Shown: positions 1 through 64,000 of the stretch, piece by piece
Layout: every line of letters begins with the position of its first letter
How positions within the stretch are numbered: the stretch's first letter is position 1
Source of the DNA: Paenisporosarcina cavernae
Lineage (GTDB): Bacteria; Bacillota; Bacilli; Bacillales_A; Planococcaceae
DNA length: 64,000 nt
Direction of reading: 5' to 3'
NCBI RefSeq assembly: GCF_003595195.1
Contig: NZ_CP032418.1
Coordinates: 1,500,501-1,564,500 of the forward strand
Made by a program: the position numbers and the translations under genes
Notes under the pieces: generated by a model
Seen by the model: the letters and a program-made list of their open reading frames with translations, nothing else
The model's database searches: none
What the model was told of the DNA's origin: nothing

Positions 1-587
1 AACGATGGAATACCAATTATCATCGAAATGGTCATTCCTTTTTCCGTTTGATCTAGCGACGGCAAATTTCTCCATTGAATAGTCCATTTTTTCTTTTTTA
101 ATAATCGATATAAAAGTTGATACAACACGGAAAAAACAAACGATAATGAAAATGCGACATAGGAAATGATCGCAAACGTCACATGGATGAATAATAGCTC
201 CGAAACTAAATTTTCACCGACTGGTGAGCGCTCGAGTTGAACTGGTGCAAACGTATGAATCATCATCATGACAAAACCAATAATATTTAACGAAAAAACG
301 AGAATTTTCACCTTATACGTTAAATGTAACACAAGCGATAAGGTGATCAATAACCAAGCGTAAAAGTAAATCCCCTCAAAGAGTGTCAAGATGGGAAATC
401 GATTGGTCTCCATCATATATAAAACGAGAAAGATAGACTGTAATACCCATACAATGGATACTAGGTAAAATCCATATTTCTCTGCACGCTTATTTTGATA
501 GAAGAAATCGAGAAAGTATAAAACGAGGCTGATTGCGTATAGAACGACCATACCTTCATGCAATCTTGCCATGGTGATGTCTGTCAC
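1..587 (-). CDS. hemX: HemX/CcsA-type membrane protein, partial (3' end outside window)
   Basis: Integral membrane protein of the HemX/CcsA cytochrome c assembly family, which in Bacillus modulates glutamyl-tRNA reductase levels. About 195 codons are visible, running off the window edge. The start is GTG at 587, seven bases after a perfect AGGAGG; the peptide begins MTDITMARLHEGMVVLYAIS. Several hydrophobic segments follow, with a segment near residues 165-190 (LPSLDQTEKG) that matches the family pattern. It lies downstream of hemA on the same strand, as in the hemAXCDBL operon, but a terminator-like hairpin sits between the two. The family assignment is from recognition of the peptide and synteny; I am fairly sure. 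Confidence 0.85.
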   Translation of the reverse strand, partial: MTDITMARLHEGMVVLYAISLVLYFLDFFYQNKRAEKYGFYLVSIVWVLQSIFLVLYMMETNRFPILTLFEGIYFYAWLLITLSLVLHLTYKVKILVFSLNIIGFVMMMIHTFAPVQLERSPVGENLVSELLFIHVTFAIISYVAFSLSFVFSVLYQLLYRLLKKKKWTIQWRNLPSLDQTEKGMTISMIIGIPS

Positions 588-607
588 TTAGATTCCTCCT
601 TCCACAT

Positions 608-656
608 AAAAAAGGCGTTTCGCAATGACAGTGTATCCTGCTTTTACGAAAACGCC
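608..656 (-). terminator. Hairpin with U-tract between hemA and hemX
   Basis: On the minus strand GGCGTTT-TCG pairs with CG-AAACGCC (positions 614-656) and is followed by six T. A small inner CAG/CTG stem can form in the loop. It looks like an intrinsic terminator or attenuator inside the haem operon; readthrough to hemX would still be needed. Confidence 0.65.
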
Positions 657-711
657 TCCTTTGTTGTATCTTTTCAATCGTCCCTTGTTCATTCATTTTA
701 ATGGGTATAAA

Positions 712-2085
712 TTAATAAATCCACTCTGCACTTTTTTGAGCCGTTGTTTCATCAGCCTTTTGAGCTTGGCGAACCTTTTCCAGCTCTTGTTGCCGTTTCT
801 TTTCTACTTGAACTTCCTCTTCTATCCCAAAAATTTGTTGGAATAAAGCCAGTTGTTCATTAGCTTGCGAACTATTTGCAAGTTCTTTCGCTTGAAGAAT
901 AGGATCTTTTAATAATTGATTGATAATCGATTTTGTGTGTTTACTTAATATTTTACGCTCACGGTCCGTTAAGTCTGGCATTTTATTTTCAATACTAGCC
1001 ATTGTTTCTTCTTGTATGGTTAACGCTTTTTTTCGTAATGCAGAGATAACAGGCACTACGCCTAATGTTCCAACCCATTCATTAAATTCAGTAAGCTCTG
1101 ACTCGATCATTTTTTCAATCTCCATCGCAGAACGTTGTCTTTCTGCAAGATTCGCTTCTACTATTCCTTGTAAATCATCAATATCATACAAGAAAACGTT
1201 TGATAACTCTCCGATTCTTGGATCCAAATCACGAGGAACTGCAATATCTACCATGAATATTGGACGTCCTTTGCGAAGCTTTTCTACGAATTGCATTAAC
1301 TCATAGTCAATAACGAATTCAGTAGATCCAGTAGAACTAATTAAAATATCCGCTTCTAGCAACGTGCATTGAAGCTCCGATAAATGCTTTGCTTGTCCAC
1401 CAAATTTAGTCGCTAATTCTTGTGCTTTTTCAAAGGTACGATTAATCACCGTAATTTTTTCTGCCCCACTACCTTGCAGATTCTTAATCGATAATTCGCC
1501 CATTTTACCTGCGCCAAGAATGACAACATGCTTATTGCGAAGCGATCCGAAAATTTTCTTTCCAAGTTCCACCGCAGCGTAAGAAACTGATACGGCATTT
1601 TCACCTATTGCCGTTTCCGCATGTGCTTTTTTAGCAAACGTAACTGACTTTTTAAATAGTTCATTGAAAACAGTTCCTGTTGAACCTTCTTTTTGACCAT
1701 TTAAAAAGCTAGACTTCACTTGTCCTAAAATTTGCGTTTCTCCTAATACCATGGAGTCAATTCCAGAGGTAACTTGGAATAAATGACGTACTGCTTCATC
1801 TTTTTCATGTTGAAAAAGATAGGCGGAAAACGTCTCCATCGGTAAATCAAACCATTCGGACAAAAATTTCTTAATATAATATTTCCCGGTGTGTAGTTGG
1901 TCGACCACCGCATAAATTTCAGTGCGGTTACAAGTAGATACGACAACATTCTCCAGAATACTTTTTTGTTTTTGTAATTCCTTCATTGCATCAGGTAATT
2001 CAGCCTCTACAAAAGACAATCGCTCGCGAATTTCCACTGGTGCAGTTTTGAAGTTTACGCCCACTACTATGGTATGCATGGTCAC
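712..2085 (-). CDS. hemA: Glutamyl-tRNA reductase
   Basis: Reduces glutamyl-tRNA(Glu) with NADPH to glutamate-1-semialdehyde, the first committed step of C5 haem synthesis in the cytoplasm. Catalytic Cys52 sits in [11 protein letters not shown]; the NADPH-binding motif [12 protein letters not shown] lies near residue 190; the C-terminal dimerisation helix region ends at 457 residues, the usual Bacillus length. The GTG at 2085 has an AAAGGTG site six bases upstream; an in-frame ATG two codons later ([10 protein letters not shown]) is an alternative and aligns with the known B. subtilis start. First gene of the haem operon; a 7-1-7 PerR/Fur-like operator lies upstream, consistent with the known PerR control of hemA in B. 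subtilis. Confidence 0.96.
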
Positions 2086-2117
2086 ATGACACCTTTCCGT
2101 TCATTTTCATCGTACTA

Positions 2118-2126
2118 ATTATAGCA
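2118..2126 (-). promoter_or_regulatory. hemA promoter, extended -10
   Basis: Minus-strand TGC-TATAAT (TATAAT at 2118-2123 with the TG extension at 2125-2126). No good -35 hexamer is seen, as is common for extended -10 promoters. About 30 bases lie between it and the hemA start codon. Confidence 0.6.
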
Positions 2127-2192
2127 TAAACCCTCAGTTTTAAAGGATTTAATTGTGAACAAGGTATGAATTCCTGTCAGAAAACCGTTCAT

Positions 2193-2207
2193 TTAGAATC
2201 ATTCTAA
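2193..2207. promoter_or_regulatory. Perfect 7-1-7 palindrome, PerR/Fur-family operator candidate
   Basis: TTAGAATCATTCTAA is a perfect inverted repeat of the 7-1-7 type. It differs from the PerR consensus TTATAATNATTATAA by one symmetric change per arm. It lies between divergent hemA and a small membrane-protein gene, about 70 bases upstream of the best hemA -10. On the plus strand the -10-like TAGAAT falls inside the palindrome, so the plus-strand gene might be the regulated one. Confidence 0.55.
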
Positions 2208-2314
2208 TTAAGTCTATCAAACCTGCATTGTTCATGCAAAGACAAGGCTTAAAGCGGAACATTTCAGGAAGCCTAGCGTTCTATATAAAATACGATTTAT
2301 TGGAGAGGTTTACG

Positions 2315-2515
2315 ATGTTCGATGCAACAAAAGAATTTATCGCAAGTTTTCTAACCGTAACAAGTTGGCTTCTTGTGCCAATTATATTGCTTCTTATAGT
2401 TGGTACTTTAATTGATTGGCACTTACTATTTGTTTTAACTGGAATGGTACTATTGTTTGTTAGTATGCGAATAATCGCCGATAAGTTAACAAAATATGTT
2501 TCAAGAAATGGTTGA
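2315..2515 (+). CDS. Small two-helix membrane protein, function unknown
   Basis: 66-residue peptide starting MFDATKEFIASFL. Two hydrophobic stretches (about residues 13-29 and 34-51, each rich in L, V and I) predict a small integral membrane protein, with a basic C-terminal tail (RIIADKLTKYVSRNG). The ATG at 2315 is preceded by GGAGAGG at a normal distance; an upstream in-frame extension to 2228 has no ribosome site and was not used. Divergent from hemA, with a PerR-like palindrome in the shared upstream region. I do not recognise the family. Confidence 0.7.
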   Translation: MFDATKEFIASFLTVTSWLLVPIILLLIVGTLIDWHLLFVLTGMVLLFVSMRIIADKLTKYVSRNG

Positions 2516-2536
2516 TTCCTTTCAATCCATAGAAAA

Positions 2537-2566
2537 GAGACATGGCATCTACGCTTACCATGTCTC
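2537..2566 (-). terminator. Terminator after engB
   Basis: GAGACATGG / CCATGTCTC inverted repeat followed by TTTTC on the minus strand, 12 bases after the engB stop. It also lies just beyond the convergent small membrane-protein gene. Confidence 0.75.
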
Positions 2567-2578
2567 CTATTTGAATTA

Positions 2579-3178
2579 CTATCTCTCTATTTCTAGTTGC
2601 ATACGACGCTCAAGTTCCGCCCAAGCTTCATCGAATCCTTTTCCTGTCTCAGCGGAAAAAAGAATGAGTGTATCATGAGCTTCCATATCTAATTCTTCCC
2701 GAATCATTTTCCGGTGCTTTTCCCACTTACCTTTTGGGATTTTATCTGCTTTTGTCGCGATAACCACACACGGAATATTATAATGTTTCAAGAAATCATA
2801 CATCATACAGTCATCATCACTCGGTGGATGACGTAAATCGACGATTTGAACTACTGCTTTTAATACATCTCGACTTGTAATGTATTCTTCAATCATCCGT
2901 CCCCATGCTTCACGCTCTTTTTTGGAAACTTTTGCATATCCGTATCCGGGAACATCCACGAAAAACAATTGTTCTTCAATTTTATAAAAATTTAGCGTTT
3001 GTGTTTTCCCGGGTTTAGAAGAAATTCTGGCCATACTTTTTCTGCCGATCATCTTGTTAATAAAAGACGATTTCCCAACATTCGAACGACCAGCTAAAGC
3101 AAACTCTGGAAGTCCACCTTCTGGATATTGTTCAGGACGAACTGCGCTAATTACTAATTCTACGTTATGGACTTTCAT
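2579..3178 (-). CDS. engB: Ribosome-biogenesis GTPase EngB/YsxC
   Basis: TRAFAC-class GTPase needed for late assembly of the 50S subunit. G1 is GRSNVGKSS near residues 30-38, G3 is DVPGYG near 75, G4 is TKAD near 142 and the SAE of G5 is near 174. Length 199 residues against about 195 in Bacillus. The ATG overlaps the lon stop codon by four bases (ATGA), so the two are translationally coupled, the same arrangement as lonA-ysxC in B. subtilis. Confidence 0.96.
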
Positions 3179-5499
3179 GAGAGTCCTCCTTCTAACGCGA
3201 TACGAAGAACTTCATCTGCTTGTGATACTAATTTAAACGTTAAATCATCACGAACACTTTCTGGAATATCTTCAATGTCTCGTTCATTGTCTTTCGGTAA
3301 AACAATTGTCGTTAAACCTGCGCGGTGAGCGCTTAACGTCTTTTCTTTCACACCGCCTATCGGTAATACTCTGCCACGTAACGTAATTTCACCTGTCATC
3401 CCAACTTCACGTCTAATAGGTCGCTTAGAAAGTGCAGAAACTAACGCTGTAGCGATTGTGATTCCTGCCGATGGACCATCTTTTGGAACTGCCCCTTCCG
3501 GAACATGAATATGAATATCACATGTTTCATGAAAATCAGCATCGAGTCCAAATTCTTCTGATTTTGATCGCACGAAGGACAGAGCAGTTTGAGCAGATTC
3601 CTTCATCACATCGCCTAATTTACCGGTTAATATTAATTTCCCTTTACCTGGAGAAAGCGATACTTCAATTTGTAAGGTATCTCCACCAACAGTCGTATAA
3701 GCAAGTCCTGTTGCCACACCAATTTGATTTTCTGTTTCCGCTTGTCCGTATCGGAACTTGTGCTTTCCAATGAGCTCTTCCAAATTTTTCGTTGAAATAA
3801 TCATTTTTTTCTTTTCAGAAGAAACAACGATTTTTGCTACTTTACGACAAATAGACGCGATTTGACGCTCCAAGCTTCGAACTCCTGCTTCACGTGTATA
3901 ATAGCGAACTAAACTCCGAATAGCATCTTCTCTAATTTGTAATTGAGACTTGGATAGTCCATGCTCCTTTAACTGACGAGGAACTAAATGGTTTTTCGCA
4001 ATTTCTATTTTTTCCATTTCCGTGTATCCAGCAATCGTGATAATTTCCATCCGATCACGAAGTGGACCTGGAATGGTACTTAAATCATTTGCCGTAGCAA
4101 TAAATAGAACATTTGATAAATTATATGGCTCTTCTAGATAGTGATCACTAAAGGAATGATTTTGTTCAGGATCGAGCACTTCTAACATCGCTGCAGAAGG
4201 ATCACCTCGAAAATCATTGGACATTTTATCAATTTCATCTAGTAAAAAGACTGGATTAATCTTTCCAGCTTTTTTCATGCCTTGTATAATTCTTCCTGGC
4301 ATCGCACCTACATACGTTCTACGATGTCCTCGAATTTCCGACTCATCTCGTACTCCACCTAACGAAATTCGTACAAATTGGCGTCCAAGTGATTCCGCAA
4401 TGGATCTTGCCAACGACGTCTTTCCTACTCCTGGAGGGCCTGCTAAACATAAGATCGGGCCACGAAGAGATTGAGTCAATTGACGAACAGCTAAGTATTC
4501 TAATACTCGTTCTTTCACTGATTCTAATCCATCATGGTCACGATTTAATATTTTTTCGGCATGGTGTATATCGAGTCGATCTTTTGTAGCGTCTGACCAT
4601 GGTAAAGAAACAAGCCATTCGAGATAGTTACGAATAACGCCACTTTCCGCAGCTGCTGCAGGAAGTTTTTCATAACGATCTAATTCTTTCAACGCTACTT
4701 TTTTCGTAGATTCTGGCATTTTGACGTCTTCGATTTTTTTCTTCAGATCGGCAATTTCACCAGTTTTTCCTTCTTTATCGCCTAATTCCGTTTGAATTGC
4801 TTTCATTTGTTCTCGCAAGTAAAACTCTTTTTGAGTTCGCTCCATGGCTTGTTTGACTCGTGCGTTAATTTTCTTTTCCATTTGAATAATCTCTTGCTCA
4901 TTATGCAAACGATTCACTAACCATTCTAAACGCTCTAGTACGTCAAACATTTCTAATACTTCCTGTTTCCCACTGATTTTAAGTGGTAAGTACGATGCGA
5001 CCATATCAGCTAATCTACCAGGTTCTTCAATATCAGCTACAGTAGCGTACGTTTCAGATGTTACTTTTTTAGAAACTTTCGAATACTTTTCGAAATACTC
5101 CAAGAGCATTCTCATTAATGCCTCATGCTCAGACGTTTTATCTGTAGAATCGTCATAATTTTTAATCGTTACTTCTGAGAAAGTATCTCCTTCCTCGTAA
5201 TGACTCCATTTTGCACGATTTAATCCTTCGACAAGAACTCGAATCGTTCCGTTCGGAAGTTTAATCATTTGATTTACTTTTGCTAACGTACCCACTTCAT
5301 ACAAATCATCTGATTCCGGATTTTCAACATTCATCTCTTTTTGAGTGGCAAGAAAAACTAAACTATCTGATAGCATTGCATGTTCCAGCGCAGCTACAGA
5401 ACGTTCTCTTCCTACATCAATATGTAATACCATCGTTGGGAAGACCATCAACCCTCTTAGTGGTAATAATGGTACTTGTTGCTGTTTCTTTTTCACCAT
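3175..5499 (-). CDS. lon: ATP-dependent protease Lon (LonA type)
   Basis: AAA+ serine protease that degrades misfolded and regulatory proteins in the cytoplasm. N-terminal substrate-binding domain ([20 protein letters not shown]), Walker A GPPGVGKT near residue 355, Walker B FLLDEIDK, and the Ser-Lys protease domain with [14 protein letters not shown] containing the catalytic Ser. The start is ATG 5499: GGAGGTGA sits nine bases upstream, and the resulting 774 residues match the Bacillus LonA length; the open frame continues 16 codons further without a better start. Followed immediately by engB. The separate lonB gene that lies between lonA and clpX in B. subtilis is absent here. Confidence 0.97.
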
Positions 5500-5561
5500 A
5501 CAGGAAGTCACCTCCATTCGATTCTTTCCCATTCCTGCGACTCTCAAACATATGGAAGAAA

Positions 5562-5610
5562 AAGCCGACTAGCGACATTATGCGTTAAAAACGTAAGTCG
5601 AAGTCAGCTT
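5562..5610 (-). terminator. Terminator between clpX and lon
   Basis: On the minus strand AAGCTGACTTCGAC pairs with GTCGCTAGTCGGCTT, followed by TTTC. It lies 12 bases after the clpX stop codon and isolates clpX from lon. Confidence 0.7.
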
Positions 5611-5622
5611 TCCTATCACATA

Positions 5623-6891
5623 CTATGCAGACGTTTTTTCGTCGTTTACTTCTAATACAGTGCCATCCTCCAAGATCAATTTCGGTTGAGCTTGATTCGT
5701 AATCGCTTCTTTTGTAATAACACACTCTTTAATATCATCTCTTGAAGGTAATTCATACATAACATCAAGCATGATATTTTCGATAATAGATCGTAATCCA
5801 CGAGCTCCAGTTTTTCGTTCAATGGCAAGTTTTGCAATTTCAACCAATGCATCATCTTCAAATGTTAATTGTACATTATCGATTTCAAGCATTTTTTGAT
5901 ACTGTTTTACTAATGCATTTTTTGGCTCAGTTAGAATTTGAACTAAAGCAGCTTCGTTCAACTGTTCTAAGTTTGCTAAAACAGGTAAACGACCAATAAA
6001 TTCTGGTATTAATCCGAATTTCAACAAATCTTCTGGGATTAAAGCAGACAATAATGATGCCGCCTCTAATTCATCTTTATTTGGATCTGCGCCAAAACCG
6101 ATTACTTTTTGACCAAGACGACGTTTAATAATTTGTTCAATTCCATCAAAAGCTCCACCTACGATAAACAGAATGTTCGTAGTATCAATTTGAATGAATT
6201 CTTGATGTGGATGCTTGCGACCACCTTGTGGTGGAACACTTGCAACTGTTCCTTCTAAAATTTTCAGAAGGGCTTGTTGAACACCTTCACCCGATACATC
6301 ACGCGTAATTGATGGATTTTCGGATTTACGTGCGACTTTATCGATTTCATCGATATAAATAATTCCTTTTTCTGCTTTCTCCACATCGTAATCAGCTGAT
6401 TGGATTAATTTAAGAAGAATGTTTTCTACGTCTTCTCCTACATAACCTGCTTCAGTTAAGGAAGTAGCATCCGCAATTGCAAAAGGAACATTTAAAATTC
6501 GTGCTAATGTTTGAGCAAGTAACGTTTTACCACTACCAGTTGGTCCAATGATCACAATATTGGATTTTGATAGCTCCACATCCTCGATTTTGCTAGATGT
6601 ATTCACACGTTTGTAATGATTATAGACAGCTACAGATAAAGATTTTTTCGCTTTTTCCTGTCCAATCACATACTCATCTAGAATCGCCATTATTTCTTTT
6701 GGCTTCGGAACTTCTTTAAACTCAGTTTCTTCTTCTGTACCTAACTCTTCTTCGACAATCTCCGTACATAACTCGATACATTCATCACAAATATATACAC
6801 CTGGTCCTGCAACCAGCTTTCGAACTTGTTCTTGGGATTTACCACAGAAGGAGCACTTTAAATTACCTTTTTCATCGTTAAATTTAAACAT
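5623..6891 (-). CDS. clpX: ATP-dependent Clp protease ATPase subunit ClpX
   Basis: Hexameric AAA+ unfoldase that feeds substrates to ClpP. The N-terminal zinc domain has CSFCGK (near residues 11-16) and CDECIELC (near 34-41); Walker A is GPTGSGKT near 115; the pore loop GYVGEDVE and Walker [10 protein letters not shown] follow; the IGF tripeptide for ClpP docking is present in QKVIGFGAD. The start is ATG 6891 ([13 protein letters not shown]) with AGGGGTG at six bases; a GTG three codons earlier is less well placed. 422 residues, normal for Bacillus (420). Own promoter upstream and a terminator downstream. Confidence 0.97.
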
Positions 6892-6916
6892 TCGATTCAC
6901 CCCTATTCAAGCCACA

Positions 6917-6945
6917 ATCTTACAAGATTAATTCCTCATTATCAA
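6917..6945 (-). promoter_or_regulatory. clpX promoter (sigma-A type)
   Basis: TTGATA (6940-6945) and TAAGAT (6917-6922) with a 17-base spacer on the minus strand, 25 bases before the clpX start. Confidence 0.6.
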
Positions 6946-6985
6946 GGAATTCGATTGAGCAATATGTATTCTATGTAGGATGGAA

Positions 6986-7017
6986 AACAAGGCACGGATT
7001 TACACCCGCGCCTTGTT
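6986..7017 (-). terminator. Terminator after tig
   Basis: Twelve-base stem AACAAGGCGCGG / CCGTGCCTTGTT with an eight-base loop, then TTCC on the minus strand; 18 bases after the tig stop. The A and U flanks make it nearly symmetric. Confidence 0.8.
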
Positions 7018-7034
7018 CCATTTATTTCATTATC

Positions 7035-8318
7035 TTACTTAATTTTTGCGTTATCAACTAAGAAGTCGATTGTTTTTTGCATTTTTAAATCATTTTCTAA
7101 AGCAAATGTGCCACCTAATGCTGTGCGAATTTGCTCTGTTGTCATGTTGAATTGTTGACTCATTTTTTCCATTTCCGCATTTACTTCTTCTTCTGAAGCT
7201 GTAAATCCTTCTGCTTCAGCAATTGCTTCTAATGTTAAGGAAACACGAACGCGTTTCTCCGCATCTTCTTTCATTTGAGCACGAAGCGCATCTTCGTCTT
7301 GACCAGAGAACTGGAAGTAAAGGTCTAAATTCATTCCTTGCGATTGAAGACGTTGAGCGAAATCGTTCATCATACGATCTACTTCTGAATCGATCATTGC
7401 TTGTGGAATTTCCATTTCGGCATTGTCTGCAGCTTTTTCTACTAACTCATCTTTTAACGCATTGTCAGCAGCAGTTTCTTTTTCTTTTGCTGTACGTTCT
7501 TTCAATTGAGCACGTAAAGCATCCATTCCTTCAACAGTTCCATCAATCATTTTCGCAAATTCATCATTTAGTTCAGGAAGTTCTTTTCCTTTTACTTCTT
7601 TAACTGTCACTTTAAACGTTGCTTCTTTACCCGCTAATTCTTCTGCGTGGTATTCTTCTGGGAACGTTACAGTGATGTCTTTAGATTCGCCAGCTTTCAC
7701 ACCAACTAATTGCTCTTCAAATCCTGGAATAAATGAACCAGAACCGATTTCTAAATCGTGGTCTGTTCCTTTTCCGCCTTCAAATGCTTCTTCACCAAGG
7801 AATCCTTCAAAATCGATTGTAGCAGTATCGCCTTCTTCGATTGCTCCATCCTCTTTAACGACCATTTCAGCGTGACGTTGTTGTTGATCTTGTAATTGAG
7901 CATCAATTTCTTCGTCTGTAACAGAAGCGTCTTCTTTAGATACTTCTAAACCTTTATAGTCGCCTAACTTCACTTCAGGTTTAACTGTAACTTTCGCTGT
8001 GAAAATTAAGTTTTCCCCTTTTTCCATTTTCTCAATATCGATTTCAGGACGATCAACAGGGTCAATTCCTGCTTCGTCAACTGCATTCGCATAAGCGTCA
8101 GGTAAGATGAAATCTAATGCATCTTGGTATAAAGATTCTACACCGAAACGTTGTTCAAACATTTTACGTGGCATTTTCCCTTTACGGAAACCAGGTACGT
8201 TAATTTCTTTTACTACTTTTTGGAACGCTTTGTCTAAGCCTTCATTTACTTTTTCTGCAGGAACTTCCACCGTTAATACTCCAGTGTTTCCTTCTTGTCT
8301 TTCCCATTTTGCTGTCAT
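7035..8318 (-). CDS. tig: Trigger factor, ribosome-bound chaperone and prolyl isomerase
   Basis: Docks on the ribosomal exit tunnel through ribosomal protein uL23 and folds nascent chains. The ribosome-binding signature [17 protein letters not shown] is near residues 43-59; an FKBP-type PPIase domain covers about 160-245 ([20 protein letters not shown]); the C-terminal helical arms follow. 427 residues, normal for the family. GGAGG lies eight bases before the ATG. Monocistronic: own promoter and terminator. Confidence 0.97.
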
Positions 8319-8387
8319 CTATAAAACCTCCAACTGTTAATTTCGCCTGTATGAATCATATATTTACGATGATTTTACAACTAGTCT

Positions 8388-8415
8388 AGTATAGCATAGT
8401 TCACATTTCTTTCAA
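8388..8415 (-). promoter_or_regulatory. tig promoter (sigma-A, extended -10)
   Basis: TTGAAA (8410-8415), 16-base spacer, TATACT (8388-8393) with a TGC extension on the minus strand. It lies in the gap between the TPR gene and tig. Confidence 0.7.
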
Positions 8416-8420
8416 CTTTT

Positions 8421-9371
8421 TCACTGTATTCTACTTTCAAAAAAACGCTCCAAATCTAAGATAGGTGTGTGCTTTTCGAAATTCTCTACGCCGCTACTAA
8501 TAAATAACGATTCAATGTAGTTTGTATAACGTGAAGCAATTGTAGCAGGTTCTTCTTCAGAGATAGGGTTTGGATAACAAAGAAGGAAGTGCCGAATGAC
8601 TATTTCCTCTGCCATTTCCAAAAAATCAGGATGCTGAGCTAATTGTCGGTGCAACGCTTCTAGTACTTGTCGATTTGTTTCTAAATGAATCGGTAAGTCT
8701 AATTCTGCCGGAGTCACGGTTATTTTTTTTCCGAATTTGATTATATCTACATCGTTTGAGACCTTCAATTCAACAAGTGCCATTAGCGCGAATGACTTGG
8801 ACAACTCTGGTAAGTCCGAATGACCTGCAACTTCCATTAATATTGGGACGCTAGCTTCTTCCGATTCCTTCGTGAGATCCGAGATGAATTGTTGTTGCTG
8901 TAGCTCTGTCCACGAAGTAAACTTTTCAATTTCAAATGGAATCACTTGCTTTTTCTCCATTAGACGCTTGCTTAAGTCGAGCAATTGTAGAAAGGTTGGT
9001 CTTTTCGAGAAAGGCAAAATGTTTTCTTCTAGCAATGGTTCAATAATTGTTACCACATCTTTGAAATTGCGCAGCTCCATTAAGATAGAGACATATAACT
9101 CAATGGATTCTACATAATTCGACGACCCAACTTGCAAGATATTTTCGACGACCTCTTTCGCTTCTAATAATTCCTTCATTTCGAATAAACACACAGCATA
9201 TATGAATAAATCCGCTTCTTCTAAGTTCATCAAAGCACTCGCTTGTTCAAAGCACTCGATCGCTTCTTCAAACCGTCCACTTTCTGCAAATTGTTTTGCA
9301 TTTACTAAATATTTTTCAGCGGTGCCTGGAAATAGCACAAGATTATTTATACTTTTATTTTCTTTTTTCAT
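8421..9371 (-). CDS. ysoA: TPR-repeat protein, YsoA-like
   Basis: 316-residue cytoplasmic protein with tetratricopeptide-like helices near the N-terminus (AEKYLVNAKQFAESGRFEEA and the following pair) and acidic helical repeats beyond. Position between a tRNA gene and tig corresponds to ysoA of B. subtilis, whose function is not established. The start is ATG 9371 with GGCGGTGG just upstream. The frame stays open back to 9548 but that extension would run through the tRNA-Arg terminator, so it is not coding. No terminator is visible between it and tig. Confidence 0.8.
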   Translation of the reverse strand: MKKENKSINNLVLFPGTAEKYLVNAKQFAESGRFEEAIECFEQASALMNLEEADLFIYAVCLFEMKELLEAKEVVENILQVGSSNYVESIELYVSILMELRNFKDVVTIIEPLLEENILPFSKRPTFLQLLDLSKRLMEKKQVIPFEIEKFTSWTELQQQQFISDLTKESEEASVPILMEVAGHSDLPELSKSFALMALVELKVSNDVDIIKFGKKITVTPAELDLPIHLETNRQVLEALHRQLAQHPDFLEMAEEIVIRHFLLCYPNPISEEEPATIASRYTNYIESLFISSGVENFEKHTPILDLERFFESRIQ

Positions 9372-9489
9372 CGTTCCACCGCCTTTATCACATATATACT
9401 CATTCAAAGAGTATCTGCAAATGTCACTCATTTCAAGTATCAACAAACTCTTTCGAGTATCAGTCGTTTCGATTTCACGGGCAATAAAA

Positions 9490-9530
9490 AAAGCGCTGTT
9501 ACTCCCATAAACGGAAATAACGAGCACTTT
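9490..9530 (-). terminator. Terminator of the tRNA-Arg gene
   Basis: Minus-strand AAAGTGCTCGTTA pairs with TAACAGCGCTTT (one bulged C), followed by an uninterrupted run of T. It lies 35 bases after the tRNA 3' end. Confidence 0.85.
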
Positions 9531-9564
9531 TTCTTCATCTACCATCAACCTGCAGATGAACTTA

Positions 9565-9976
9565 CATCCCGGGAGGGATTCGAACCCCCGACCGACGGCT
9601 TAGCTTACCACCATGGCTTTCGCCACCAACTTGTGTTGTTTGTAGTCTGGACTATATCTTCACCATTTCAGGTGCGACACGTGTAGTCTCTACGGAACCT
9701 CACGATAATCATTAGCATGCAATATATTAAGCTTTTGATTATTCTTTGGTGCTTTTACCCTCAAAATTTTAATAAGCCATATTGACCTGTTAAAATCTTA
9801 ATCCTTTAAAGCATCTAAATCCCCAGATGAGATCGTAAGTTTCCTCGGTATTACCATCAGCTTACACTGTTAAGGCTTCACCGATATAGTGTCGTCCACT
9901 TTATAGGTTTCTGTTTCCCTATAAAGGCTCCTATTGTCTTGAAGGCCGTTGCTCTATCCTGCTGAGCTACCGAGAC
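9565..9976 (-). tRNA. tRNA-Arg(UCU), interrupted by an intron
   Basis: Exon 1 is 9976-9942 (35 nt), exon 2 is 9603-9565 (39 nt). Joined they give a 74-nt tRNA: acceptor GTCTCGG/CCGGGAT (with two G-U pairs), D stem GCTC/GAGC, anticodon stem ACGGC/GCCGT with loop CTTCTAA (anticodon UCU), five-base variable loop, T arm GGGGG-TTCGAAT-CCCTC, discriminator G. CCA is not encoded. It reads AGA and AGG codons. The gene has a strong promoter and its own terminator. Without the intron the anticodon arm cannot form, so splicing should be needed for function. Confidence 0.93.
9604..9941 (-). other. Group I intron in the anticodon loop of tRNA-Arg(UCU)
   Basis: 338 nt inserted after U34 (between anticodon bases 1 and 2). 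The 5' exon ends CUU and pairs with GAG (9930-9928) to give P1 with the usual U-G at the splice site. P2 is a perfect UUUAUAGG/CCUAUAAA hairpin (9925-9900). The P4-P6 region contains AUCGGU and ACCGAGG. P7 is GACUA (9688-9684) with UAGUC (9654-9650) in the classic AAGAUAUAGUCC context; P8 is CACC/GGUG (9674-9661); a GAAA-capped GGC/GCC hairpin fits P9. The intron ends in G. No reading frame for a homing endonuclease is visible. It resembles the IC3 introns of cyanobacterial tRNA-Leu. Confidence 0.9.
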
Positions 9977-10015
9977 ATGTACATTCACTTCATTCGAAAA
10001 TGAAAGACAATACTT

Positions 10016-10044
10016 ATTATAGAAATCGCCTGTTTAAAAGTCAA
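10016..10044 (-). promoter_or_regulatory. tRNA-Arg promoter
   Basis: TTGACT (10039-10044), 17-base spacer, TATAAT (10016-10021) on the minus strand: close to the sigma-A consensus. The -35 overlaps the end of rdgB. Confidence 0.85.
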
Positions 10045-10633
10045 CGTTATTTTCCCATTCTTTTCGGAGATTAGCTATCGCGTGTCCTCGATGGGAAATT
10101 TTCGCCTTTTCTTCAGCAGAGAGTTCTGCCATATGTTTGTTTAATGAATCCACGAAAAAAATAGGATCGTATCCAAAACCGTTTGATCCTTTTTTCTCCA
10201 TAGCAATATGGCCTTCACAAAAGCCTGCATAGGTTTTTGTTGGCATATTTGGTTCCGCTACAGCAATAACACAACGGAAACGGGCAGTTCTTTCAGGGGA
10301 TGGAACATCTTTTAAAGCATCCAACAGTTTTTCCATATTTGCTTCATCAGACTTCTCTTCACCAGCATATCTAGCAGAGTAAACTCCAGGCTCACCATTT
10401 AAAGCATCTACTTCTAAACCACTATCATCCGCGATAACAAATGTTTGTAAATGATTTGCAAGTGCCTCCGCTTTTAAAATGGCATTTTCTTCAAACGTCG
10501 TTCCTGTTTCTTCAATGTCCATTTCTTCCGCAACATCGTGTAGGGTTTTTACCGTATATCCCATTGGAGAAAAGATAGCTTCAAAGTCTTTTGCTTTTCC
10601 TTTGTTTTTTGTTGCAATAATTATTTCTTTCAT
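10034..10633 (-). CDS. rdgB: XTP/dITP pyrophosphatase (RdgB/HAM1)
   Basis: Hydrolyses non-canonical purine triphosphates (dITP, XTP) to monophosphates, keeping them out of DNA. N-terminal [17 protein letters not shown] is the substrate-binding signature; the metal site is [18 protein letters not shown] near residues 67-84; the C-terminal SHRGHA motif binds base. 199 residues, typical. Its ATG overlaps the rph stop (ATGA), so the two are coupled, as with ysnA and rph in B. subtilis. Confidence 0.95.
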
Positions 10634-11394
10634 GCTTCTACACCTACTTCTTTATCAATTAACGTTGCAATCTCACCTAAAGCTTCTCGTTGGTGATCGA
10701 TTAAACGATTAATTCCTTTTTCAGCGCGATCCAGCAAAGCGTTTAGTTCTTTTCGAGAAAATGTTGCTTCTTCACCTGTACCTTGTATTTCTACAAATTC
10801 TCCTGAAGACGTCATGACAACATTCATGTCGACTGCCGCTGAAAAGTCTTCTTCATAATTAAGATCCAATAATACGCCTTGATCTTTAACAACTCCAACA
10901 CTTGTTGCCGCTAAATAGTGTGTAATTGGAAAAGATGTAAACGCGTCCTTTTCGTGCAACGAATGGATAGCAAGTGCTAGTGCGACAAATGCTCCTGTGA
11001 TAGAAGCCGTTCTCGTTCCACCATCTGCTTGAATGACATCACAATCAATCCAAATTGTTTTCTCACCAAGTGCTTCTAAATCCACAACACTTCGTAAAGC
11101 TCTTCCAATCAGACGTTGTATTTCCATTGTGCGTCCAGTAATTTTCCCTTTACTCGCTTCGCGTTGATTTCTCGACACGGTTGCTCTTGGAAGCATGCTG
11201 TATTCTGCTGTTATCCATCCTTTGCCTTGTCCACGTAGAAAAGGTGGAACACGGTCTTCAATTGTCGCATTACAAATTACTTTTGTTTTTCCTACAGTAA
11301 TTAATACCGATCCTTCTGGATGCATAATAAAATTTGTTTCCATGCTCACATTTCGCAATTCATCAAACTTTCTTTCATCGATTCGCACGAACAA
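10630..11394 (-). CDS. rph: Ribonuclease PH
   Basis: Phosphorolytic 3'-5' exoribonuclease that trims tRNA 3' ends. The family core [20 protein letters not shown] and [20 protein letters not shown] lie in the first 75 residues; [15 protein letters not shown] follows mid-protein. About 254 residues. Start: the open frame begins with TTG at 11394 (five bases after AAGGAAGGGG); GTG at 11388 ([12 protein letters not shown]) aligns better with B. subtilis Rph and is equally possible. No ATG is available. Followed by coupled rdgB; preceded by murI with a short gap. Confidence 0.94.
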
Positions 11395-11415
11395 AATCGC
11401 CCCTTCCTTTGCTTA

Positions 11416-12225
11416 CTATAAGTGAATTTGTTTTACTTGAGCTGGTACATTTGGTAACCAAGCTTGAACGATTTCTGTAAACATTCCCACTGATCCAGTT
11501 GTTAAGAACTCATAGTGGGCAACATTCGTCATTTCATTTGCCAAATGATAATACGCTAGTAATTCTTTGACATTTTGAGCGGTTTCTTCTGCTGAGGAAA
11601 CTACTTGAATGTTACTGCCGAGTTCTTTCTCAATCAAAGGTTGCAATAACGGATAATGAGTGCATCCTAAGATGACTGTATCAAACGCTTGTCCTATTAA
11701 TGGTTTAAGGGACTCATGCACAATCTTTTCCGCAAACTCCCCTTCGTATTCATTACTTTCTACTACTGGGACAAATAAAGGACATGCAAAAGGAACGATT
11801 TCAGCTGATGTTGAAAGGGCTTTTATGGCAATTTCATATGCACCGCTTCTCACCGTTCCAATTGTACCCAATACTGCGATCGATTGTTTTTTTGTTGCTT
11901 TCATGGCAGCTCTAGCTCCTGGAAAAATAACACCAACAACAGGGAAATCACAATATTTTTGCAACGATTCCAATGCAACAGCTGTTGCAGTATTACATGC
12001 AACGACCAAAAGCTTGATTCCTTGTTTCGCTAGATACTCTGCCATTTGCCAAGTGAATTGTCGTACTTCCTTTCCAGAACGTGGTCCATACGGACATCGT
12101 GCTGAATCACCCAAATAGATAATATCTTCGTTTGGGAGAATACGCATTAATTCTTTTACAACTGTCAGTCCACCAACTCCAGAGTCGATGACACCAATAG
12201 CAGATTTTTGTATACTATTTTCCAT
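11416..12225 (-). CDS. murI: Glutamate racemase
   Basis: Makes D-glutamate for peptidoglycan by a two-cysteine, cofactor-independent mechanism. Motif IGVIDSGVGGLTVVKEL at residues 11-27; first catalytic Cys in VVACNTATA near 75-83; second in LGCTHYPLL near 187-195. 269 residues, close to B. subtilis RacE (272). The gene start overlaps the end of the MarR-type regulator by 11 bases, so they are co-transcribed and probably coupled. Confidence 0.96.
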   Translation of the reverse strand: MENSIQKSAIGVIDSGVGGLTVVKELMRILPNEDIIYLGDSARCPYGPRSGKEVRQFTWQMAEYLAKQGIKLLVVACNTATAVALESLQKYCDFPVVGVIFPGARAAMKATKKQSIAVLGTIGTVRSGAYEIAIKALSTSAEIVPFACPLFVPVVESNEYEGEFAEKIVHESLKPLIGQAFDTVILGCTHYPLLQPLIEKELGSNIQVVSSAEETAQNVKELLAYYHLANEMTNVAHYEFLTTGSVGMFTEIVQAWLPNVPAQVKQIHL

Positions 12226-12676
12226 CTTCTTTCATTTCCACGTGCAGTTTCTGTAATAGTTTAGACAACGCATCCATCTCTGTTTGTTCAAAAGAAGATA
12301 ATATATCTTTTAAATATGCTTGTCGCTTCGCAATTACTTCTTCAATCACACGTTCGCCTTCTTGTAATAGATGAATTCGTACAACGCGTCGATCATTTTC
12401 ATCACGAACCCGTTTGACTAATTCGTTTTTTTCCATACGATCGACTAAATCAGTCGTAGTTGAAAATGCTAAATACATTTTATTCGATAAATCGCCAATC
12501 GTCATATCACCATGTTCAAATAACCATTGTAGTGCGATAAATTGAGGTGGAGTAATCGTATAATTACTCAAGATTTCTCTACCCTTTTGTTTGATAATGC
12601 CGGAAATATACCGTAATTCTTTTTCAACGAATGCTACTCTTGTTTCATCTAGTAGTGTTCTATCTTCTACTGCCAT
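12215..12676 (-). CDS. MarR-family transcriptional regulator (YsmB-like)
   Basis: 153-residue winged-helix regulator. The DNA-binding region is about residues 45-105, with a recognition-helix segment in LSNKMYLAFSTTTDLVDRME and the wing motif VKRVRDENDRRVVRIHL that is characteristic of MarR proteins. Effector and targets are unknown. ATG 12676 was chosen; an in-frame TTG at 12688 is directly next to the AGGAG site, too close for initiation. It lies between gerE and murI as ysmB does in B. subtilis. Confidence 0.88.
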   Translation of the reverse strand: MAVEDRTLLDETRVAFVEKELRYISGIIKQKGREILSNYTITPPQFIALQWLFEHGDMTIGDLSNKMYLAFSTTTDLVDRMEKNELVKRVRDENDRRVVRIHLLQEGERVIEEVIAKRQAYLKDILSSFEQTEMDALSKLLQKLHVEMKEDGK

Positions 12677-12716
12677 TGAATAGTTCAACTCCTATTTCGG
12701 TCTATAATTTCATCGG

Positions 12717-12941
12717 TTAATCTAACGACAATTCGCCAAGCCTTAATAATTCAATAATTGCTTGTGATCTTCCAGAAACACCTAGCTTTTGTATCGTATT
12801 CGAAATATGATTTCGAACTGTTTTTTCGCTAATAGATAGTTTTTCGGATATTTGTTTAGTCGAATGATCTGATACAAGCAAATGAAAGATTTCCCGTTCC
12901 CTAACAGTTAATAATGATCGATGTTGGTAATCACTTGCCAC
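12717..12941 (-). CDS. gerE: Spore-coat regulator GerE (LuxR-type HTH)
   Basis: 74-residue protein made almost only of a LuxR/FixJ helix-turn-helix. TVREREIFHLLVSD and ISEKTVRNHISNTIQKLGVSGRSQAI give the full GerE pattern, and the length equals B. subtilis GerE exactly. GerE acts late in the mother cell, switching coat genes on or off together with sigma-K. The start is GTG 12941 with GGAGGGG five bases upstream. A sigma-K-like promoter lies just upstream, as expected for the family. Confidence 0.96.
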   Translation of the reverse strand: MASDYQHRSLLTVREREIFHLLVSDHSTKQISEKLSISEKTVRNHISNTIQKLGVSGRSQAIIELLRLGELSLD

Positions 12942-12969
12942 CTATGCCCCTCCTAATAACTCTTCTGTC

Positions 12970-12998
12970 TAGAGTATGTTAGAAAAAGGGAGAAGGTG
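12970..12998 (-). promoter_or_regulatory. Candidate sigma-K promoter of gerE
   Basis: Minus strand carries CACC (12995-12998), 16 bases, then CATACTCTA (12970-12978), which fits the sigma-K pattern mACm and CATAnnnTA. It lies 29 bases before the GTG start. Confidence 0.5.
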
Positions 12999-13005
12999 AA
13001 GACAA

Positions 13006-13455
13006 TTAGCCCATGGAAGTAAAGAGGTTTTTTTCTTCTTCCTTCCAAGGAACACCTTTTCCAGTTTTACGACTAATTTGAACAATTGTTCCTCGTCCCG
13101 TAAAACAAATATCATCTTGGGCATTTTTAGCAACATAATGAATATCGATCGATGAATTTCCAACCGACTGAACTTTTACATAAATTTTCAACTCTTCATC
13201 AAAAAACACCTGTCGAACGTAATCACATTGTAAGTCGGCTACTACAGGTATTGTTTCTCCTTTAGGGTTTAACCAATCGCTCATCAAGCCAATATGTTTA
13301 AAATACTCAATTCGAGCATACTCGAAATAAGCAAAGTTTGTTGTGTTATTTAAATGTCCATACATATCCGTTTCACTGAAACGAACCTTTACAGGGGCAT
13401 AAAATGAAAATTCTTTTACCCATTCATTTAGATCTTTAATATAATTCGCTTTCAT
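13006..13455 (-). CDS. Acyl-CoA thioesterase, hotdog fold (YsmA-like)
   Basis: 149-residue 4HBT-family protein. Motif VRFSETDMYGHLNNTTNFAYFEYARIEYF (about residues 24-52) contains the catalytic Asp of the family in TDMYGHLNN. Such enzymes hydrolyse acyl-CoA thioesters; the chain length is not predictable. The gene lies between sdhB and gerE, as ysmA does in B. subtilis, and ends 65 bases before gerE, with the gerE promoter in the gap. Confidence 0.85.
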   Translation of the reverse strand: MKANYIKDLNEWVKEFSFYAPVKVRFSETDMYGHLNNTTNFAYFEYARIEYFKHIGLMSDWLNPKGETIPVVADLQCDYVRQVFFDEELKIYVKVQSVGNSSIDIHYVAKNAQDDICFTGRGTIVQISRKTGKGVPWKEEEKNLFTSMG

Positions 13456-13491
13456 AATTTCCCTCCATTTCCCCTAAGTGTACCAAAAAAA

Positions 13492-13523
13492 AAGAACCTT
13501 TCACAGTACAGTGAAAGGCTCTT
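13492..13523 (-). terminator. Terminator after sdhB
   Basis: Minus-strand AAGAGCCTTTCAC / GTGAAAGGTTCTT stem with a six-base loop, then nine T. A very strong intrinsic terminator that ends the sdhCAB transcript. Confidence 0.92.
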
Positions 13524-13533
13524 AAAAACTATT

Positions 13534-14313
13534 TTAGTCAACCATATGATCGCTTCCGAAGAAGTTTTTAAACATTTGAACAGAAGTATCACGGTTTAAT
13601 GCAGCAATTGACGTTGTCAAAGGAATACCTTTTGGACAGGCAACGACACAGTTTTGCGAGTTCCCGCAATTTGCTAGTCCTCCATCACCCATAATGGCAT
13701 TTAAACGCTCATCTTTGTTCATCGCACCTGTTGGGTGCGAATTGAATAAACGAACTTGTGATAGTGGCGCAGGACCGATGAAATCTGAACCGCTGTTTAC
13801 ATTAGGACAAGCCTCTAAACAAACACCACAAGTCATACATTTTGAAAGTTCGTATGCCCATTGACGTTTACGTTCTGGCATACGTGGTCCTTCACCTAAA
13901 TCATACGTTCCATCGATTGGTACCCATGCTTTTACTCTTTTCAAAGAGTCAAACATGCGCGTACGATCTACTTGTAGATCACGTACAACCGGGAAAGTTT
14001 TCATAGGTTCTAATTTAATTGGTTGCTCTAATTGATCAACTAATGCCGTACAAGATTGTCTTGGACGTCCATTAATCACCATCGAACAAGCTCCACAAAC
14101 TTCTTCTAAACAGTTCATGTCCCATGTTACAGGAGTTGTTTTCTTCCCGTCATAATTGACTGGATTTCGACGAATCTCCATTAAAGCAGAAATAACGTTC
14201 ATATTAGGACGATAATCAAGTTCGAATTTCTCCCAATATGGCGCTGAATCTGTTGTATCTTGTCGTAAGATTTCAAACAGTACCGTTTTTGTAGCTGTTG
14301 CTTGTTCTGCCAT
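13534..14313 (-). CDS. sdhB: Succinate dehydrogenase iron-sulfur subunit
   Basis: Carries electrons from SdhA flavin to the membrane anchor of complex II. The [2Fe-2S] cysteines are in CLEEVCGACSMVINGRPRQSC (about residues 59-79); the C-terminal half has CMTCGVCLEACPN and NCVVACPKGIP for the [4Fe-4S] and [3Fe-4S] clusters. ATG 14313 follows AGGGG by nine bases and gives 259 residues; an upstream in-frame start at 14343 would overlap sdhA and lacks a site. One base separates it from sdhA. Confidence 0.96.
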   Translation of the reverse strand: MAEQATATKTVLFEILRQDTTDSAPYWEKFELDYRPNMNVISALMEIRRNPVNYDGKKTTPVTWDMNCLEEVCGACSMVINGRPRQSCTALVDQLEQPIKLEPMKTFPVVRDLQVDRTRMFDSLKRVKAWVPIDGTYDLGEGPRMPERKRQWAYELSKCMTCGVCLEACPNVNSGSDFIGPAPLSQVRLFNSHPTGAMNKDERLNAIMGDGGLANCGNSQNCVVACPKGIPLTTSIAALNRDTSVQMFKNFFGSDHMVD

Positions 14314-14314
14314 T

Positions 14315-16072
14315 TTAGTGATCCCCTTTCGAAGAATAGTCACGTTTACGTGGTGGAATCAAAGAAACATCTACATCTTCATAATGGAAAATAGGAGCTC
14401 CTGTAGAAGGGTCGAATTTTGCCATTGTTGTTTTCATGAAGTTCTCATCATCACGTTCTGGGAAGTCAGGTTTGTAGTGAGCTCCACGACTCTCATCACG
14501 ATTTAACGCACCAAGTGTAATAACACGAGCTAGATAAAGCATGTTCTTTAATTGACGAGTAAATGTCGCACCTTGGTTTGACCATAACTGAGTATCGTTA
14601 ATATTGATATTCTCATAGCGCTCCATCAATTCAAGAATTTTATCATCTGTAGCTTTTAAACGATCATTGTAACGAACAACGGTTACGTTATCTGTCATCC
14701 ATTCTCCTAATTCTTTATGGAGAATGTAAGCATTTTCTGTTCCATCTAATTTTAGCGTGTCATCCCATTTTTTCTGCTCTTCAGCAATTTGTGCATCAAA
14801 TACAGATGCATCCATATCTTCCGCATGAGAATTTAAACGTTGCATATATTTCACAGCATTAGGTCCAGCTACCATACCACCGTAAATAGCGGATAATAAT
14901 GAGTTAGCACCTAAACGGTTGGCGCCATGTTGAGAGTAATCACACTCACCAGCTGCAAACAATCCTGGAATGTTCGTCATTTGATCATAATCTACCCATA
15001 ATCCGCCCATTGAGTAATGAACTGCAGGGAAAATTTTCATCGGAACTTTACGTGGGTCATCGCCCGTAAATTTCTCATATATCTCAATGATTCCACCAAG
15101 CTTAATATCAAGCTCTTTCGGATCTTTATGCGATAAATCTAAGTACACCATGTTTTCGCCGTTAATGCCTAATTTTTGATTTACACAAACATCAAAAATT
15201 TCACGAGTTGCGATGTCACGAGGTACTAAGTTTCCGTATGCAGGATACTTTTCTTCTAAGAAATACCAAGGTTTGCCGTCTTTATATGTCCAAATACGAC
15301 CGCCTTCACCCCGAGCTGATTCCGACATTAGACGTAGCTTGTCGTCTCCTGGGATTGCAGTTGGATGAATTTGAATGAATTCTCCATTAGCATAATATGC
15401 GCCTTGTTGATACACAATGGAAGCCGCTGAACCAGTATTAATAACAGAGTTCGTTGATTTACCAAAGATAATTCCAGGTCCACCAGTTGCCATAATAACA
15501 GCATCCGAACGGAATGCGCGAATTTCCATTGTTGTTAAGCTTTGTGCTTTAATACCACGACACACACCATTTTCATCTTTTAAAATACCTAGGAATTCCC
15601 ATCCTTCGTATTTTGTTACTAAACCATTCACTTCATGACGACGAACTTGCTCGTCAAGTGCATACAATAATTGTTGCCCAGTTGTCGCACCAGCAAATGC
15701 AGTACGGTGATGTAACGTCCCACCGAAACGCCGGAAATCTAAAAGACCTTCTGGAGTACGGTTAAACATAACCCCCATGCGATCTAACAAACGGATAATA
15801 CCAGGAGCAGCATCTGCCATCGCTTTGACTGGCGGTTGGTTCGCTAAGAAATCTCCTCCGTAAACTGTATCGTCAAAATGTATATCAGGAGAATCGCCTT
15901 CTCCTTTCGTATTAACAGCACCATTAATTCCACCTTGTGCGCAAACGGAGTGTGAGCGTTTTACTGGAACTAATGAAAATAATTCAACTGGCGTGCCTTC
16001 TTCAGCAGCTTTAATCGTTGCCATAAGACCTGCGAGGCCACCACCGACAATGATCAATTTACTTTTTGCCAT
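14315..16072 (-). CDS. sdhA: Succinate dehydrogenase flavoprotein subunit
   Basis: Oxidises succinate to fumarate in the TCA cycle with covalently bound FAD. N-terminal FAD motif IIVGGGLAGLMATI at residues 6-19; HSVCAQGGINGA near 41-52; substrate-binding HPTAIPG and RGEGGRI; C-terminal GANRLGANSLLSAIYGG near 375. 585 residues, equal to the Bacillus enzyme within one or two residues. Middle gene of sdhCAB. Confidence 0.97.
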   Translation of the reverse strand: MAKSKLIIVGGGLAGLMATIKAAEEGTPVELFSLVPVKRSHSVCAQGGINGAVNTKGEGDSPDIHFDDTVYGGDFLANQPPVKAMADAAPGIIRLLDRMGVMFNRTPEGLLDFRRFGGTLHHRTAFAGATTGQQLLYALDEQVRRHEVNGLVTKYEGWEFLGILKDENGVCRGIKAQSLTTMEIRAFRSDAVIMATGGPGIIFGKSTNSVINTGSAASIVYQQGAYYANGEFIQIHPTAIPGDDKLRLMSESARGEGGRIWTYKDGKPWYFLEEKYPAYGNLVPRDIATREIFDVCVNQKLGINGENMVYLDLSHKDPKELDIKLGGIIEIYEKFTGDDPRKVPMKIFPAVHYSMGGLWVDYDQMTNIPGLFAAGECDYSQHGANRLGANSLLSAIYGGMVAGPNAVKYMQRLNSHAEDMDASVFDAQIAEEQKKWDDTLKLDGTENAYILHKELGEWMTDNVTVVRYNDRLKATDDKILELMERYENININDTQLWSNQGATFTRQLKNMLYLARVITLGALNRDESRGAHYKPDFPERDDENFMKTTMAKFDPSTGAPIFHYEDVDVSLIPPRKRDYSSKGDH

Positions 16073-16119
16073 GTTTTCTCACTCCTCTAATTAATGTAGT
16101 AATTGGTTCACTTCGAGCA

Positions 16120-16731
16120 TTAAACAAATGCTAATAACGCCTGAACACCTACTACAGAAAGAGCCAAGAAAATGACCATAGTTACATATGTAGCGATGCG
16201 TTGTGACGCAGGAGATTGAGTGAAGCCCCAACTCACTAAAAATGACCAAATACCATTTGCTAAATGGAATGTAGCAGAAATTACTCCAACAATGTAGAAA
16301 GCTAACATAAATGGATTCGCTAAAATATCTTCCATCATGTTGAAATTTACTTCATCTGCACCAATAGCCACTTGGAAACGTGTTTCGAAAATATGCCATG
16401 CGATGAATACTACTAAGAAAATACCTGTAAAACGTTGAAGAACGAACATCCAGTTACGGAATGTCCCGTATCGTTGTACATTGTTCTTCGCAGTAAACGC
16501 GATATAAATCCCGTAAAATGCATGAAACATTAGTGGAATGTAAATGACAAACCACTCAAGAAATAAAAGGAAAGGCAAACTTTCCATAAAGTGTGTTGCA
16601 GCGTTGAATGATTCAGCACCTCTAGTAGCAAAGTGGTTGATGACTAAATGTTGTGTTAGAAATAGTCCAACCGGAATGATACCAAGTAATGAATGCAGAC
16701 GTCGCCATAAAAACTCGCTGTCTTTGAACAA
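16120..16731 (-). CDS. sdhC: Succinate dehydrogenase cytochrome b558 membrane subunit
   Basis: Five-helix, di-haem membrane anchor that passes electrons to menaquinone. EFLWRRLHSLLGIIPVGLFL opens the protein and the haem-ligand histidines lie in HSLLG, QHLVINH, FHAFYG and WHIFETR. The start is TTG 16731 with GAGGGGG at eight bases; this gives 203 residues (B. subtilis: 202). The open frame extends 31 codons upstream into the leader without a ribosome site. A consensus promoter lies about 100 bases upstream. Confidence 0.94.
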   Translation of the reverse strand: MFKDSEFLWRRLHSLLGIIPVGLFLTQHLVINHFATRGAESFNAATHFMESLPFLLFLEWFVIYIPLMFHAFYGIYIAFTAKNNVQRYGTFRNWMFVLQRFTGIFLVVFIAWHIFETRFQVAIGADEVNFNMMEDILANPFMLAFYIVGVISATFHLANGIWSFLVSWGFTQSPASQRIATYVTMVIFLALSVVGVQALLAFV

Positions 16732-16797
16732 ATTAGTTACCCCCTCGGCACGTAAATAAGCAGTAGAAAAACACTTTCGAATATAACGAAAGCATGA

Positions 16798-16825
16798 TTG
16801 ACTGCGTATTTCATCATGGTACAAT
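16798..16825 (+). promoter_or_regulatory. yslB promoter
   Basis: Plus-strand TTGACT (16798-16803), 16-base spacer, TACAAT (16820-16825). It reads toward the DUF2507 gene and overlaps the divergent sdhC leader. Confidence 0.7.
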
Positions 16826-16839
16826 ATTATGACATATTT

Positions 16840-16868
16840 ATTGTACTCCCATCATTTTTGGTCGTCAA
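16840..16868 (-). promoter_or_regulatory. sdhCAB promoter
   Basis: Minus-strand TTGACG (16863-16868), 17-base spacer, TACAAT (16840-16845). The transcript would have a leader of about 100 nt before sdhC. The divergent yslB promoter lies next to it, so the two may interfere. Confidence 0.75.
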
Positions 16869-16914
16869 GGTAAGGTAGGCGCGGAAGTACTTGGAAAGTA
16901 AGGTGGAAATGACA

Positions 16915-17325
16915 ATGACAGAGCAACGTACGAATGAATTTGGGTATGAATTACTGCGGGATCATGTTCTGCCTACAGTACTGGGAAAGCATGAAGCAGA
17001 CATTCTATATTGGGTCGGAAAAGATATTGCACGAAAATTTCCAATGTTTTCGATGGAAGAAACAACAGATTTTTTTAAAGAAGCAGCTTGGGGGGACCTA
17101 CAATTACTCAAGCAGACAAAGGAAGAAGCAACGTACGAATTAAAAGGGCTCGATCATGCACTTAAAATTTCGGAACGTAATTTCCGTCTCGAAGCTGGAT
17201 TTCTAGCTCAGACACATGAAAAATTATCAGGTTATTTAACAGAATGTATCGAAGAAAAACAAAGTGCCGATAAATCTGTACGCTTTTTCTTAAAGTGGGA
17301 TCGACACAGTATTGTCGAGAAATAG
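16915..17325 (+). CDS. yslB: YslB-like DUF2507 protein
   Basis: 136-residue soluble protein of the conserved Bacillales family DUF2507. FGYELLRDHVLPTVLGKHEADILYWVGKDIARKFP forms the conserved N-terminal block. The function is not established. ATG 16915 has AAGGTGG eight bases upstream; the alternative ATG two codons earlier is too close. Divergent from sdhC, same place as in B. subtilis. A terminator follows. Confidence 0.88.
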   Translation: MTEQRTNEFGYELLRDHVLPTVLGKHEADILYWVGKDIARKFPMFSMEETTDFFKEAAWGDLQLLKQTKEEATYELKGLDHALKISERNFRLEAGFLAQTHEKLSGYLTECIEEKQSADKSVRFFLKWDRHSIVEK

Positions 17326-17346
17326 ACACATGTGGATCAAGTGTAA

Positions 17347-17389
17347 AGCGGGAGTTGCCCAATCATCCATTGGACTACCTCCGCTTTTT
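17347..17389 (+). terminator. Terminator after yslB
   Basis: AGCGGGAG / CTCCGCT outer stem with an inner CCAAT/ATTGG stem, then TTTTT on the plus strand. Confidence 0.8.
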
Positions 17390-17483
17390 GTTATATAAGA
17401 TGGTAATAAAATTTACTAGTATAAATGCATATTCTTATCCTGAAACAAACAGGAAGGCAAGTCTTTCAAAGACTATTTAGCTA

Positions 17484-17849
17484 TTAGTAAAATTTTTTTT
17501 CGATTTTTTCTTGGTAGTTTTTAAACATACTACTATTCGTTTGCACGCCTTTTTTGGACATCAACTGGTTCATTTTCGCCATGCGTTCGTTATAGACTCG
17601 TTCTAAATCCGTCTTCTCTTGGCTGTTTGCTTTGGAAATGGACACCTTTAAATCAGCAAGCTCTTGTTGTATAAAAAGCGCTTCATCGTCATAACCTGCG
17701 TTCTTCATGATCCGCATAACCATTCGTAGATTTTCAGGTAAATGAGCAAATTCATCGGGTGGTAATGGTTTACCTTCACCATGAAGGTTATCAAAGGCAC
17801 CTTCTTCTTGTGCTTTTTTTATCTGTAGCTCAATTAATTGCCAATTCAT
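17484..17849 (-). CDS. DUF1992 (DnaJ-homologue C28 conserved region) protein
   Basis: 121 residues, with the DUF1992 signature IELQIKKAQEEGAFDNLHGEGKPLP at about residues 6-30 and the LRMVMRIMKNAGY segment near 41. The C-terminal half is charged and probably a coiled coil. The family is widespread but has no firm function. It follows lysC by 45 bases on the same strand and may be read from the lysC promoter. I am confident of the family, not of a role. Confidence 0.8.
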   Translation of the reverse strand: MNWQLIELQIKKAQEEGAFDNLHGEGKPLPPDEFAHLPENLRMVMRIMKNAGYDDEALFIQQELADLKVSISKANSQEKTDLERVYNERMAKMNQLMSKKGVQTNSSMFKNYQEKIEKKFY

Positions 17850-17894
17850 TTCCCTTCATCTCCTGTCAAATAATCGATATACAGTAAGTATACA

Positions 17895-19130
17895 TTAATT
17901 TACATTTTCAAGTACTTCATGGAGATGAAATTCCTCGTGTAATACTTCCGCTGCTTGTACCATTTGTTCTTGTGGAACAACTACGGAAACCTTGATTTCG
18001 GAAGTGCTGACCATTTTTATCGGTATACCTTCCACTCGTAATCGATCAAACATTTGGGCCGCAACACCTGGGTTTGAAACCATTCCCGAACCAACAATCG
18101 ACACTTTCGAAAGTCCCGCCTCAAAATCCAAGCTCGTATACCCAAGTGCATCTTTTTCTTGCTGCAATACTGCCATCGCATCTGCAAAATCTTCATTTTT
18201 AATGGAAAATGAAACACTCGGCGCAATCCCTTCTTGAATACTTTGAACAATAATATCGACATTTACATGATGCTTCGCCAGTGTTGTAAATATTTTTGCA
18301 AGAGAGCCATTAAAAGGTTTCACATACGAAATCGTCATTCGGACAATTTCTTTTTCAAATGCAACACCACGCACGACTTGATTTTTTTCCATTTCCGTCT
18401 CCTCCAATACTAAAGTACCTTCATCCGATGCCATGCTAGAACGAACCCTTAGCGGTAATTGATAATTTTTTGCAAATTCGACGGAACGAGGGTGCAAAAC
18501 TCCAGCACCTAAATTAGCCAACTCTAACATTTCGTCATAACTAATTTCTTCCAGTTTTCGGGCAGACGTTACGTATCGGGGATCACAGCTATATACGCCG
18601 TCTACATCCGTATAAATATCACATCTTTCTGCATGTATCGCAGCAGCTAGAGCAACCGCTGTCGTATCTGATCCCCCTCGACCAAGTGTAGTAATCTCTC
18701 CATCTATATCTACTCCTTGAAAACCTGCAACAATCGCAATTGTTCCATTTTCAATAGTTTGAAGAATTTTACACACATTCATTTCTTCGATTCGTGCATT
18801 TCGATGCACCGATTCTGTTATGATTCCTGCCTGGGAACCAGTAAAAGATTTAGCTTCTACTTCTAATTCATGAAGAGCCATCGTTAAAAGAGCGATCGTG
18901 ACTTGTTCACCAGTTGCCAACAACATATCCATTTCACGCTTAGAAGGTGTAGAAGTGATGCTTTGCGCTAAATGAACAAGTTGATCCGTTGTTTTCCCCA
19001 TAGCAGAAACCACCACAATTACTTCGTAACCGGACAATTTTTGACTCATTATTCTTTTTGCAACGTGTTGTATTCTTTCCGGTGTTGCAACAGAAGTTCC
19101 TCCAAATTTCATGACGATTTTTTTTGACAT
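17895..19130 (-). CDS. lysC: Aspartate kinase, lysine-controlled
   Basis: Phosphorylates aspartate, the first step of lysine, diaminopimelate, threonine and methionine synthesis. Kinase domain with VMKFGGTSV at residues 6-14 and FQGVDIDGEITTLGRGGSDTTA near 146-167; two C-terminal ACT domains start near 265 (TISYVKPFNGSLAKIF and VSIVGSGMVSNPGVAA). 411 residues, like B. subtilis aspartokinase II. ATG 19130 follows AAAGGAG. An internal start for the beta subunit, known in B. subtilis, is possible but not resolved here. A lysine riboswitch precedes the gene. Confidence 0.96.
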   Translation of the reverse strand: MSKKIVMKFGGTSVATPERIQHVAKRIMSQKLSGYEVIVVVSAMGKTTDQLVHLAQSITSTPSKREMDMLLATGEQVTIALLTMALHELEVEAKSFTGSQAGIITESVHRNARIEEMNVCKILQTIENGTIAIVAGFQGVDIDGEITTLGRGGSDTTAVALAAAIHAERCDIYTDVDGVYSCDPRYVTSARKLEEISYDEMLELANLGAGVLHPRSVEFAKNYQLPLRVRSSMASDEGTLVLEETEMEKNQVVRGVAFEKEIVRMTISYVKPFNGSLAKIFTTLAKHHVNVDIIVQSIQEGIAPSVSFSIKNEDFADAMAVLQQEKDALGYTSLDFEAGLSKVSIVGSGMVSNPGVAAQMFDRLRVEGIPIKMVSTSEIKVSVVVPQEQMVQAAEVLHEEFHLHEVLENVN

Positions 19131-19160
19131 GACGATTTCTCCTTTGAGATCTAAAAGACT

Positions 19161-19400
19161 AAAAAAAGACAGCACATTACGTAAAACGTAAAGGCTGTCG
19201 TTTGCACAAACGAAAAAATCGTTGTGTGAGATAGCCCTCCAGAATCTTATGATTCTGACAGTCCAGTATTTTTTCAATACAGGACCAGCACAAACAATTG
19301 CAAGTTGTTTATACTTCGGCGAATTTCCCTTTCCCATTTCCTCTTCGGAGTAGCTGCTCCTCTTAAACGGTACTGATGATTTTCGCACCTCTATCATCAC
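19161..19400 (-). promoter_or_regulatory. Lysine riboswitch (L box) with terminator, upstream of lysC
   Basis: The aptamer (about 19226-19400) has the L-box landmarks on the minus strand: GATAGAGGTGCGAA, ATCATCAGTA, TCCGAAGAGGAAATGGGAAA, GCCGAAG, ACTGGACTGTC and the closing CTGGAGGGCTATCTC. The expression platform is a terminator: GACAGC / GCTGTC around 19168-19199 followed by seven T. When lysine binds, transcription should stop before lysC. The frame of lysC remains open through this region but that is not translation. Confidence 0.95.
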
Positions 19401-19442
19401 TTTTGAAGTGATAGTATTCAGTGACTCTAAATTATCATATCC

Positions 19443-21233
19443 TTATTCGTTTGACAATGCTTCTTGAGCAAAATAGGCATGTACATTTTCTGCTATCTGT
19501 TGTGGAAGGCCCGAAGAAATTAGCTCCTCCACGGATGCTTCTTTCATGCGTTTGATTGATCCAAAATGTTTGAGCAGCATCGTTTTCCGTTTAGGACCTA
19601 TTCCTTCTAAACCGTCTAAAGCAGAGGTAATCGATGATTTACCTCGTTGCTGACGATGAAACGTAATGGCAAACCGATGCACTTCATCTTGTATTCGCTG
19701 AAGTAAATAAAAACCCTCACTTGTTCTAGGTAAGGAAATAATTTCAGGTGGCGATCCATACAGAAGAGACGCTGTATTATGTTTTTGATCTTTTGCTAGT
19801 CCCGCAATTGGTACAGATAATCCAAGTTCATCTTCTAGTATTTCACGAGCAGCTTCTAACTGTCCTTTCCCTCCATCAATCACAATTAAATCTGGCAAAG
19901 GTAGCTCGTCTTTTAACACTCTGGAGTACCGTCTCCTAATAACTTCTCGCATTGCACCATAATCATCATGCTTTGCCGCAGTTTTGGTTTTATATTTACG
20001 ATAATCTTTCTTGTACGGACGACCGTCCAAAAAAGTTACCATTGCCGAGACAGCGTCCGCCCCATAAATATGAGAATTATCAAATGCTTCAATCCGTAAA
20101 GGAGGGTGAATATTCATTGCATTACCAAGCTCTTCTACGGCACCGATCGTACGCTCTTCTTGGCGATTAATCAGTTGGAATTTTTCTTTCAATGCAATTT
20201 CCGCATTTTGAGTCGCAAGTCGAATTAGATCACGTTTCTTCCCTCTAGATGGAGATTCTACTTTCGTTTGTAAAAATTCTTTCAGCAATACTAAATCAAT
20301 GGTATCAGGAACGATGATTTCTTTCGGCTTCAAATGATTCGCTCGTTCATAAAATTGACCGACAAAAGTTAAAAATTCTTCCTCTGCATCTTGATAAACT
20401 GGGAATAATGAAACATCTCGTTCGATCAATTTCCCTTGTCGTATAAAGAATACTTGAACACACATCCACCCTTTATCCACCGCATAGCCAAAAATATCTC
20501 GATCCGTAAAATCGTTTGTCGTCATTTTTTGTTTTTCCATCACGGTTTCAATATGTTGAATTTGGTCCCGATATTCTTTTGCTCGTTCAAATTCTAAATT
20601 TTCTGCAGCAGCAGACATTTTTTCTACTAATTCCTTTTTGACTGTTTGATATCCACCGTTTAAAAACCGAGCCATTTCGTCAATCATTTCTTTGTACGTA
20701 TCTTGTTCAACAGATTTTACACAGGGTGCTAAGCACTGTCCTAAATGATAATACAAGCAAACTCGATCGGGCAAAGTTGGACATTTTCGCAAAGGATATA
20801 AACGATCTAATAACTTTTTAGTAGCATTTGCTGCATACGCATTCGGGTAGGGACCAAAATACTTCCCTTTATCTTTTTTTACTTGTCTTGTCGTGATTAA
20901 TCGTGGATGTTTTTCTGCTGTAATCTTAATATATGGATACGTTTTGTCATCTTTTAACATAATATTGTACTTCGGATCATGCTTCTTGATTAAATTCAAT
21001 TCTAATATCAATGCTTCAATATCAGATGACGTCACGATATATTCAAAGTCAACAATCTCATTTACTAAACGTTGTGTTTTCCCATCATGACTACCAGTAA
21101 AATAAGAGCGTACACGATTTTTTAATATTTTTGCTTTCCCAACATAAATAATCGTACCTTGTCTATCTCTCATTAAATAGACACCGGGACGATCTGGAAG
21201 TATTGCACATTTCTGTTGTATTAAATCATTCAT
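19443..21233 (-). CDS. uvrC: Excinuclease ABC subunit C
   Basis: Makes both incisions in nucleotide excision repair together with UvrB. GIY-YIG nuclease near residues 15-45 ([19 protein letters not shown]), UVR/UvrB-binding motif near 200-235 ([18 protein letters not shown]), RNase H-like second nuclease with [16 protein letters not shown] and VIDGGKGQL, and a C-terminal helix-hairpin-helix ([20 protein letters not shown]). 596 residues, family length. A weak lysC promoter may lie over its 3' end. Downstream neighbour is the lysC riboswitch. Confidence 0.97.
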
Positions 21234-21444
21234 TTAATCACCTATTTATTACATGAAGTATGTAAATAATTTATCTAATCTATTTCAATATATTGTGATA
21301 GCTTAATACTTAAAAATAATAATCATCGGCTATTTTAATTTGATAAAGCTTACTTACCTTATTCTACCCTAAGTGATGAGTGCCAGTTAAACTATCTTCA
21401 ATGATGCCTATCTGTCAAATCATTTTAACAAGAAGTTTGAAAAA
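21234..21444. other. AT-rich gap between trxA and uvrC
   Basis: No credible gene. On the minus strand a TTGACA followed by weak -10-like sequences (GATAGT) and a separate TAGAAT could start uvrC transcription; neither is convincing. Confidence 0.4.
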
Positions 21445-21468
21445 AACCGGATGCAGTTGCATCCGGTT
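21445..21468 (-). terminator. Terminator after trxA (symmetric)
   Basis: AACCGGATGCA / TGCATCCGGTT, eleven-base perfect stem with a two-base centre, T-rich on both sides; follows the trxA stop by a few bases. Confidence 0.88.
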
Positions 21469-21474
21469 TTCTTC

Positions 21475-21789
21475 TTATGCGTGTTTGTTTACTAATTGAA
21501 CTAGTGCTTCTTTAGGTTGGAAACCAACGACTTTGTCAACAGGTTGCCCATCTTTGAACAATACTAATGTAGGAATAGACATAATCCCAAAAGAACTTGC
21601 AGTTTCTTGGTTCTCGTCTACATCAAGTTTCACGATTTTCAATGAATCGTTCATTTCTCCATCAATTTCTTCCAGCACTGGCGCGATCATTTTACAAGGT
21701 CCACACCATGGTGCCCAAAAGTCTACTAATACTAATCCATCTGCGATTTCAGATGAAAATGTTTGATCTGATCCATGTACTATTGCCAT
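21475..21789 (-). CDS. trxA: Thioredoxin
   Basis: 104-residue dithiol reductant for ribonucleotide reductase and oxidised proteins in the cytoplasm. Redox centre WCGPCK near residues 28-33 in [19 protein letters not shown]; cis-proline motif SIPTL near 72-76. Length equals B. subtilis TrxA. A good AAGGAGGA precedes the ATG. It follows etfA on the same strand, with 77 bases between that include a TATACT -10-like element. Confidence 0.97.
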
Positions 21790-21866
21790 GAAAAATTCCT
21801 CCTTTGCAAACGCAAAATCTATTCGTAGTATATCATTACCCAGAAACTTGGGCGACTAATCTGCTC

Positions 21867-22844
21867 TTACGCGTTTGCTTTTAGTTTTTTGAATTCTTCT
21901 GTCAGCATTGGAATGACTTCAAATAAGTCCCCTACGATCCCATAATCGGCAACTTTGAAAATGTTTGCTTCAGGATCTTTGTTGATAGCGACAATAATTT
22001 TTGAATTGGACATACCAGCCAAATGTTGAATCGCACCTGAAATACCTGCTGCGATGTATAAATCAGGTGTTACTACTTTACCTGTTTGACCAATTTGAAG
22101 TGAATAATCACAGTAGTCTGCGTCACAAGCACCACGAGAAGCACCAACTGCTCCACCTAATACATTCGCTAGTTCTTTTAGTGGTTCAAATCCTTCTTCT
22201 GATTTTACACCACGACCACCAGCAACAATTACTTTCGCTTCTGATAAATCAACGCCTTCTGTTGATTTACGAACGACTTCTTTAATTACAGTACGTAGAT
22301 TTGTGATTTCGGCAGAAACAGATTGTACATCGCCAGTTTTTCCTTCTTCTTTTGCAAGAGGTTCGATATTGTTAGGACGAATTGTAAAGAAATTGATGCC
22401 GTCTTTAATTTTCACTTTTTCAAACGCTTTACCAGAGAAAATAGGACGAACGAAAACCGCGCTGTCTCCTTCACCGTCAATAGATGTTACATCGGATACA
22501 AGTCCAGATTGTAATTTACTTGCGATTTTTGGAGACAAATCTTTCCCAAGTGCTGTATGACCAAACACAACTGCATCTGGCTTCTCTTGTTCGTAAACTG
22601 CCATAAATGCTTGGCTATATCCATCGGATGTGTATGTTTTTAAATGAGGATGTTCCACAGTTACGACACGATCAGCACCATAGCTAATCATTTCATTTCC
22701 TAAAGATTGAACTGCGTCCCCAACTAATAATCCTACTACTTCGCCACCGCCGGATACTTTTTTTCCTGCAGCGATTGCTTCAAACGATACGTTACGTAGA
22801 GCACCTTCACGTACTTCACCTAATACTAATACTTTTTTAGTCAT
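21867..22844 (-). CDS. etfA: Electron transfer flavoprotein, alpha subunit
   Basis: FAD-binding subunit of the ETF dimer that takes electrons from acyl-CoA dehydrogenases. The C-terminal FAD domain carries VVAGGRGVKSEEGFEPL near residues 207-223, GASRGACDADYCDYSLQIGQ and GISGAIQHLAGMSNSKIIVAIN. 325 residues, typical. Follows etfB by 33 bases in the fadR-fadB-etfB-etfA cluster. Confidence 0.96.
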   Translation of the reverse strand: MTKKVLVLGEVREGALRNVSFEAIAAGKKVSGGGEVVGLLVGDAVQSLGNEMISYGADRVVTVEHPHLKTYTSDGYSQAFMAVYEQEKPDAVVFGHTALGKDLSPKIASKLQSGLVSDVTSIDGEGDSAVFVRPIFSGKAFEKVKIKDGINFFTIRPNNIEPLAKEEGKTGDVQSVSAEITNLRTVIKEVVRKSTEGVDLSEAKVIVAGGRGVKSEEGFEPLKELANVLGGAVGASRGACDADYCDYSLQIGQTGKVVTPDLYIAAGISGAIQHLAGMSNSKIIVAINKDPEANIFKVADYGIVGDLFEVIPMLTEEFKKLKANA

Positions 22845-22877
22845 GTTATTTTCCCTCCTACTATTTCGTCGGCTTTC

Positions 22878-23651
22878 TTACACTACTTTTGCTTCAGAAC
22901 GAAGCAATTGAACTAATTCTTGAACTTGTGAAGATAATTCTCCTTCTAACACTCGTCCAGCCTCTTTTTTAGGAGGTAGATAAATTTCAATCGTTTCTGT
23001 TTTCGCTTCTACATCATCTTCATCGATATCTAAGTCATCTAACTCAAGTTCTTCTAATGGTTTCTTCTTTGCTTTCATAATCCCAGGAAGTGAAGGATAG
23101 CGTGGCTCGTTTAATCCTTGTTGAGCTGTAACTAGTAATGGCAATGAAGTTTCAATTACTTCTGAATCTCCTTCTACATCACGTACAATGGAGACAGTTG
23201 AGCCATCAATTTCAAGCTTTGTAATTGTCGTTACATAATTAATACCTAGTAAATCAGCTACACGTGGGCCTACTTGACCTGATCCTCCATCAATAGCAAC
23301 GTTACCCGCTAAGATTAAATCAGCTTCTTTGTCTTTTAAATATTCCGACAAGATATATGCAGACGTAAATTGGTCCATCTCTTCGACATCATCTTCTGTA
23401 TTGATAAGAACGGCTTTATCAGCACCCATAGCTAGAGCAGTGCGAAGTTGCTTTTCTGCTTCTTCTCCACCCATGGTAATGACTGTTACTTCACCACCAT
23501 GCGCATCGCGAACTTGAATAGCTTCTTCAATCGCATACTCATCATATGGATTGATGATGAATTCAGCACCATCTTCTTGAATTTGCCCACCAGAAACAAC
23601 GATTTTTTCTTCTGTGTCAAATGTACGTTTTACTAATACATAAATATTCAT
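22878..23651 (-). CDS. etfB: Electron transfer flavoprotein, beta subunit
   Basis: AMP-binding partner of EtfA. MNIYVLVKRTFDTEEKI opens the protein; the family signature covers EVIETSLPLLVTAQQGLNEPRYPSLPGIMKAKKKPLE near residues 162-198. ATG 23651 has GGAGGG seven bases upstream and gives 257 residues; the in-frame TTG five codons earlier is part of the ribosome site itself. Between fadB and etfA. Confidence 0.96.
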   Translation of the reverse strand: MNIYVLVKRTFDTEEKIVVSGGQIQEDGAEFIINPYDEYAIEEAIQVRDAHGGEVTVITMGGEEAEKQLRTALAMGADKAVLINTEDDVEEMDQFTSAYILSEYLKDKEADLILAGNVAIDGGSGQVGPRVADLLGINYVTTITKLEIDGSTVSIVRDVEGDSEVIETSLPLLVTAQQGLNEPRYPSLPGIMKAKKKPLEELELDDLDIDEDDVEAKTETIEIYLPPKKEAGRVLEGELSSQVQELVQLLRSEAKVV

Positions 23652-23674
23652 GTAATAACCCTCCAATTAAAATA

Positions 23675-24448
23675 TTATCGACCAACAAATGTCGGCTTTC
23701 TCTTTTCAATAAACGCTTGGATTCCTTCTTTTGCATCTTCCGACACAAATACAGTACCAAACGACTTTGCTTCAGCTTGTACTCCTTCGTCAAATTGAGA
23801 AGCTTTAGCAAATTGAAGCATTTCAATTGCCGCTTTAATCGCAACTGGGCTTTTTGAAGCAATTTTCGTTGCAATGGCAAGTACTTCATTTAGCAAGTCT
23901 TCATCTGCAAAGAAAGCGTTTGCAAGACCAAGCTGAACTGCTTCTTTCCCAGTGATAGGATCGCTTGTAAATAACATTTCTGCAGCTTTTGGATAGCCAA
24001 CATATCTTGGCAAGCGTTGTGTTCCTGCAAACCCTGGAATTAAACCAAGTTGCAACTCTGGTAGTCCTAGTTTCGCATTTTCCGTCACATAACGAAGATG
24101 ACAGCTCATTGCTAACTCCAGTCCTCCCCCTAATGCTGCACCATGAATGGCAGCAATCACAGGTTTAGAGAAACGTTCTACACGTTCAAAAATTTCTTGA
24201 CCGCTAGAAGCTAATTGGGAAAATTCTTCACCAGTAGAGATAGACGTAAATTCTTTAATATCCGCACCAGCGGAAAAGAATTTGCCTTCGCCATGTAGCA
24301 CAATTACTCGAACCTCTGGATCATTTTCAACTTGATCAAGTAGTTCGTTCACTTCTAAGATTAGTGCTCTAGAAAGTGCATTTGCAGGAGGTCGGTTAAT
24401 CGTCACCTTCGCAATATAATCTTGTATATCCCAACTTAAATATTCCAA
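23675..24448 (-). CDS. fadB: Enoyl-CoA hydratase
   Basis: Hydrates trans-2-enoyl-CoA in fatty-acid beta-oxidation. Crotonase fold: oxyanion-hole segment [12 protein letters not shown] near residues 58-69, [15 protein letters not shown] near 101-115 with the first catalytic Glu region, and [20 protein letters not shown] near 128-147 with the second. 257 residues, as in B. subtilis FadB (YsiB). Next gene after fadR with a 14-base gap. Confidence 0.93.
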
Positions 24449-24462
24449 ACGTGTACACTCCT

Positions 24463-25047
24463 TTATTTAGCTTGAATGCCGTGTAATAAAAGCTGTTGGA
24501 CTTTTGGCGCAAGTGATAATAAATCATATTTTTGTTCATTCATCACCCACGTAGTTATCGTCTCATCAATTGTACCAAACACCATGTGTCTCGCAAGTCT
24601 GATGTCTAAATCTTTATTAAATTCCCCATTTTGAAAACCTTCTACTAGGATTGAATCAAGTAAAAGTAAGTATTCTCGAAGAACATCATTAATTTTTAGA
24701 CGCAAGTCTTTGGAGGACTGCCGTAATTCAAGTTGAGTGACGATAGCTAAATGAGGATCAGTCGCTAACACTCGAAAATGGTTATCAATCATTCTCAATA
24801 TTTTTTCCGAAGAGGAAATCTCATCATCTAGAATTTTCTGTAGATTTTCGACGAATAATCCCATTTTTTCTTGGAACACGGATATTAAAATATCTTCTTT
24901 ATTTTTGAAATACAAATAGATGGTACCGTCAGCGACACCAGCTTGTTTTGCAATTTTCGATACTTGCGCTTGATGATATCCATTTTCTGCAATAACAATG
25001 ACCGCTGCGTCGACTATTTGTTTGTATTTTGGTTTCTCTCGTTTCAT
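24463..25047 (-). CDS. fadR: TetR-family fatty-acid degradation repressor FadR
   Basis: Represses beta-oxidation genes; long-chain acyl-CoA releases it from DNA in B. subtilis. The N-terminal helix-turn-helix ([17 protein letters not shown] and [19 protein letters not shown], about residues 6-46) is nearly identical in pattern to B. subtilis FadR, and ATG 25047 gives exactly 194 residues, the same length. GGAGCGG lies six bases upstream. The FadR palindrome lies in the gap before the gene, which suggests autoregulation. Confidence 0.94.
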
Positions 25048-25067
25048 TCGCATCCGCTCCAAAAAAA

Positions 25068-25107
25068 ATATGAAAATATGAATGACCATTCATTCATATT
25101 TTCATAT
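25068..25107 (-). promoter_or_regulatory. FadR operator within a 40-bp palindrome
   Basis: TGAATGACCATTCATTCA (25079-25096) fits the FadR consensus TGAATGAnTAnTCATTCA with minor changes. The symmetry extends to 18-base arms (25068-25085 and 25090-25107) around a four-base centre. It overlaps the predicted transcription start of the fadR promoter. On the minus strand the palindrome is followed by eight T. Confidence 0.85.
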
Positions 25108-25133
25108 TAGTATACATCTATTTTTCCTGTCAA
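25104..25133 (-). promoter_or_regulatory. fadR promoter
   Basis: TTGACA (25128-25133), 18-base spacer, TAATAT (25104-25109) on the minus strand, in the lcfA-fadR gap. The FadR operator overlaps the -10 and start site. Confidence 0.65.
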
Positions 25134-25138
25134 GAAAC

Positions 25139-26839
25139 TTAAGACGACTTCGCCTCAGATTCTTTTAGTTTTTCCTTTTCTTCATCTACTAAAGTGCGTC
25201 GAAGAATTTTTCCAACTGCTGTCTTTGGCAATTCTTTACGGAATTCATAAATGCGTGGAACTTTGTAGGCAGCTAGTTGCTCTCTACAATACGTATTTAA
25301 CGCATCCTCTGTAACCGTTTCTCCTTCTTTTAACACGATATACGCTTTTACCGTCTCTCCACGATAAGGATCAGGAATTCCTGCCACAACACACTCTTGA
25401 ATGGCCGGGTGCTCATATAAAACTTCTTCTATTTCGCGTGGATAGATATTAAATCCGCCAGCAATAATCATATCTTTCTTACGATCTACGACATAAAAGT
25501 ACCCTTTTTCGTCCATATATCCGAGGTCACCAGTTAATAACCATCCATCACGCATTGTATTATCTGTTTCTTCTTTTCGGTTCCAGTAGCCCTTCATAAT
25601 TTGAGGACCTTTTACGGCAATTTCACCAATTTCACCAGGAGCTAGCGGTTCCGTCGAATCCATTTGGAAAATTGCTGCATCTGTATCTGGCCATGGCACA
25701 CCGATTGATCCTTTAATCCGTTCGCCATCCCACACAAAGTTTGCGTGTGTTACAGGAGATGACTCTGTTAATCCATAACCTTCTACTAGTTTCCCGCCTG
25801 TCACTTTTTCGAAATTTTCTTGCACTTCCACCGGAAGCGGTGCAGATCCACTCAAACAGGCTGAAATAGAAGACATATCATATTTCGCAATATCTGGGTG
25901 ATTTAATAAGGCAATATAAATCGTTGGTGCACCTGGGAATAAAGTAGGCTTTTGTTTAGCGATCGTTTTTAATGCCGTGTCTACATCGAATTTTGGAAGA
26001 AGTACCATTCGATTACTTTGCATGACAGATAATATTAAGACCGTTGTCATTCCATATACGTGAAAGAATGGCAGAATTCCTAATATCGTTTCTTCCCCTT
26101 CGTTACACTTATACAGCCACGCATCGCACATAGAAGCATTCGAGATTAAATTTCGATGCGTTAACATAACTCCTTTTGGGAAGCCAGTGGTACCCCCAGT
26201 GTATTGTAAAATCGCAATATCTTCTTCAAAATCATACGTCACTTCAATAGGATCAATGATAGTTCCTTTTAAAATTTCGAGGAACAAATGATTGGAACCT
26301 CGATGTTCAACATGTACAGAGAATCCATATTGTTTCTTTTGTATAAATGGATACACTAAATTTTTGGGGAACGGTAGAAAATCTTTTATACCGGTAATAA
26401 TGACATTTTCTAAATTGGTTTCTTTCATTATTTTGGTAATACGGGGATATAAAATGTCTAAAGAAATGATGGCTTTTGCTCCAGAATCTTTCATTTGATA
26501 GGAAAGCTCACGTTCTGTATACAATGGATTCGTTTGTACAACGATTCCACCAGCATATAAAATTCCGTAAAATGCCATGACATTTTGTGGACAGTTTGGC
26601 AACATGATTGCCACACGATCTCCTTTTGAAATGCCAAGTCCCTTTAAATAATGCGCGACTTTCATCGCAGACTCGTAAAGTTCTTTATACGTTACATCTT
26701 TTCCAAGAAAATGTATGGCGATTTTCTCTGGATGTTTGTGATAAGCGCGCGTTAAATATTCTTGCACAGGAATTTGTTCATAGGACAAATGTTGTGGAAT
26801 TGCTTCCGGATATTGATTTAACCATGGCCTTTCTAACAT
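25139..26839 (-). CDS. lcfA: Long-chain fatty-acid-CoA ligase
   Basis: Activates long-chain fatty acids with ATP and CoA for beta-oxidation. AMP-binding motif LQYTGGTTGFPKGVMLTHRN near residues 212-231, YGLTESSPVTH near 357, and the C-terminal hinge GDLGYMDEKGYFYVVDRKKDMI near 438; catalytic Lys in PKTAVGKILRR near the C-terminus. 566 residues, family length. First gene of the cluster; cre-overlapped promoter upstream. Confidence 0.95.
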   Translation of the reverse strand: MLERPWLNQYPEAIPQHLSYEQIPVQEYLTRAYHKHPEKIAIHFLGKDVTYKELYESAMKVAHYLKGLGISKGDRVAIMLPNCPQNVMAFYGILYAGGIVVQTNPLYTERELSYQMKDSGAKAIISLDILYPRITKIMKETNLENVIITGIKDFLPFPKNLVYPFIQKKQYGFSVHVEHRGSNHLFLEILKGTIIDPIEVTYDFEEDIAILQYTGGTTGFPKGVMLTHRNLISNASMCDAWLYKCNEGEETILGILPFFHVYGMTTVLILSVMQSNRMVLLPKFDVDTALKTIAKQKPTLFPGAPTIYIALLNHPDIAKYDMSSISACLSGSAPLPVEVQENFEKVTGGKLVEGYGLTESSPVTHANFVWDGERIKGSIGVPWPDTDAAIFQMDSTEPLAPGEIGEIAVKGPQIMKGYWNRKEETDNTMRDGWLLTGDLGYMDEKGYFYVVDRKKDMIIAGGFNIYPREIEEVLYEHPAIQECVVAGIPDPYRGETVKAYIVLKEGETVTEDALNTYCREQLAAYKVPRIYEFRKELPKTAVGKILRRTLVDEEKEKLKESEAKSS

Positions 26840-26883
26840 AACGTCTCCCCCTTATAATAAGTTATTAGAATATTCCTATTTTT

Positions 26884-26912
26884 ATTATAAAGAAGATTGA
26901 AGGCGCTTTCAA
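26884..26912 (-). promoter_or_regulatory. lcfA promoter with overlapping CcpA (cre) site
   Basis: TTGAAA (26907-26912), 17-base spacer, TATAAT (26884-26889) on the minus strand. The cre-like TGAAAGCGCCTTCA (26898-26911) differs from TGWNANCGNTNWCA at one position and covers the -35. CcpA and FadR control of lcfA is known in B. subtilis; no FadR box is seen at this promoter. Confidence 0.75.
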
Positions 26913-26963
26913 TCGGTAAAGGAAGTTATTCGACATTTATCGAACGTTTCTTTTCTCCACGTC

Positions 26964-26998
26964 AAAAAGAGAGCATAAGAAGACTCTCTCACGCTCTC
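26964..26998 (-). terminator. Terminator of the zapA-to-DUF350 gene run
   Basis: GAGAGCGT / ATGCTCTC stem with TTTTT on the minus strand. It lies 14 bases after the short hydrophobic ORF at 27012-27089. Confidence 0.65.
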
Positions 26999-27011
26999 AA
27001 CAATTGTCCTT

Positions 27012-27089
27012 TTAAAAAAACAAATAGCCGATTCCTACTAAAATGAAAAGTATACAGCAGATAAATAATATCTTTACGAGTGTTTCCAA
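27012..27089 (-). CDS. Candidate 25-residue membrane peptide
   Basis: TTG at 27089 with AGGA ten bases upstream gives METLVKILFICCILFILVGI plus GYLFF: one hydrophobic helix after a short charged start. It is in the same frame as the DUF350 gene, two codons and a TAG stop away, and ends just before the terminator. A GTG at 27098 is an alternative start. Too short to be sure; it could be chance. Confidence 0.35.
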   Translation of the reverse strand: METLVKILFICCILFILVGIGYLFF

Positions 27090-27101
27090 TTCTGTCACAT
27101 C

Positions 27102-27512
27102 CTAAGAAATACTAGCACCTATTACAAATGAAAGTCCCACACTTAACATGAGAGATATTAAGCCAACCGAGCGATTGTCTCGCTCAATCTCCTCATCAAT
27201 TCGAAACTTAGGTGTTAAAAATTCAAACAAGAAATACCCTACTAATAATAAAAAGAATCCAAACATTCCCCAACCTAGCATTTCAACTAAAGATTGGTGC
27301 GTTTCAATTGAATAGCGAAAAATATTGGCAACGCCAAATATTTTTCCACCTGTAGCCATAGCGACTGCGACATTTCCTTGCTGAATTTGCTCCCAATTTT
27401 TGTATTTCGTTACAAATTCAAAAATGGCCATCGATACAATTAAGCATAAAATAACGACACTAAAATAACCTGCTGTTTCAACCAGTGGATGATTCCAAAA
27501 TGAAGGGCTCAT
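27102..27512 (-). CDS. DUF350 membrane protein (YshE-like)
   Basis: 136 residues with four predicted membrane helices: about 12-32, 47-63, 76-96 and 116-134. The pattern TGGKIFGVANIFRYSIE and the matching position after mutSB agree with YshE of B. subtilis, family DUF350. The function is unknown. It follows mutSB by 21 bases. Confidence 0.85.
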   Translation of the reverse strand: MSPSFWNHPLVETAGYFSVVILCLIVSMAIFEFVTKYKNWEQIQQGNVAVAMATGGKIFGVANIFRYSIETHQSLVEMLGWGMFGFFLLLVGYFLFEFLTPKFRIDEEIERDNRSVGLISLMLSVGLSFVIGASIS

Positions 27513-27533
27513 CGACTTCCCCCTTATGAGACT

Positions 27534-29894
27534 TTATTTTAATTGTACCACTGTCACGCCATAACCACCTTCACCGGCTTCACCAAATCGGTAGCTCTTC
27601 ACTCTCGAGTGTCGCTTGAGTAATTGCTGGATGCCAGTACGTAAAGCACCTGTTCCTTTTCCATGGATGATTGACACTTGATGGTAATTAGACAGAATGG
27701 CGTCATCTAAATATTTTTCCGTTCGTAAGATTGCGTCTTCAAATCGTTCTCCGCGGAGATCTAACTCTAATTTAACAACTTCTGTTCGCCCTCTTACGGT
27801 ATTCGCTGAAACCACTTGTTTTTCTTTTTCAGGCTTTAGAAACTCTAAATCCGACTCTTCTCGTTTCATTTTGAGTATTCCAATTTGAACAACCCACTCG
27901 TTATTGGACACTTTTTCGAGTAATACTCCTTTTTGTCCGTAGCTTAAAACTCGTACTTCGTCTCCAATGGCAAGTTGTTTTTCTCGTTCCTTGGCTTCTT
28001 TTGCTTTCTTCAGCACTTTATTGACAGGAGTTGCCTCTTCTAAGCGCTTTTTTGCATCGATTAGTTCATGTTCTTTGACGGCATATCCTTTTTTCTGCAT
28101 TTCCCGCAGTTCCCGAATGACTTTTTCAGCTTCCATCTTGGCGCTATCCACAATCGATTTTGCTTTTTCTTTTGCCTTTGCTTGTAGCTGCTCTTTCTGT
28201 TCGTCATATTCTTTCAGTTTTTCAGTCAGAGATCGTTGCAATTCTTCTGCATCGGCAAGCACCTTTGCTGATTCTTCCGCTCGCGATTCCGATAATTTAC
28301 GACTTTCCTCTAACGATGCAATCATCGACTCTACTTCTGAACGGTCTGTTCCTGTAAACGATTTAGCATGCTGAATAACCGATTTCGGTAATCCTAACCG
28401 AGTCGAAATTTCATATGCATTACTCCGGCCTGGTACTCCGATTAATAAGCGATACGTTGGACTGAGTGTTTCGACATCAAATTCCACACTAGCATTTTGC
28501 ACACCATTTCGGTTATATCCATACGCCTTTAATTCAGGGTAATGAGTAGTTGCCATCACTTTTGCTCCACGATTAGCTACTTCATCTAAGATGGCAATGG
28601 CGAGTGAAGCACCTTCTTGTGGATCTGTTCCCGCACCTAATTCATCAAAAAGAACTAAACTGTTTGCATCTAATTTTTTTAAGATATCCACAATATTCAC
28701 CATATGAGAGGAGAACGTACTTAGCGATTGTTCGATGGACTGTTCATCTCCGATATCTGCAAATACTTGCTCAAAGACAATTATTTCAGAACCATCTAAA
28801 CAAGGTATAGGGATCCCAGCTTGTGCCATTAATGTACAAATTCCAACGGTTTTTAATGTAACTGTTTTTCCACCTGTATTTGGTCCTGTGATTACGATAG
28901 TAGAGATTTCAGGCTCAAATTCAATTGTATTCGTCACCGCTTCTTTTTTGGGCAATAACGGATGACGTGCGGAAACGAGCTTAATTCTCCCGGAATCACT
29001 GATAAATGGACGGGTACATTTTTCTGCCTGTCCGTACTTCGCTTTTGCAAAAATAATATCTAGCTCACTTAACAGTTTTACCATATGAAAAATTTCACTT
29101 GCTACTTCTTGTACTTGCAAGGACAAGGCTAATAATATTTTTTCTATTTCTTCCTGTTCTTTCATCCGTAAGCGTCGAACTTCATTATTTGCTTGAACGA
29201 CACCATCTGGTTCAATGAAAAGTGTTTGTCCAGATGAAGATTGATCGTGAACAATTCCACCAAAATTCCCACGATATTCTTGTTTTACTGGAAGCACATA
29301 ACGATCATTTCGAATCGTGACGATACTGTCGGATAACATTTTGGATGCATTTTGTCCTCGTAAATAGCTATCTAATTTTTCTTTCACACGAGATTCCTGT
29401 GTCCGAAGCTGCTGCCGAATCGAACGCAAGTTACTACTAGCACTATCCATGACATAGCCATTTTCGTCGATACATTGGTTAATCTCATGCTCCAAGCCTG
29501 TAAGGATGGGAAGTTGCTTAATTTTTTCGATAAGAAGTGGAACTGAAATTTCTTGATCTTCCTCAATCTCTTCAAAAAAACGGCGAATAATTTTACTCGC
29601 ACGTATAGTACTTGCCACTTCCACTAGCTCCATACTACTTAACATCCCACCAATTTGTGCACGTTTTGCGTGAGGTCGAACGTCATGAATGCCCCCCATT
29701 GGAACATTATTTTTCACTCGCAAAACCGACAGTCCTTCATCTGTTTCGTCTAATAAAGTCATCACTAATTCCTTATTAGTAGATGGTTTTAAATTTGTAA
29801 TATGTTCTTTACCAATACTTGATGTACAAAAGGTAGCTAATTGTGCAATTACCTTATCATATTCCAGTGTTTTCAATGCTTTTATTTCAATCAT
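27534..29894 (-). CDS. mutSB: Endonuclease MutS2
   Basis: MutS homologue that acts on recombination intermediates and collided ribosomes rather than mismatches. Walker A GPNTGGKT near residue 335; Walker B SLVLFDELGAGTDPQEG near 406-424; long coiled coil about 520-620; C-terminal Smr nuclease domain with LDLRGERFEDA and HGKGTGALR near 712-760. 786 residues, typical. Between polX and the DUF350 gene, as in B. subtilis. Confidence 0.96.
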   Translation of the reverse strand: MIEIKALKTLEYDKVIAQLATFCTSSIGKEHITNLKPSTNKELVMTLLDETDEGLSVLRVKNNVPMGGIHDVRPHAKRAQIGGMLSSMELVEVASTIRASKIIRRFFEEIEEDQEISVPLLIEKIKQLPILTGLEHEINQCIDENGYVMDSASSNLRSIRQQLRTQESRVKEKLDSYLRGQNASKMLSDSIVTIRNDRYVLPVKQEYRGNFGGIVHDQSSSGQTLFIEPDGVVQANNEVRRLRMKEQEEIEKILLALSLQVQEVASEIFHMVKLLSELDIIFAKAKYGQAEKCTRPFISDSGRIKLVSARHPLLPKKEAVTNTIEFEPEISTIVITGPNTGGKTVTLKTVGICTLMAQAGIPIPCLDGSEIIVFEQVFADIGDEQSIEQSLSTFSSHMVNIVDILKKLDANSLVLFDELGAGTDPQEGASLAIAILDEVANRGAKVMATTHYPELKAYGYNRNGVQNASVEFDVETLSPTYRLLIGVPGRSNAYEISTRLGLPKSVIQHAKSFTGTDRSEVESMIASLEESRKLSESRAEESAKVLADAEELQRSLTEKLKEYDEQKEQLQAKAKEKAKSIVDSAKMEAEKVIRELREMQKKGYAVKEHELIDAKKRLEEATPVNKVLKKAKEAKEREKQLAIGDEVRVLSYGQKGVLLEKVSNNEWVVQIGILKMKREESDLEFLKPEKEKQVVSANTVRGRTEVVKLELDLRGERFEDAILRTEKYLDDAILSNYHQVSIIHGKGTGALRTGIQQLLKRHSRVKSYRFGEAGEGGYGVTVVQLK

Positions 29895-29907
29895 TCAAAA
29901 CACCTCC

Positions 29908-31614
29908 TTATTTCCGTTGAATGTATGTTAAAAATCTTTTTAGATCCCATGTATTTACGACATTTTCTTTGTGTAACCATGCTTTTTGTGAATAACGAAC
30001 ACCGACATCCATAAAAGAAAGCTGTTCTACACTATGTGCGTCTGTGTTTATCGCAATCGGAACTCCACGTTCTTGTGCTTGAATTAAATACTCAGTTGCT
30101 AAATCTAATCGATATGGATTGGCATTTAGCTCCAGTATTTTCCCATATTTCGCAGCCCATTCAATTAGTTGTGGAACATCAGGGTTATACCCTTCACGTT
30201 CACCAATAATTCGCCCAGTTGGATGGGCAATCATATGCACATATGGGTTTTTCATTGCGGTTTCCAATCGTTTCATAATTTTGTCCTGACTTTGAGTGAA
30301 ACTGGAATGAATGGACGCGATCACAAAATCTAATTCAGCGAGGACATCATCTGGGAAATCTAACGTTCCATCTGGCAAAATATCCATTTCTGTTCCGTGT
30401 AGCAAATGAATCTCAGGAAATTCTTTTCGTATCGCATGAATTTCTTCTGCTTGTGCTTTCAAACGTTCCACGGTCAGTCCATTCGCTACTTTTAAAAATT
30501 GAGAGTGATCGGTAATTACCATATGCGTATAGTTCAACTCAATAGCCGCTTGTACCATTTCTCGAATCGAATGCGCGCCGTCTGACCACGTCGAATGCAT
30601 ATGCAAATCAGAAACCATATCTTCCAATGTCAACAGGGAGTCCAATTCTGATTGTTTCTCAAACTCTTGACCGTTTTCTCGCACAGCTGGTGGGAAAAAA
30701 GGAAGATTAAAATGCGCATAAAATGACGCTTCTGAATCAAAGTAGGTGATACTTCCATCCGATTGTTCCACACCATATTCACTGATTTTCTTCCCTTGAT
30801 CTTTTGCAATTTTACGAAGCACAATATGATGATCTTTTGAGCCTGTAAAATGGTGCAACGTGGATGTGTAAGATTCAGGTTTCACTAAACGAAAGTCTAC
30901 ATCTATCTCTTCATCATACCCCAACGTGACTGATACTTTTGTCGGACCAGCTGCAATTACTTCATTAACAGGTAGTTCTTCCAATAATTTCTTTTTTACG
31001 TCTTCTGGGTTTTCGGTTGCTACAACAAAATCTAAATCTTTACTCGTTTCTTTTGTTCTCCGGTAACTTCCAGCGACAGAATAGGACTCTATCTCAGAAA
31101 TTGTGCCGAGTATATGTTCAATCATATGGACGATTTTTTCCATCACCCATATGGGCTGTCGCTCTCTTTTTTCGCCAAACGCCTCCAGTTCTTTGATCAA
31201 TTTCTGTACTGTTTTTGCACCAAATCCATCGAGCTCCGCTACTTTGCCGTTTTGTAACGCATCTTGTAACGATTCAGCAGAATCGATTCCCAATTCCGCA
31301 TGTAATTTGGCAATTTTTTTGCCACCTAAGCCTTGGACTTTTAATAATTTCACAAGACCTTCAGGAACTTCTTTTTGTAGTTCTTCTAGCTCCGATGAGG
31401 TACCTTTTTCTAACAGTTCAGTGATCACGCTACCGGTTCCTTTTCCAATCCCTTTAATACTAGTAATGTCATCTATTTCAGCAAGACTTCTTGAATCCAG
31501 TTCAAGAGCTTGAGCAGCTTTGCGGTAGGCTGATACTTTAAAACCGTTTTCACCTTTTAACTCCATTAAAATGGCGATCTTTTCTAACACTTGAATAATT
31601 TTTTTCTTGTTCAT
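29908..31614 (-). CDS. polX: DNA polymerase/3'-5' exonuclease PolX
   Basis: Bacterial family X polymerase fused to a PHP nuclease, used in base-excision and gap repair. Helix-hairpin-helix motifs near residues 50-130 (ITSIKGIGKGTGSVI, VQGLGGKKIAKLH); polymerase centre AGSYRRTKETSKDLDFVVAT near 182-201; PHP domain from about 335 with DLHMHSTWSDGAHS and later IASIHSSF and NTDAHS metal ligands. 568 residues (B. subtilis YshC 570). Confidence 0.96.
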   Translation of the reverse strand: MNKKKIIQVLEKIAILMELKGENGFKVSAYRKAAQALELDSRSLAEIDDITSIKGIGKGTGSVITELLEKGTSSELEELQKEVPEGLVKLLKVQGLGGKKIAKLHAELGIDSAESLQDALQNGKVAELDGFGAKTVQKLIKELEAFGEKRERQPIWVMEKIVHMIEHILGTISEIESYSVAGSYRRTKETSKDLDFVVATENPEDVKKKLLEELPVNEVIAAGPTKVSVTLGYDEEIDVDFRLVKPESYTSTLHHFTGSKDHHIVLRKIAKDQGKKISEYGVEQSDGSITYFDSEASFYAHFNLPFFPPAVRENGQEFEKQSELDSLLTLEDMVSDLHMHSTWSDGAHSIREMVQAAIELNYTHMVITDHSQFLKVANGLTVERLKAQAEEIHAIRKEFPEIHLLHGTEMDILPDGTLDFPDDVLAELDFVIASIHSSFTQSQDKIMKRLETAMKNPYVHMIAHPTGRIIGEREGYNPDVPQLIEWAAKYGKILELNANPYRLDLATEYLIQAQERGVPIAINTDAHSVEQLSFMDVGVRYSQKAWLHKENVVNTWDLKRFLTYIQRK

Positions 31615-31656
31615 TGCTTAAAGCCCTCCCTCGGACGTGAAATACATCAAGAAAAA

Positions 31657-31757
31657 ACTAGCAAATGTTTTCTGCCAGACTTTCTTCTTATCCTACCATA
31701 ATCATACATGGTTATAGATAAATCGAAGAACCTCTTCTGGGGAAAACAACTGCTAGT
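31657..31757 (-). repeat. ~100-nt hairpin between cvpA and polX, followed by a U-tract
   Basis: On the minus strand ACTAGCA-GTT-GTTTTC-C-CCAGA pairs with TCTGG-CA-GAAAAC-ATT-TGCTAGT; the inner part continues with CTTC/GAAG, TTATC/GATAA and CCAT/ATGG. Six bases of T follow. It can be a large terminator, an attenuator before polX, or a mobile-repeat remnant. Confidence 0.6.
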
Positions 31758-31780
31758 CTTTATTACTTACATGCAACATA

Positions 31781-32320
31781 CTACTTAACGTAAATGTACC
31801 ACCATTCCTTCACCTTTTCAGATAAAAATGGTGTATGCTCTAACATAAATTTGGATAATAATGATGCATCCATTCTCGATTGAATCACTTCAAGTGGTAA
31901 TAGCGCCAAGACATAAAGTAGAAGGAAGATAATAATATAAAATTCAATAAATCCTAAAATAGCTCCTGCTAATTTACTGATTGCACCTAATACCGGTAAA
32001 TACTTTAAGAAATCAAACATCGACGCAATCAATTGAAGCGCGAATTTGACTACAAAGAAGAGTAAGGCAAAGGCAATTAATTGATAAAATGTTTGGTCCA
32101 AGTCTAATTGATCAATTGCTAAAGTTAGTCGTGAATCTGAATCTACCGCTGGATATGGAATCCATAGCACAAATTTCGCTGCTAACTCTTTGTAATACAT
32201 ATATGCGACAATTAATGCTATAACAAATCCAGTCATGTGAATGAGCTGCACAATTAAGCCGCGTTTTGCTCCAACAAAAAGTCCTGCTAATAATAAGATA
32301 AGTATCAGTAAGTCAATCAT
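31781..32320 (-). CDS. CvpA-family membrane protein (YshB-like)
   Basis: 179 residues with four predicted membrane helices. The opening IDLLILILLLAGLFVGAKRGLIVQL and the later KYLPVLGAISKLAGAILGFIEF are the CvpA/colicin V production signature. The role in Gram-positives is unclear. Four bases after zapA on the same strand, the B. subtilis order. Confidence 0.88.
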   Translation of the reverse strand: MIDLLILILLLAGLFVGAKRGLIVQLIHMTGFVIALIVAYMYYKELAAKFVLWIPYPAVDSDSRLTLAIDQLDLDQTFYQLIAFALLFFVVKFALQLIASMFDFLKYLPVLGAISKLAGAILGFIEFYIIIFLLLYVLALLPLEVIQSRMDASLLSKFMLEHTPFLSEKVKEWWYIYVK

Positions 32321-32324
32321 TCGT

Positions 32325-32585
32325 TCAACCCTTTAATTGTTTTATTTCTGCTTCTAGTTGTTCTACTTGTTCTTTTAATTTAACATAGTCATGTATCGCA
32401 TTAACAGCTGTTAATACAGCAAGTTTTGAGCTGTCTAGTGAAGGATTCATCGAATTGATTTCTCTCATTTTATCGTCAACCATTGTTGCGACAAGTCTCA
32501 TGTGGCCTGTAGTTTCAGGACCTACCATTTTGTATGTTTGTCCATAAATCTCCACTGATATGCGATTTTTGTGTTGCTCTGACAA
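32325..32585 (-). CDS. zapA: Cell-division protein ZapA
   Basis: Small coiled-coil protein that cross-links FtsZ protofilaments at the division site. [18 protein letters not shown] and [16 protein letters not shown] are the ZapA pattern; the C-terminal helix is a coiled coil ([19 protein letters not shown]). Start TTG 32585, seven bases after GGGGG, gives 86 residues (B. subtilis 85). The long upstream open frame lies antisense to rnhC and is not used. Divergent from rnhC. Confidence 0.93.
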
Positions 32586-32671
32586 ATGAGTACCCCCTCT
32601 TCTAGACCTATTACTTATAGTAACATGAAACGAGAGACGAAGGGAATATTCCAATAGAATGGAGAATGAAA

Positions 32672-33604
32672 TTGTCAAATATAGTAATTCAACTTTCAGG
32701 TAAGGAACTTGAAAAAGTAAAAACATATTACCTAGAAAATAAAGTTGATCGAAATGCACCAGGTTTAATTTTCTCTGCAAAACTACCAGATGTCGTAATT
32801 TCCATTTATCGCTCTGGCAAAATCATGTTTCAAGGCGCTGGTTCAGAACGAGAAGCATCTCGATGGAATATGGACGTTCAGGGATCGACATCATCTATTC
32901 GTACGACTCATTTACCAGAAAACCTATCCACAAGCTCCGTCATCGGTTCTGACGAAACAGGAACTGGAGATTTCTTTGGTCCTATGACGGTAGCCGCATG
33001 CTTCGTCCCACATGACAAAATCGCTTTATTAAAAGAATTAGGTGTCAAAGATTCGAAAAACCTAACAGATACTCAAATGGTAGACATGTCCGAACACATT
33101 AAAGCAGCATGTATTTACAGTGTGTTAATTCTTGGAAATGTAAAATATAACTCGCTTCAGCAAAATGGTTACAACCAAGGAAAAATGAAAGCAATGATGC
33201 ACAACCAAGTGTTAAAACATGTCTTACGAAAGATAGCACCAGATAAACCCGATTATATATTAATAGATGAGTTTGCAAAAAAAGACATCTATTATCGTTA
33301 TATAGGAAAAGAGCCAGAAATCATACGCGAAAATGTATACTTTTCCACAAAAGCGGAAGGGTTACACGTGGCAGTAGCAGCTGCATCCATTATCGCTCGA
33401 GTAGCATTTGTCGAAGAAATGAACCGCCTCAGTCAATCGGCGGGTGTTACCCTTCCAAAAGGAGCAGGGCCAAAAGTTGACGAGATTGCTGCAAAACTTC
33501 TACTCTCAAAAGGAAAAGAATTTGTTTCCACCATCACAAAATCTCATTTCGCCAACACAGAGAAAGCTTGGTCATTAGTGAAGCAAAAAAAGCGAAATAC
33601 GTAA
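32672..33604 (+). CDS. rnhC: Ribonuclease HIII
   Basis: Removes RNA from RNA-DNA hybrids in the cytoplasm. N-terminal TBP-like substrate-binding domain (about 1-85) and type 2 RNase H domain with [19 protein letters not shown] near residues 90-108, LIDEFAKKD near 200 and a later acidic cluster. TTG 32672 (MSNIVIQLS) follows GGAG by seven bases; the ATG two codons earlier is too close. 310 residues. Convergent with pheT. Confidence 0.94.
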
Positions 33605-33665
33605 TTTATTTCTCAGTTTCCAAAAACATGATTGGCCGTAATATCGCGTGAGATGTTTCTGTGAT

Positions 33666-33768
33666 AGCATCTACTTCTGAAGAAAGCATCTACTCCAGAG
33701 AATCGATCGTCTACTCCTGAGAATCAATTGCTCACACCCGAGAATCGATCGTCTACTACTGAGAATCG
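33666..33768. repeat. Five tandem ~21-bp repeats after rnhC
   Basis: Units at 33666-33684, 33685-33705, 33706-33726, 33727-33747 and 33748-33768 share the pattern atcgtCTACTCCTGAGAATCg, the first copy being the most diverged and two bases shorter. They are non-coding and sit between convergent rnhC and pheT, before the terminator. Confidence 0.88.
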
Positions 33769-33790
33769 ATCCTTACCTTAACGCTTATAA

Positions 33791-33849
33791 AAAAATCCAA
33801 GATGTGCCACATTTCTATTTCAGAAATGCGACAACAATCTTGGATTTTT
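33791..33849. terminator. Bidirectional terminator between rnhC and pheT
   Basis: AAAAATCCAAGAT ... ATCTTGGATTTTT with an inner CATTTCT/AGAAATG stem and a small internal loop; T-rich on both strands. Confidence 0.88.
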
Positions 33850-33851
33850 CT

Positions 33852-36263
33852 TTATCCTCTTAGTTCCGCGTTAGCTTCTTCTTTTAATTTTTCTAATACG
33901 GTCTCATGGACAGCAACAACTTCTTCATCTGTTAAAGTGCGTGTATCATTTCCGTAAGTGAGGGAGAATGCAAGAGATTTCTTTCCTGCTTCCATTTTGT
34001 CCCCTTCATATAAATCAAAGACATGCACTGATTTTAACAACTCGCCACCCGTTTTTGTAATGATGGTTTGTAATTTACCTGCGGAGACATCTTGATCGAC
34101 GACTAGTGCTATATCCCGTGTAATGGATGGGAATTTCGCCACTTGTTTATATACAAGCTCTTTTACTGGGAAAAGTAATAGTTTTTCCAAGTTCAATTCA
34201 GCTACATACGTTTCTTTTAAATCAAGTGATTTTTGTTCTTTAGGATGAAGTGCTGCAATATAACCAACCGTAATTTCTGCTAGTTTTACAATAGCAGTTC
34301 GTCCAGGATGTAAGCCGTCCATTGTCCCTTTTTCATACGTAACGTAAGTGGACAAGCCGAGTTTCACCATTAATCCTTCAACAATTCCTTTCAGAACATA
34401 GAAATCTACTTGTTTTTGTTCTCCTTGCCATTGGTGATCTACCCATTTACCAGTTGCAACAATAGCTACATGTTCTTCTTCGTATGGTTGATCGCTTGTT
34501 TCATTACCAAGAAAGACAGAACTTGTTTCAAATAAGGCAACAGAATCGTTTTGTCGCGCAACATTGTATGAGGCAACTTCAAGTAAATGTGCAACAAGTG
34601 ATTGTCTTAATACGCTTCGTTCTTCACTCATTGGCATTAAAAGTTTAGTAGTTTTCGCTTTTTCAAGTGCATATTTATGAACAAGTGCTTCGGATGTTAA
34701 TGAATACGTAATTGCTTCAAACATTCCAGCACCTTCTAAGTAGTTTCGAACCAGTCGACGTTTCGTTTGATACGCACTTAAACCGCCTGGTAATGACTCT
34801 CCTACAGGCAATGTCAATGGAATTTGATCGTACCCGTATATTCGAGCGATTTCTTCCATAATATCCTCTTGAATCTGAATATCTTGACGACGAGTAGGTG
34901 CTTTGATTGTCAACAATTCGTCTTCTAAAGTATGCTCGAATTGTAAGCGTGTAAGAATCGCACTCATTTCTGAAGCTGAAATGTTCATCCCTAGACGTTT
35001 GTTGATATAGGATGTCGAAACAACGACTTCTTTTTCTGACTTGTCTAATTGATCAAATACAACGCTTCCTGAAAGAACTTCTCCGCCAGCGATATCAGCA
35101 ATCAATTTTGCAGCACGTTCAGCTGCTAAAGCCACTCGGTTAGGATCCACTCCTTTTTCAAAACGACTGCTTGCATCACTTCTTAAATTATGGTCTTTTG
35201 ATGTTTGACGAACGCTTGAAGGGGCAAAGTACGCTGATTCAAGCACAATTGTTGTTGTTCCGGCATGGACCTCTGAATTAGCTCCGCCCATTACACCTGC
35301 GACCGCAACGGGTTCAACGCCATTCGTTATCACTAATTGATGAGGGCCTAATGGTCTTGTTTGTTTATCGAGAGTAACGATTGACTCTCCTTCTTTCGCT
35401 TTTCGCACAACAATTTTATTCGTTTTTAATCGGTCATAGTCAAACGCATGAAGTGGTTGACCTAATTCCATTAACACATAATTCGTTACATCGACTACGT
35501 TATTATGAGGTCGCACTCCAGCGGCCATCAAACGTTGTTGAAGCCAAATAGGAGAATCCGCTATTGTCACGTTTTTAATCACTTTCGCGATATAAAGTGG
35601 ATTTGCATCCATCGCTTCCACTTGCAATTCAAGCGCACTCTCTGCTGACGTTTCTGATTCGGTATAAGTTATCTCTGGGTAGCGAACGTCCTCTTGGAGA
35701 ATAGCTCCTACTTCATATGCTACTCCTAGCATACTCATCGCATCGGCTCTATTTGGTGTTAAGCCTAATTCCAAAATCGTATCATCTAATCCCAATACTT
35801 CTTTCACGTCTGCGCCTGGTTTTGCATCACTAGGTAATACATAAATTCCATCTGTATATGCTTTTGACACTAATTTGGAATCAACACCAATTTCTTGTAA
35901 GGAACAAATCATGCCATGCGATTCTTCTCCTCGAAGCGTCGCTTTTTCAATTTTCATTCCCCCAGGAAGTATTGCACCCGGCACTGCAACAATGACTTTT
36001 TGTCCAGCGGCAACATTTGGTGCACCACAAACGATTTGATTGGTGCTGTCTCCAATATTTACTTGGCAAATATTTAATTTATCTGCTTCGGGATGTTTTT
36101 CGCAATGAACAACTTCTCCCACTATCAAACCTGATACGTCACTTGCTAATGTCTCAATACCATCTACTTCAATACCTGAACGCGTTATTTTATCTGCTAA
36201 TACTTCAGCGGAAAGATCGTTCGTATTGACATATTCTTTTAACCATTTCGTGGATACTAACAT
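33852..36263 (-). CDS. pheT: Phenylalanyl-tRNA synthetase beta chain
   Basis: Structural and tRNA-binding half of the alpha2-beta2 synthetase, with the editing site. N-terminal tRNA-binding (EMAP-like) domain near residues 40-150 (GLIVGEVVHCEKHPEADKLN), B3/B4 editing domain near 210-390, B5 near 405-470, catalytic-like fold, and C-terminal anticodon domain (FPSITRDIALVVDQDVSAG). 803 residues, normal. 11 bases after pheS. Confidence 0.97.
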   Translation of the reverse strand: MLVSTKWLKEYVNTNDLSAEVLADKITRSGIEVDGIETLASDVSGLIVGEVVHCEKHPEADKLNICQVNIGDSTNQIVCGAPNVAAGQKVIVAVPGAILPGGMKIEKATLRGEESHGMICSLQEIGVDSKLVSKAYTDGIYVLPSDAKPGADVKEVLGLDDTILELGLTPNRADAMSMLGVAYEVGAILQEDVRYPEITYTESETSAESALELQVEAMDANPLYIAKVIKNVTIADSPIWLQQRLMAAGVRPHNNVVDVTNYVLMELGQPLHAFDYDRLKTNKIVVRKAKEGESIVTLDKQTRPLGPHQLVITNGVEPVAVAGVMGGANSEVHAGTTTIVLESAYFAPSSVRQTSKDHNLRSDASSRFEKGVDPNRVALAAERAAKLIADIAGGEVLSGSVVFDQLDKSEKEVVVSTSYINKRLGMNISASEMSAILTRLQFEHTLEDELLTIKAPTRRQDIQIQEDIMEEIARIYGYDQIPLTLPVGESLPGGLSAYQTKRRLVRNYLEGAGMFEAITYSLTSEALVHKYALEKAKTTKLLMPMSEERSVLRQSLVAHLLEVASYNVARQNDSVALFETSSVFLGNETSDQPYEEEHVAIVATGKWVDHQWQGEQKQVDFYVLKGIVEGLMVKLGLSTYVTYEKGTMDGLHPGRTAIVKLAEITVGYIAALHPKEQKSLDLKETYVAELNLEKLLLFPVKELVYKQVAKFPSITRDIALVVDQDVSAGKLQTIITKTGGELLKSVHVFDLYEGDKMEAGKKSLAFSLTYGNDTRTLTDEEVVAVHETVLEKLKEEANAELRG

Positions 36264-36274
36264 AATCTTCCTCC

Positions 36275-37312
36275 TTAAGCCTCTACTCGTTGAAATTGTG
36301 ATAAGAAACGAACATCGTTCGTGTAGAAATGACGAATATCCTCTACGCCATATTTCAACATGGCAATTCGCTCTGGCCCCATTCCAAATGCGAAACCGGA
36401 CACCACGGTAGGATCATACCCTGCCATTTGCAAGACATTCGGATGTACCATTCCTGCTCCTAAAATTTCAATCCACCCAGTTTTTTTACAGACGTTACAA
36501 CCCGTTCCTCCACATTTAAAACAGGAAATATCCATTTCTACAGATGGTTCAGTAAATGGGAAGAAACTTGGACGTAATCGAATTTCACGATCTTCTCCGA
36601 ACATTTTTTTCGCAAAAACAGACAGTGTCCCTTTTAAGTCACTCATTCGGATGTCTTCACCGATAACAAGCCCTTCGATTTGTGTAAATTGGTGAGAATG
36701 CGTCGCATCATCACTATCGCGTCGATATACTTTTCCTGGACAAATAATACGAATAGGTGCCCCGCCTTTTTCTTCCATTGTGCGTGCTTGCACAGGGGAA
36801 GTATGCGTACGTAGTAACGTCTCTTCCGAAATGTAAAACGAATCTTGCATATCACGTGCCGGATGCCCTTTTGGCAAATTAAGTGCTTCAAAATTGTAAT
36901 AATCTTGTTCCACTTCTGGCCCTTCTGAAATGGCATATCCCATACTAATGAACAGATCTTCTATTTCTTCAATTACACGTGTTAATGGATGGTGATTTCC
37001 TGTTGAAGCTTTTCGACCAGGTAATGTGACATCAATCGATTCTTTCGATAATTGTGCTTCTAATTCTGCTTCTTCTAAAACAATTTGTTTCGCTTCTAAA
37101 GCGGATGTCACTTCTTCACGAACAACATTTACAAGCGCCCCCATTTTTGGGCGTTCTTCTGCAGATAATTTTCCCATTCCTTTTAATAATTCGGTAATAG
37201 GTCCTTTTTTCCCTAAATACGCTACTTTTACTTCTTGTAATTCACGTGCGTTGGTCGCGGAAGCAATTTTTTCAAGTGCCTCTTTTTTTAATTCTTGTAA
37301 CTGTAATTCCAT
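36275..37312 (-). CDS. pheS: Phenylalanyl-tRNA synthetase alpha chain
   Basis: Class II catalytic subunit. Motif 1 region near residues 105-130, motif 2 with [14 protein letters not shown] near 165-178 and [21 protein letters not shown], motif 3 [16 protein letters not shown] near 308-323. 345 residues, one more than B. subtilis. A strong ribosome site precedes the ATG and a T-box leader controls the operon. Confidence 0.97.
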
Positions 37313-37335
37313 TGAAATTCCTCCTTTTGGACAAT

Positions 37336-37595
37336 AAAAAAACTCGTCTCCTATAAAAGGGACGAGGTTAATGATCGCGGTACCACCCTGATTATCATAC
37401 GAAACGTATGATCACTTCATTGACATAACGGCGTCTGACCGAATCACCTTTACAATTTAATGGTCCTGGTGTCTGCTCACGGGGTGAACTTCCAAAAACA
37501 GCTACTATCTACACTTTCAGTCATGTTGTAGACTCCCTAAAAATAGCTAATTTTTTGTACTTTTCCCGGTCACTGCATGTTTCTGTTATGAATAT
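37336..37595 (-). promoter_or_regulatory. T-box riboswitch of pheST
   Basis: The T-box AGGGTGGTACCGCG is at 37376-37389; the terminator CTCGTC / GACGAG at 37343-37366 is followed by seven T. Stem I runs to about 37595. A UUC triplet at 37441-37443 in the context GUGA-UUC-GGUC is the probable Phe specifier; a second UUC at 37486-37488 is less likely. Uncharged tRNA-Phe should allow readthrough into pheS. Confidence 0.95.
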
Positions 37596-37601
37596 GTGCT
37601 T

Positions 37602-37630
37602 ATTATAGACTCTTTTGATACAACCTTCAA
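37602..37630 (-). promoter_or_regulatory. pheST promoter
   Basis: TTGAAG (37625-37630), 17-base spacer, TATAAT (37602-37607) on the minus strand. The -35 overlaps the stop codon of the upstream rRNA/tRNA methyltransferase gene. Confidence 0.8.
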
Positions 37631-38403
37631 GAGGCGCTGGAGAAATCGGTTAAATGATACAGTAAAATACCTGTTGCAACAGCTACATTCAACGACTCTG
37701 CTTTTCCTAGAATCGGAATTTTAACATTCAAGTTTGTCGCCTCTAATAATTCAGGTGACAACCCTGCTCCTTCATTCCCCATGATTAATGCAAACGAATC
37801 AGTTTTTTGAATTTCTTGCACAGAAGTAGCTCGAGCAAGGGATGTTCCGTATACTTGGATATTTTTAGATTGTAATTTTTCCACCCATTCCATTAATTCC
37901 CCACGAACGATTGGTAAATGGAAGTGTGATCCTTGCGCAGAACGAATTGTTTTTGGATTATAAGCATCTGCAGTGCCTTTTCCGAGTATGACTGCATCAA
38001 TACCTGCGGCATCCGCTGTACGTATCATCGTCCCAACATTTCCGGGGTCTTGCACCGCATCGATTAATAGGAATTTTTTAAAGTCTGTTTCCTTATTTAA
38101 ATCGAATGTCGGCTGCTTGCAGTGAGCGAAAATCCCTTGACTATGTTCAGTATCTGTCAGTTCTTTTGAAATTTCGTGCGTCACTTCTATAATCGAGATT
38201 CCATCTAGATTCCATTTAAAAGGCAAATCGGTACCCTCTCGAATAATTAATGTTAGCACATTCTCCGGCGTTTTTAAGGCTTCTTCCACTAAGTGATGAC
38301 CTTCTACTAAAAACTCGTGGTGTTTTTCACGTTCCTTCCGAGTTGAAACTAATTTTCTCCAATGCTTCACGAGACCATTTTGGCTTGATTCTATTTTTTT
38401 CAT
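37627..38403 (-). CDS. SpoU/TrmH-family RNA 2'-O-methyltransferase (YsgA-like)
   Basis: 258 residues. N-terminal substrate-binding domain (KHHEFLVEGHHLVEEAL near 28-44) and SPOUT methyltransferase domain with LLIDAVQDPGNVGTMIRTADA near 112-132, IMGNEGAGLSPELL near 208-221 and IPILGKAESLNVAVATGILLYHL at the end, the deep trefoil-knot SAM site. The RNA target is not predictable. Upstream of pheST as in B. subtilis. Confidence 0.92.
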   Translation of the reverse strand: MKKIESSQNGLVKHWRKLVSTRKEREKHHEFLVEGHHLVEEALKTPENVLTLIIREGTDLPFKWNLDGISIIEVTHEISKELTDTEHSQGIFAHCKQPTFDLNKETDFKKFLLIDAVQDPGNVGTMIRTADAAGIDAVILGKGTADAYNPKTIRSAQGSHFHLPIVRGELMEWVEKLQSKNIQVYGTSLARATSVQEIQKTDSFALIMGNEGAGLSPELLEATNLNVKIPILGKAESLNVAVATGILLYHLTDFSSAS

Positions 38404-38494
38404 TCGACTTACTCCGCCTTTTTTCTTTTCAGTGTACCAAATTGACGTATAGCTAGCGAGGTTTCTGGGGAAAATAAATTGCGGAGGGATGTTT

Positions 38495-38701
38495 ATGGAT
38501 TTTCAAATTAGGGATGCAATATCACAAAATATGTCAGGAAACTCAGCACAAGACATTCGAGAAGTTGTGGAAGACGCAATTGCCCGAGGGGAGGAGCATT
38601 TACTTCCTGGATTGGGCGTGTTTTTTGAAAAGTGGTGGAACGCTGCTTCAGAACCTGAAAAAGATACCGTTTTAAAAAAGCTTGAAACCCAATTTCATTA
38701 A
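38495..38701 (+). CDS. sspI: Small acid-soluble spore protein SspI
   Basis: 68-residue minor SASP found in the spore core. The LLPGLGVFFEKWWNAASEPEK segment (about 41-61) is the SspI signature. Made in the forespore in B. subtilis under sigma-G. The ATG at 38495 has GGAGGG six bases upstream; an ATG two codons earlier is inside the spacer. No confident sigma-G promoter was recognised in the gap. Confidence 0.93.
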   Translation: MDFQIRDAISQNMSGNSAQDIREVVEDAIARGEEHLLPGLGVFFEKWWNAASEPEKDTVLKKLETQFH

Positions 38702-38708
38702 CACCAAG

Positions 38709-38736
38709 AAAAGTAGAGTGAAATGCTCTACTTTTT
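38709..38736 (+). terminator. Terminator after sspI
   Basis: AAAAGTAGAG / CTCTACTTTT stem with TTT following on the plus strand. Confidence 0.88.
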
Positions 38737-38762
38737 TCATTTTAGAAATGAGTACATAAAAA

Positions 38763-38796
38763 AAGCAAAGTATCGTTTTTCAACCATACTTTGCTT
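38763..38796 (-). terminator. Terminator after the M42 peptidase gene
   Basis: AAGCAAAGTAT / ATACTTTGCTT stem followed by seven T on the minus strand, next to the convergent sspI terminator. Confidence 0.88.
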
Positions 38797-38804
38797 ATGA
38801 AAAT

Positions 38805-39893
38805 TTAGTTAAAAATTAAGTTGTGAACGGTGTCTTTATCTAGTTTTTTGATTACTGCAACTAATAGTTTTACTGCGTTCTCATAGTCATCACGGTGAAG
38901 AATTCCCGCATGAGAGTGGATGTAACGAGTAGCTACACCAATAGAAAGAGAAGGAACTCCATTTGTTGTTACATGGATCGCACCTGCATCTGTACCGCCA
39001 CCAGGCATTGTTTCAAATTGATACGGGATATTATTTTCTTCCGCAGTATCAATGACTAAATCACGAAGCCCTTTATGTGACACCATTGAAGCATCATATA
39101 AAACTATTTGTGGTCCATCACCCATTTTACTATTGGACTCTTTCGGTGTAATCCCTGGAGTATCCCCAGCGATACCTACATCAACTGCAAAACCGATATC
39201 AGGTTTAATTTTCGTTGCAGCAGTTCGAGCACCACGTAATCCAACCTCTTCTTGTGCAGCTCCAACACCATACACAATGTTAGGATGCTTTTCATCTTTA
39301 AGTCCTTTTAAAATATCAATGGCAATTGCACACCCAATACGGTTATCCCAAGCTTTAGCTAATAACAATTTTTCGTTATTCATCACAGAAAACTCAAAAT
39401 AAGGTGTGACCATATCTCCTGGAGATACTCCCCATTCTTTCGCTTCTTCACGAGAAGATGCCCCGATATCAATGAACATATCTTTAATATCTACTGGCTT
39501 GTTACGAACATCTGCTGGAAGAATATGCGGTGGTTTTGAACCAATAACCCCTGTAATTTCTTTCCCTTTACGTGTTGTAATTGTCACACGTTGAGCAAGC
39601 ATTACTTGGGACCACCAGCCACCAACTGTTTGAAACTTTAAGAAACCTTTATCATCGATTTGGGAAATCATAAATCCAACTTCATCCAAGTGACCAGCTA
39701 CCATAATTTTCGGACCGTCCGGATCTCCCACTTTTTCAGCGATTAAGCTTCCTAAGTTGTCTGAATCCATACGATCTGCATATGGCTCTATGTATTTCTT
39801 CATCACGTCGCGTGCTTCCTTCTCATTGCCAGGAATCGCTTTTGCATCTGTTAATTCTTTTAACATTGTTAACGTTTCATCAAGCTTTGTCAT
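38805..39893 (-). CDS. M42-family metallopeptidase (YsdC-like)
   Basis: Di-zinc aminopeptidase of the M42 (TET/glutamyl aminopeptidase) family, 362 residues. Metal and catalytic motifs in order: [10 protein letters not shown] near residue 68, [10 protein letters not shown] near 181, [11 protein letters not shown] near 215 with the catalytic Glu pair, AVDVGIAG near 236, and RYIHSHAGI near 325. Such enzymes form large complexes that degrade peptides; the true substrate is unknown. Earlier annotations as endoglucanase for this family are not supported. Confidence 0.92.
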
Positions 39894-39965
39894 TTATTTC
39901 GCCCTCCTAAATAGTCACTACGAAAAATAGTATAGCGTATCCTCTACTAATATTCAAAATATTCG

Positions 39966-40451
39966 TTAATAATTCGTTTGTTGGCGTTCATAATTTTTTT
40001 CATTCTTTTTCTTATACGCTTCGATTACATCGTCATACGAAAAGTGTAGCAAATTCGCAATAGCGACATATTCTGCCCAAACTATCTCATACTGACTTTT
40101 AGTAGGATGTTGAATAAACGAGATAATGGCTTGTTGCGTGAGAAGAAATGCATTCGTTAAATCGTTTCGCTCGGGTGCCTTCGGCCAAGCAGTCAACTTA
40201 TCTAATGATTTCTCGATGCCTAACGAGAGGATGAAATGAATGGAATCGACATATTCTTCCAAAACTATTTCTCGATCTGAGGGACCTTTACTACTCCAAA
40301 ATTTAAAACATCTTGTCTCATTTGCAAGTTCTGCAAGCTCCACTAACAGAGCCAGACCCTTTTTTTGAAATACGTCTTCTTGAATAGCACGATTTTGTTG
40401 TATATATGCATCTAACTCTTTTTGCATGTCAAACAATTGTTTCAAATCCAT
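39966..40451 (-). CDS. Dimeric all-alpha dUTPase-like pyrophosphatase
   Basis: 161 residues of the MazG-like all-alpha NTP pyrophosphatase fold, dUTPase_2 type. Metal-binding motifs: ELAELANETRCFKFWSSKG near 37-55 (ExxE) and LEEYVDSIHFILSLG near 64-78 (ExxD). It should convert dUTP to dUMP. In B. subtilis this position is occupied by unrelated ysdB. Overlaps no neighbour; 12 bases after ysdA's end. Confidence 0.82.
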   Translation of the reverse strand: MDLKQLFDMQKELDAYIQQNRAIQEDVFQKKGLALLVELAELANETRCFKFWSSKGPSDREIVLEEYVDSIHFILSLGIEKSLDKLTAWPKAPERNDLTNAFLLTQQAIISFIQHPTKSQYEIVWAEYVAIANLLHFSYDDVIEAYKKKNEKNYERQQTNY

Positions 40452-40463
40452 GATGAATCCCTC

Positions 40464-40730
40464 CTACAGGTTGAAAAGAATGTATCCAAAAATAACGATC
40501 TGTACGATTGCTAGAAATGGTAAGCCCCACTTAAAAGAAGCATGTTTTGTTTTATGTCTAAAGTAATTCATTCCAAGAAAACTCCCTATTGCTCCACCAA
40601 TTATAGCAACGATCCACAACGTTTTCTCAGACGTTCTATACTGATTTTTTCTTGCTTTTCGTTTATCCATTCCCATCATAACAAATCCAACTGCACTCGT
40701 AACTAGTATGTATAAAAGAACAAATTTCAT
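40464..40730 (-). CDS. DUF1294 membrane protein (YsdA-like)
   Basis: 88 residues with predicted helices near 2-17, 42-58 and 68-87, and the family motif MGMDKRKARKNQYRTSEKTLW near 19-39. The function is unknown. Downstream of rplT but beyond its terminator, so probably a separate unit with the dUTPase gene. Confidence 0.85.
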   Translation of the reverse strand: MKFVLLYILVTSAVGFVMMGMDKRKARKNQYRTSEKTLWIVAIIGGAIGSFLGMNYFRHKTKHASFKWGLPFLAIVQIVIFGYILFNL

Positions 40731-40802
40731 CGTTCCGGTTCCTTCCTTTCTTTTGACTTCGATTTACAATAGTATAACTGTCAGAAAAAAAGAATATGAA
40801 AA

Positions 40803-40828
40803 AACTGGCTCTATAATTAGAACCAGTT
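40803..40828 (-). terminator. Terminator after rplT
   Basis: AACTGGTTCT / AGAGCCAGTT stem with a six-base loop, then TTTT on the minus strand. Confidence 0.88.
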
Positions 40829-40839
40829 CAATGAAAATC

Positions 40840-41196
40840 TTATTTAAATGATTTTTTAGCAGCGTCTGCGAATTGAGCAAATGCTTTTGCATCAGTTACA
40901 GCGATGTCCGCTAACATTTTACGATTAACGTCGATACCTGCTAATTTTAATCCGTGCATTAAACGGCTGTAAGATAGTCCGTTCATACGTGCAGCTGCGT
41001 TAATACGAGTAATCCATAATTTACGGAAAACACGTTTTTTGTTACGACGGTCACGGTATGCATACATACCTGACTTCATTACTGCTTGGTTCGCTACTTT
41101 ATATAATGTATGTTTTGAACCATAATACCCTTTTGCTAATTTAATGACCTTTTTACGACGCTTGCGCGTTACTGTTCCGCCTTTTACGCGTGGCAT
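40840..41196 (-). CDS. rplT: 50S ribosomal protein L20
   Basis: 118-residue, strongly basic 23S rRNA-binding protein needed early in 50S assembly. [42 protein letters not shown] is the invariant start (read in two parts). In Bacillus it also represses infC-rpmI-rplT through the leader. Last gene of the operon, followed by a terminator. Confidence 0.98.
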
Positions 41197-41235
41197 GATA
41201 CATTACCTCCTGCTTTTTCGATTGATAGTACGAAC

Positions 41236-41436
41236 TTACTTCATGTAAGCGATAAGTGTTTTAATACGTTTTAAGTCTCCAGCTGATACTAAACGGCCTT
41301 TACGAAGGTGACGTTTTGCTTTTGTGGATTTGTTAGCGAATAAGTGACTACGGTATGCAGATGCACGTCTCACTTTTCCAGATCCCGTTTTTTTGAAACG
41401 CTTCGCAGCGCCACGGTGTGTTTTCATTTTTGGCAT
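41236..41436 (-). CDS. rpmI: 50S ribosomal protein L35
   Basis: 66 residues, basic: [20 protein letters not shown], then [24 protein letters not shown]. Small 50S protein, middle gene of infC-rpmI-rplT, with 39 bases before rplT. Confidence 0.98.
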
Positions 41437-41466
41437 GTCGAGTTCCTCCTAAACTGTTCGTTACAA

Positions 41467-41985
41467 TTACTTTTTCTCGTTCTTAGGTTGTAACACTAAG
41501 AACATACTGCGGCCTTCCATCTTCGGTTTTTGTTCAACCGTAGCGACCTCCGCACATGCTTCAGCAAAACGATCAAGTACACGTTGTCCAATTTCTTTAT
41601 GCGTGATAGCACGCCCTTTGAAACGAATCGACGCTTTTACTTTGTCCCCTTTTTCAAGGAACTTGATCGCATTACGTAATTTCGTTTGGAAATCATGTTC
41701 ATCAATTGTAGGGCTCAAACGAACTTCCTTCAATACGATGACTTTTTGATTTTTACGAATTTCACGATCTTTCTTTTGCTGCTCGAATTTGAACTTGCCA
41801 TAGTCCATAATACGTGCGACTGGTGGCTTGGCTTGAGGAGCCACAAGGACAAGATCCAAGTTAACGCGTGCAGCGATTTCAAGTGCTTCATTGCGTGTTT
41901 TTACTCCTAGCTGATCGCCATTTTGGTCGATAATTCGAAGTTCACGCGCACGAATGCCATCGTTTACATACATGTCTTTGCTAAT
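41467..41985 (-). CDS. infC: Translation initiation factor IF-3 (ATT start)
   Basis: Keeps the 30S subunit free and proofreads initiation. N domain [23 protein letters not shown], linker [20 protein letters not shown] domain from about residue 85. The start is an ATT at 41985 ([10 protein letters not shown]), six bases after GGAGGTGG; no ATG or GTG has a ribosome site. AUU starts are typical of infC and let IF-3 limit its own synthesis. 172 residues, against 173 in B. subtilis. Confidence 0.96.
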
Positions 41986-41999
41986 ATCAATCCACCTCC

Positions 42000-42200
42000 A
42001 AGTAGTGTCGCGAATACAGGATTTGGGACAAATCCGGTCAATAAAAAACGGACGGACATAAGATGTCCGCCCGCCGATATGATGACGCACTCATGTGCGC
42101 TAAGTTCATCGTGTGCCGACCTGTAAACAACATATGCTGTGTCAATCAGGTGAGAAGCGGGCAGCCTCTTCTTGTACCACAAATTTGTATTCATTAACCT
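42000..42200 (-). promoter_or_regulatory. L20-type autoregulatory leader of infC-rpmI-rplT
   Basis: The leader carries a strong terminator, GGGCGGACAT / ATGTCCGTCC (42050-42072) with six T (42043-42048), about 60 bases before infC. Upstream of it is structured RNA with a CGCTT...ACAGGTCGG region. In Bacillus, ribosomal protein L20 binds such a leader and promotes termination. The L20-binding fold itself was not drawn in full. Confidence 0.85.
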
Positions 42201-42205
42201 TACTA

Positions 42206-42234
42206 ACGATATCATGTTACTTGTCGTTCGTCAA
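42206..42234 (-). promoter_or_regulatory. infC operon promoter
   Basis: TTGACG (42229-42234), 17-base spacer, TATCGT (42206-42211) on the minus strand, directly after the thrS stop codon. Confidence 0.6.
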
Positions 42235-42236
42235 GG

Positions 42237-44168
42237 TTAGTTTCGTAATTCTTTTTGAAGTACCTCTGCAAATTGTTCAAAAGTAAGTGTTTCGGAGTTT
42301 TGTTCTCCATATTTACGTATGTTTACCGAACCACTTTCTACTTCCTTATCACCTATTACGAGCATGTAAGGAATTTTTTGCATTTGGGCTTCTCGAATTT
42401 TATAGCCTAGTTTTTCTTCCCGATCATCCATTTCGACGCGGCAACCTAATGACTGTAATTTTTCGACAATCGATTTTGCATAATCAAAATGTGCCTCATT
42501 GGAAACAGGGATGACTTGTGCTTGAATAGGTGCTAACCAAGTAGGGAATGCACCTTTATATTCTTCAATTAAGAATGCGACAAAGCGTTCCATTGTCGAA
42601 ACTACTCCGCGGTGAATAACGACTGGACGATGTTGCTTTCCATCTTCTCCAATATACGAAAGGTCGAATCGCTCTGGTAATAAGAAGTCTAATTGTACTG
42701 TAGAAAGTGTTTCTTCTTTTCCAAGGGCAGTTTTTACCATTACATCAAGTTTAGGACCGTAGAATGCAGCTTCTCCTTCTGCTTCAAAATAATCAAGTGA
42801 TAACTCATCCATCGCTTCTTTTAACATCGATTGCGCTTTATTCCACATCGCATCATCATCAAAGTATTTTTCCTTATCTTCTGGATCGCGATAGGAAAGT
42901 CGGAACGAATAATCTTCCAAATTGAAATCTTTGTACACTTCAATGACTAATTGCACAACACGCTTGAATTCGTCTTTGATTTGATCTGGACGAACAAAAA
43001 TATGCGCATCATTTAATGTCATACCTCTAACTCGCTGTAACCCTGTTAACGCTCCGGACAATTCATATCGGTGCATTGTTCCAAGCTCCGCTATACGTAG
43101 AGGCAGGTTACGGTAAGAATGAATACCATTTTTATAAATCATCATATGATGTGGACAATTCATTGGTCGAAGCACAAGTTCTTCATTATCCATGCTCATG
43201 ACAGGGAACATGTTCTCTTGATAATGATCCCAATGACCACTTGTTTTATAGAGATCGACACTTCCCATTATTGGTGTGTAAACGTGATCATAACCAAGCT
43301 TCACTTCTTTATCCACAATGTATCGTTCGATAATGCGACGAATTGTTGCACCTTTTGGCAACCACATTGGAAGACCTTGGCCAACCTTTTGAGAATTCAT
43401 AAACAAATCGAGTTCTTTCCCGATTTTACGATGGTCCCGCTCTTTCGCTTCCTCTAATAAACGAAGGTGTTCTGCAAGATCTTCTTTTGTGAAAAATGCA
43501 GTTCCGTAAATACGTTGCAACATTTTATTGTCGCTATCTCCACGCCAATATGCACCTGCGATACTTAATAATTTGAATTCCTTAATTTTACTTGTAGACG
43601 GTACATGAACTCCGCGACATAAGTCGATGAAATCACCTTGTTCATACAAGGATACTTGTTCATCTGCAGGAATCGCTCCGAGTAACTCTACCTTATAAGG
43701 ATCTCCCATTTCCTTAAATTTGTTATATGCTTCTTCACGGGATACATCGTGTCGAATAACTTCCACGTTTTCTTGCACGATTTTTTTCATTTCTTTTTCA
43801 ATCATTGGTAAATCGTCTGCAGTAATTGGTTCCGGAGAATCAATATCGTAATAGAATCCTCCTTCAATAACTGGACCAACACCAAGATGCACATCTTTAA
43901 ATAAACGCTTTACCGCTTGCGCGAGTAAATGTGCCGTACTATGGCGCAAAATTTCCAACGCCTCTTCAGAATCAGGTGTGATAATCGCAATTTCACCATC
44001 TTCAGCTAATGGTGTTTTTAAATCGATCAGTCGTCCGTTTACTTTTCCGGCTAATGCTTTTTTGCGTAATCCTGGACTGATAGAAGCTGCTACATCTTCC
44101 ATAGAACTTCCTTTAGGATACTCTTTTACTGCCCCATCTGGGAACGTTAACTTTACCACTTCTGACAT
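42237..44168 (-). CDS. thrS: Threonyl-tRNA synthetase
   Basis: Class II synthetase. N-terminal TGS domain ([21 protein letters not shown] near 6-26), editing domain with [15 protein letters not shown], catalytic core with the zinc ligands in [16 protein letters not shown] near 333-348, and anticodon domain at the end ([16 protein letters not shown]). ATG 44168 gives 643 residues, equal to B. subtilis ThrS; AGGAGTGAGG precedes it. T-box controlled. Confidence 0.97.
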
Positions 44169-44198
44169 TTTCCTCACTCCTTTTGACGATTTGGAACA

Positions 44199-44440
44199 CA
44201 AAAAAACCCCGTCCTATAAAGGGACGAGGTAACAATTCGTGGTTCCACCCTTCTTCCTTCTTCTACATGAGAAGACGAAGCTCAAGCCCTACTAACGAGA
44301 GGTATCCGTCGCAAACTACTCCGAGTTCACTTGCGAAGCTCCAAGGGGGTAAAAGAACCATCGTACGTAAGAAGTTTGCAGCCAAGACTTCTCTCTCTAA
44401 AAACGTCGTTTGGAACTTTCGTGTCCTTTTCAAAGCATTT
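44199..44440 (-). promoter_or_regulatory. T-box riboswitch of thrS
   Basis: T-box GGGTGGAACCACG near 44238-44250; terminator ACCTCGTCC / GGACGGGGT (44206-44230) with a run of T after it. An ACU triplet at 44324-44326 in the context GUGA-ACU-CGGAG is the probable Thr specifier; an ACC at 44348-44350 is an alternative. Confidence 0.93.
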
Positions 44441-44458
44441 CAATATAGATATGATGCT

Positions 44459-44487
44459 ATTTTAAACACACCTGAAGGAGAAATCAA
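44459..44487 (-). promoter_or_regulatory. thrS promoter
   Basis: TTGATT (44482-44487), 17-base spacer, TAAAAT (44459-44464) on the minus strand, in the gap after the iron transporter genes. Confidence 0.65.
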
Positions 44488-44495
44488 GTATTTCT

Positions 44496-45242
44496 TTACA
44501 TCAATATGACTTCTTCTTTGTCTGTTAACACTGCTTTTTCTCTCGAATGAACTGGAACGCCAAGTAAATCACATGGTCTACCAATTATATCAATCTTACC
44601 GTCTTTAAGTTTGACGATTCGATCCGCTATAGCGTGTGCATCATTCTCATCGTGCGTAACAAAGACGGATGTAATGTTGGCGCGCTTTAGAATTTCGCGC
44701 AAATCTTTCCGAATTTTCACCTGCAGCTCGGCATCTAAATTACTAAATGGTTCGTCTAGCAACAAAAGGGAAGGATTAGGCGCAAGAGCGCGTGCAATAG
44801 CAACACGTTGTTGTTGACCTCCACTCAACTGATGTGGATAGCGCTTAGCGAATTCTTCCATTTCTACAAGTGATAATACTTCTTGAAGTCTAGTAAAGCG
44901 TGCTGATTTCGATAAATGGCTCACGCCAAACAATATATTGTCTTTCACTGTCATATGTGGAAATAACGCATAATCTTGAAAAACCATACCAATTCCTCGT
45001 TTTTCAGGTTGCAAGAAGTGTTTATTATCAAAAATCACACGATCTTGGATTTGAAATACTCCTTGAGAAGGAGTTTCTAACCCAGCTAGTAGACGAAGAA
45101 TCGTACTTTTTCCACTCCCACTTCTACCAAGAATAGAAATGACTTCACCCTTATCTATTGTCATTGAAAAATTTGACAGTGTTTCACTCTTAGCATTTTG
45201 ATACGTAAAACAAAGATTTTCAATCGAAATATACAAAGTCAT
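44496..45242 (-). CDS. fbpC: Ferric-iron ABC transporter, ATP-binding protein
   Basis: 248 residues. Walker A ILGRSGSGKST near 36-46, signature YPHQLSGGQQQRVAIARAL near 130-148, Walker B LLLLDEPFSNLD near 155-166, H-loop VFVTHDENDA. It lacks most of the C-terminal TOBE-like regulatory region found in FbpC of about 350 residues, so it is a short version. Abuts the permease gene with no gap; last gene of the unit. Fe(III) as substrate is inferred from the partner genes and Fur boxes. Confidence 0.88.
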   Translation of the reverse strand: MTLYISIENLCFTYQNAKSETLSNFSMTIDKGEVISILGRSGSGKSTILRLLAGLETPSQGVFQIQDRVIFDNKHFLQPEKRGIGMVFQDYALFPHMTVKDNILFGVSHLSKSARFTRLQEVLSLVEMEEFAKRYPHQLSGGQQQRVAIARALAPNPSLLLLDEPFSNLDAELQVKIRKDLREILKRANITSVFVTHDENDAHAIADRIVKLKDGKIDIIGRPCDLLGVPVHSREKAVLTDKEEVILM

Positions 45243-46868
45243 CTACTCCTTCTCTAGAAATTTATGAAAAATAATGATAGCTAAGGCACTTATTCCAATA
45301 ATCAAAAGCGATGCTTGAGATGCTTCCATTATTTTTTCATCACTTGCGTACTGAAATGCTTTTGTCGAGAGTGTATCGAAATTAAATGGCCGTAAAATTA
45401 ATGTCAAAGGAATTTCTTTTAAAATATCAATAAATACTAATAAAAATCCACTAATGATAGCACCTTTTAACATAGGTAAATCGATTTTTAAAAACGTTTT
45501 CGTATAGTTCGCGCCTAGTAACCTCGATGCATCTCGAAAATCAGTCCCGATTTTCTCGAAACCTGATTCAATTGAGTTGAATCCGATCGCAAAGAAGCGA
45601 ATAACATACGCTGCAATCAACATCATCAAACTGACACTTAACACTAGCGTTGTAGAGAAACCAACGAAACGATAAACAGGGACTAATTGTTGATCGATAA
45701 AAATAAACGTTGTTACGACTCCAACTGCAATTACCGCTCCAGGTATAGAGTAACCGATAATGGACAGTTTAGGGAAAAGTGTAACGAGCTTTCCTTTCAC
45801 CATTCGAGAGAAATTCCCCAAAACTAAAGCAAAAGTAATTACCATTGTGGCACTTATTGTCGCGACTAAAACGGAATTTTTTACCGCTAAGAAAAAAACA
45901 CTTTGCGGAATCGATCCAAATGTTAAGATTGTCCAATCAATTAATTGTACTAACGGTATGGCAAATGCAAAACCAAAAATTGTCCAACCATATAAAGAGG
46001 CAAAAATTGCTTTCATCCCCTTTAATTTCACCACTGGTAACGGACGAATTTTAGTAGTGGAGTAACTATATTGCCTCTTACCTCGTAAGAGCTTTTCGAT
46101 AAACAATACCAGCACTACAAATCCCATTAGATAGGCTGCAAGTTTAATGGAGGTATCTAAATCGCCTAATCCAAACCACGTTTGAAAAATCCCCGTCGTA
46201 AAAGTTTGTATGCCAAAGTATTTCACTACCCCGTAATCATTTAACACTTCTAATACGACTAGACTCGCTCCACCAATGATGGATGCTCTACTTACCGGTA
46301 ACACAACACTCCAAAAAATTTGGAAAGAATTTTTTCCGAGCACGCGAGCACTTTCAACTAAAGAAGCTGCTTGTTGGGATAAAAACACTCTTGTAATTGT
46401 ATAAACGTATGGATACAGAAAAAGTGTATAAATAAATACCGCTCCAGGAATGTTCATGATGTCAAAATAGCTTGGATTTAATTGAAGACCAAATTGATCT
46501 CGTAAAGTTGTTTGGATAATCCCTGTGTAATTTACTATCCCGTGGTACGTATAAGCTCCGATGAACGGTGGGATTGAAAGTGGCAAAATTAATGCCCATT
46601 TAAAAAAGTTTCGAAATGGAAAATCATATTGCGCAATCATCCATGCGAGACTTACACCAATAAAAATAGTAAAGATACTTGTTAAAATAATTAAGAGAAT
46701 AGAAGTTGTTACATAGGAATTTAAGACATATTCTTTCATATGTCGCCAGTTATCATTCGGCTCAGTTACAAATCCTGTTAAGATTGTCAGGTTAGGCAAA
46801 ACGAGCAAAATCATGATGATCGTTGCCGTTATAGTCCACGTATTTACATTTGCCAATCGTCTTTGCAT
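45243..46868 (-). CDS. fbpB: Ferric-iron ABC transporter permease, fused two-domain type
   Basis: 541 residues with about 12 predicted membrane helices in two homologous halves. Each half has an EAA loop for contact with the ATPase: ESARVLGKNSFQIFWSVVLP near 168-187 and DASRLLGANYTKTFLKIDLP near 454-473. The fused layout is that of FbpB/SfuB-type iron permeases. Between fbpA and fbpC. Confidence 0.92.
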   Translation of the reverse strand: MQRRLANVNTWTITATIIMILLVLPNLTILTGFVTEPNDNWRHMKEYVLNSYVTTSILLIILTSIFTIFIGVSLAWMIAQYDFPFRNFFKWALILPLSIPPFIGAYTYHGIVNYTGIIQTTLRDQFGLQLNPSYFDIMNIPGAVFIYTLFLYPYVYTITRVFLSQQAASLVESARVLGKNSFQIFWSVVLPVSRASIIGGASLVVLEVLNDYGVVKYFGIQTFTTGIFQTWFGLGDLDTSIKLAAYLMGFVVLVLFIEKLLRGKRQYSYSTTKIRPLPVVKLKGMKAIFASLYGWTIFGFAFAIPLVQLIDWTILTFGSIPQSVFFLAVKNSVLVATISATMVITFALVLGNFSRMVKGKLVTLFPKLSIIGYSIPGAVIAVGVVTTFIFIDQQLVPVYRFVGFSTTLVLSVSLMMLIAAYVIRFFAIGFNSIESGFEKIGTDFRDASRLLGANYTKTFLKIDLPMLKGAIISGFLLVFIDILKEIPLTLILRPFNFDTLSTKAFQYASDEKIMEASQASLLIIGISALAIIIFHKFLEKE

Positions 46869-46903
46869 AAGTTTAAACCCTCACAATCCTAATCACAGGA
46901 AAT

Positions 46904-46927
46904 CCCTTGTCGAAAATTCGACAAGGG
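46904..46927 (-). other. Intercistronic hairpin between fbpA and fbpB
   Basis: Perfect palindrome CCCTTGTCGA / TCGACAAGGG with a four-base centre, no U-tract. It lies 15 bases after the fbpA stop. Probably stabilises the fbpA part of the mRNA, giving more binding protein than permease. Confidence 0.75.
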
Positions 46928-46941
46928 GAACAACCTTCTAT

Positions 46942-48003
46942 TTATTTCCAGCCCACTTCATTGAACATTAGAATGGAAGCTGCATTATGCTCGCCTAAAG
47001 AGGATAACGGAATATCTTGTTCTTTGAAATCTCCCCATGAAGCTAAAAGTTCAGTAGGTTCTACTGCAGCATTTACAGGATATTCATAATTTGCTTCAGC
47101 AAAAGTTCCTTGTGCTTTCTCGGAACTTAAGAACTCAAGTAATTTTATCGCATTATCTTTGTTTTTTGCATATTTTACCACTCCGGCCCCACTTACGTTA
47201 ACGTGTGTACCAGTCGTATCTTGGTTCGGGAAGAAAATCCCTAAACCTTCAGCTACTTTTACTTCTTCTTGTTCTTCGGAGTTAAGCATTTGACCAAGAT
47301 AATAGGTATTCATAATTGCCACATCACCAATTCCAGCAGCAATTGCTTTCGCTTGATCTTTGTCTCCTCCTTCAGGATCACGGGCAAAGTTTTTCACTAA
47401 ATTTGCAGCCCATTTCTTCGCTTCGTCTTCTCCATTAATTTCAATGAGTGAAGCTAACAACGATTGGTTATAGACATTTTCAGAAGAACGGACTAACACT
47501 TTGCCCTTCCATTCTGGTTCAGCTAAAGCTTCGTACGTAGATAAGTCTTCTTCTTTTACAGTTTCTTTGTTATAAACAATAACACGTGCACGTTTTGTTA
47601 GTCCGTACCACATCTGATCTGTGTCTTGAAATTTTTCTGGAATTTGTTCGTCTAATGTTTCACTTGAAACAGCTTGTAATACTCCAGCATCTTTCGCTCG
47701 GAATAAACGACCTGCATCTGACGTTAAAAATAAGTCCGCTTCCGTTGCATCTCCTTCACGCTTGATACGCTCAAGAAGTTCGTCTGCTTCCCCTTTAATT
47801 ACATTTACTTTAATACCCGTTTTTTCTTCAAACTCTTTGTATAGTTGATCATCAACATCATAATGACGGGCTGTATACAGATTTACTTCTGGACCATCAT
47901 TTTTCTTTTCTTCAGAGTTGTTCTTAGAAGATGTAGAATCATTTCCACATGCAGTTAATACAACTAATAAGAAAGCAATTAAAATACCTAGTGACTTTTT
48001 CAT
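46942..48003 (-). CDS. fbpA: Ferric-iron-binding lipoprotein
   Basis: 353 residues. Lipoprotein signal peptide with lipobox LTAC at about 16-19 (LLVVLTACGNDS) followed by a Ser/Asn/Lys-rich linker. Mature part is a class II solute-binding protein of the iron type (NLYTARHYDVDDQLYKEFEE; iron-ligand tyrosines likely in NTYYLGQM). It anchors outside the membrane and hands Fe(III) to FbpB. Fur-box promoter upstream. Confidence 0.92.
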   Translation of the reverse strand: MKKSLGILIAFLLVVLTACGNDSTSSKNNSEEKKNDGPEVNLYTARHYDVDDQLYKEFEEKTGIKVNVIKGEADELLERIKREGDATEADLFLTSDAGRLFRAKDAGVLQAVSSETLDEQIPEKFQDTDQMWYGLTKRARVIVYNKETVKEEDLSTYEALAEPEWKGKVLVRSSENVYNQSLLASLIEINGEDEAKKWAANLVKNFARDPEGGDKDQAKAIAAGIGDVAIMNTYYLGQMLNSEEQEEVKVAEGLGIFFPNQDTTGTHVNVSGAGVVKYAKNKDNAIKLLEFLSSEKAQGTFAEANYEYPVNAAVEPTELLASWGDFKEQDIPLSSLGEHNAASILMFNEVGWK

Positions 48004-48033
48004 TAGATTATCTACCTACCTTTTTATATGTTT

Positions 48034-48082
48034 TGAAAATCATTCTCATTTGTAAGTATATTTCATTGAGAATCATTGTCAA
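48034..48082 (-). promoter_or_regulatory. fbpABC promoter with two Fur boxes
   Basis: TTGACA (48077-48082), 16-base spacer, TATACT (48055-48060) on the minus strand. Two 7-1-7 Fur-like boxes: TGAAAATCATTCTCA (48034-48048), just downstream of the -10, and TGAGAATCATTGTCA (48067-48081), over the -35. Both resemble TGATAATNATTATCA. The layout predicts repression by iron-loaded Fur. Confidence 0.9.
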
Positions 48083-48280
48083 CTATAAAGAAAATGTTGT
48101 TATTTTCAGTAGATTAGACTGATTATTTGGTAGGTGTTATTCCAAGAAGTATTCAGCTGAATCTAATCAAATTCGTTATCCGATACAAGGAAATGTTAAC
48201 GACATCTTTGTTGCGATTCTGCATGCAAACATCCATGTTTTTCTCCTATTTGAAGCAAGGAAAATTTTTCTAAACAAAAA
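48083..48280. other. Gap between dnaI terminator and fbpA promoter
   Basis: About 200 bases with no credible gene and no recognised site. Confidence 0.5.
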
Positions 48281-48300
48281 AGAACTCAAAAATGAGTTCT
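48281..48300 (-). terminator. Terminator after dnaI
   Basis: AGAACTCA / TGAGTTCT stem with a short loop and six T on the minus strand, a few bases past the dnaI stop. Confidence 0.88.
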
Positions 48301-48303
48301 CTA

Positions 48304-49248
48304 TTATCTTTCATCTCTTCTGTTTTTTCCGCTAAGCATTATCGGTATAGTTATCGCTCGTATTCTCTCCATAATACGTCCAGCTTTCACTAGTTCACGA
48401 TCTCCTTTTCCATTATAAGCAAGGTGCTCTTCCAAGGAATCATAATCAAAATTGGATGTTATAAATGTCGGTAAGTTTTCCGCCATACGGTAGTGCAGAA
48501 TCGTGCCAAGTATTTCATCACGAGTCCAATTGGAAAGAGATTCAGCTCCCATATCATCTAACATTAGTACAGGCGCTTTTTTCACAAAGTCGACTTTTTC
48601 AGATAAAGAATGATCCTGTATCGCTTGCTTCATTTCTCGCAAAAATTCAGGAACATACACTAAAACAGATCTAATTTTTAACTCCGCTAGCTCATTTGCA
48701 ATGGCGCCTAAAATATACGATTTCCCAACGCCGAACTCACCAAATATGTAGAAACCTTTGCTTGGTAGTTCCCCTGTTTCTTTGACTTGTTGAATGAATG
48801 TTTTCGCAGCTTCCCCTAAATCAATTCTAGAGTTGTGATCAAAACGAAAGCTACTTAATCTTGCGGATAGTACATCTTTTGGCATATGCATACTAGCAAT
48901 TTGAGCCGATACAGCATTTCGCTCTTCTTCCACAATCTTATTACGGCACTTGATATACGTTAGATCAATTGATCCTCGTTCAAGTTGGAGTTGAGGTAAA
49001 TGTCCTTTTACCACATTTTTGCATGTTGAGACACTTTCACAGGCAGTACAATCGTGATGCTGAGACGTGAATTCATATAGTTTTCCTAAACCACGATCTA
49101 CTACATCTTTCGTGATCACATCACTATTTTGAGACAAAAACGATTGAACGCGCAAATCTTCCAATATTTCTTCTTTCATTTTCGCGTAGCGCTCAGAAAA
49201 AGCAGGAGCGTTAACCACACGTTTTAGAGTTTCACTAATTGGTTCCAT
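48304..49248 (-). CDS. dnaI: Primosomal helicase loader DnaI
   Basis: Loads the replicative helicase DnaC onto DNA with DnaB and DnaD. N-terminal zinc-binding helicase-contact domain (FTSQHHDCTACESVSTCKN near 55-73), AAA+ domain with GEFGVGKSYILGAIA near 170-184, Walker B APVLMLDDMGAE near 232. 314 residues, as in B. subtilis (311). Starts directly after dnaB. Confidence 0.95.
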   Translation of the reverse strand: MEPISETLKRVVNAPAFSERYAKMKEEILEDLRVQSFLSQNSDVITKDVVDRGLGKLYEFTSQHHDCTACESVSTCKNVVKGHLPQLQLERGSIDLTYIKCRNKIVEEERNAVSAQIASMHMPKDVLSARLSSFRFDHNSRIDLGEAAKTFIQQVKETGELPSKGFYIFGEFGVGKSYILGAIANELAELKIRSVLVYVPEFLREMKQAIQDHSLSEKVDFVKKAPVLMLDDMGAESLSNWTRDEILGTILHYRMAENLPTFITSNFDYDSLEEHLAYNGKGDRELVKAGRIMERIRAITIPIMLSGKNRRDER

Positions 49249-50643
49249 TTACTTCTCCTGCCCTTCTGAAATACCTAAGTCAGCCATCAGTTTTCGACGT
49301 TTTTCTAAATATTCGTCCGTTACTTGATCCTCTGGCTGCGCCTTTTTGTCCTTTCTCGCCTGCTTCGCTTTTTCAAACCATTCTGGAACGATTTCTTCTC
49401 TACCATTTCTGTTTTTATGAAAGAATTTTGTTTGTTTTGTGGAGGCTTCATTTTTCCACTCAAGGTACTGATCGTGTTCTTTTCTTGAAATCTCTATCGC
49501 TTGAGCAGCAGTTACGATATTTTCTCGCTGCCAGTGCGATGCAATTTTCATCACATAGTTTCTATTTAATTTCATTTTTGCTTTAATCATCACAAATTGG
49601 ATAAGTGCATTCACTACGCCAGGACTAAATCCATATGTCGAAACTAGGCTATTCGCAAGTTCGACATCGACAGGAAGCGGTTCTTTCCCGTTTGCAATAT
49701 CTCGCAATAATTCTATTGGTGGAATTTCCTCAAAATAAGCAATTAACTGTTCATCTTTTGATTCAGACACCGGTGCAGGTACTGAGGCTTTTTTAACTGC
49801 TGAAACCGATTGAATTTTTGGAGGGGTAGTTGACACCGTTAATTTATAAAAATCTGCTGCATTTTTCACGAGCAGTTCTTCGATTAAGCGATTATCTTCG
49901 TTAATACTCATTAAAACAATTTTTTGCATGTCAATGGCATTTAAGTTGTACAAGAACGCCATTTTAGCAATAAGCATTTTTTGATCGATACCAATATAGT
50001 TTGTGGGAATGAGCTGTTTTTTCAAACCTTCAAATAGAAGATCAAAGTTGAATGTTGTCCAATCAAAAGCTGGGCCAACTTTTTTCTCTGTCAGTAAATC
50101 AGAATCTGCCGCTAGCAATTCTTTTTGAAGATGAATGTCTACTTTATTGGTAAAAACATCATGGAAGTTACGAGAGACATCCTCATATGAATCCTTTGTT
50201 TTTACTGATTCAAGCTGGAAAAATTCGCGTAATTTCCGGTATACTTTTTCATCCGTGCTTCTAAATAGCATGGTAGACAAAATAGGTTCTAAGAAAAACT
50301 GATTCCCTGAAACTGGTGCAAGAACTGTATACGAAAATTCCCGCAGATCCTGACCATCGCGTTTGTGCGTTTTAAGTAGCCCAATTGCTTCTAGAGTAAT
50401 TCGAGCTTGTAAGAAATCGGATAGAGACAGTCCAGTCATTTCCATGAAAAAGTAATGATTCAAAGAGGACATTTTGCTTACTTCAGCAGTAGACCACATT
50501 GCAAAGTACGTATTTAATGCAGGAGATCCAATAATCGGACGATACAATAATGTAGCAACCTGTCGATGTTTATCGGATAAATCGGTGGAGAGTTGTACAG
50601 TACAACTATCGATTGCTTGCAATTCCTTGAATAATTGTTGCAC
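49249..50643 (-). CDS. dnaB: Replication initiation and membrane attachment protein DnaB
   Basis: Helicase-loading partner of DnaD and DnaI at the origin and at restart sites. 464 residues with two DnaB/DnaD-type domains: an N-terminal winged-helix region with PIIGSPALNTYFAMW near 38-52, and a C-terminal domain with LVSTYGFSPGVVNALIQFV near 348-366; the tail ends LEKRRKLMADLGISEG. Between nrdR and dnaI, conserved order. Confidence 0.94.
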   Translation of the reverse strand: MQQLFKELQAIDSCTVQLSTDLSDKHRQVATLLYRPIIGSPALNTYFAMWSTAEVSKMSSLNHYFFMEMTGLSLSDFLQARITLEAIGLLKTHKRDGQDLREFSYTVLAPVSGNQFFLEPILSTMLFRSTDEKVYRKLREFFQLESVKTKDSYEDVSRNFHDVFTNKVDIHLQKELLAADSDLLTEKKVGPAFDWTTFNFDLLFEGLKKQLIPTNYIGIDQKMLIAKMAFLYNLNAIDMQKIVLMSINEDNRLIEELLVKNAADFYKLTVSTTPPKIQSVSAVKKASVPAPVSESKDEQLIAYFEEIPPIELLRDIANGKEPLPVDVELANSLVSTYGFSPGVVNALIQFVMIKAKMKLNRNYVMKIASHWQRENIVTAAQAIEISRKEHDQYLEWKNEASTKQTKFFHKNRNGREEIVPEWFEKAKQARKDKKAQPEDQVTDEYLEKRRKLMADLGISEGQEK

Positions 50644-50654
50644 AACTTACCCTC

Positions 50655-51122
50655 CTACTCAATCGGATTTTTCTTCAGTAAATCTTTCAATTCATCTATA
50701 AATACATTTATATCTTTAAATTGTCGATACACACTAGCGAAGCGAACATAAGCAACTTCATCAATAGAAGATAACCGATCCATCACCATTTCGCCAACTT
50801 TTTCTGATTTCACTTCAGATGTACCAAGTTTGCGTAATTCTTTTTCAATAGAAAAAACTGCATCTTCTAAAACATCATAAGAAACTGGTCTTTTTTCGCA
50901 AGCACGAATTAATCCTCTGACCACTTTTTCGTGACTAAACTCTTCCCTCGAACCATCTTTTTTCACAACAATTAATGGTGTTTCTTCTACTTTTTCAAAA
51001 GTAGTAAAGCGAAATCCACATGCTTCGCACTCTCTTCTTCTTCGAATCGACTTATTTTCATCTACTGGACGAGAATCTACTACTCTCGTTTGTGTGTTCA
51101 CACATGATGGACATCTCATCAA
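50655..51122 (-). CDS. nrdR: Transcriptional repressor NrdR
   Basis: Represses ribonucleotide reductase genes when dATP is bound. Zinc ribbon [19 protein letters not shown] and [20 protein letters not shown] (1-46); ATP-cone domain about 48-138 ([20 protein letters not shown]). 155 residues, typical. First gene before dnaB-dnaI. Confidence 0.96.
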
Positions 51123-51172
51123 TCTTATCTCCTATACTTTTACTTCCGTAACATTTCTACTATCGAACTTCT

Positions 51173-51200
51173 ATTATAACAAATGATAGATCGATCACAA
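51173..51200 (-). promoter_or_regulatory. nrdR-dnaB-dnaI promoter
   Basis: TTGTGA (51195-51200), 16-base spacer, TATAAT (51173-51178) on the minus strand. Confidence 0.7.
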
Positions 51201-51250
51201 AAAAGTTTTCTTCACATTTTTTGGATGATCCATAACGATATAAAGCAAAA

Positions 51251-51272
51251 AGCAGAGGAATAATCCCCTGCT
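51251..51272 (-). terminator. Terminator after speD
   Basis: AGCAGGGGA / TTCCTCTGCT stem with TTTTT on the minus strand. Confidence 0.85.
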
Positions 51273-51288
51273 CTTGTATGTTTGTTAA

Positions 51289-51672
51289 CTAAGCATGTAC
51301 TATTTCACGAGCTTGATCGATCTTTACTGGTCCAATGCCGCGTGGCACTTCGACCATTTCACGATGACCAGATAGAAGTGCATCCGCAATATAATTTGCA
51401 GCAATAGTGGGATCTAAATCTCCACACGTATACACATCAATGCTAGCATAGCCATGTTCTGGGAAGCTGTGAATTGTTAAATGTGATTCAGATATGATGA
51501 CTACACCACTTACACCTTGAGGTGCAAATTTGTGAAATGCCACTTCGCGAATCTCAGCACCTGACTTCAGTGCTGCATCAACAAATGTACGCTCGATAAA
51601 TGACATATCATTTAACTTCTCGAAATCGCATTCCCAAAGTTCAGCAATTACATGACGTCCCATTGTTTCCAT
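51289..51672 (-). CDS. speD: S-adenosylmethionine decarboxylase proenzyme
   Basis: Makes decarboxylated SAM, the aminopropyl donor for spermidine. A pyruvoyl enzyme made by self-cleavage: [20 protein letters not shown] contains the cleavage site Glu62-Ser63. His68 and the Cys in DVYTCGD near 81-87 complete the active site. 127 residues, as in B. subtilis SpeD. The Shine-Dalgarno GGGGG lies nine bases before ATG and can be buried in leader structure. Confidence 0.97.
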
Positions 51673-51678
51673 GGTTCG

Positions 51679-51796
51679 TTTCCCCCTTTGATAAAATATT
51701 TTTACAACGAACTATCAAAGTCGACTACCACGGGGGAAAGTTAGTCCAGAGAGGTCCTAACCCTTTAAGCAGCCAAGTGTCCCTATTAAGTACACG
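51679..51796 (-). promoter_or_regulatory. Structured 5' leader of speD, candidate translational riboregulator
   Basis: About 124 nt separate the predicted start site from the ATG. On the minus strand a hairpin GUUAG/CUAAC (51761-51740) is followed by UUUCCCCC (51739-51732), which is fully complementary to the Shine-Dalgarno segment GGGGGAAA (51686-51679). Nested inside, CUUUGAUA (51720-51713) pairs with UAUCAAAG (51693-51686). Together they can bury the ribosome site. The ligand, if any, is unknown. Confidence 0.6.
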
Positions 51797-51802
51797 AATC
51801 AC

Positions 51803-51831
51803 ATTATAATTCGTAGCAGAAGACAATGCAA
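51803..51831 (-). promoter_or_regulatory. speD promoter
   Basis: TTGCAT (51826-51831), 17-base spacer, TATAAT (51803-51808) on the minus strand. Confidence 0.75.
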
Positions 51832-51899
51832 TATAAAAAATTAAAACATGATTGTATAGTGTGAATTTTGATAGATTTTGCAACTAACATTAAGATAAA

Positions 51900-51942
51900 A
51901 AAGCTGCACTATGAGTCCATTAGGATCACATAGTACAGCTTT
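51900..51942 (-). terminator. Terminator after gapB
   Basis: AAAGCTGTACTATGTGA / TCATAGTGCAGCTTT stem with TTTT after it on the minus strand. Confidence 0.88.
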
Positions 51943-51952
51943 GAACTATCAC

Positions 51953-52975
51953 TTAATTTGTCACGGTTTGTTTTAATGCTGCACTTACTTTTTTCGTTAA
52001 ATCTACAACTCGAGCAGAATAGCCCCACTCATTGTCGTACCATGCTAACACTTTGACTTTGCGATCTCCAATGACCATTGTAGAAAGGCCATCTACTACA
52101 GCTGAGCTAGTATTAGTATTAAAATCGATAGATACAAGCGGTTCCATCGTAATATTTAATACGCCAGCCATCGCACCCGTAGACGCTTCCTCAAACGCAC
52201 GATTTACTTCCTCAACCGTTACGGACTTCTCTAAGTCAACTACTAAATCAACTAAAGAAACATTTGGAGTTGGAACTCGTAATGCCATTCCGTGAAGCTT
52301 TCCTTTTAATTCAGGAAGAACTAAAGAAAGAGCTTTCGCCGCTCCTGTGGAAGTAGGAATGATGGATTGGGCACAAGCACGCGCTCGACGTAAATCTTTA
52401 TGTGGATTATCTAAGTTCTTCTGATCATTCGTATAAGCATGTACAGTTGTCATTAAGCCGTTCTCTATGCCGAATGCATCATTTAACACTTTAGCTACTG
52501 GAGCTAAACAGTTCGTCGTGCAACTAGCATTCGAAATAACATCATGTTGTTCAATATTTAAGACATCATCATTTACACCCATAACGATTGTGACATCTTC
52601 ATTTTTACCTGGAGCCGTTAAAATTACTTTTTTCGCGCCAGCTTGTAAATGAAGAGCTGCTTTCTCACGTTCATTAAATTTTCCAGTTGCTTCAATAACG
52701 ATATCAATTCCTAATTCTTTCCATGGTAAATTTAATGGATCACGATCACTCACAAGCTTTACTTTTTTGCCATTAACAACAAGAGAGTTTTCTTGTGGGA
52801 TAACCTCCCCTTGAAAAGTACCATGATTTGTATCGTATTTAATTAAATGAGCAAGAGTTTCAGATGGATAACTTGCATTGATTGCGACAATTTCTAACGA
52901 GTCATCTAAAATTGCTTGTCGAAACACCATTCTACCAATTCTTCCAAATCCGTTAATAGCTACTTTCGTTGACAT
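51953..52975 (-). CDS. gapB: Gluconeogenic glyceraldehyde-3-phosphate dehydrogenase GapB
   Basis: Works toward triose phosphate in gluconeogenesis. NAD(P) motif INGFGRIGRMVFRQA near 6-20; catalytic Cys in ISNASCTTNCLAP near 147-159. The cofactor-specificity loop reads AINASYPSE, without the Asp that selects NAD in GapA, which fits the NADP-preferring GapB class. ATG 52975 follows AGGAGG by six bases and gives 340 residues, the B. subtilis GapB length. A CcpN-type site overlaps its promoter. Confidence 0.94.
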   Translation of the reverse strand: MSTKVAINGFGRIGRMVFRQAILDDSLEIVAINASYPSETLAHLIKYDTNHGTFQGEVIPQENSLVVNGKKVKLVSDRDPLNLPWKELGIDIVIEATGKFNEREKAALHLQAGAKKVILTAPGKNEDVTIVMGVNDDVLNIEQHDVISNASCTTNCLAPVAKVLNDAFGIENGLMTTVHAYTNDQKNLDNPHKDLRRARACAQSIIPTSTGAAKALSLVLPELKGKLHGMALRVPTPNVSLVDLVVDLEKSVTVEEVNRAFEEASTGAMAGVLNITMEPLVSIDFNTNTSSAVVDGLSTMVIGDRKVKVLAWYDNEWGYSARVVDLTKKVSAALKQTVTN

Positions 52976-53026
52976 ATTCATCCTCCTGAAAACTGGGTTA
53001 TACTGATAATCCTATTTCTGATAAAT

Positions 53027-53037
53027 AGTATAACACA
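53027..53037 (-). promoter_or_regulatory. CcpN operator overlapping the gapB -10
   Basis: TGTGTTATACT on the minus strand matches the reported CcpN pattern TRTGHYATAYW at every position. It contains the -10 TATACT (53027-53032); a TTTACC lies 16 bases upstream (53049-53054). CcpN represses gapB on glucose in B. subtilis. Confidence 0.75.
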
Positions 53038-53102
53038 TATAAAATGGAGGTAAACATTATTCTATCAATATCTCAAAGTTCTATTATTCTGAAATCGGGA
53101 CA

Positions 53103-53693
53103 TCAAACGTCCCAATTTAAAAGAATCTTTTCGAGTTGTTTTTTGGAAGATTCAAGTGAATCGTTGTTATAAATTACCGCATCAGCCAGCTTTACTTTCT
53201 CCGAAATTGGTAATTGTGAAGCGATTCGCATGTTGGCATCTTCTAGCGATAAATTGTTCCGTTTCATTAATCGTTCTAACTGTATCTCTTCTGTCACAGA
53301 TACGACCAAAATTTTATCAACAAAATGCTGTAATTTCGATTCAAATAATAATGGGATATCCATTACAATTGTTTCGTGCCCCGATTCTTCATGTTCCTTT
53401 TGTTGACGTAACATTTCTTGTCGAATCGCTGGATGCATGATGTCGTTCAATTTTTTTCGTTCAGCAGGATGGTTAAAAATAATCGATCCTAACTTATCGC
53501 GATTCAACGAACCATCTTCAAGTAACACTTGTTCTCCAAATATTACTGCAATTTTTCCAAGAGTAGGCGTACCGATTGCTACGACGTCTCTAGCCACCTG
53601 ATCTGCATCTATGATCGGATACCCTTTCTCTCGCAACATAGAGGATATCGTACTTTTTCCACTTGCTATACTTCCCGTTAAGCCAATGATCAT
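53103..53693 (-). CDS. coaE: Dephospho-CoA kinase
   Basis: Last step of CoA synthesis. P-loop IGLTGSIASGKSTISSML near residues 3-20, IIDADQVARDVV near 28-39, and the LID/adenine region VSVTEEIQLERLMKRN. ATG 53693 with GAGGGG upstream gives 196 residues (B. subtilis 197); a longer in-frame start lies inside mutM. A nine-base hairpin (53093-53117) without U-tract overlaps its stop codon. Confidence 0.95.
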   Translation of the reverse strand: MIIGLTGSIASGKSTISSMLREKGYPIIDADQVARDVVAIGTPTLGKIAVIFGEQVLLEDGSLNRDKLGSIIFNHPAERKKLNDIMHPAIRQEMLRQQKEHEESGHETIVMDIPLLFESKLQHFVDKILVVSVTEEIQLERLMKRNNLSLEDANMRIASQLPISEKVKLADAVIYNNDSLESSKKQLEKILLNWDV

Positions 53694-53701
53694 GTTACCC
53701 C

Positions 53702-54574
53702 TCACTTCTGACAACTTGTGCAATACCACGAGTTTCTTCCTGCAATTACTTTTTGTAAAACTGTCTTTCCACATGTTGGACAGTTTTTCTTTCCATACAT
53801 TTGAAGCCTGTCTTGCATGGAACCCGCTTCTCCATTTATCGAACGATAATCGGATATTGAACTCCCACCTGCTTCAATACTTTCTAGTAGGACGTTTACA
53901 ATTGCTTGAAAAAGTTGTCGCCTTTTTACAATACTAATTGTCTTCACACGTTTAGTTGGTAGTATTCTCATTCTGTATAACGCTTCCGTTGCATATATAT
54001 TTCCGCAACCCGATACTACCTGACCATCCATAATCGTCTCTTTAATTGTTTTATTAACGTACTTATTTTCTTTTGACCGTTGGATAAAAAATTCTTCCGC
54101 TTTTTCATCAAATGGTTCTGGAGCGATTTGAAGAAGCGGAGAATGCGACTGTTCATTCTCTAGCAATCGCAATTCACCAAATCGTCGAATATCTGAATAG
54201 ACAAGATAATGACCATCACTCAGCAAAAACGTAACGTGACGATGCTTCGCGAACTTTTCTTCTCGTATGTCATGAATGTCCTTCACGTAAAACCACGCGC
54301 CAGTCATTCCGAGATGATTGACTAAAAGCGCTGAATTTCCCTCTTTTGTTAAATGAAAATAAATGTACTTTGCTTTTCGCGTAACGGCTTTTATTTCCCA
54401 ATGAAGCAAAGCATTGGCAAACTGATCCGGATCCATTCCTTTGATAATCGCTTCTTTTCCATTTTCATGGGAAAGTTGAATAGTTCTTGAGATTTCTATT
54501 TCTTCCAACCGTTTATGTTTCACAAAAGGTTGTAAAGAACGAACAACCCCTTCTACTTCTGGTAATTCCGGCAT
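53702..54574 (-). CDS. mutM: Formamidopyrimidine-DNA glycosylase
   Basis: Removes 8-oxoguanine and formamidopyrimidines. The catalytic N-terminal Pro requires the start MPELPEVEGVVRSL, so ATG 54574 is fixed despite a longer frame. Lys57-type and RRFGELR motifs in the middle; C-terminal zinc finger with CPTCGKTVLQKV and WYCTSCQK. 290 residues. Eight bases after polA. Confidence 0.97.
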   Translation of the reverse strand: MPELPEVEGVVRSLQPFVKHKRLEEIEISRTIQLSHENGKEAIIKGMDPDQFANALLHWEIKAVTRKAKYIYFHLTKEGNSALLVNHLGMTGAWFYVKDIHDIREEKFAKHRHVTFLLSDGHYLVYSDIRRFGELRLLENEQSHSPLLQIAPEPFDEKAEEFFIQRSKENKYVNKTIKETIMDGQVVSGCGNIYATEALYRMRILPTKRVKTISIVKRRQLFQAIVNVLLESIEAGGSSISDYRSINGEAGSMQDRLQMYGKKNCPTCGKTVLQKVIAGRNSWYCTSCQK

Positions 54575-54582
54575 ATTTTCAC

Positions 54583-57207
54583 CTACTTTGTTTCGTACCA
54601 AGTGTTGCCAAAAGCTGCATCTACTTTTAAAGGTACATTTAACTTAACGGCATGTTCCATCACTTCAGGAACGAGCTTTTGTAATAGTTCTAGTTCTTCT
54701 TTAGGAGCCTCTAAAATTAATTCATCATGTACTTGTAGCAACATCTTCGCTTGAAGATTCTCTGCCTTTAAACGATGATCCATATCAATCATTGCTTTTT
54801 TTATAATATCTGCAGCACTACCCTGTATCGGTGTGTTCATCGCAGTTCGCTCTGCAAAGTTCCGTAAGTTGAAGTTCGAGCTTGTGATATCTGGTAAATA
54901 TCTTCTGCGATTCATAATGGTTTGAACATACCCTTTTTGTTTTGCATCTTGCACAATATCGTGCATGTATTGTTTAACACCAGGGAAAGTTTCTAAATAA
55001 CGTTCGATAAATTCTGCCGCTTCTTTTCTCGTAATGGATAAATTTTGCGACAAGCCGTAATCACTAATTCCGTATACAATGCCGAAATTTACTGCTTTAG
55101 CTGCGCGTCTCATTTCACTAGTTACATCTTCTTGGGACACGTGAAATACATCCATTGCTGTTTTCGTATGGACGTCCATATCTTGTTGAAATGCTTCAAT
55201 TAATGATGCGTCACCAGACATGTGTGCAAGTACACGTAATTCGATTTGAGAATAATCCGCAGCGAAAAGCACCCAATCCTTCTGAGACGGAATGAAAGCT
55301 TTTCTAATTTTTCTTCCTTCTTCTAAACGTATTGGTATATTTTGTAAATTCGGTTGAATAGAACTTAGTCTACCCGTTTGCGTTAAGGCTTGTTGATAAC
55401 GAGTATGAATTTTTTCATCCGTTCCAATCTCTTTTAGTAATCCTTCAATGTAAGTCGAATTTAATTTTACCAACTGTCGATACAAAAGAATTGGCGCAAT
55501 AATTTCATGCTGGCCTTCTAATTTTTCCAGTACATCTGCTGCAGTGGAGTAGCCTGTTTTTGTTTTTTTCAATACAGGCAGTCCTAATTTTTCAAACAAC
55601 AACACACCTAATTGCTTTGGTGAATTACTATTTACTTTTTCACCAGCAAGTGTATTAATTTTCTCTTCTACTTCTGAAATACGTCGAGTTAATTCTTCCC
55701 CTAGATCTACTAGTGTTTTCCGATCAACTTTGATCCCTTCTGCTTCCATATCTCCTAAAATCAAAGCAAGAGGAAGTTCCAGTTCAGCGTATAGCTCATA
55801 CTGATTATTTTCACGAAGTTTTGCTTGTATGGCATCTTTTAATTGCCAAACCATATACGTTTTACGAATAACGTGGTCCGCTAAATCAGTCTGAGATGGA
55901 ATTGCTTTTTTAGCACCTTTTCCATAAACTTGATCTTCACTGTTGATATTTCGATACTGGAACTCTTGCGCAAGACTTTGTAAATCAGCTGATGAGATTC
56001 CTGGATTCGCAATATAGGATGCTAAAATAAAATCGAATGTGATACCCTTCACATCGATTCCCAATCGGTGGAGAGCTGCAATCGTTGCTTTTGAGTCTAC
56101 TGCTAATTTTTTGGTATCACTTGATTCTAACCATTCTTTTAAATCTGGTGAGGAGGAGAGTATGTCAGGAGTAATAAAATACGACTGTCTCTCTCCGGTC
56201 AATCCAAATCCCAGAATTTCGGCGCTGTGATAGTGTTCATCATACATTTCAATGTGTATTGCCATTTCTTTTTCAAGTAAATCTTTCGTCAAGCTTGAAA
56301 CAATCTCGTACGAAATTTCTTCAATTGGTTGTGATTCTTGAACATACTCGCTTTTTTCTAATAAGGAATTGAACGATAACTCTTTCCAAATGTCGATGAC
56401 ATCGTCTTCATTTGCCCCACTATATTGCAAGTCTTCCATGTTGATCTCAATTGGCGCATTTGTTTCAATCGTTGCAAGTTGTTTGCTCATGATTGCCTGC
56501 TCTTTATTTTCGGTTAAGCGTTCTTTTAATTTAGCACCACTTATGCTGTCGATATTTTCTAACACATTTTCCACAGATTGATACTCAACAAGCAATTTAA
56601 TAGCTGTTTTTTCTCCAACTCCTGGCACACCAGGAATATTATCAGAAGAATCCCCCATCAAGCCTTTCATATCAATAATCTGTTGCGGTGTAAGTCCATA
56701 CTTTTCTTTTACATGTTCAGGTGTATACACTTCTAAATCGGTAAGCCCTTTTTTCGTAATGTATACACTAGTCGTGTTAGATGCGAGTTGAGTTAAATCT
56801 TTATCGCCGCTGACTATAATCACGGTATCTCCTTGTTGTTCTGATTGCTTGCTAAACGTACCAATGATATCATCTGCTTCATAATTTGGTAATTCGTATT
56901 CTCTAATCCCGTATGCTTTCAAAAGCTTTCGAATGTAAGGAAATTGCTCGGATAACTCAGGAGGTGTCTTTTGTCGTCCACCTTTATATTCCTGAAACGT
57001 TTCATGGCGAAATGTAGTTTTCCCCGCATCAAAAGCTACCAAAAGATGCGTTGGTTTTTCGTCTTCCAGGATTTTTTGCAGCATGAGCGTAAATCCATAT
57101 ACCGCATTAGTATGTATTCCTTTATCGTTCGTCAGTAAAGGTAACGCAAAAAATGCTCGGTACGCTAAACTATTTCCATCTAATAAGACTAGTTTATTTT
57201 TTGTCAT
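54583..57207 (-). CDS. polA: DNA polymerase I
   Basis: Repair and Okazaki-fragment processing. N-terminal 5'-3' exonuclease (LLDGNSLAYRAFFALP and DDIIGTFSKQ, about 1-290), a 3'-5' exonuclease-like domain that lacks the usual acidic catalytic residues as in other Bacillus enzymes, and the polymerase domain with DYSQIELRVLAHMSGD near 650, RRAAKAVNFGIVYGIS and LQVHDELILEAP. 874 residues, near B. subtilis (880). In the phoPR-polA-mutM-coaE order. Confidence 0.97.
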   Translation of the reverse strand: MTKNKLVLLDGNSLAYRAFFALPLLTNDKGIHTNAVYGFTLMLQKILEDEKPTHLLVAFDAGKTTFRHETFQEYKGGRQKTPPELSEQFPYIRKLLKAYGIREYELPNYEADDIIGTFSKQSEQQGDTVIIVSGDKDLTQLASNTTSVYITKKGLTDLEVYTPEHVKEKYGLTPQQIIDMKGLMGDSSDNIPGVPGVGEKTAIKLLVEYQSVENVLENIDSISGAKLKERLTENKEQAIMSKQLATIETNAPIEINMEDLQYSGANEDDVIDIWKELSFNSLLEKSEYVQESQPIEEISYEIVSSLTKDLLEKEMAIHIEMYDEHYHSAEILGFGLTGERQSYFITPDILSSSPDLKEWLESSDTKKLAVDSKATIAALHRLGIDVKGITFDFILASYIANPGISSADLQSLAQEFQYRNINSEDQVYGKGAKKAIPSQTDLADHVIRKTYMVWQLKDAIQAKLRENNQYELYAELELPLALILGDMEAEGIKVDRKTLVDLGEELTRRISEVEEKINTLAGEKVNSNSPKQLGVLLFEKLGLPVLKKTKTGYSTAADVLEKLEGQHEIIAPILLYRQLVKLNSTYIEGLLKEIGTDEKIHTRYQQALTQTGRLSSIQPNLQNIPIRLEEGRKIRKAFIPSQKDWVLFAADYSQIELRVLAHMSGDASLIEAFQQDMDVHTKTAMDVFHVSQEDVTSEMRRAAKAVNFGIVYGISDYGLSQNLSITRKEAAEFIERYLETFPGVKQYMHDIVQDAKQKGYVQTIMNRRRYLPDITSSNFNLRNFAERTAMNTPIQGSAADIIKKAMIDMDHRLKAENLQAKMLLQVHDELILEAPKEELELLQKLVPEVMEHAVKLNVPLKVDAAFGNTWYETK

Positions 57208-57221
57208 TCCCAGTCCACTCC

Positions 57222-58640
57222 TTACTTCGGTAAAAACACCGTGAATTTTGTTCCTATTCCAGGCTCACTTTCCACTTGGATCGTCCCTTTATGCGCTTCT
57301 ATTAAATGCTTTACAATAGCCAAGCCTAGGCCAGTGCCACCTGAGTTTCTACTTCTTGCCCGATCCACTCGGTAAAATCGTTCAAATATTCGGTTGAGTT
57401 CTTCTGAAGCAATTCCAATTCCTTCGTCCTCAATAGAAAACAGGACTTCTTTCTCTCGATTTTCAATGGCGATCTTGATCGTCGTACCATCTTGGGAGTA
57501 TGTGACGGCATTCGATAGTAAGTTTACCACGACTTGCATTAGACGATACCGATCGGCCGATAAGAAAACATCCTCATTCGAAAGATACACAATGGAACAA
57601 TTTTTCTCTTCTACTCGAGGTGATAAAATTTCCACTGCTTCTAAGATAATCTCTTTTAAATTCACATTCACTTTTGTTAAATTAAAATCCTGTTGTTCTG
57701 CTTTTGATAGTTCTAATAAATCATTGATAAGTAATTGTAATCGATTGCTCTCTTTGAAAATAATTTCGAGAAAATTTAATAAAGCTTTTTCATCTTGGTA
57801 TGCACCATCTAAAAGTGTTTCAGAAAATCCTTTTATTGCAGTAATTGGTGTGCGTAGTTCGTGTGAGACATTCGCCACGAAGTCTTTACGTATTTGTTCC
57901 AATTTCATCAACTCTGTTATATCGTGAGCGACAATGACAATCCCCAACCATCTCCCATGTTCCCCTATTACAGGAGATCCAAAGACATCTATACGATTTT
58001 GTAAACCAGAATATTGAATCGTCATTTGCTGTCTTTTTGAGTTTTCCGTGAGAAAAACTAATTCAATAAACGATAAGATTTCTTTTGGTAAATGTAGCTC
58101 CTGCAAATATTTAGGAGACTTCCCTGAATGTACACGGAAAAGCTGTTGGAAATGTTTATTCATTATGGATATTCTTCCATCACGATCAATCATTAATAGT
58201 GCGCTATCCATTGTCTCAATCAACGTGTTTAATCGTTCTTTTTCAAGAAGACGTCTGTCCGATATTTCTTGTAAATTTCGCGCAAGAACGTTCATCGATT
58301 TACTTAACGATTCAGTAGCAGAATTAGGCAATTCGAAAACACGTGCTCGATAATTGCCTTTTGCTAGTTCAATTGCGGTAGAGGATATGTGATCGAGATG
58401 ATCAAAATAATTACGTGCAAACCGATTCACAATGAAGAGGAAAATAACAAGTAACACGATGAGGAGTGATACTACATAAAATACAATCCCGATTTTTTCT
58501 GTCCCTATGCGTAAAGATGTAGGAGAAGAATTCCCAGATAAAACGGGAAAAAGCTGACTTATTACAATTCCTAAGCCAGCTAGAACAACAATAATGCATG
58601 TATTAAACGCAATCATCCAATTTCTGTGCAATGATTTCAT
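57222..58640 (-). CDS. phoR: Phosphate-sensing histidine kinase PhoR, short-sensor form
   Basis: Membrane kinase of the phosphate-starvation system. Two helices (about 8-30 and 50-72) enclose only about 20 residues outside the cell, followed by HAMP (about 75-125), PAS (about 135-235), HisKA with NVSHELRTPITAIKG near 257-271, and HATPase with NLLSNAVTYSQDG and SGGTGLGLAIVK. 472 residues, about 100 shorter than B. subtilis PhoR (579), because the outer sensor domain is missing. Stop/start overlap with phoP. Confidence 0.92.
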   Translation of the reverse strand: MKSLHRNWMIAFNTCIIVVLAGLGIVISQLFPVLSGNSSPTSLRIGTEKIGIVFYVVSLLIVLLVIFLFIVNRFARNYFDHLDHISSTAIELAKGNYRARVFELPNSATESLSKSMNVLARNLQEISDRRLLEKERLNTLIETMDSALLMIDRDGRISIMNKHFQQLFRVHSGKSPKYLQELHLPKEILSFIELVFLTENSKRQQMTIQYSGLQNRIDVFGSPVIGEHGRWLGIVIVAHDITELMKLEQIRKDFVANVSHELRTPITAIKGFSETLLDGAYQDEKALLNFLEIIFKESNRLQLLINDLLELSKAEQQDFNLTKVNVNLKEIILEAVEILSPRVEEKNCSIVYLSNEDVFLSADRYRLMQVVVNLLSNAVTYSQDGTTIKIAIENREKEVLFSIEDEGIGIASEELNRIFERFYRVDRARSRNSGGTGLGLAIVKHLIEAHKGTIQVESEPGIGTKFTVFLPK

Positions 58641-59350
58641 TGGTTTTTCGGCTCCTCAAACTTGTATCCCATTCCTCGAACCGTTTTAATATAACTAGGT
58701 TTTTTCGTATCTTCTTCTATTTTTTCACGTAAATGGCTTACGTGAACATCCACAATTCGTGTGTCTCCTGCAAATTCATAATTCCAAACAGCACTTAATA
58801 ATTGGTCACGTGTTAGCACTCTGTTTTTATTCTCCACTAGATACACGAGGAGTTCAAATTCCTTCGAAGTAAAATCTATCTTTTCGCCATTTAAAAGTAC
58901 CTCATAACGGTTTGGATATAACACTAATTTTCCAAAGTCTAATTTTCGATCTTCAGAAGAGAGATCTTTCTCATTCAAATATCCTGTACTACGACGTAAC
59001 ACAGCCTTTACTCGAGCAGAGACTTCACGAGGACTAAATGGTTTTGTCATGTAATCATCGGCACCTAATTCTAGTCCAAGTATTTTGTCAAGTTCATCTT
59101 CTTTGGCAGTTAACATAATAATAGATATTGGAAGTTTTTTCTGACGAACTGCTTTACATACTTCCATTCCATCTAACAGTGGTAACATAATATCTAATAC
59201 CATTAAATCTGGACGTTCCATTTCTGCAAGTGTAAGTGCCTCTTGGCCGTTACTGGCTGTTATGACTTCGTAACCAGCTTGCGTGAGATTGTACTCTATG
59301 AGCGTGACAATAGAAGGTTCGTCATCGACAACTAATATTTTTTTCGACAT
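58637..59350 (-). CDS. phoP: Phosphate-regulon response regulator PhoP
   Basis: OmpR-type regulator. Receiver with VDDEPSIV, phospho-acceptor Asp in MVLDIMLPLLDG near 50-61, TAKEDELDK and KPFSPREVSARV; winged-helix domain about 135-233 (FTSKEFELLVYLVENKNRVL). 237 residues, near B. subtilis PhoP (240). Four-base overlap with phoR. No PhoP box was recognised upstream. Confidence 0.95.
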   Translation of the reverse strand: MSKKILVVDDEPSIVTLIEYNLTQAGYEVITASNGQEALTLAEMERPDLMVLDIMLPLLDGMEVCKAVRQKKLPISIIMLTAKEDELDKILGLELGADDYMTKPFSPREVSARVKAVLRRSTGYLNEKDLSSEDRKLDFGKLVLYPNRYEVLLNGEKIDFTSKEFELLVYLVENKNRVLTRDQLLSAVWNYEFAGDTRIVDVHVSHLREKIEEDTKKPSYIKTVRGMGYKFEEPKNQ

Positions 59351-59371
59351 TTTCTTCCCCCATTGGTCTAA

Positions 59372-59848
59372 TTAGAAATTTTCCATCGCATGAGAAGTCA
59401 GCTTGTTTTCAATTAACGGAGGAGAACACCAAACGTCCCCTTCTATCACAACGTCTCCTTGCTGATCATGCGCGATGATGGAAACATTTACTTTATTCGA
59501 TGATGGTTGTACGTCAGTTACAGTTAGTAAAAATTCAATTGTTTCATAATGATATACTGCTTTTGGGAAACGTAAATGCTGCTCTAATATATGAGAACCC
59601 GGACCGGGTAAGTATTTTGAAATGGCCGATGTAACAATGCCGGTTAACATAATAGTTGGAACAATAGGTTTTTCATAAGAAGTTTGAGAAGCAAAATCGT
59701 GCTGAATGTATAAAGGATTCCCATCATTCGTTAAACCTAAATATAACAATAAGTCTTTATCTTCGATTTTTTCGGTTAGTTTCAACTTTTCTCCAACGGA
59801 AATTTCGTCTATTTTTCTGCCTAATTTTCTTTTTTTCCCCAATAACAT
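59372..59848 (-). CDS. MaoC-like hotdog dehydratase
   Basis: 158 residues with a MaoC/(R)-enoyl-CoA hydratase pattern: EKIEDKDLLLYLGLTNDGNPLYIQHDFA near 27-54, then VPTIMLTGIVTSAISKYLPGPGS, the hydratase loop with conserved Gly and Pro. The classic catalytic Asp/His pair is present in part (D at the NPL motif, H in IQHDF). Acts on acyl thioesters; substrate unknown. ATG 59848 has AGGAG upstream. Between mdh and phoP. Confidence 0.75.
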   Translation of the reverse strand: MLLGKKRKLGRKIDEISVGEKLKLTEKIEDKDLLLYLGLTNDGNPLYIQHDFASQTSYEKPIVPTIMLTGIVTSAISKYLPGPGSHILEQHLRFPKAVYHYETIEFLLTVTDVQPSSNKVNVSIIAHDQQGDVVIEGDVWCSPPLIENKLTSHAMENF

Positions 59849-59906
59849 AGTCATTCTCCTCTCCCATCTTCACTTGCTTTAATAGTACCAATAAGCACAA
59901 AAAAAA

Positions 59907-59930
59907 TCGAGCAGGTTCCCACCTACTCGA
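59907..59930 (-). terminator. Terminator after the TCA genes, before the MaoC gene
   Basis: Minus-strand TCGAGTAGGT / ACCTGCTCGA stem with a four-base loop, then eight T. It lies right after mdh on the coding-strand downstream side of the MaoC gene start; on the minus strand the MaoC gene is downstream of mdh and this terminator separates them. Confidence 0.85.
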
Positions 59931-59935
59931 CGTGA

Positions 59936-60877
59936 TTAGTTACGTAGACTATTCATAACAGAACGAACTGATTCTGCCGATTTAGAAAACGCGCTTTTTT
60001 CTTCATCTGACAACTCTAATTCGATGATTTGCTCAATTCCCTTTGCACCTAATACCGTTGGAACTCCGATATAAATCCCATCAAACCCATATTCCCCTTC
60101 TAAATAAGCAATGGAAGGAAGGACACGTTTTTGATCGTTTAAAATCGCTTCCGCCATTTCAACTAAAGCAGCTGCCGGAGCATAATAAGCGGAACCATTT
60201 CCAAGTAAATTGACAATCTCTGCGCCACCTTTTCTGGTTCGCTCTACAATTGCCTCAATTTCAGATGGACTTAGTAATGTATCAATCGGAATTCCACCAG
60301 CGTAAGAATAGCGGATTAACGGAACCATATCATCTCCGTGTCCACCTAAAACGAAACCAGTTATATCTTGAGGAGCTAGTGAAAGTGCTTCTGCAACAAA
60401 TGTACGGAAACGAGCTGTATCAAGTACACCAGATTGACCAATGACGCGTTCCTTTGGAAAACCAGATGCTTGAAAAACGGTATAGGTCATTGCATCAACT
60501 GGATTAGTCAAAACAAGTAGAATCGCATTTGGTGAGAACTTTACAATTTCTTTTGTGACTGATTGCATAACTTGTTGATTTGTTTGAACTAAATCATCTC
60601 GACTCATTCCAGGCTTTCTTGCAATTCCAGCAGTAATAATGACAATATCAGAATCTCGCGTATCCTCATAACTCGAAGTACCCTTAACAGACGTATTGAA
60701 GCCTAAAATAGGACCAGATTCCAGAATATCCAGCGCTTTTCCTTTCGTAGGATTTTCATTTTGAGGAATATCGACTAATACGACATTTCCTAGCTCTTTC
60801 TGAGCAAATAGAAAAGCAGCTGTTGCACCTGTGAAACCTGATCCAATGACAGAAATCTTTTTACGTTCGTTTGTCAC
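59936..60877 (-). CDS. mdh: Malate dehydrogenase
   Basis: Oxidises malate to oxaloacetate with NAD, last step of the TCA cycle. LDH-like type: [17 protein letters not shown] near 8-24, [12 protein letters not shown] near 88-99, catalytic His in [14 protein letters not shown] near 177-190. 313 residues (B. subtilis 312). GTG start at 60877 with AGGAGAGGG four bases upstream. Third gene of citZ-icd-mdh. Confidence 0.96.
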
Positions 60878-60906
60878 GTTACCCTCTCCTAAATAGATAA
60901 GTTGAA

Positions 60907-60934
60907 CCCCGCCGAACCTAAAAAGTTGGCGGGG
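60907..60934 (-). other. Strong hairpin between icd and mdh
   Basis: CCCCGCC-AAC / GTT-C-GGCGGGG stem on the minus strand, no U-tract. It lies 27 bases after the icd stop. More likely an RNA-stability or processing element than a terminator. Confidence 0.7.
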
Positions 60935-60961
60935 TAAATGTAACTGATTACATGAAGGCTA

Positions 60962-62230
60962 TTATAGATTTTTGATTAATTCGTCTGCAAACTCAGAACA
61001 TTTCACTTCTTTAGCACCGTCCATTAAACGAGCAAAGTCATATGTTACGACTTTAGATGCAATTGTTTTTTCCATAGAATCCATGATTAATTTAGCTGCT
61101 TCCGTCCATCCAAGGTGTTCTAACATTAAAACTCCAGAAAGGATAACAGAAGAAGGATTTACTTTATCTAATCCAGCATATTTTGGTGCAGTACCATGAG
61201 TTGCTTCAAAGATTGCGTGACCTGTTACATAGTTAATATTAGCACCAGGAGCAATTCCAATCCCACCAACTTGTGCAGCTAGTGCATCCGAAATGTAATC
61301 TCCATTTAAATTCATTGTAGCAACAACATCAAACTCGCTTGGACGAGTTAAAATTTGTTGTAAGAAGATATCTGCAATAGAATCTTTTACTAAAATTTTA
61401 CCAGAAGCTAATGCATCTGCTTGAGCTTTGTCTGCTGCTTCTGCACCTTTTTCTTCTTTAATTTGATCATATTGGTTCCAAGTGAACGTTTTATCACCAA
61501 ATTCTTGCTCTGCAACTTCATAACCCCAAGTTTTAAAAGCACCTTCAGTAAACTTCATAATATTCCCTTTGTGTACTAACGTTAATGATTCACGGCCTTC
61601 TTTAATCACATAGTTTAAAGCAGCACGAACTAAACGTTTTGTTCCTTCTTCAGAAACTGGTTTAATACCGATACCTGAAGTTTCAGGGAAACGAATTTTG
61701 TTTACTCCCATTTGAGTTTGTAAAAATTCGATGACTTTTTTCACTTCATCTGAACCTTTTGCATACTCGATACCAGCATAGATATCTTCCGTATTTTCAC
61801 GGAAAATAACCATATCTGTATCTTCTGGACGTTTCACAGGTGATGGGACACCTTCAAAGTAACGTACAGGACGTAAACATGTATACAAGTCTAATTCTTG
61901 ACGTAGTGCAACGTTAAGAGAACGAATTCCCCCACCCACTGGTGTTGTAAGAGGTCCCTTAATTGCAATTAAATACTCACGAATCACTTCTAAAGTTTCT
62001 TCTGGTAACCATTCGCCAGTTTTGTCGAATGCTTTTTGTCCAGCTAAAACTTCTTTCCATACAATTGATTTTTCACCATTGTATGCTTTTTCAACAGATG
62101 CTTCTAATACACGAGAAGCTGCAGCCCAAATATCTGGACCCGTTCCGTCTCCTTCAATATAAGGAATAATTGCATTATTTGGCACGTTTAATACGCCATT
62201 CTCAACTGAAATTTTACCGCCGTTTGTCAT
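60962..62230 (-). CDS. icd: Isocitrate dehydrogenase (NADP)
   Basis: Converts isocitrate to 2-oxoglutarate. Substrate-binding Ser in [17 protein letters not shown] near 198-214, [14 protein letters not shown] near 26-39, [25 protein letters not shown] near 308-332 with the Mg-binding Asp, and HGTAPKYAG. 422 residues, B. subtilis 423. Middle gene of citZ-icd-mdh; 58-base gap after citZ. Confidence 0.97.
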
Positions 62231-62288
62231 ATAAATTTCCTCCTAAATACTCGTTCTTTCTTTCAAAAGAAATCAGTTATTTTACAGC

Positions 62289-63404
62289 TTATCGTTCATT
62301 CACGGGAACATATTTTTGCATTCCAGGTCCGATATATTCCGCACGTGGACGGATTAAACGGTTGTTTGCATATTGTTCTAAAATATGAGCTAACCAGCCC
62401 GATACGCGAGAAACTGCAAATATTGGTGTGAATAAATCATGATCAATATTTAATGAATGGTACACAGAAGCAGAATAGAAATCTACATTTGGTGGTAAAT
62501 TCTTTTGTCCTGTTACGATATCTTCAATTTTAATTGACATCTCATACCATTTTTCTTCTCCACGAAGTGCTGTTAATTTTTTTGACATTTCACGTAAATG
62601 CTTAGCACGTGGATCACCTTTACGATATACGCGGTGACCGAAGCCCATAATTTTTTCTTTGTTGTTTAATTTTTCTTGGATGACAGAATCAACGCGATCG
62701 ACAGAGCCGATTTCCATTAACATTTTCATTACTTGTTCGTTAGCTCCACCATGTAACGGTCCTTTAAGAGCGCCAATCGCAGCTACAACGCCGGAGTAAA
62801 CATCAGATAAAGTAGCTACACAAACACGAGCAGTAAATGTCGAAGCATTTAACTCATGGTCTGCATGTAATACTAGAGCTTTATTGAATGCTTCCACAGC
62901 GATGTCTTCTGGCATTTCTCCCGTTAACATATAAAGGAAGTTCGCTGCATAGCTTAAATCCGATTTCGGTTGAATTGGCTCTAAGCCTTTACGAACTCGT
63001 GCAAAAGCGGTAACAAGTGTAGACATTTTTGCTTGAAGCTGAATTGCTTTTAAGTAATTCGCTTCGTCAGACATGTCTTCTGCTTTCTCGTCATATAATC
63101 CAAGCATAGACACCGCAGTGCGAAGTGCTGTCATTGGGTGCACTTTCTCGATTGGATACGTTTTAAAATGAGCTAATACCTCTTCTGGTACAGACATATT
63201 ATCTGCTAATTGTTGTTTTAATTCTGCAAGTTCGTCTGCTTTTGGAAGACGTTGGTGCCATAGTAAATATACTACCTCTTCAAAACTTGCATGATCTGCT
63301 AAATCATCAATATCATACCCTACGTATGTAAGAGTGTCGTCAATAATCGAGCTTATCGCTGATTGAGTAGCGACAATACCCTCAAGACCTTTTGCTGATG
63401 ACAT
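62289..63404 (-). CDS. citZ: Citrate synthase
   Basis: Condenses acetyl-CoA with oxaloacetate. Catalytic motifs ALKGPLHGGANEQVMKM near 215-231, MGFGHRVYRKGDPRAKHL near 254-271 and the conserved Asp in PPNVDFYSASV near 308-318. ATG 63404 with AAAGGAG upstream gives 371 residues, close to B. subtilis CitZ (372). First gene of the TCA operon; the leader has a cre-like site and a terminator-like hairpin. Confidence 0.96.
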   Translation of the reverse strand: MSSAKGLEGIVATQSAISSIIDDTLTYVGYDIDDLADHASFEEVVYLLWHQRLPKADELAELKQQLADNMSVPEEVLAHFKTYPIEKVHPMTALRTAVSMLGLYDEKAEDMSDEANYLKAIQLQAKMSTLVTAFARVRKGLEPIQPKSDLSYAANFLYMLTGEMPEDIAVEAFNKALVLHADHELNASTFTARVCVATLSDVYSGVVAAIGALKGPLHGGANEQVMKMLMEIGSVDRVDSVIQEKLNNKEKIMGFGHRVYRKGDPRAKHLREMSKKLTALRGEEKWYEMSIKIEDIVTGQKNLPPNVDFYSASVYHSLNIDHDLFTPIFAVSRVSGWLAHILEQYANNRLIRPRAEYIGPGMQKYVPVNER

Positions 63405-63444
63405 TTGTATCGCTCCTTTTCTAATATTAGCCATTCCTCTACAT

Positions 63445-63473
63445 AAAAAAATGCAGACGGAAGGCTCATCTGC
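63445..63473 (-). terminator. Attenuator-like hairpin in the citZ leader
   Basis: GCAGAT / GTCTGC stem with a nine-base loop, then A and seven T on the minus strand, between the citZ promoter and its ribosome site. It has the form of an intrinsic terminator but the stem is short. Confidence 0.55.
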
Positions 63474-63489
63474 TTTTATGAACCGAATA

Positions 63490-63537
63490 TGAAATCACTT
63501 ACATAGCCATTATAATCAATTTTGACTTCTTTGTGAA
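63490..63537 (-). promoter_or_regulatory. citZ promoter with cre-like site
   Basis: TTCACA (63532-63537), 17-base spacer, TATAAT (63509-63514) on the minus strand. TGTAAGTGATTTCA (63490-63503) differs from the cre consensus at one base (T for C at the central CG) and overlaps the start site. CcpA control of citZ is known in B. subtilis. Confidence 0.65.
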
Positions 63538-63580
63538 TGAAAACGATTATTTTTAACTAATTTGCTGAAGGATGTCGTAT

Positions 63581-64000
63581 TTGTTTCAAAAAATAGAGTG
63601 GAAAAAAATGATTCTTATCCTGCTAATTATCGGTATAGCATTTCATGCTATGCCTTTAACTGCAGGAATTATCGTAGCATACTTTTTATCTCCAATAAGC
63701 CTTTTTTTAACGAACAGGCTAAAAATACCCCGAATTTTTTCCACATTACTGACGCTGTTTCTTTTTTGTCTTATTGCAGCTGCATCGGCGAGCATTTTTT
63801 TAACACTTACATGGTTGCAAATTAAGGACACCATTTATCTATTACAACAAGGTACTTTGCTAGACTCTCCTACCTCTAACCAAATTCTTTCTGCTCTAGA
63901 TCGACAACTCATTCTTTACATGGAAAAAATCCAAACAACTATTCCATCTATTTTATCTGAAATTCCCACTAAATTTTTCGAATTCGTTTTATTTTGTTTT
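63581..64000 (+). CDS. ytvI: YtvI-like AI-2E family membrane protein, partial (3' end outside window)
   Basis: About 140 residues visible. TTG 63581 with GAAGG nine bases upstream is the likely start; ATG 63572 is in frame but abuts the GAAGG. MPLTAGIIVAYFLSPISLFL (about residues 25-44) and the following helix pair fit the AI-2E/PerM transporter family; a third region after residue 80 is periplasmic-like. Next to citZ, as ytvI is in B. subtilis. A TTGACT...GATTAT promoter (63522-63550) precedes it. Confidence 0.72.
   Translation, partial: MFQKIEWKKMILILLIIGIAFHAMPLTAGIIVAYFLSPISLFLTNRLKIPRIFSTLLTLFLFCLIAAASASIFLTLTWLQIKDTIYLLQQGTLLDSPTSNQILSALDRQLILYMEKIQTTIPSILSEIPTKFFEFVLFCF

Follow-up and report, generated by a model that had tools for sequence, protein, structure and literature searches.

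A group I intron with a putative homing endonuclease remnant interrupts the single tRNA-Arg(UCU) gene of Paenisporosarcina cavernae

On the minus strand of the stretch of the Paenisporosarcina cavernae genome analyzed here (64 kb, termed the window, whose numbering is used throughout), a tRNA-Arg(UCU) gene at 9976-9565 is interrupted by 338 nt at 9941-9604, which raises the questions of what this insert is, where it came from, and whether the cell can read AGA and AGG codons without removing it. ARAGORN run without the intron option found zero tRNAs in the window; with introns allowed, it reported tRNA-Arg(tct) on the complement of 9564-9977, with a 338-nt intron between GCCTT and CTAAG. Exon 1 (9942-9976, minus strand) ends with GGCCUU at U34, and exon 2 (9565-9603, minus strand) starts with CUAAGCC at C35 and does not encode the CCA. 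Both exons are intact, and their plain join, which reads CTTCTAAG in intronless relatives, gives a canonical tRNA with anticodon UCU, the same as in these relatives. The coordinates 9565-9976 given by the initial annotation, which was made from the letters of the window, were thus exact, and the orthodox tRNA-Arg(UCU) that it had read from the joined exons agreed with ARAGORN. The splice bond was fixed by two relatives (G023 and G031) in which the first intron base is T rather than C: since a cut after C35 would alter their anticodon, the bond lies between anticodon bases 34 and 35, as had been proposed, with G as the last base of the intron (9604-9941, minus strand). Just upstream of the gene lies a promoter-like TTGACT-17-TATAAT (10016-10044, minus strand), a consensus match only, with 11 of the 12 consensus bases (four such sites in the stretch versus 2.1 expected); downstream lies a terminator-like hairpin with a T run (9498-9521, minus strand), likewise a consensus match only (one found versus 0.4 expected). 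Elsewhere in the window, a lysine riboswitch and a T-box leader (19224-19401 and 37355-37582, minus strand) are ordinary.

To establish the nature of the insert, we compared it with homologous introns. An exact-pattern scan of named genomes gave at least 117 stretches and viral contigs gave 12, at least 129 together; 85 of the 129 had a UCU anticodon, at least six acceptor pairs, and a GGAG guide, and these were retained. With seven introns from relatives and that of the window, the working set comprised 93 introns, 88 of them distinct. In the window, all 48 pairs of the P1-P10 structure are formed (all coordinates on the minus strand). The internal guide (9928-9933) consists of UAG, which forms P10 with exon 2 CUA, followed by GAG, which forms P1 with exon 1 CUU and places a U-G pair at the splice site. 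P2 (9899-9926) has nine perfect pairs, seven of which are changed on both sides among the homologues; the 5' strand of P3 (9889-9894, partner 9675-9680) is 100% paired, with three of six pairs changed on both sides; and P9 (9613-9626), closed by a GAAA loop, has four of five pairs so changed. The P4-P5 domain (9845-9884) and P8 (9661-9674) were delimited by pair counts in homologous introns, and P6 with its long insert (9694-9844) by alignment, pair counts, and fold. P7 is formed by GACUA and UAGUC (5' strand 9684-9688, partner 9650-9654); in most other rows, the search pattern itself prescribed the 5' strand. All the core elements listed by the initial annotation, from P1 with its U-G pair through the perfect P2, P7, P8, and GAAA-capped P9 to the terminal G, were therefore present.

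Covariation was measured on the window and 32 of 35 picked introns (below 93% core identity and at most 330 nt). In these 33 introns, 98.2% of the cells of the 48 pairs were formed, compared with 32-39% when one strand was slid by one to three columns; in all 88 distinct introns, the corresponding values were 98.1% and 34-38%, the lowest-pairing row being L163 with 89.6%. The three introns left out of the set (L125, L175, and L186) formed 48, 47, and 48 of the 48 pairs. Twenty pairs showed changes on both sides in the 33 rows, 155 cells in total, and none of 500 shuffles was as good on any of five measures, a control that ignores the kinship of the rows. Covariation was strong in P2, P3, and P9 and was seen in places in P4, P5, P6, and P8, and P10 was paired in 86.9% of cells in the 33 rows and in 238 of 262 cells in the 88 distinct rows. 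P1 and P7 were invariant, and the terminal G was present in 93 of 93 rows; the rows had been selected with a search pattern and scripted rules (GGAG guide and terminal G), which in part enforced the uniformity of P1, the P7 5' strand, and the final G, whereas P2, P4, P5, P9, and the free positions of P3 are independent of the selection. The single-strand fold of the window intron had a z-score of -5.3. These results demonstrated that the 338-nt insert is a group I intron.

The initial annotation had stated that the intron has no endonuclease gene. No intact gene is present in it, but within P6 lie pieces of a PD-(D/E)XK homing endonuclease gene of the PF11645 type: part of its front (9797-9824, minus strand), in which 23 of 28 bases are as in the intron of Exiguobacterium sp. 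s124 (L102), and its tail (9690-9764, minus strand), whose stop codon lies within the conserved GTAGAGACTA of the ribozyme. Among the matches listed, together with the relatives and the window, 15 of 93 introns are long (625-655 nt), and 13 of these 15 contain a stop-free frame of 139-185 codons; the remaining two, which have identical cores, are broken. All three of the open frames tested matched Pfam PF11645 (PD-(D/E)XK endonuclease; E values from 1.6e-36 to 2.7e-33), and one matched the solved structure 2ost weakly (E 0.003), which we take to be I-Ssp6803I. When the window intron with a few exon bases was aligned with the 632-nt intron of Exiguobacterium sp. s124, 118 of 122 positions were alike in the first block, which was followed by the 28-base piece of the gene front and then by a block with 156 of 171 positions alike that includes the gene tail. 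The remnant frame, LRVKAPKNNQKLNILHANDYREVP followed by a stop, matched LRVKTPKNNQKQNILFADDYREVP at 38.1 bits, compared with at most 21.2 bits for 500 base-shuffled inserts; the last six residues of this match, which overlap a P6 strand, carry little weight. The window carries fragments with an internal stop, and these alignments indicate that its intron descends from an endonuclease-bearing intron of the PF11645 type. Matches to endonuclease genes at E 1e-5 or better were found in 8 of 78 short introns among the matches listed.

The segment GATTATCGTGAG before the core was at first read as an endonuclease scar, being present in 32 of 50 short Bacillota introns and in 0 of 19 from Pseudomonadota, and was then discounted, since pairing with CTTACGAT as a P6 strand would explain it equally well; the window remnant extends well beyond GATTATCGTGAG. 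In long introns (L102, L121, L110, and others), the bases that encode the endonuclease tail, stop codon included, also serve the RNA core, as part of the P6 strand and of the joining segment that precedes P7. A pair of Exiguobacterium strains, s124 (L102) and s48 (L173), have identical tRNA exons and cores 94% alike, with introns of 632 versus about 280 nt; the endonuclease frame is present in the former and absent from the latter.

The initial annotation had suggested that related genomes be searched for the same intron. Among 61 genomes, including that of P. cavernae, it was found in the tRNA-Arg(UCU) gene of seven others (G004, G005, G008, G019, G023, G031, and G051); among the matches listed, none of these seven showed a second match to exon 1. 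The loci of the other relatives hold an unbroken tRNA, so the same syntenic gene occurs with and without the intron: the order sdhB, murI, rph, rdgB was found in nine of nine relative stretches and tig in five of nine, and by coordinates the tRNA adjoins rdgB in each of the nine. With the core pattern and three mismatches allowed, the intron was detected in 16 of the 121 family genomes sampled, spread over 7 of 19 genera, and in 14 of 200 genomes from the class, representing 6 of 95 genera, with that of P. cavernae counted in both; the reversed pattern, used as a control, had no match in the same genome sets. Within the genus, four of nine genomes carry it. These counts, with kin in Gammaproteobacteria and Bacteroidota and a reported case in Beggiatoaceae (PMC4853749), did not support the rarity in Bacillales that had been supposed for such an intron. 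In one genome of the genus (G008), a stretch of about 25 kb behind the intron-bearing tRNA-Arg resembles an integrated element, with a phage-type integrase (PF00589; L222, 597-1568) at one end and, at the other (L223, 11704-11823), about 120 bp that exactly repeat the 3' part of the intron plus exon 2. The attachment site would thus extend into the ribozyme sequence, and an integrating element would replace the 3' half of the intron with its own.

The history of the window intron has two readings. The core is 94.7% identical to that of Exiguobacterium sp. s124, the nearest among the matches listed, 93.2% identical to that of Terrilactibacillus tamarindi, 90.3% to the Exiguobacterium intron of L173 and G051, and 85.0-86.7% to those of genus-mates. 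The flanking RdgB shows the opposite trend, with 71-74% identity to the window in four genus-mates and 52.6% in L083, a locus assigned to Exiguobacterium by its intron. Since the core is nearest to that of s124 while the flanking RdgB is nearest to those of the genus-mates, we favored arrival from elsewhere, by transfer from an Exiguobacterium-like donor; the endonuclease remnant, whose best match among those listed is the s124 frame, and the presence of the intron in only part of the genus also speak for transfer. The alternative, which concerns the history and not the nature of the intron, is vertical inheritance in the genus and family with many losses. It would account for the occupation of one orthologous gene with conserved synteny at all nine relative loci, and the AU test did not reject a single clade of the window and its genus-mates (p 0.34) or, at 0.05, a clade of 15 family rows (p 0.064). 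Moreover, on a tree of 93 rows, the introns grouped broadly by host phylum, with seven label changes. We regard vertical inheritance as a possibility to be taken seriously, if a somewhat doubtful one. On the same tree, presence of the long endonuclease-type intron changed at least nine times, the pattern expected from repeated decay or regain.

To characterize the wider spread of this family, we typed the tRNAs of the 129 pattern loci in two ways. Among these matches, ARAGORN with introns reported 82 Arg(tct), 19 Ser(gct), 17 others, and nothing at 11 loci. A script that applied the splice rule, with base 34 as the end of exon 1 and G as the final intron base, re-typed 105 of 129 as UCU and 8 as other anticodons and left 16 untyped; some of the eight, and a small number of the 105, seem to be wrongly picked, and the share of tRNA-Arg(UCU) is biased, because the search pattern was drawn from tRNA-Arg introns. 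Among the matches listed, the 93 introns came from Bacillota (56), Pseudomonadota (19), Bacteroidota (11), and viral contigs (5), with one each labeled Rhodothermota and Mycoplasmatota, and the kin of the window intron, in Bacillota, Gammaproteobacteria, and Bacteroidota, lie mostly in tRNA-Arg(UCU). Many of the non-Bacillota records are metagenome bins, and isolates such as Niastella yeongjuensis are present too. We proposed that these introns form one homing-driven family, specialized on U34/C35 of tRNA-Arg(UCU), that probably reached at least Bacillota, Gammaproteobacteria, Bacteroidota, and phages, with repeated gain, breakage, and loss of a PD-(D/E)XK endonuclease, and that it would leave many species with one splicing-dependent tRNA for AGA and AGG. 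Phages as direct donors of the window intron were considered and found unsupported: four viral introns form a long branch of their own, and the remaining one does not differ from the Pullulanibacillus pueri intron. One uncultured 484-kb phage (L070, LR756508.1) has, around 2960-3600, two nearby tRNA genes each with a related group I intron; one was typed as Lys(UUU) by ARAGORN and the other was read manually as Arg(UCU), and the introns were likewise placed at base 34/35 by manual reading. In two further loci (L095, from an Ignavibacteria bin, and L191), tRNA-Arg introns of about 660 nt are cut at different bonds by ARAGORN and the splice rule.

The initial annotation had counted the lack of a group I hit by covariance model as evidence against such an intron, and here the outcome was divided. 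RF00028 scored 17.9 bits on the window intron (E 0.036 on 551 bases), with a curated cut-off of 50, and on the whole genome it gave two matches at E up to 10, of which the window locus was the better. The cut-off was reached by none of 15 homologous loci. Among six loci scanned, L195 and L166 matched at 35 bits (E 1.5e-5 and 2e-5), below the cut-off, and the remaining four gave no match up to E 0.5. It was because of this low score that the structure was tested directly, with the clear result described above; the cut-off is the threshold of one broad model and not a defining feature of group I chemistry. The window intron presumably resembles the subgroup IC3 tRNA introns, of cyanobacterial type. 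Missed by default tRNA finders and by the Rfam cut-off alike, the proposed family would pass unseen.

Whether the cell needs this intron to splice was addressed through its tRNA set and codon use. The genome, 99.94% complete, consists of a single 2.54-Mb contig. RF00005, for which 150 of 187 first-look candidates were scored, gave 77 tRNA matches, none of them at the intron locus, and ARAGORN on the 12 tRNA-bearing stretches typed 77 genes, in which the Arg anticodons were ACG (four) and CCG (one). Among these 77 other tRNA genes, in the same scored candidates, no UCU or CCU anticodon was found, and the tRNA-Arg(UCU) locus is single copy. In 37 long non-overlapping window ORFs, chosen by length and not called as genes, AGA and AGG made up 112 of 698 Arg codons and were used in 29 of the 37. 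Since no other UCU or CCU tRNA was found, splicing should be needed to read AGA and AGG, and the cell should depend on it, as the initial annotation had expected; nor did the 77 genes include the second intact tRNA-Arg(UCU) that would have spoken against it. The broken endonuclease gene and the low Rfam score might instead point to a dead tRNA gene, in which the insert has decayed, splicing has been lost, and AGA and AGG are read in some other way. We consider this very improbable, given the complete set of core pairs, the intact exons, the AGR codons in most of the long ORFs, and a tRNA set in which no other gene for them was found. An intron of another kind (group II, archaeal protein-cut type, or IStron), with which length and site alone are compatible and for which no support was found beyond that, has a negligible chance of being correct, because the insert has the group I P3-P7-P8 pseudoknot, the U-G at the 5' site, and the terminal G, and contains no ORF of 60 aa or more, its sole coding traces found being of the PF11645 type.

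Taken together, the results make it highly probable that the locus is a decayed mobile group I intron, its ribozyme still working, in the tRNA-Arg(UCU) that reads AGA and AGG. After transcription, the intron would fold and its guide GAG would bind exon 1 CUU; an outside guanosine would cut after U34; and P10 would align exon 2, so that the exons could be joined into tRNA-Arg(UCU) and the intron would leave as RNA. The ancestor would have been a mobile intron with a PD-(D/E)XK homing endonuclease in the P6 loop, presumably cutting intron-free tRNA-Arg(UCU) genes; with that gene reduced to fragments, the intron probably can no longer home by itself, and we proposed that it is retained because loss of splicing would be lethal. 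Translation of two codons in P. cavernae would thus depend on a ribozyme. Such introns may account for the absence of tRNA-Arg(UCU) from the annotation of some genomes, an absence described for Beggiatoaceae (PMC4853749). In addition, the range from endonuclease-bearing to wrecked introns provides a natural series in which the homing cycle at a single-copy tRNA could be studied.

Group I introns of bacterial tRNAs include those of Azoarcus tRNA-Ile(CAU) and of alpha-proteobacterial tRNA-Arg(CCU), whose cores the window core presumably resembles, although they lie in other tRNAs and other bacteria. The cyanobacterial tRNA-Leu(UAA) intron sits at the same bond, 34/35, but in a different tRNA; the initial annotation had likened the segment GAGCCUU after P1 to it, and its insertion in the UAA anticodon is described in PMC5733544. 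In Synechocystis PCC 6803, a 655-nt intron in tRNA-fMet is described as encoding a 150-codon PD-(D/E)XK homing endonuclease, I-Ssp6803I (PMC1995217). The long tRNA-Arg introns found here, with 625-655 nt and PF11645 frames, are similar in this respect; however, the tRNA is another one, the endonuclease is distantly similar, and the window copy is broken. The table of a 2014 review places bacterial tRNA group I introns only in cyanobacteria and alpha- and beta-proteobacteria (PMC4033280), the accessible text of a 2014 review of bacterial group I introns has no tRNA-Arg(UCU) case (PMC3984707), and that on tRNAscan-SE 2.0 mentions fMet and Ile2 cases (PMC8450103). In the titles and abstract openings listed from the open-licence PMC literature, a scope outside which most subscription journals lie, we found no Bacillota tRNA-Arg(UCU) intron, and neither a broad phylum range nor a PF11645 gene for an intron in this tRNA. 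The closest known system is that of Beggiatoaceae (BOGUAY, MacGregor 2013; Thiomargarita), for which the article text reports a putative tRNA-Arg(UCU) group I intron (PMC4853749): as in P. cavernae, the same tRNA is interrupted and is missing from the annotated tRNA genes, whereas the hosts are Gammaproteobacteria and the likeness is one of description. Thus, the kind of intron, even in tRNA-Arg(UCU), is already known from Beggiatoaceae, and what appears new relative to the titles and abstracts listed is its occurrence in Bacillota, its breadth, and the PF11645 gene that it carries in tRNA-Arg(UCU).
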